A stretch of 11,493 nucleotides of DNA from an uncultured Clostridia bacterium (lineage in GTDB: Bacteria; Bacillota; Clostridia; Christensenellales; UBA1242), in contig CAMOCI010000008.1 in NCBI GenBank assembly GCA_946610635.1, positions 1 through 11,493 on the forward strand. Reading direction: 5' to 3'. The position numbers were made by a program, and so were the translations under genes. The notes under the pieces are model-generated. The model searched no databases. It had not been told where the DNA came from and worked only from the letters and a program-made list of their open reading frames with translations. Below are positions 1 through 11,493 of this stretch, piece by piece (position 1 is the first letter of the stretch; each line of letters starts with the position of its first letter).

Positions 1-1411
1 CACTAGTGCCATTATTTGCTGGGGAGTAGTCTTTGAGTTCCGGTAGAACAAGTGGCAAATCTTCATCATCTAAAACTTCTGTTTTGCCATCTTCGTAATG
101 CACAACTGGTATTGGTGCGCCCCAATATCTTTGTCTTGCAAAAATCCATTCTCTAATTTTATAATTATTAACTCTTTTTGCTATACCTTGTGCAACCAAT
201 TTATCGGTTATTTTTTCTTTTGCTTCTTCAACAATTAATCCGCTAAATTCTTCTGAATTAATTAATTTACAATTATTGCCTAAATAGTCATGTTTTTCAA
301 AAGCTTGTTTTGATATATCGCCACCTTCAATAACTTCAATAATAGGTAAGTTGTGTGCCTTTGCATATTCATAATCTCTTTGATCATGAGCAGGTACTGC
401 CATAACTGCACCTGTGCCATAATTACCTAAAACAAAATCGCCCAAATAAATTGGCACTTCTTTGTGATTTATTGGATTGATTGCTTTAACTCCTTTTACT
501 TCAACACCACTTTTGCCTTTGTTGAGTTCAGTTCTATCCATGTTAGATTTAAAAGAAGTTTCTTTAATATACTCTTCAACTTCTTCTTTATTTTCTACAC
601 GTGGCATTAATTCTTTTATTATTTTGCCATCTGGTGCAATAACAAAAAAAGTTATACCATAAACTGTTTCAATACAAGTTGTAAATATAGAGAACTTACC
701 ACCACCAACAATGTCCACTTCAAGTTCTACGCCTTGTGATTTACCTATCCAGTTGCGTTGTATTTCTTTTGTACCTTCTGGCCAATCAATATGGTTTAAG
801 CCTTCAAGTAGTTTATCAGCATACTTTGGTATATCAATAATCCATTGTTTCATATTTTTTCTAACAACAGGATATCCACCACGTTCACTTTTTCCATCAA
901 TAACTTCATCATTTGCAAGCACGGTTCCAAGTTCTTCGCACCAATTTACAGGTACTTCAACTTCTTTTGCAAGTCCATCTTTGTATAGTTGTTTAAAAAT
1001 CCATTGTTCCCATTTGTAATATGATGGGTCACATGTTGCAATTTCTTTATCCCAGTCATAAGAAAAACCTAGCATTTTTAATTGTTCTCTAAAAGTTTCA
1101 ATATTTTTGTAGGTAAATTCTCCCGGATGATTGCCTGTTGATATAGCATATTGTTCGGCAGGCAACCCAAAAGCATCGTAGCCCATTGGGTGCAAAACGT
1201 TGTAGCCTTGCATACGTTTCATTCTTGCAATAATATCAGTTGCCGTATAACCTTCTACGTGTCCTGCATGAAGTCCTACACCAGAAGGGTATGGAAACAT
1301 ATCTAAAATGTAGTATTTAGGTTTTGAAAAATCATAAGCATCACAAGCAAAAGTTTTGTGCTCTTCCCAGTATTTTTTCCATTTTTTTTCTATTTCTTCA
1401 CTATTAAACAT
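1..1411 (-). CDS. leuS: Leucyl-tRNA synthetase, N-terminal 470 residues (cut by window edge)
   Basis: Charges tRNA-Leu with leucine in the cytosol (class I synthetase). Reading back from the ATG at 1409-1411 gives 470 residues without a stop, roughly the first 55% of a usual LeuRS. Visible: the class I HIGH motif as HAGH in FPYPSGVGLHAGHVEGY (about residues 39-55); the VNWC and VLANDEV segment (155-170); NWIGKSQG (220-227), which leads into the CP1 editing domain; AVPAHDQRD at the editing pocket (338-346); and RQRYWG (426-431), which returns to the catalytic fold. The KMSKS loop and anticodon domain lie outside the window. Odd point: the editing motif usually TTRPDT reads TTCIET (244-249); the last Thr and the downstream Asp residues are kept. 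A GAGG ribosome site at 1421-1424 supports the start. The gene is transcribed away from the rest of the window. Identity is certain; the effect of the editing variant is not. Confidence 0.97.
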   Translation of the reverse strand, partial: MFNSEEIEKKWKKYWEEHKTFACDAYDFSKPKYYILDMFPYPSGVGLHAGHVEGYTATDIIARMKRMQGYNVLHPMGYDAFGLPAEQYAISTGNHPGEFTYKNIETFREQLKMLGFSYDWDKEIATCDPSYYKWEQWIFKQLYKDGLAKEVEVPVNWCEELGTVLANDEVIDGKSERGGYPVVRKNMKQWIIDIPKYADKLLEGLNHIDWPEGTKEIQRNWIGKSQGVELEVDIVGGGKFSIFTTCIETVYGITFFVIAPDGKIIKELMPRVENKEEVEEYIKETSFKSNMDRTELNKGKSGVEVKGVKAINPINHKEVPIYLGDFVLGNYGTGAVMAVPAHDQRDYEYAKAHNLPIIEVIEGGDISKQAFEKHDYLGNNCKLINSEEFSGLIVEEAKEKITDKLVAQGIAKRVNNYKIREWIFARQRYWGAPIPVVHYEDGKTEVLDDEDLPLVLPELKDYSPANNGTS

Positions 1412-1433
1412 ATCTATTGCCTCAAATAATAAT

Positions 1434-1462
1434 ATAATACACTAATTTGACTATTAAATCAA
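1434..1462 (-). promoter_or_regulatory. Promoter of leuS
   Basis: On the minus strand TTGATT (1462-1457) and TATTAT (1439-1434) are separated by 17 bases. Predicted transcription start is near 1427, giving a leader of only about 15 bases. There is therefore no room for a T-box or other long leader, although leuS is often T-box regulated in Firmicutes. Confidence 0.65.
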
Positions 1463-1579
1463 TTTATTTTTTGTTTTATGTTTAAATATTTTCTAATTTA
1501 AAAAATTTAAATTAACACTTATGCATTAACTATAATTACTTTTTAACCTAATAAATTAATAAACACTTTTAATAATTAT

Positions 1580-1609
1580 TTGCATATACACGTTTTGTTG
1601 TGTTATAAT
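1580..1609 (+). promoter_or_regulatory. Promoter of the 374-aa unknown gene
   Basis: TTGCAT (1580-1585) and TATAAT (1604-1609) lie 18 bases apart. TG at 1601-1602 gives an extended -10 element. Expected start of transcription is about 1616, so the ATG at 1580 in the same frame lies inside the promoter and cannot be the translation start. Confidence 0.7.
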
Positions 1610-1645
1610 ACAAATGAAGATTGTAAAGTGCAAAGGCGGTGTTTT

Positions 1646-2770
1646 ATGGAAGAACAAAAAGCGGAAAAATATTTTAGAGCAGATGTACAGGGTGGATACC
1701 TTTACAACAAAAGCGAGATTGACTATTACAAGCAATCTCAAATTATTGATGTAATGGATAATCTTATGCTTGGTGATTACAACTCTAAAGGTGGATATGT
1801 TTTAAATAAAGGCATTATTGAAGAACTTGTTAAAATGAAAAAAGTTTATCAATATTCTTTTGGGTCAACAACGTTTTGTCAAAGTTTTAGTGATGTTGGC
1901 AAATACGGCAAAATAGACTTTGCTGTTAAGGTTAGAAATAGTCAAGACGGCATGGTGACATCAACTTTGCAACTTTTGGAAACTATCGATAGAGCAAATG
2001 GCTACTACCAAAACACCAACACTGCATCTATTGCAGAATATAAAGCAAAAGAAAGTAACACGTATATTGTTGATATGTTAAAGCATTTTAATATCGTGTC
2101 AAAAAAAGAAGAAGGACTTTTGAATAGAGAAAATATCGACGAAGAACTTGACTTAATTATTGCAAGAAAGCAATTGCAAGAACTTTTAAAACAAAACTGC
2201 ATGCAAAAGATTGATGAAGAAAATAAATCTTTGTTTGAAAAAAGAATGAAACTTCTTGCAAAATGCGTAGTAGGTAAAAAAATATTTGAAGAGTTTGAAA
2301 AAGAAACAACAAAAATTGCAGGTTGGTTTGTTAAAGAAGGCATGCCGGGTTATTACAGATATTTAAACCAAATGTTAGATGGATTAATAGAAATGCATTC
2401 TATAGAAGTTTTACAAGACCCTGCTTTAAAAGCTGGTTTAAACAAAGCAAATGATATATTTGCTGAGAATATGCACAAACATCTCGAAAATGGTAAAAAA
2501 GTTTTTAAAGTTGAAGAAATTTCAAAATTAGGCGATAAAAAAGAAGAAATTAAAAAACCAGAAGAAACTACTGAAAAGTTTAAAGAAGATAAAGGTGCTG
2601 AAAAGCCAAAAGAAAAACCAGTTGAAAAACCTAAGGAAGAAAAAAAAGAAATAGTTCAAAAGAATAAGAAACAAAACAATAGAGATTACATGAAAACATT
2701 TAACAAAAGTACGAATAGAAGTGAAGAATTAAATAAGAGTAATCAAGTAGATAAGGAAGCTTTATTATAA
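1646..2770 (+). CDS. Unknown cytosolic protein with charged Lys/Glu/Pro tail (374 aa)
   Basis: I do not recognise this protein. The start is ATG 1646, preceded by AAGGCGG about 6 bases upstream; the frame stays open further upstream but only through the promoter. No signal peptide or membrane segment is visible. Residues 1 to about 297 look like a folded, mostly helical domain, with helix-rich charged stretches around 150-220 and some Cys residues but no CxxC pair. Residues 298-374 are low complexity, rich in K, E, P, N and Q (for example EKPKEKPVEKPKEE), probably disordered. The gene stands alone behind a strong promoter, divergent from leuS, and ends 16 bases before the next promoter with no terminator in between. 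Base composition matches the neighbouring housekeeping genes, so recent transfer is not suggested. It may be specific to this lineage. Confidence 0.85.
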   Translation: MEEQKAEKYFRADVQGGYLYNKSEIDYYKQSQIIDVMDNLMLGDYNSKGGYVLNKGIIEELVKMKKVYQYSFGSTTFCQSFSDVGKYGKIDFAVKVRNSQDGMVTSTLQLLETIDRANGYYQNTNTASIAEYKAKESNTYIVDMLKHFNIVSKKEEGLLNRENIDEELDLIIARKQLQELLKQNCMQKIDEENKSLFEKRMKLLAKCVVGKKIFEEFEKETTKIAGWFVKEGMPGYYRYLNQMLDGLIEMHSIEVLQDPALKAGLNKANDIFAENMHKHLENGKKVFKVEEISKLGDKKEEIKKPEETTEKFKEDKGAEKPKEKPVEKPKEEKKEIVQKNKKQNNRDYMKTFNKSTNRSEELNKSNQVDKEALL

Positions 2771-2786
2771 TTTTTAAATTTGGGTA

Positions 2787-2815
2787 TTGACAAAGTAAAA
2801 AAAACGATATATAAT
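2787..2815 (+). promoter_or_regulatory. Consensus sigma-A promoter of the 132-aa unknown gene
   Basis: TTGACA (2787-2792), a 17-base spacer and TATAAT (2810-2815) are an exact match to the vegetative consensus. Transcription should begin near 2822, directly before the AGGAGA ribosome site at 2825-2830, giving a leader of about 14 bases. This is the strongest promoter in the window on sequence grounds. Confidence 0.85.
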
Positions 2816-2835
2816 GGTTCTACTAGGAGACAAAA

Positions 2836-3234
2836 ATGGTAACATTAAAAACAGTTAATGGAAACTTGCATAAATATTTAAAGTTAGAAATGAAGCAAGA
2901 TTTTGATAATTTTGAAAATAAAATGGGCAGTGATGCCTTTGAAAACACACAGGCATTATTATTTTTGGCTATATCAGGTAAAATGCCAGCAGAAAAAAAT
3001 CAAGAACTTTTTAAAGACCTTGTTGAGTGCTATTGTCATATACCAGAGTATAAAGCACTTGTAGATAAGGGTTTAGATCACCTTACAAAAACTTATGGCA
3101 ATCAAGTAATTGATTTGGGTGATAAGGTTGCAAGTGGCAAAACTTATTTTAAAGAAGTTAAAAAACAACTTATTAGTGGAGATTTTGATTTTAATGCGCT
3201 TGGTGTTAAAAAACAAGAAGAATTTAATTATTAA
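2836..3234 (+). CDS. Small unknown protein (132 aa)
   Basis: I do not recognise this protein. ATG 2836 follows AGGAGA at a spacing of 5 bases and a perfect consensus promoter; a terminator follows just after the stop. This makes a monocistronic, probably highly expressed unit. The product is soluble, has no signal peptide or membrane segment, and looks largely alpha-helical (QALLFLAISGKMPAEKNQEL, then LVECYCHIPEYKALVDKG). The Cys pair in ECYCH is too closely spaced for a normal zinc knuckle. It sits between the 374-aa unknown gene and rpmG. A connection to the 374-aa gene is only suggested by adjacency and orientation; each has its own promoter. Confidence 0.85.
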   Translation: MVTLKTVNGNLHKYLKLEMKQDFDNFENKMGSDAFENTQALLFLAISGKMPAEKNQELFKDLVECYCHIPEYKALVDKGLDHLTKTYGNQVIDLGDKVASGKTYFKEVKKQLISGDFDFNALGVKKQEEFNY

Positions 3235-3240
3235 TTTAAG

Positions 3241-3266
3241 TCACAACATTTTGTTGTGATTTTTAT
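3241..3266 (+). terminator. Rho-independent terminator after the 132-aa gene
   Basis: TCACAACA (3241-3248) and TGTTGTGA (3252-3259) form an 8-bp perfect stem with a TTT loop, followed by a T-rich tract (TTTTTATT). It ends the preceding monocistronic transcript. Confidence 0.85.
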
Positions 3267-3400
3267 TGTTATTTCCATGTATAATTTTTATTGATAGTAT
3301 TGTTAAACTTGCAATAAAACATTTTTTTATATTGTTTTTTGTAATGTGCGTAATTAATATATTATATACAATAAATATTTTAAAAAAAATTCAAAACTTG

Positions 3401-3429
3401 TTGACTTAATGTTTTTGTTGTGCTAGAAT
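3401..3429 (+). promoter_or_regulatory. Promoter of the rpmG-secE-nusG operon
   Basis: TTGACT (3401-3406) and TAGAAT (3424-3429) are 17 bases apart, with TG at 3421-3422 (extended -10). Predicted start is near 3436, leaving a leader of about 55 bases before rpmG. The 130 bases between the previous terminator and this promoter are AT-rich and show nothing else. Confidence 0.75.
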
Positions 3430-3490
3430 AGTGTTGCATCTTTAAAAAAGGGTGCTATTTTTTAGATTGTAAAAAATTAGGAGATTTACC

Positions 3491-3640
3491 ATGAGAGATA
3501 AAATCACATTGGAATGCACAGAGTGCAAACAAAGAAATTACAATACAATGAAAAACAAAAAGAATACACCAGACAGAATTGAAAGAAAAAAATACTGTCC
3601 TTTTTGCAGAAAAACAACTCTTCACAAAGAGGCTAAGTAA
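3491..3640 (+). CDS. rpmG: 50S ribosomal protein L33, zinc-binding form
   Basis: A 49-residue protein of the large ribosomal subunit, of normal L33 length. It starts [12 protein letters not shown] and carries two CxxC pairs, C9/C12 (CTEC) and C36/C39 (CPFC), so it is the zinc-containing type; Cys-free L33 paralogues are common in Firmicutes and none is seen here. [11 protein letters not shown] and [15 protein letters not shown] are family hallmarks. The AGGAG ribosome site at 3479-3483 lies 7 bases before ATG. It is the first gene of an operon with secE (14-base gap) and nusG, an arrangement common in Firmicutes. Confidence 0.97.
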
Positions 3641-3654
3641 GGGAGGGTTTGGTA

Positions 3655-4029
3655 GTGTCTAAATCAAACAAAAAAAAGAAAAATCAAAAGGCAAATTTGC
3701 AAAATAACAAGCCTGTTGTTGCTAGTGAAGAATTAGCACAAGATATACAGGCACAAAATGTTATAGAAGAAGCAAAGGTTGAAGAATCTAAGCCAAAAGC
3801 GGATAAAAAAGAAACGCTTAAAAAACAAAAAAAGCAAAATAAAGAACAGAAACCAAGAACAAACAAGGTTAAAGAAAGTGTTGCAGAACTTAAAAAAGTT
3901 ACATGGCCAACATTTCCACAAGTTGTAAAAAATACACTTTTAGTACTTGGTATTGTTTTAATTTTTACTATCGTATTATTTGGCATTGATTTTGGATTAG
4001 GACAACTTTACAAATTGTTAACACAATAA
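3655..4029 (+). CDS. secE: Preprotein translocase subunit SecE with long charged N-terminal extension
   Basis: Membrane subunit that clamps SecY in the Sec translocon. The diagnostic segment VAELKKVTWPT is at residues 76-86, followed by one transmembrane helix at about 93-115. Single-helix bacterial SecE is usually about 60 residues; here some 70 extra residues, rich in K, E, Q and N, precede the core and are probably disordered and cytosolic. I choose GTG 3655 as start because GGGAGGG (3641-3647) lies 7 bases upstream; the in-frame TTG at 3649 is only one base from that site. The product is 124 aa. It sits between rpmG and nusG, 15 bases before nusG, in the conserved order. Confidence 0.95.
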   Translation: MSKSNKKKKNQKANLQNNKPVVASEELAQDIQAQNVIEEAKVEESKPKADKKETLKKQKKQNKEQKPRTNKVKESVAELKKVTWPTFPQVVKNTLLVLGIVLIFTIVLFGIDFGLGQLYKLLTQ

Positions 4030-4044
4030 GCATAGGAGATTTTT

Positions 4045-4575
4045 ATGGTTATAGATGAAAAACCAAAGTGGTATGTTTTGCATACTATTTCTGGATACGA
4101 AAATGTTGCAAAAATCAATCTTCAAATGGTTGTAGAAAAAAATGGTTTGCAAGATAGAGTTTTTGACATTGTTTGCCCAGAAGAAGATGTAATTCAACAA
4201 AAAGATAGTGGAAAGCAAGTTGTTGTTAAACAAAAAGTTTTACCAACATATTTGCTAGTTAAAATGATATACGGTGATGATATTTGGCATACAATCACAC
4301 GCACTCGTGGCATCACAGGCTTTGTAGGCCCAAAAGGTAGGCCACTAGAACTTACAGAACAAGAAATTCAAACAATGAGATTAGAATCTCAACAAATTGA
4401 TACTTCAATCAAGCCAACAGATAATGTAGAAATTATCGGTGGTCCATTTGATAAAGTTATGGGAGTTGTTGTTGAGCTTGATGCACAGCTTGGCAAAGCC
4501 AAAGTTAATGTGGAAATGTTTGGCAGAACAACACCTATTGATGTATCACTTGACCAAATAAGAAAGATTAACTAG
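4045..4575 (+). CDS. nusG: Transcription termination/antitermination factor NusG
   Basis: Binds the RNA polymerase clamp and couples transcription to elongation, termination and the ribosome. The 176 aa are family-typical in length. The NGN domain covers about residues 8-110 (KWYVLHTISGYE at the start; LPTYLLVKM; TRGITGFVG). The KOW domain covers about 124-176 (VEIIGGPFDKVMGVV with the conserved GPF; the end reads SLDQIRKIN). AGGAG at 4034-4038 precedes ATG by 6 bases. It is the third gene of rpmG-secE-nusG. A GC-rich hairpin begins at its stop codon, and rplK follows only after a 450-base structured spacer. Confidence 0.98.
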   Translation: MVIDEKPKWYVLHTISGYENVAKINLQMVVEKNGLQDRVFDIVCPEEDVIQQKDSGKQVVVKQKVLPTYLLVKMIYGDDIWHTITRTRGITGFVGPKGRPLELTEQEIQTMRLESQQIDTSIKPTDNVEIIGGPFDKVMGVVVELDAQLGKAKVNVEMFGRTTPIDVSLDQIRKIN

Positions 4576-4610
4576 TTCCGGCTACCTACCGGATAGCCGG
4601 CAACTAATTT
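4573..4610 (+). terminator. Probable terminator or attenuator hairpin at the nusG stop
   Basis: CCGGCTA (4578-4584) pairs with TAGCCGG (4594-4600) across a 9-base loop. The stem continues as TAGTT/AACTA around one bulged C, so it includes the nusG stop codon. The following tract (ATTTTCGC) is T-poor, so termination may be partial and allow read-through towards rplK. The 3' arm is also needed for a larger alternative fold of this spacer. Confidence 0.5.
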
Positions 4611-4729
4611 TCGCACTTTTGGCGACTTTTTTGGTACTAGCGTACGGCTATATTTTGTTAAGTATTTATAAATTGGTAAAAAACATAATTATAAATATTT
4701 CTACAAGGTTATTTAGTCGCCAATTAGTT
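4602..4729 (+). other. Nested inverted repeat in the nusG-rplK spacer
   Basis: AACTAATT (4602-4609) and GGCGACT (4621-4627) are together complementary to the continuous block AGTCGCCAATTAGTT (4715-4729), with 11 unpaired bases on the left arm. Inside, TATTTATA..ATT (4663-4674) pairs with AATTATAAATA (4687-4697) around a 12-base loop. No protein is encoded. The fold would compete with the hairpin at the nusG stop because both use 4602-4606. It may be a structured leader or regulatory RNA, or the remnant of an insertion. Confidence 0.45.
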
Positions 4730-4752
4730 TTGCAACAATTATTTAAAAAATA

Positions 4753-4783
4753 TAGACAAAATTGCTACCGAGTTAGATATAAT
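4753..4783 (+). promoter_or_regulatory. Candidate promoter for rplK-rplA
   Basis: TATAAT (4778-4783) has a -35-like TAGACA (4753-4758) at a long 19-base spacing. A start near 4790 would give a leader of about 235 bases that includes all the leader hairpins before rplK. Another candidate, TTACAT (4923-4928) with TATAAA (4947-4952), would start transcription inside the L1-like site and so fits less well. Confidence 0.4.
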
Positions 4784-4926
4784 GTTAAAATTTAATAAAA
4801 CTAGTATTTGATATAAAATAACAAACAAAAATATTAAATTTTGATAATATACTACAAACATTATTAGTAATTCGCGAAATTCGGTAAAAATTCGACAAAA
4901 TATAAAAAAACACAAAATGGTATTAC

Positions 4927-4942
4927 ATAAGCAGTTGCTTAT
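4927..4942 (+). other. Leader hairpin upstream of rplK
   Basis: ATAAGC (4927-4932), loop AGTT and GCTTAT (4937-4942) form a perfect 6-bp stem. There is no following T tract, so it is not a terminator. It lies 12 bases upstream of the L1-like site and may be part of the same leader fold. The rest of the spacer between 4784 and 4926 is AT-rich; I see only three copies of ATTCG (4870, 4879, 4890) there. Confidence 0.45.
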
Positions 4943-4954
4943 TTAATATAAACA

Positions 4955-4996
4955 GTGGGAGAAGTGTAAATTTGTTATGCACTTCAAATGTACCAC
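4955..4996 (+). promoter_or_regulatory. Probable ribosomal protein L1 autoregulatory site in the rplK-rplA leader
   Basis: GTGG (4955-4958) pairs with CCAC (4993-4996) and GAAGTG (4961-4966) pairs with CACTTC (4980-4985). This leaves an asymmetric internal loop of GA on the 5' side and AAATGTA on the 3' side. The 5' strand reads GTGGGAG, the same string as the L1-binding region of 23S rRNA. L1 is known to repress its own operon by binding a 23S-like site in the rplK-rplA mRNA; position and shape fit that. It lies 30 bases before rplK. Confidence 0.55.
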
Positions 4997-4999
4997 AAC

Positions 5000-5014
5000 A
5001 CTACAATTTGTAGT
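5000..5014 (+). other. Palindrome abutting the rplK ribosome site
   Basis: ACTACAA (5000-5006) and TTGTAGT (5008-5014) are perfectly complementary around one base. The palindrome ends directly before AGGAGG (5015-5020). Formed in RNA, this stem could affect ribosome access to rplK, alone or together with the L1-like site just upstream. Confidence 0.45.
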
Positions 5015-5025
5015 AGGAGGAAAAC

Positions 5026-5454
5026 ATGGCAAAGAAAAAAGTTAAAGCAGTTATCAAATTGCAACTACCTGGTGGTAAAGCAACACCTGGTCAAAGCGTT
5101 GGTTCAGCATTAGGACCTCATGGAATTCCAACAATGGACTTTTTAAAGCAATTTAATGATGTTACAAAAGACCAAGTTGGTTTAATTATTCCAGTTATTG
5201 TTACAGCGTATGAAGACAGAACATTTAGTTTTGTAACAAAAACACCACCTGCAGCAGTGCTTATTAAAAAAGCATGTGGCATCGAAAAGGGCAGTGGCGC
5301 ACCTAACAAAACAAAAGTTGCAAAAATTACAAAAGCACAAATTAAAGAAATTGCAGAACTTAAAATGAAAGACCTTAACGCTGCAAGCTTAGAGAGCGCA
5401 ATGAGCATGATTGCTGGCTCTGCAAGAAGCATGGGCGTAACGGTTGAAGAATAA
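5026..5454 (+). CDS. rplK: 50S ribosomal protein L11
   Basis: Component of the L7/L12 stalk base; binds the GTPase-associated region of 23S rRNA and, in species that have RelA, is needed for its activation. The 142 aa are the standard length. Hallmarks seen: [20 protein letters not shown] at the start, the Pro-rich linker [10 protein letters not shown], and the C-terminal RNA-binding region ending [19 protein letters not shown] (5015-5020) is 5 bases from ATG. It is the first gene of rplK-rplA, 39 bases before rplA, with a structured leader that resembles the L1 control site. Codon use and sequence are ordinary for this genome. Confidence 0.98.
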
Positions 5455-5493
5455 AGTGGAAGAATATAATTCGTTATCACCACAGGAGGATTT

Positions 5494-6183
5494 ATGAAAA
5501 AAAGAGGAAAAAGATATTTAGAAGTTGCAAAACTTGTTGATAAACACGAAGTTTATGACGTTGAAAAAGCAACCGAACTTGCTATTGCAACAAGCGTTGC
5601 AAAGTTTGATGCAACAGTAGAACTTCACGCAAAACTTGGCGTTGATGGTAAAAAAGCAGACCAACAAGTTAGAGGTACAGTAGTATTACCTAACGGAACA
5701 GGTAAAACTGTTAAAGTTTTGGTAATTGCAAAAGGTAACGCTGCAGATGCTGCCGAAAAAGCAGGCGCAGATTATGTTGGTGCAGAAGATATGATTACAA
5801 AAATTCAAGGCAATTGGCTTGATTTTGATGTTTGTATCACAACACCAGATATGATGGGTTTTGTTGGTAGAGTAGCAAAAGTTTTAGGTCCAAAAGGCTT
5901 AATGCCAAATGTTAAAAGTGGCACAGTTACAATGGATGTTGCTAAAGCAGTTGCAGATGCAAAAGCTGGTAAAGTTGAATACAGACTTGACAAGCAAAAC
6001 ATTGTTCACGTTGCTATTGGTAAAGTTAGCTTTGGTAAAGAAAAATTGTTAGAAAACCTTAACGCAGTTATGGACGCTTTAATCAAAAGCAAACCACAAG
6101 CAGCAAAGGGTATTTACCTTAAAAGTTTGGCACTCGCTTCTTCAATGGGCCCAGGTGTTAAATTTAACTACAAACAAAATTAA
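5494..6183 (+). CDS. rplA: 50S ribosomal protein L1
   Basis: Builds the mobile L1 stalk that guides deacylated tRNA out of the E site; also the usual translational repressor of rplK-rplA. The 229 aa match the family length. Visible: the N-terminal KKRGKRYLE, the [12 protein letters not shown] motif of domain I, the domain II core with [18 protein letters not shown], and the C-terminal [21 protein letters not shown] at 5484-5489 precedes ATG by 4 bases. A terminator follows within 60 bases. In many Firmicutes rplJ-rplL-rpoB come next; here a repeat island follows, so the cluster is interrupted. Confidence 0.98.
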
Positions 6184-6240
6184 TTTGATTTGTATATATT
6201 GATTATACTATATATAATATATTATATAATAATAGCACTT

Positions 6241-6274
6241 AAAAAAACGGCAGTTTACTCTGTCGCTTTTTTTT
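6241..6274 (+). terminator. Rho-independent terminator of rplK-rplA
   Basis: CGGCAG (6248-6253) pairs with CTGTCG (6260-6265), with one G-U pair and a 6-base loop. A run of A precedes it and eight T follow. The tract 6184-6240 before it is pure AT-rich spacer. Confidence 0.85.
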
Positions 6275-6361
6275 GTGTGTAAATAACAACGAGATGTTGT
6301 TAAAATTTTTAATGATACTAATATTATAAAAATATTATATTTAATTCTTTGTGTTTATATT

Positions 6362-6507
6362 TGTCATCCTGAGGAGCAACGCGACGTGAGGATCTCAACA
6401 ATATAAATACTACTTGTTCATCTCTCATTATTGAAAGATTTACCCACGGAGATTAATGTGGTTGAGATCCTTCGTGTGTCAAGAAATAAGTCGGTCTCAG
6501 GATGACA
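6362..6507. repeat. Palindromic repeat pair 1 (head-to-head copies 6362-6400 and 6433-6507)
   Basis: The left copy begins TGTCATCCTGAG and ends GGATCTCAACA; the right copy is its inverse, GTTGAGATCC to CTCAGGATGACA. Each copy also closes on itself by ATCCT/AGGAT (6366-6370 with 6389-6393; 6467-6471 with 6499-6503). The inner half contains the box GAAAGATTTACCCACGGAGA (6433-6452), which recurs at 6671 and, altered, at 11413. The two copies have different inner loops, so they are not a simple duplication. Confidence 0.85.
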
Positions 6508-6516
6508 ATCTCACAC

Positions 6517-6551
6517 TGTCATTCTGAGGAGCAAAGCGACGTGAGAATCTC
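6517..6551 (+). repeat. Palindromic repeat, single copy
   Basis: Starts TGTCATTCTGAGGAGC and ends GAGAATCTC. The stem is ATTCT (6521-6525) with AGAAT (6544-6548). The loop closely matches the first copy at 6362 (GGAGCAAAGCGACG against GGAGCAACGCGACG), while the stem differs by a compensated base pair. Confidence 0.85.
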
Positions 6552-6564
6552 GTATAAATACCAC

Positions 6565-6659
6565 TGTCATTCTGACCCTACTTTTGTCGTAGACCTAGGA
6601 AGAATCTTATATGGTTGAGATGCTTCCAAAGAAGTGCAGAAAGCAAGGTCAGCATGACA
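6565..6659. repeat. Palindromic repeat pair 2 (copies 6565-6608 and 6613-6659)
   Basis: The left copy starts TGTCATTCTGACCC, contains CTAC..GTAG and closes by ATTCT/AGAAT. The right copy, inverted, is GTTGAGATGCTTCC to GGTCAGCATGACA and closes by ATGCT/AGCAT (6620-6624 with 6651-6655). The copies carry different stem letters, so pairing is kept inside each copy rather than between the two halves. Only a few bases separate them. Confidence 0.85.
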
Positions 6660-6670
6660 ATAAAAAAATT

Positions 6671-6743
6671 AAAGATTTACCCACGGAGATATATAATGTT
6701 GAGATGCTTCCTAAGATAAAGAGAAAGTAATGTCAGCATGACA
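6671..6743 (-). repeat. Palindromic repeat, single inverted copy with conserved flank box
   Basis: Begins with the box AAAGATTTACCCACGGAGAT (6671-6690), then GTTGAGATGCTTCC, and ends TGTCAGCATGACA. The stem is ATGCT (6704-6708) with AGCAT (6735-6739). The inner loop TAAGATAAAGAGAAAGTAA is the same type as in the copies ending at 7372 and 7897. Confidence 0.85.
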
Positions 6744-6751
6744 TTTTATAC

Positions 6752-6796
6752 TGTCATTCTGACCCCTACCCAAATCGTAGACCCAGGAAGAATCTC
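6752..6796 (+). repeat. Palindromic repeat, single copy
   Basis: TGTCATTCTGACCCC to AGGAAGAATCTC, with stem ATTCT (6756-6760) and AGAAT (6789-6793). The inner loop holds CTACCCAAATCGTAG and is related to the copies at 6565, 7186 and 8053. Confidence 0.85.
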
Positions 6797-6859
6797 TTTT
6801 TGTCATTCTGACCTAGCAGTATATCTTGACTTAGGAAGAATCTCAACCACATTAAAAAC

Positions 6860-6888
6860 TTGATTATAATAAAGATAAGTACTATAAT
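6860..6888 (+). promoter_or_regulatory. Promoter of the GIY-YIG gene
   Basis: TTGATT (6860-6865) and TATAAT (6883-6888) lie 17 bases apart. The -10 box ends 6 bases before the start codon, so the transcript probably begins at or next to the start codon (leaderless). A second TATAAT at 6865-6870 has no matching -35. Confidence 0.6.
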
Positions 6889-6894
6889 AAAAAT

Positions 6895-7182
6895 GTGAGT
6901 AAAAATTATTTTGTTTATATATTAACGAATGTTAACAATACAGTTTTATATACTGGCATTACTAACAATTTAGAAAGAAGGACTATTGAACATGCTCTTA
7001 AAATTAACAAAAACGGTTTTGCAGAAAAATATAATTGTGAAAAATTAGTTTATTATGAACAAACGACTGACGTAAAAATAGCAATTGAAAGAGAAAAGAA
7101 AATAAAGGGCTTAACTAGATTTAAAAAGTTTCAGTTAATAAAAAATTTTAATCCAGAATTGAAAGATTTATTAAAAGAATAA
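6895..7182 (+). CDS. Small single-domain GIY-YIG nuclease-like protein (95 aa)
   Basis: GIY-YIG domain proteins cut DNA using a Tyr and a metal-binding Glu. Here YFVYIL (residues 5-10) and YTGIT (19-23) are the two halves of the signature. LERRTIEH (26-33) holds the conserved Arg and His, and AIEREKKIKG (63-72) holds the expected catalytic Glu. The whole protein is this one domain, the size of the YhbQ/UPF0213-like group, with no DNA-binding extension. The start is GTG 6895; no ribosome site is visible and the -10 box ends 6 bases upstream. The gene lies between inverted copies of the local palindromic repeat and may act on those repeats; that is inference. The family's cellular role is generally poorly defined. 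Confidence 0.85.
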   Translation: MSKNYFVYILTNVNNTVLYTGITNNLERRTIEHALKINKNGFAEKYNCEKLVYYEQTTDVKIAIEREKKIKGLTRFKKFQLIKNFNPELKDLLKE

Positions 7183-7234
7183 TTTGTTGAGATTCTTCCT
7201 AGGTCTACGACAAAAGTAGGGTCAGAATGACAAT

Positions 7235-7271
7235 CTATGTATCGCATAGCGTAAAGGTGCCAAGGGGGCAC
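7235..7271 (+). other. Two small hairpins between repeat copies
   Basis: CTATG (7235-7239) pairs with CATAG (7245-7249) and GTGCC (7257-7261) pairs with GGCAC (7267-7271). The second stem ends exactly where the next repeat copy begins (TGTCAC at 7272). No coding frame or T tract is present. Confidence 0.4.
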
Positions 7272-7372
7272 TGTCACTCTGAGACTAGCTATTTTCTTGG
7301 CCAACGAAGAGTCCCACAAATATGTGGTTGAGATTCTTCCTAAGATAAAGAGAAAGTAAGGTCAGAATGACA
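7272..7372. repeat. Palindromic repeat pair 3 (copies 7272-7318 and 7321-7372)
   Basis: The left copy starts TGTCACTCTGAG and closes by ACTCT (7276-7280) with AGAGT (7308-7312), a compensated variant at a different stem position from other copies. The right copy, inverted, closes by ATTCT/AGAAT (7333-7337 with 7364-7368) and ends GGTCAGAATGACA. CCACA and TGTGG meet at the centre around a 4-base loop, giving one palindrome of about 100 bases. Confidence 0.85.
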
Positions 7373-7748
7373 ATCTAAAAATCTTATAAACATACATTAA
7401 TTTAAAAATTTGATAAAATTCAACAATTTTTTACTGTTTTTTTTTGTTTATTTTTATAATAATAAAATTTTTTTTATTATTGCATGTAAAGTAATGTTAA
7501 ATTATATCTTAAAATTATAGTTATAAAGTTATAAATATCAAAAAAAAGTTAAAATTTTTTTAATTTTTTTGTTAAAATTGTTTTACAAATTTTTTTTTTT
7601 ATATTATACTATCAATGTATCAAACAAAAGGCATGTACAATAATTTTAAAAAACTTGTCATTTGGTTGTTACAAAAGTTTGTGCAAAAGGTAATTTGCAT
7701 TTTCGCAAAATGGCCCTTGTGCGAACTATTGCGTTTGCAAAGCAAACG
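7373..7748. other. AT-rich non-coding tract with hairpins at its right end
   Basis: Long A and T runs (about 7430-7610) with no convincing gene. From 7694 the composition changes: TTTGC/GCAAA (7694-7698 with 7705-7709), then a 7-bp hairpin CGTTTGC-AAA-GCAAACG (7732-7748) that ends exactly at the first base of the next repeat copy. The open frame 7615-7833 runs through these hairpins and the repeat, and is not credible as a gene. Confidence 0.6.
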
Positions 7749-7897
7749 TGTCATGCTGAGGCTGGCTTTATTCTTGACTACCGAAGCATCTCAACCACAT
7801 AAATCTCCAATGGCAATCTTTCATGTAAGATAGACAAGGAGCAATTATATTGTTGAGATTCTTCCTAAGATAAAGAGAAAGTAAGGTCAGAATGACA
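7749..7897. repeat. Palindromic repeat pair 4 (copies 7749-7824 and 7851-7897)
   Basis: The left copy starts TGTCATGCTGAGG, closes by ATGCT/AGCAT (7753-7757 with 7785-7789) and runs on through CTCAACCACATAAATCTCC and an inverted form of the AAAGATT box. The right copy, inverted, closes by ATTCT/AGAAT (7858-7862 with 7889-7893) and ends GGTCAGAATGACA. The left inner loop is the same type as the copy at 7272; the right one matches that ending at 7372. Confidence 0.85.
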
Positions 7898-7906
7898 ATA
7901 AAAAAA

Positions 7907-7934
7907 GTCACTCTGAAAAAATGTCAGAATGACA
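7907..7934. repeat. Minimal repeat: outer ends only
   Basis: GTCACTCTGA (7907-7916) and TCAGAATGAC (7924-7933) form a 10-bp stem with one mismatch around a short A-rich loop. The outer termini are present but the GAATCTCAAC half and inner loop are missing, as expected for an internal deletion. Confidence 0.6.
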
Positions 7935-8006
7935 AAACTTCATTTTGGTATTATCGTACAAACCTAAGTACGTTAATATACATAGTGGCAAAGTTACTTG
8001 TAACAA

Positions 8007-8035
8007 TGTCACACAAGTGGCGTTAAGCCATGACA
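8007..8035. repeat. Unrelated hairpin with TGTCA/TGACA ends
   Basis: TGTCA (8007-8011) pairs with TGACA (8031-8035), and TGGC (8018-8021) with GCCA (8027-8030), with six unpaired bases on the left. It shares only its first five and last five bases with the main family. Just upstream GTTAC-TT-GTAAC (7993-8004) is another small palindrome. Confidence 0.4.
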
Positions 8036-8052
8036 CAAAGCAAAACTTTTAA

Positions 8053-8096
8053 GAGATTCTTCCTGAGTCTACGATTTAGGTAGGGTCAGAATGACA
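8053..8096 (-). repeat. Palindromic repeat, single inverted copy
   Basis: GAGATTCTTCC to GGGTCAGAATGACA, stem ATTCT (8056-8060) with AGAAT (8088-8092). The inner part GTCTACGATTTAGGTAGGG is the inverse of the type in the copy at 6752. It lies 80 bases upstream of the secreted-protein gene and may be in its leader. Confidence 0.8.
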
Positions 8097-8112
8097 GTTT
8101 TGCAAAAAAATG

Positions 8113-8146
8113 GTGACTAGAAGTCACAAACAAAAAGGCGAAAGCC
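8113..8146 (+). promoter_or_regulatory. Two leader hairpins before the secreted-protein gene
   Basis: GTGACT-AGA-AGTCAC (8113-8127) and GGC-GAAA-GCC (8137-8146, a GNRA-type tetraloop) lie 48 and 29 bases upstream of the start codon. A possible promoter is the extended -10 TGGTATTAT at 7946-7954, without a good -35 and with repeat sequence between it and the gene. 5' hairpins of this kind can stabilise mRNA; no known riboswitch is recognised. Confidence 0.4.
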
Positions 8147-8174
8147 AAAAATATAAAAAATGGAGGAAAACAAA

Positions 8175-8843
8175 ATGGTAAAAAGTAAAAAAATGTCAAA
8201 AACAAGCATTGCTATCATCGTTTTAGCATTACTTTTGGTTTTGAGCATGGTTATGGGTCTTACTGGCGCTTGGTTTACAAGTTCTGATAAAAATGGCCCT
8301 AATGGCGAATCTGCAACCATTAATATGGGTAGTGTTAAAGTTGCTTTAACAGCAGATACAGCAATGGGAGCTGTTCAATACGGTTCTAGAAATGGTGATG
8401 CAGTTGTACAAAAATTGGTTGATGGAGATAATTTGACAATAGTATATGGAGTTGATAACACATCAGATGTTGATATTTACTATGCTATTAAATCTTTGTC
8501 AGTTAAGGTTTATGCTGATAGTACAAAAGAAAATGAATTGGCAGATTATGAAAGATACTTCAAAGCTTATGTTGGCGAAGCTACAACTCCTGTAACTTTA
8601 GCACAAGCATTTGCTTCTCAAACTACTGCTCAAAAACTTGTAAATGGTGAAGACGTTGCTAATACAACAGTAAAACTTGTATTTGATTCTGAAGGTTTAG
8701 CAAATCATGCATTGCCAGATACACAAGCTTCTATTTACATTGAATTTATTATTGAAGTTGGTGCAGTACAAGCTGCTCATATCTCAGCTGCTGACGCTAT
8801 GAAAGTTATCAATGGTCAACCTGTAACTGGTTTTATTGATTAA
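8175..8843 (+). CDS. Secreted TasA/camelysin-like protein with SipW-type signal peptide (222 aa)
   Basis: The N-terminus has a basic KSKK region, a hydrophobic core at about residues 11-29 and LTGAWFTSSD (29-38), which resembles the TWAAF or TYAYF cleavage region of precursors processed by the signal peptidase SipW. The mature part fits the TasA/camelysin layout: ATINMGSVKVALTAD (47-61) at its start, DNLTIVYGVDNTSDVDIYYA (85-104) as the paired-strand region, and a strand-rich end with YIEFIIEVGAVQAAHI. TasA is a biofilm fibre protein and camelysin a surface protease-like protein; which activity applies here is unknown. The start is ATG 8175, because GGAGG (8162-8166) lies 8 bases upstream; ATG 8160 overlaps that site. 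No sipW or tapA is in the window. Confidence 0.75.
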   Translation: MVKSKKMSKTSIAIIVLALLLVLSMVMGLTGAWFTSSDKNGPNGESATINMGSVKVALTADTAMGAVQYGSRNGDAVVQKLVDGDNLTIVYGVDNTSDVDIYYAIKSLSVKVYADSTKENELADYERYFKAYVGEATTPVTLAQAFASQTTAQKLVNGEDVANTTVKLVFDSEGLANHALPDTQASIYIEFIIEVGAVQAAHISAADAMKVINGQPVTGFID

Positions 8844-8863
8844 TAGATTGAATCTTTAGCAGT

Positions 8864-8904
8864 TAAAAAAAATGAGTTATCTCTAATGATAACTCATTTT
8901 TTTT
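8864..8904. terminator. Bidirectional terminator between convergent genes
   Basis: ATGAGTTATC (8872-8881) and GATAACTCAT (8888-8897) form a perfect 10-bp stem with a 6-base loop, with eight A on the left and eight T on the right. It can stop the secreted-protein transcript on the plus strand and the fibre-gene transcript on the minus strand, whose stop codon (8903-8905) overlaps it. Confidence 0.92.
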
Positions 8905-11083
8905 AATTGTTTTTAAAATATTTTAATTTTCCATTAACAATACAAAAATAATCATTATTCGAACCTAAAAAATATTCATCATATTCACCTATAAAACTGT
9001 AACTAATATTTCTAATATTATAACTATAATAATCTACAACTATTTTAACTATTTTACCAAAATAGTTCCCATAAATATAATATTCATTTGTTGATGCTGT
9101 ACCATTTTGATTAGGATAAATATGGCAATTTATTAAATTTGGACATTGTAAAACATAGTTATAACTAGAATAACTAAAAACAAATTTCGTAGTGCCATTT
9201 TTCATTATAGTTACTGCACCAGGGAAACTACCATTAACCATATCAAAATTTATTTTACATGCATCCAAATTTGCTATTGAAGTTTGGTCAGAAAAATATC
9301 TCGTATATGTTGTTGTAAAGTTTAAATATATATAATAATAATATGCTGTAGTCACGTTTTTTACAGCAGAAACTGCATAAATAGGATATTCATTTTTTTC
9401 CATTATAAACTGTGAAACCTTATATGTTCCTTGTGGCATGATATGTACATTACTATTATGATGAATCTCAATATTTGTATTTTTCTTTGTTATCATATAA
9501 AACATTGAACTAACAAATATTTGATTTCTATTATCTTTGCTGTAATTAAAACCAAATTGATATCTTTGAGCCTCTATTCCAGTATCTATCCAATTTATGT
9601 CATTTATATTATTTAGTTCATCTTTCCTAATTTCACATATTTTGGCATATCCACTTCTACAGTCACTTAAGTAATATTTATCGGTATATTTGCAATAAAC
9701 CACATCGTATGGATTTATTTTATTTTGTATTATTACATTTGGAGCAGTAATTTCTACCAACAAATGTTTTATTTTTATTTCTGTTACTTCATTAACTGAA
9801 TTACCAACAATATACAAATTATGCATTTTACTATTACATTCATAATCGTTTATAATTTTTACAACTTGTAAATTTTTATGTAAATCACTTGATTGATATG
9901 AAATTGATATCGTATCAATTAAATTATTATTATCATAAATTTGAAATGTGGTGTTATTACTAACCTCTAATGCTTCATAATCAATATATATTACTATCTT
10001 TGCTTTTGCCGTTTCAGAAGTAATTGTTCCATTATTGTTAGTTGTAACAACATTATTTGTTGTAAAAATAATATTCGGTAATAAAAATTCATTAGTACCT
10101 ATGCCGTGTATGTCCAGTTCTCTATCGTAATAATCAAATGTTTTTATAATATCTGCATTATTGTTATATGTAACAAAATTTTCATTTTTTTTATTGGGAT
10201 CTATTGTACCATTAATTATACCTAATATTTCTGATAGCTCTTCAATATTATCAAAATTTTGTTCTACTTGGTCTTGCAAATCTTCAAAATCTTGTTGAGA
10301 AACGCCACCACTCGCGTTTTGCCAGCTTGCGCCGCCTTGCCCATCGGCAGTTAGCACTTGGCCTTGTGTTGCAAGCTCACTATCAACATCACCAGCAGTT
10401 ACTGACGATAGCCCACCACCATTTGTTGCACTTATCACACCATTTGTAATATCAATGCCCGTGCCGGCGGTGTAAGTTGTGTTAGTTGCACTAATTTGAT
10501 TATTGGCATCTATTGTAATGTTATTGCCGGCGGTTAATATATCTTGTTTGCTTTGTAAATCTGTTTTTGTTGCCAAATTGGTGGTATCTATTTGTGGCAC
10601 ACTTGCACTAATAACTCCATTATTTATTGTTATATTGTTGCCGGCGGTCAAAACATCTTGCTTTGCTTGCAGTGCGTCATAAAGTTTGCCACTAGAAAGT
10701 ACATTGTTGCTATTTTGCGTTGGGGCGTTATCAAAAATCAAGTTGTTTTGCTTTGCGCTTTGCAAATTAATAATACTTTGTGTGTTGGCTGCAACATTGC
10801 TTGTGTTTACAGTCACTTCACTTTGCAGCGCTGCAAGGTTTTGGTTTAAGGTGGCTATGCCTAAACTGTTTGTAGATATTTGATTTAGTGCATCATCAAA
10901 ATTTTGCGTGCTTTGGCTAACAACATCAACTGCTTGATTTAAGCCATTTACCTTGGTTTGCAATTCATCTATGTTTAATTGCATTTCAGTTGTTTTTTTG
11001 TAATTTTCTGCATCTTTAATTTGTGATTTTTTTGTATTTTTTACATGTAAAATCTTACTATCTCTTGGATATTTTATATTCAT
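8903..11083 (-). CDS. Phage-tail-fibre-like adhesin (726 aa)
   Basis: Likely a trimeric fibre that binds a surface or receptor. Residues about 31-110 look like a coiled coil (heptad-rich, with NIDELQTKVNGLNQAV). Then come repeats typical of tail fibres: KQDVLTAGNNITI (141-153), KQDILTAGNNITI (179-191) and TAGTGIDITNGVISA (205-219), then GQVLTADGQGGASWQ (241-255) and a second coiled coil at about 262-290. Residues about 300-726 are rich in N, Y, I and T, probably beta-stranded, and unrecognised. No signal peptide or LPXTG-type anchor is visible, and no tail, chaperone or lysis genes lie nearby. The coding sequence for the first 295 residues is clearly richer in G+C than the rest, so the gene looks mosaic. 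AAGGAGT precedes ATG by about 8 bases. Confidence 0.75.
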   Translation of the reverse strand: MNIKYPRDSKILHVKNTKKSQIKDAENYKKTTEMQLNIDELQTKVNGLNQAVDVVSQSTQNFDDALNQISTNSLGIATLNQNLAALQSEVTVNTSNVAANTQSIINLQSAKQNNLIFDNAPTQNSNNVLSSGKLYDALQAKQDVLTAGNNITINNGVISASVPQIDTTNLATKTDLQSKQDILTAGNNITIDANNQISATNTTYTAGTGIDITNGVISATNGGGLSSVTAGDVDSELATQGQVLTADGQGGASWQNASGGVSQQDFEDLQDQVEQNFDNIEELSEILGIINGTIDPNKKNENFVTYNNNADIIKTFDYYDRELDIHGIGTNEFLLPNIIFTTNNVVTTNNNGTITSETAKAKIVIYIDYEALEVSNNTTFQIYDNNNLIDTISISYQSSDLHKNLQVVKIINDYECNSKMHNLYIVGNSVNEVTEIKIKHLLVEITAPNVIIQNKINPYDVVYCKYTDKYYLSDCRSGYAKICEIRKDELNNINDINWIDTGIEAQRYQFGFNYSKDNRNQIFVSSMFYMITKKNTNIEIHHNSNVHIMPQGTYKVSQFIMEKNEYPIYAVSAVKNVTTAYYYYIYLNFTTTYTRYFSDQTSIANLDACKINFDMVNGSFPGAVTIMKNGTTKFVFSYSSYNYVLQCPNLINCHIYPNQNGTASTNEYYIYGNYFGKIVKIVVDYYSYNIRNISYSFIGEYDEYFLGSNNDYFCIVNGKLKYFKNN

Positions 11084-11117
11084 ATAATATTACTCCTTTT
11101 TATATTATAATAATTAT

Positions 11118-11146
11118 TAGATACACCCATTTTTTGCCGTTGTAAA
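11118..11146 (-). promoter_or_regulatory. Candidate promoter of the fibre-like gene
   Basis: On the minus strand TTTACA (11146-11141) and TATCTA (11123-11118) are 17 bases apart. The predicted start, near 11111, leaves a leader of about 28 bases with AAGGAGT in it. A closer TATAAT (11109-11104) has no recognisable -35. Confidence 0.4.
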
Positions 11147-11180
11147 CTTTTTGTGACGGCGCTTTTTTTTGCGTGTCACA
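11136..11180. other. Two overlapping, mutually exclusive hairpins upstream of the fibre gene
   Basis: GCCGT (11136-11140) can pair with ACGGC (11156-11160), followed by GC and eight T in the plus direction, like a terminator. Alternatively TGTGAC (11152-11157) pairs with GTCACA (11175-11180), with CGC/GCG inside and the T run as loop. Both use 11156-11157 and 11160. No plus-strand gene precedes them. The tract 11181-11350 holds nothing I can support. Confidence 0.45.
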
Positions 11181-11352
11181 CAAATTAGGCAACACTCTTT
11201 TTGCGTGATAAAATTTGTTTGTTGGTTAATATAACCACAAGTTTAAATATTATCTCTTGGTTATTTAGGCTTTGTTATTTTGTAATACTAACTATGTTTT
11301 ACATAATGAAAAAACAGCAGTTTAAAAAAAATATTTTATATTATTTTATAAA

Positions 11353-11401
11353 GTGGTTGAGATGCTTCCAAAGAAGTGCAGAAAGCAAGGTCAGAATTAC
11401 A
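11353..11401 (-). repeat. Palindromic repeat, decayed inverted copy
   Basis: GTGGTTGAGATGCTTCC to GGTCAGAATTACA. The stem letters do not match (ATGCT at 11362-11366, AGAAT at 11393-11397) and the end is TTACA instead of TGACA. It is the only copy in the window with a broken stem. Confidence 0.75.
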
Positions 11402-11412
11402 TAAAAAAAAAT

Positions 11413-11486
11413 GAAAGATTCACACACGGAGATTTATGTGGTTGAGATGCTTCCAAAGAAGTGCAGAAAGCAAGGTCAGCATGACA
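11413..11486 (-). repeat. Palindromic repeat, intact inverted copy
   Basis: The box GAAAGATTCACACACGGAGA, then TTTATGTGGTTGAGATGC and an end GGTCAGCATGACA. The stem is ATGCT (11447-11451) with AGCAT (11478-11482). The inner loop CCAAAGAAGTGCAGAAAGCA is shared with the copies at 6613 and 11353, more than 4.5 kb from the first. Confidence 0.85.
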
Positions 11487-11493
11487 ATAAAAA

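Follow-up and report, generated by a model that had tools for sequence, protein, structure and literature searches.

Ssn proteins are site-specific single-stranded GIY-YIG nucleases that are paired with the NTS repeat of Neisseria and are described as cutting only single-stranded DNA at this repeat, and Neisseria genomes carry hundreds of copies of the Ssn-linked repeat. Neisseria repeats have been placed in the superfamily of CGTC-tagged REPs, which possess stems of 8–9 bp, loops of 4–5 nt and mostly CCA tails, rarely form clusters and occur predominantly as oppositely oriented HH dimers (Di Nocera, De Gregorio, Rocco 2013, PMC3733652); the Neisseria repeat dRS3 has been described as ATTCCC(N8)GGGAAT (PMC3898611). 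In the parts of the 2013 survey that are drawn on here, five phyla are named, Table 1 gives no transposase association, and no dedicated enzyme has been found for these repeats.

Here we describe a locus in which related repeats surround a small nuclease gene. The window, i.e., the whole stretch of DNA that was analysed, comprises positions 1–11,493 of contig CAMOCI010000008.1 (assembly GCA_946610635.1) from an uncultured Clostridia bacterium (Christensenellales; UBA1242), whose draft genome of 762 kb in 134 contigs is 71% complete. Judging from the sequence, we consider it probable that these repeats are related to the CGTC/TGTC-tagged REPs, that the product of the gene in their midst, a 95-aa GIY-YIG protein, serves them as a dedicated enzyme, and that both together form a selfish REP-like system.

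Repeat Units and Nuclease Gene

The units are built alike: an unpaired TGTC tag leads into a short stem, which covaries and starts with AT; a GA step and a variable interior follow, and the tail, CTC, is again unpaired. They are located between ORFs. An earlier note, made from the sequence alone, had counted 16 full copies, 15 of them with an intact 5-bp stem in four versions, and a recount has reproduced these numbers exactly (8 ATTCT/AGAAT, 4 ATGCT/AGCAT, 2 ATCCT/AGGAT, 1 ACTCT/AGAGT and 1 broken). The TGTC tag is found in 15 of the 16 copies; the first stem pair is A-T in all 16, the second T-A in 15 and C-G in one, and the 5-bp outer stem encloses an interior of 18–28 nt.

Pattern matches place the ATCCT/AGGAT version at 6362..6396 (+) and 6464..6507 (−), and ATTCT/AGAAT at 6517..6551, 6752..6796 and 6801..6844 (all +) as well as at 7189..7232, directly 3' of the nuclease gene, 7330..7372, 7855..7897 and 8053..8096 (all −). 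A further ATTCT/AGAAT unit is present at 6565..6608 (+), and since its positions 6565–6607 are the exact inverse of 7190–7232, a perfect 43-bp inverted repeat surrounds the gene. The ATGCT/AGCAT version has been matched at 6617..6659 (−), 7749..7792 (+) and 11444..11486 (−), the contig ending 7 nt beyond this last copy, and also occurs at 6701..6743 (−), in a unit with an interior one base off those of the 7330 and 7855 units. By sequence, the ACTCT/AGAGT unit, with the second stem pair altered on both arms, lies at 7272..7315 (+), and a decayed unit with a TGTA tag and the stem ATTCT/AGCAT, in which the third pair is broken, at 11359..11401 (−); at 7906..7934, two 5' half-units that lack the 3' arm face each other, the left one with 2 mismatches to TGTCATTCTGA.

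A pattern built with the 3' arm given in the earlier note (ATNCTC) has yielded no match in the bacterium's own draft genome, the true arm being AGNATCTC, and with an arm of this type 16 exact matches have been obtained. The term dispersed, used for the repeat in that note, has to be qualified, since 13 of the 16 matches in the draft are concentrated in the window. The copies there mostly form one cluster, and their 15 successive pairs are arranged tail-to-tail (5), tag-to-tag (4) or in the same orientation (6), so neighbours are oppositely oriented in 9. The observation that neighbouring partners carry different stem versions has proved real, these pairs being tail-to-tail (6565/6617, 7272/7330, 7749/7855).

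The standalone GIY-YIG nuclease gene, which the earlier note had overlooked inside the repeat cluster, extends over 6895..7182 on the + strand. The protein matches Pfam PF01541 (E 9.9e-15) and none of the NCBIfam models. In alignments of 14 rows (A1) and 50 rows (A2; the window protein and relatives from 49 of 80 loci), the residues Y8, Y19, G21, R29, H33, E67 and N86 are invariant among the aligned relatives. The nearest solved structures are the UPF0213 proteins 1zg2 and 1ywl, the former matched with E 2.7e-6 by the A1 profile and 0.059 by the single sequence. The gene is the only standalone GIY-YIG copy found in the draft genome. Scans of the window with Rfam and for tRNAs have given nothing at gathering score and no tRNA, respectively.

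Association Across Genomes

For the comparison across loci, the unit has been defined by the frame GTCATxy...y'x'ATC[TC], of which GTC and AT are part by construction. A complementary unit occurs within 700 nt of the gene in 73 of 80 named homologue loci, the remaining 7 being without a paired unit in this range, and 126 of the 152 adjacent sides (83%) bear a unit vs 1–11% of shifted sides farther out. Frame density amounts to 7.0 per kb within 300 nt and 0.75 per kb at 6–10 kb from the gene, and a reversed-frame control has given 0.15–0.31 per kb in all distance bins. The repeat arms also lead the 8-mers found de novo to be enriched within 700 nt of the 80 homologues; TGTCATTC is present at 38 of the 80 loci, with 92 occurrences observed vs 6.7 expected. 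Loci in which gene and repeats occur together have been assigned to 17 named phyla, with varying repeat sequence; of 284 units, 230 have T and 36 have C in front of GTC.

Within the family set of 59 genomes, 12 genomes have the gene and 12 the pattern, with 8 genomes having both (Fisher p 8e-5). Four of the 12 pattern-bearing genomes (G011, G029, G045, G054) have no detected standalone nuclease, and 4 of the 12 with a nuclease match have no exact pattern (G006, broken; G028, a fragment; G033; G057), slightly different units adjoining the nuclease gene in G033 and G057. Units are concentrated at this type of GIY-YIG gene, occurring at 8 of 10 standalone loci vs 1 of 10 UvrC-length loci in the 12 pattern-bearing genomes, and at 7 of 46 viral GIY-YIG loci, where they are convincing by eye in 2. 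That similar gene-repeat pairs are found in many bacterial phyla suggests recognition of the folded repeats by the enzyme and joint spread of gene and repeats. None of the literature matches listed (titles and abstract starts) reports such an association, which may nonetheless be published.

The nuclease changes along with the repeat. Base y co-varies with nuclease residues 72–74 (alignment columns 71–73; G72-L73-T74 as the putative specificity residues of the window protein), and these columns show the three highest z-scores against y, also with labels shuffled inside host phyla; for three further columns the observed value has been reached in 0 of 300 shuffles, at lower z. A tree of 78 of the 80 proteins (L131 and L144 were omitted for stop codons in the matched stretch), 71 of them with a y label, has been built without columns 71–73. 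On the best tree, Gly accompanies y=G in 7 comparisons, with 0 opposite and 3 ties (161 of 200 draws); for [KR]WR and y=T, the figures are 7, 0 and 2, respectively (200 of 200 draws), the residues having been chosen from the very data used to test them. Supported branches alone provide 1 pair for y=G and 2 for y=T, so that on these the test cannot reach significance. Exceptions are Trp with y=G in L069, L114, L132 and L141, Cys with y=G in L098, y=T without [KR]WR in L104 and L140, and KWR with y=C in L115.

Maintenance of the Stem

In the 59 genomes, a family pattern that leaves both sides of the variable stem pair free has found 148 matches, vs 0 for the same pattern read backwards. Of these 148, 135 were listed, and after omission of one listed match that contains another, 134 have entered the covariation test. 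In 132 of them the variable pair is complementary, compared with a shuffle mean of 75.4 (max 89) when all copies are pooled and of 96.7 (max 109) when shuffling stays inside each genome. Counting identical copies once per genome leaves 99, of which 97 are complementary vs a within-genome shuffle maximum of 81. Across loci, 284 of 398 frames are complementary (within-locus shuffle mean 181.5, max 205), and all three stem pairs are present in 251 of 307 units near the gene and in 363 of 492 over whole loci. The claim that pairing is kept within each unit, for which the earlier note had named genome-wide covariation as the check, is thereby borne out family-wide and across phyla, against both within-genome and within-locus shuffles.

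Compensation without selection, either through palindrome-templated repair or through the copying of a handful of pre-existing variants, would fit the small number of versions among the copies, as unit-level copying would keep the two arms linked. Templated repair should, however, also erase the GA step beside the stem, which has been conserved in an unpaired state (5' side, 250 of 267). The earlier note had offered such repair as an alternative; since the GA step stays unpaired and the nuclease co-varies with the repeat, it is improbable as the sole cause. Copying alone leaves unexplained why nearly all founders were paired versions. Moreover, interiors that differ by one base bear different stem pairs (6701 vs 7330 and 7855), all four x bases have been found paired in the family, and 13 of 16 paired xy types occur across phyla, three of these seen once. 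Altogether, we regard non-selective compensation as unlikely.

Given the conserved pairing, the natural reading is that a folded single strand would be the recognised form, as the earlier note had supposed in leaving the choice between RNA and single-stranded DNA. If the units acted as transcribed hairpins, e.g., as terminators or stabilisers of mRNA ends, with the nuclease as a chance neighbour or an occupant of the same intergenic spaces, their position between ORFs and conserved pairing would be explained, and many REPs are plausibly transcribed according to the portions of the survey used here (Di Nocera 2013, PMC3733652). Where exactly one of the three stem positions is unpaired, however, G.T exceeds A.C little or not at all (G.T 7, A.C 3, other 12 of 22 near the gene; 11, 10 and 16 of 37 over whole loci). 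The window is devoid of Rfam matches at gathering score, units are concentrated beside nucleases of this clade rather than beside UvrC-length or viral GIY-YIG genes, and the nuclease co-varies with the repeat, all of which makes a role purely as RNA hairpins unlikely. The small numbers of such units, with G.T hardly exceeding A.C, speak for single-stranded DNA more than for RNA, and so does the fold of the neighbouring gene product, that of a DNA nuclease. With a DNA energy model, the window units have been found to fold no better than shuffles (9 units, two identical; z −1.5 to +1.0), so that folding would need protein or non-canonical G.A pairs. Covariation shows that these stems are kept, even though they do not stand out in a standard energy model.

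Possible Mobility and Proposed Mechanism

Between a VirB6-like and a VirB4-like gene, G001 has a gap of 1089 nt that holds array and gene; in G041, a genome of the same genus, both are missing and the gap of 138 nt represents an empty site. In G057, two nuclease loci 30 kb apart share, over the 11 kb compared, only ~0.9 kb of array and gene; similarity is confined to these and has no precise element end. The comparison of G019 with G054 as a further empty-site pair has been rejected as unclean because an RT-like block has been turned round with respect to gltX, and G012 and G019 have been dismissed as empty-site controls at the VirB4-like gene, where the stretch compared holds no homology to the upstream gene of G001.

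If the element were an ordinary transposon or MITE, mobilised by a transposase encoded at another place in the genome and carrying the GIY-YIG gene along, this would be in line with the perfect 43-bp inverted repeat that flanks the gene (6565–6607, 7190–7232). Against it, Y1_Tnp (PF01797), the transposase family searched, has no match in the 71% complete draft, by which a RAYT has also been rejected as the repeat partner; furthermore, the pairing recurs in 17 named phyla and the GIY-YIG protein tracks the changing repeat sequence. We hold this explanation to be very improbable.

For the preferred reading of a dedicated nuclease, the following course may be envisaged. Repeat DNA that becomes single-stranded, on the lagging strand, in repair or during uptake, would allow a unit to fold, and the nuclease would bind the tag and stem of the folded single-stranded unit, reading base y, while position x would need only to be paired. 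The putative nuclease would then probably nick the strand, which could help the copying or spread of units and gene, and arrays might thereby become recombination sites. Such a system would represent a GIY-YIG functional analogue of RAYT/REP.

A more far-reaching version is advanced tentatively, as a possibility rather than a probability: the standalone GIY-YIG nuclease may be the missing dedicated enzyme of the whole CGTC-REP superfamily in at least 17 phyla, gene and hairpins spreading selfishly via single-strand nicking. Residues 72–74, near the presumed catalytic Glu, might then constitute a code for one stem base (GW where it is C, [AG]GS where it is G, [KR]WR where it is T), while at the adjacent stem position pairing alone would count. 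If true, a code by which a site-specific single-strand nuclease reads a base would also make a useful tool.

Comparison With Known Systems

With the CGTC-REPs, as far as the cited parts of their description extend, the window units share an unpaired CGTC/TGTC end tag, a short unpaired tail, a mostly intergenic location and a stem whose first two pairs are nearly always A-T and T-A. They resemble this superfamily yet depart from its published dimensions, since lengths of 8–9 bp for the stem and 4–5 nt for the loop differ from the 5-bp outer stem and 18–28 nt interior found here; in addition, the CTC tail, clustering and mixed orientations contrast with mostly CCA tails, rare clusters and predominant HH dimers. 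To the published picture of no dedicated enzyme, the nuclease partner at 73 of 80 loci is an addition, and repeats that are widespread and were in 2013 stated to be without a dedicated transposase, in the parts of that survey cited, now have a proposed candidate partner (PMC3733652). Co-occurrence, stem covariation and matched change of nuclease and repeat make this candidate directly testable.

RAYT/REP systems (REPtrons, REPINs) are similar in that an enzyme gene is flanked by palindromic tagged repeats, some neighbours being oppositely oriented, whereas their enzyme is an HUH/Y1 transposase and their tag GTAG, in contrast to the GIY-YIG enzyme and TGTC tag of the window.

Ssn and the window system both combine a small standalone GIY-YIG protein with a genome that holds copies of a short candidate target repeat. 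Ssn-type features present in the window system are the standalone GIY-YIG domain, the intact conserved residues and a candidate cognate repeat in the genome, and we presume that the window enzyme is probably a site-specific single-strand nuclease of the Ssn kind, with 16 exact repeat matches in its own draft genome vs hundreds of repeats in Neisseria.

Repeat Units and an Embedded Nuclease Gene

A repeat unit of 35-45 nt, built as TGTC-[5-nt arm]-interior-[5-nt arm]-CTC, is present in 16 full copies in the window, and a perfect 5-bp stem has been retained in 15 of them, tag and stem having both decayed in the copy at 11359-11401. Copy number, positions and stem versions are all as described in the earlier note, which had missed a nuclease gene lying among the copies. 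This ORF (6895-7182, + strand; PF01541, E 9.9e-15) encodes a standalone GIY-YIG protein of 95 aa and sits between units that are exact inverse copies of each other over 43 nt (6565-6607, 7190-7232). No other standalone GIY-YIG has been found in the draft genome, in which the second PF01541 match belongs to a 613-aa reading frame that we take to be UvrC. Y1_Tnp, the enzyme of classical REPs, has no match in this draft (762 kb, 134 contigs, 71% complete). Of its 16 matches to the exact pattern, 13 fall inside the window, so that within the limits of a draft the element is concentrated here and not spread; the contig itself stops 7 nt past a unit copy. A 42-nt stretch present in three copies (6432-6473, 6669-6710, 11412-11453) runs past the 3' tail of the units, so that some units are parts of longer mosaic repeats.

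Association of the Nuclease With the Repeats

Among the 59 genomes of the window's family, the nuclease gene is matched in 12 (one broken, one a fragment) and the repeat pattern in 12, both occurring together in 8 (Fisher p 8e-5). The pattern is present without a detected gene in G011, G029, G045 and G054, and the gene match without the exact pattern in G006, G028, G033 and G057; of these last four, G033 and G057 have slightly different units next to the gene. Within the stretches fetched from the 12 pattern-bearing genomes, a unit has been found at 8/10 standalone loci vs. 1/10 loci of UvrC length, and at one of two other long-ORF GIY-YIG loci.

A wider scan with one genome per species has provided 80 named homologue loci, the best 80 among the matches listed. 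Motif-free 8-mer enrichment within 700 nt of the gene places the repeat arms on top in these best 80 listed loci, the leading 8-mer TGTCATTC being seen 92 times vs. 6.7 expected, in 38/80 loci. The unit frame GTCATxy-N8..50-vuATC[TC], in which the stem positions x and y have their partners on the 3' arm, reaches 7.0 per kb within 300 nt of the gene and falls to 0.75 per kb at distances of 6-10 kb, the reversed-frame control giving 0.15-0.31 per kb in all distance bins (same best 80 listed loci). A unit with complementary xy lies within 700 nt of the gene in 73 of these 80 best listed loci, and 126 of the 152 sides next to the gene (83%) bear a unit, as compared to 1-11% of sides when stretches of the same size are placed 1.5-9 kb farther out. 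Among 46 viral GIY-YIG relatives, mostly distant, a unit of any kind lies within 700 nt in 7 cases, only two of which (L185, L190) are convincing by eye. Together, the data point to the standalone nuclease as a dedicated partner of the repeats.

Stem Covariation and the Form of the Unit

The earlier note had proposed that stem pairing is maintained inside each unit by compensatory changes. A close equivalent of the covariation check it called for has been run on the family copies, using a search pattern in which neither base of the third stem pair is specified; this yields 148 matches in 12/59 genomes, and its read-backwards control 0 matches in all 59. The third pair is complementary in 132 of 134 tabulated copies (135 listed), comprising 97 T/A, 17 C/G, 12 G/C and 6 A/T, the two exceptions being one C/A and one T/G. 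When partners are exchanged at random within each genome, 5000 shuffles average 96.7 complementary copies and never exceed 109, so that the check is passed, and counting identical copies of one genome once still leaves 97/99 complementary vs. a within-genome shuffle maximum of 81. The proposal is supported, with a partner gene now added to it. Energy models miss the covariation signal: DNA-parameter folding has placed none of the nine window units tested above dinucleotide shuffles.

Across phyla, 398 frames lie within 700 nt of the gene (best 80 loci among the matches listed) and 284 of them have complementary xy, vs. a mean of 57.6 (maximum 83) for 2000 global shuffles and of 181.5 (maximum 205) for 2000 shuffles inside each locus. 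In the same best 80 listed loci, 13 of 16 xy types are seen, three of them once each; 267 of the 284 units with paired xy are also paired at the adjoining position z, GA directly follows the stem in 250 of these 267, and the 3' arm is preceded by GA in 170 and by AA in 57. No Watson-Crick pairs form at this conserved GA step, which would be compatible with tandem sheared G.A pairs. Self-repair templated by the palindrome could also keep two arms matched, yet it would be expected to remove the GA step, which is conserved, and is therefore unlikely as the sole cause of the pairing.

Near the gene, all three stem pairs are present in 251/307 units, and those with exactly one position unpaired comprise 7 G.T, 3 A.C and 12 other; over whole loci the figures are 363/492, and 11, 10 and 16, respectively. 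As an RNA stem should be more tolerant of G.U, these counts lean to DNA over RNA as the recognised form, with the numbers being small.

Bases Possibly Read by the Nuclease

Among the 69 loci with at least two units (from the best 80 among the matches listed), 31 show more than one base at x and 15 at y. Differences at x are seen in 31% of unit pairs from a single locus and in 46% of those from separate loci; for y the shares are 12% and 65%, respectively (best 80 listed loci). The window agrees, x being T, G or C and y being C in its pattern copies. The dominant y is C in 39, G in 22 and T in 12 of 73 of these best listed loci, and it is tracked by three adjacent residues, G72-L73-T74 in the window protein, located five to seven residues past the invariant E67, presumably the catalytic Glu. 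Still within the best 80 listed loci, the middle residue is Gly in 16/21 loci with y=G (exceptions: Trp in L069, L114, L132 and L141, Cys in L098) and Trp in 33/38 with y=C (Leu in 3/38, as in the window). [KR]WR is present in 10/12 loci with y=T (absent from L104 and L140), and exceptionally, as KWR, in L115, where y is C.

When y labels are shuffled inside host phyla, the three columns, picked from the same 71 rows used for testing, keep the top z-scores (7.4, 6.1 and 5.1) and 0/300 shuffles reach the observed value, as is the case for three further columns with lower z. On the best tree, built without the three columns, 10 independent pairs for y=G vs. Gly give 7 same, 0 opposite and 3 ties in 161/200 draws and 6-0-4 in the remaining 39; 9 pairs for y=T vs. 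[KR]WR give 7-0-2 in 200/200. Well-supported branches alone retain 1 and 2 pairs, respectively, for which significance is unreachable.

Two repeat types accompany one nuclease at L022 (G039) and L025 (G001), GTCATTCT.. or GTCATGCT.. plus GTCATTGC... The SWN motif of the G001 nuclease is similar to the SW found in the L069 and L132 proteins, which accompany y=G.

Gain, Loss and Neighborhood

In G001, the 1089 nt separating a VirB6-like gene from a VirB4-like gene (names that we have given from sequence appearance) are taken up by the nuclease gene and its units. The corresponding gap in G041, of the same genus, measures 138 nt and holds neither gene nor units, its upstream gene being homologous to that of G001 (34% over 284 aligned positions). 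Over the 11 kb compared, what is shared by two nuclease loci of G057 that lie 30 kb apart is confined to ∼0.9 kb of array and gene. In the window's genus, the gene follows rplA in both G000 and G005 in opposite orientation, which could reflect inversion between inverted units; the G045 contig stops about 230 nt beyond rplA. Such comparisons show patterns of gain or loss rather than movement itself.

The array occupies the post-rplA point in G000 and G005, and no recognisable rplJ follows rplA by eye (window 3649-6183, L148, L150, L152; stretches from G000, G001, G005, G054). Ahead of secE-nusG-rplK-rplA, two ORFs of 374 and 132 aa (1646-3234, +) are without Pfam match, the former resembling, at the DNA level, the corresponding neighbourhood of G005 and G045. 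Neither a 227-aa ORF (8160-8843, +), perhaps secreted given its hydrophobic N-terminal segment, nor a 726-aa ORF (8903-11083, -) has a Pfam or NCBIfam match; the latter, with repeated LTAGNNITI stretches in its N-terminal half, is reminiscent of a phage tail or surface protein. In G019 (L151 201-6192), a large repetitive surface-like ORF and then a reverse-transcriptase-like ORF adjoin the nuclease array, a pair which by its look we take to resemble a diversity-generating retroelement; in G054, a genome of the same genus, the orientation of the RT-like block with respect to gltX is reversed.

Proposed Mechanism and Relation to Known Systems

The observed association, covariation, residue/base correlation and joint presence or absence form the basis of a mechanism in which the nuclease would recognise the unit as folded single-stranded DNA and nick it, and gene and units would spread through that nick. 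The most interesting part of the findings is a testable, putative specificity code linking nuclease residues to a repeat base. The GIY-YIG family Ssn was reportedly described in 2025 to cut single-stranded DNA at a Neisseria repeat, and if this holds, the window nuclease is probably a further member. With the CGTC-tagged REP superfamily (PMC3733652), the units share the tag, the A-T stem start and the unpaired tail. Compared with its published members, their outer stem is shorter, their interior longer and their tail CTC, and, unlike that superfamily, they are clustered in mixed orientation.
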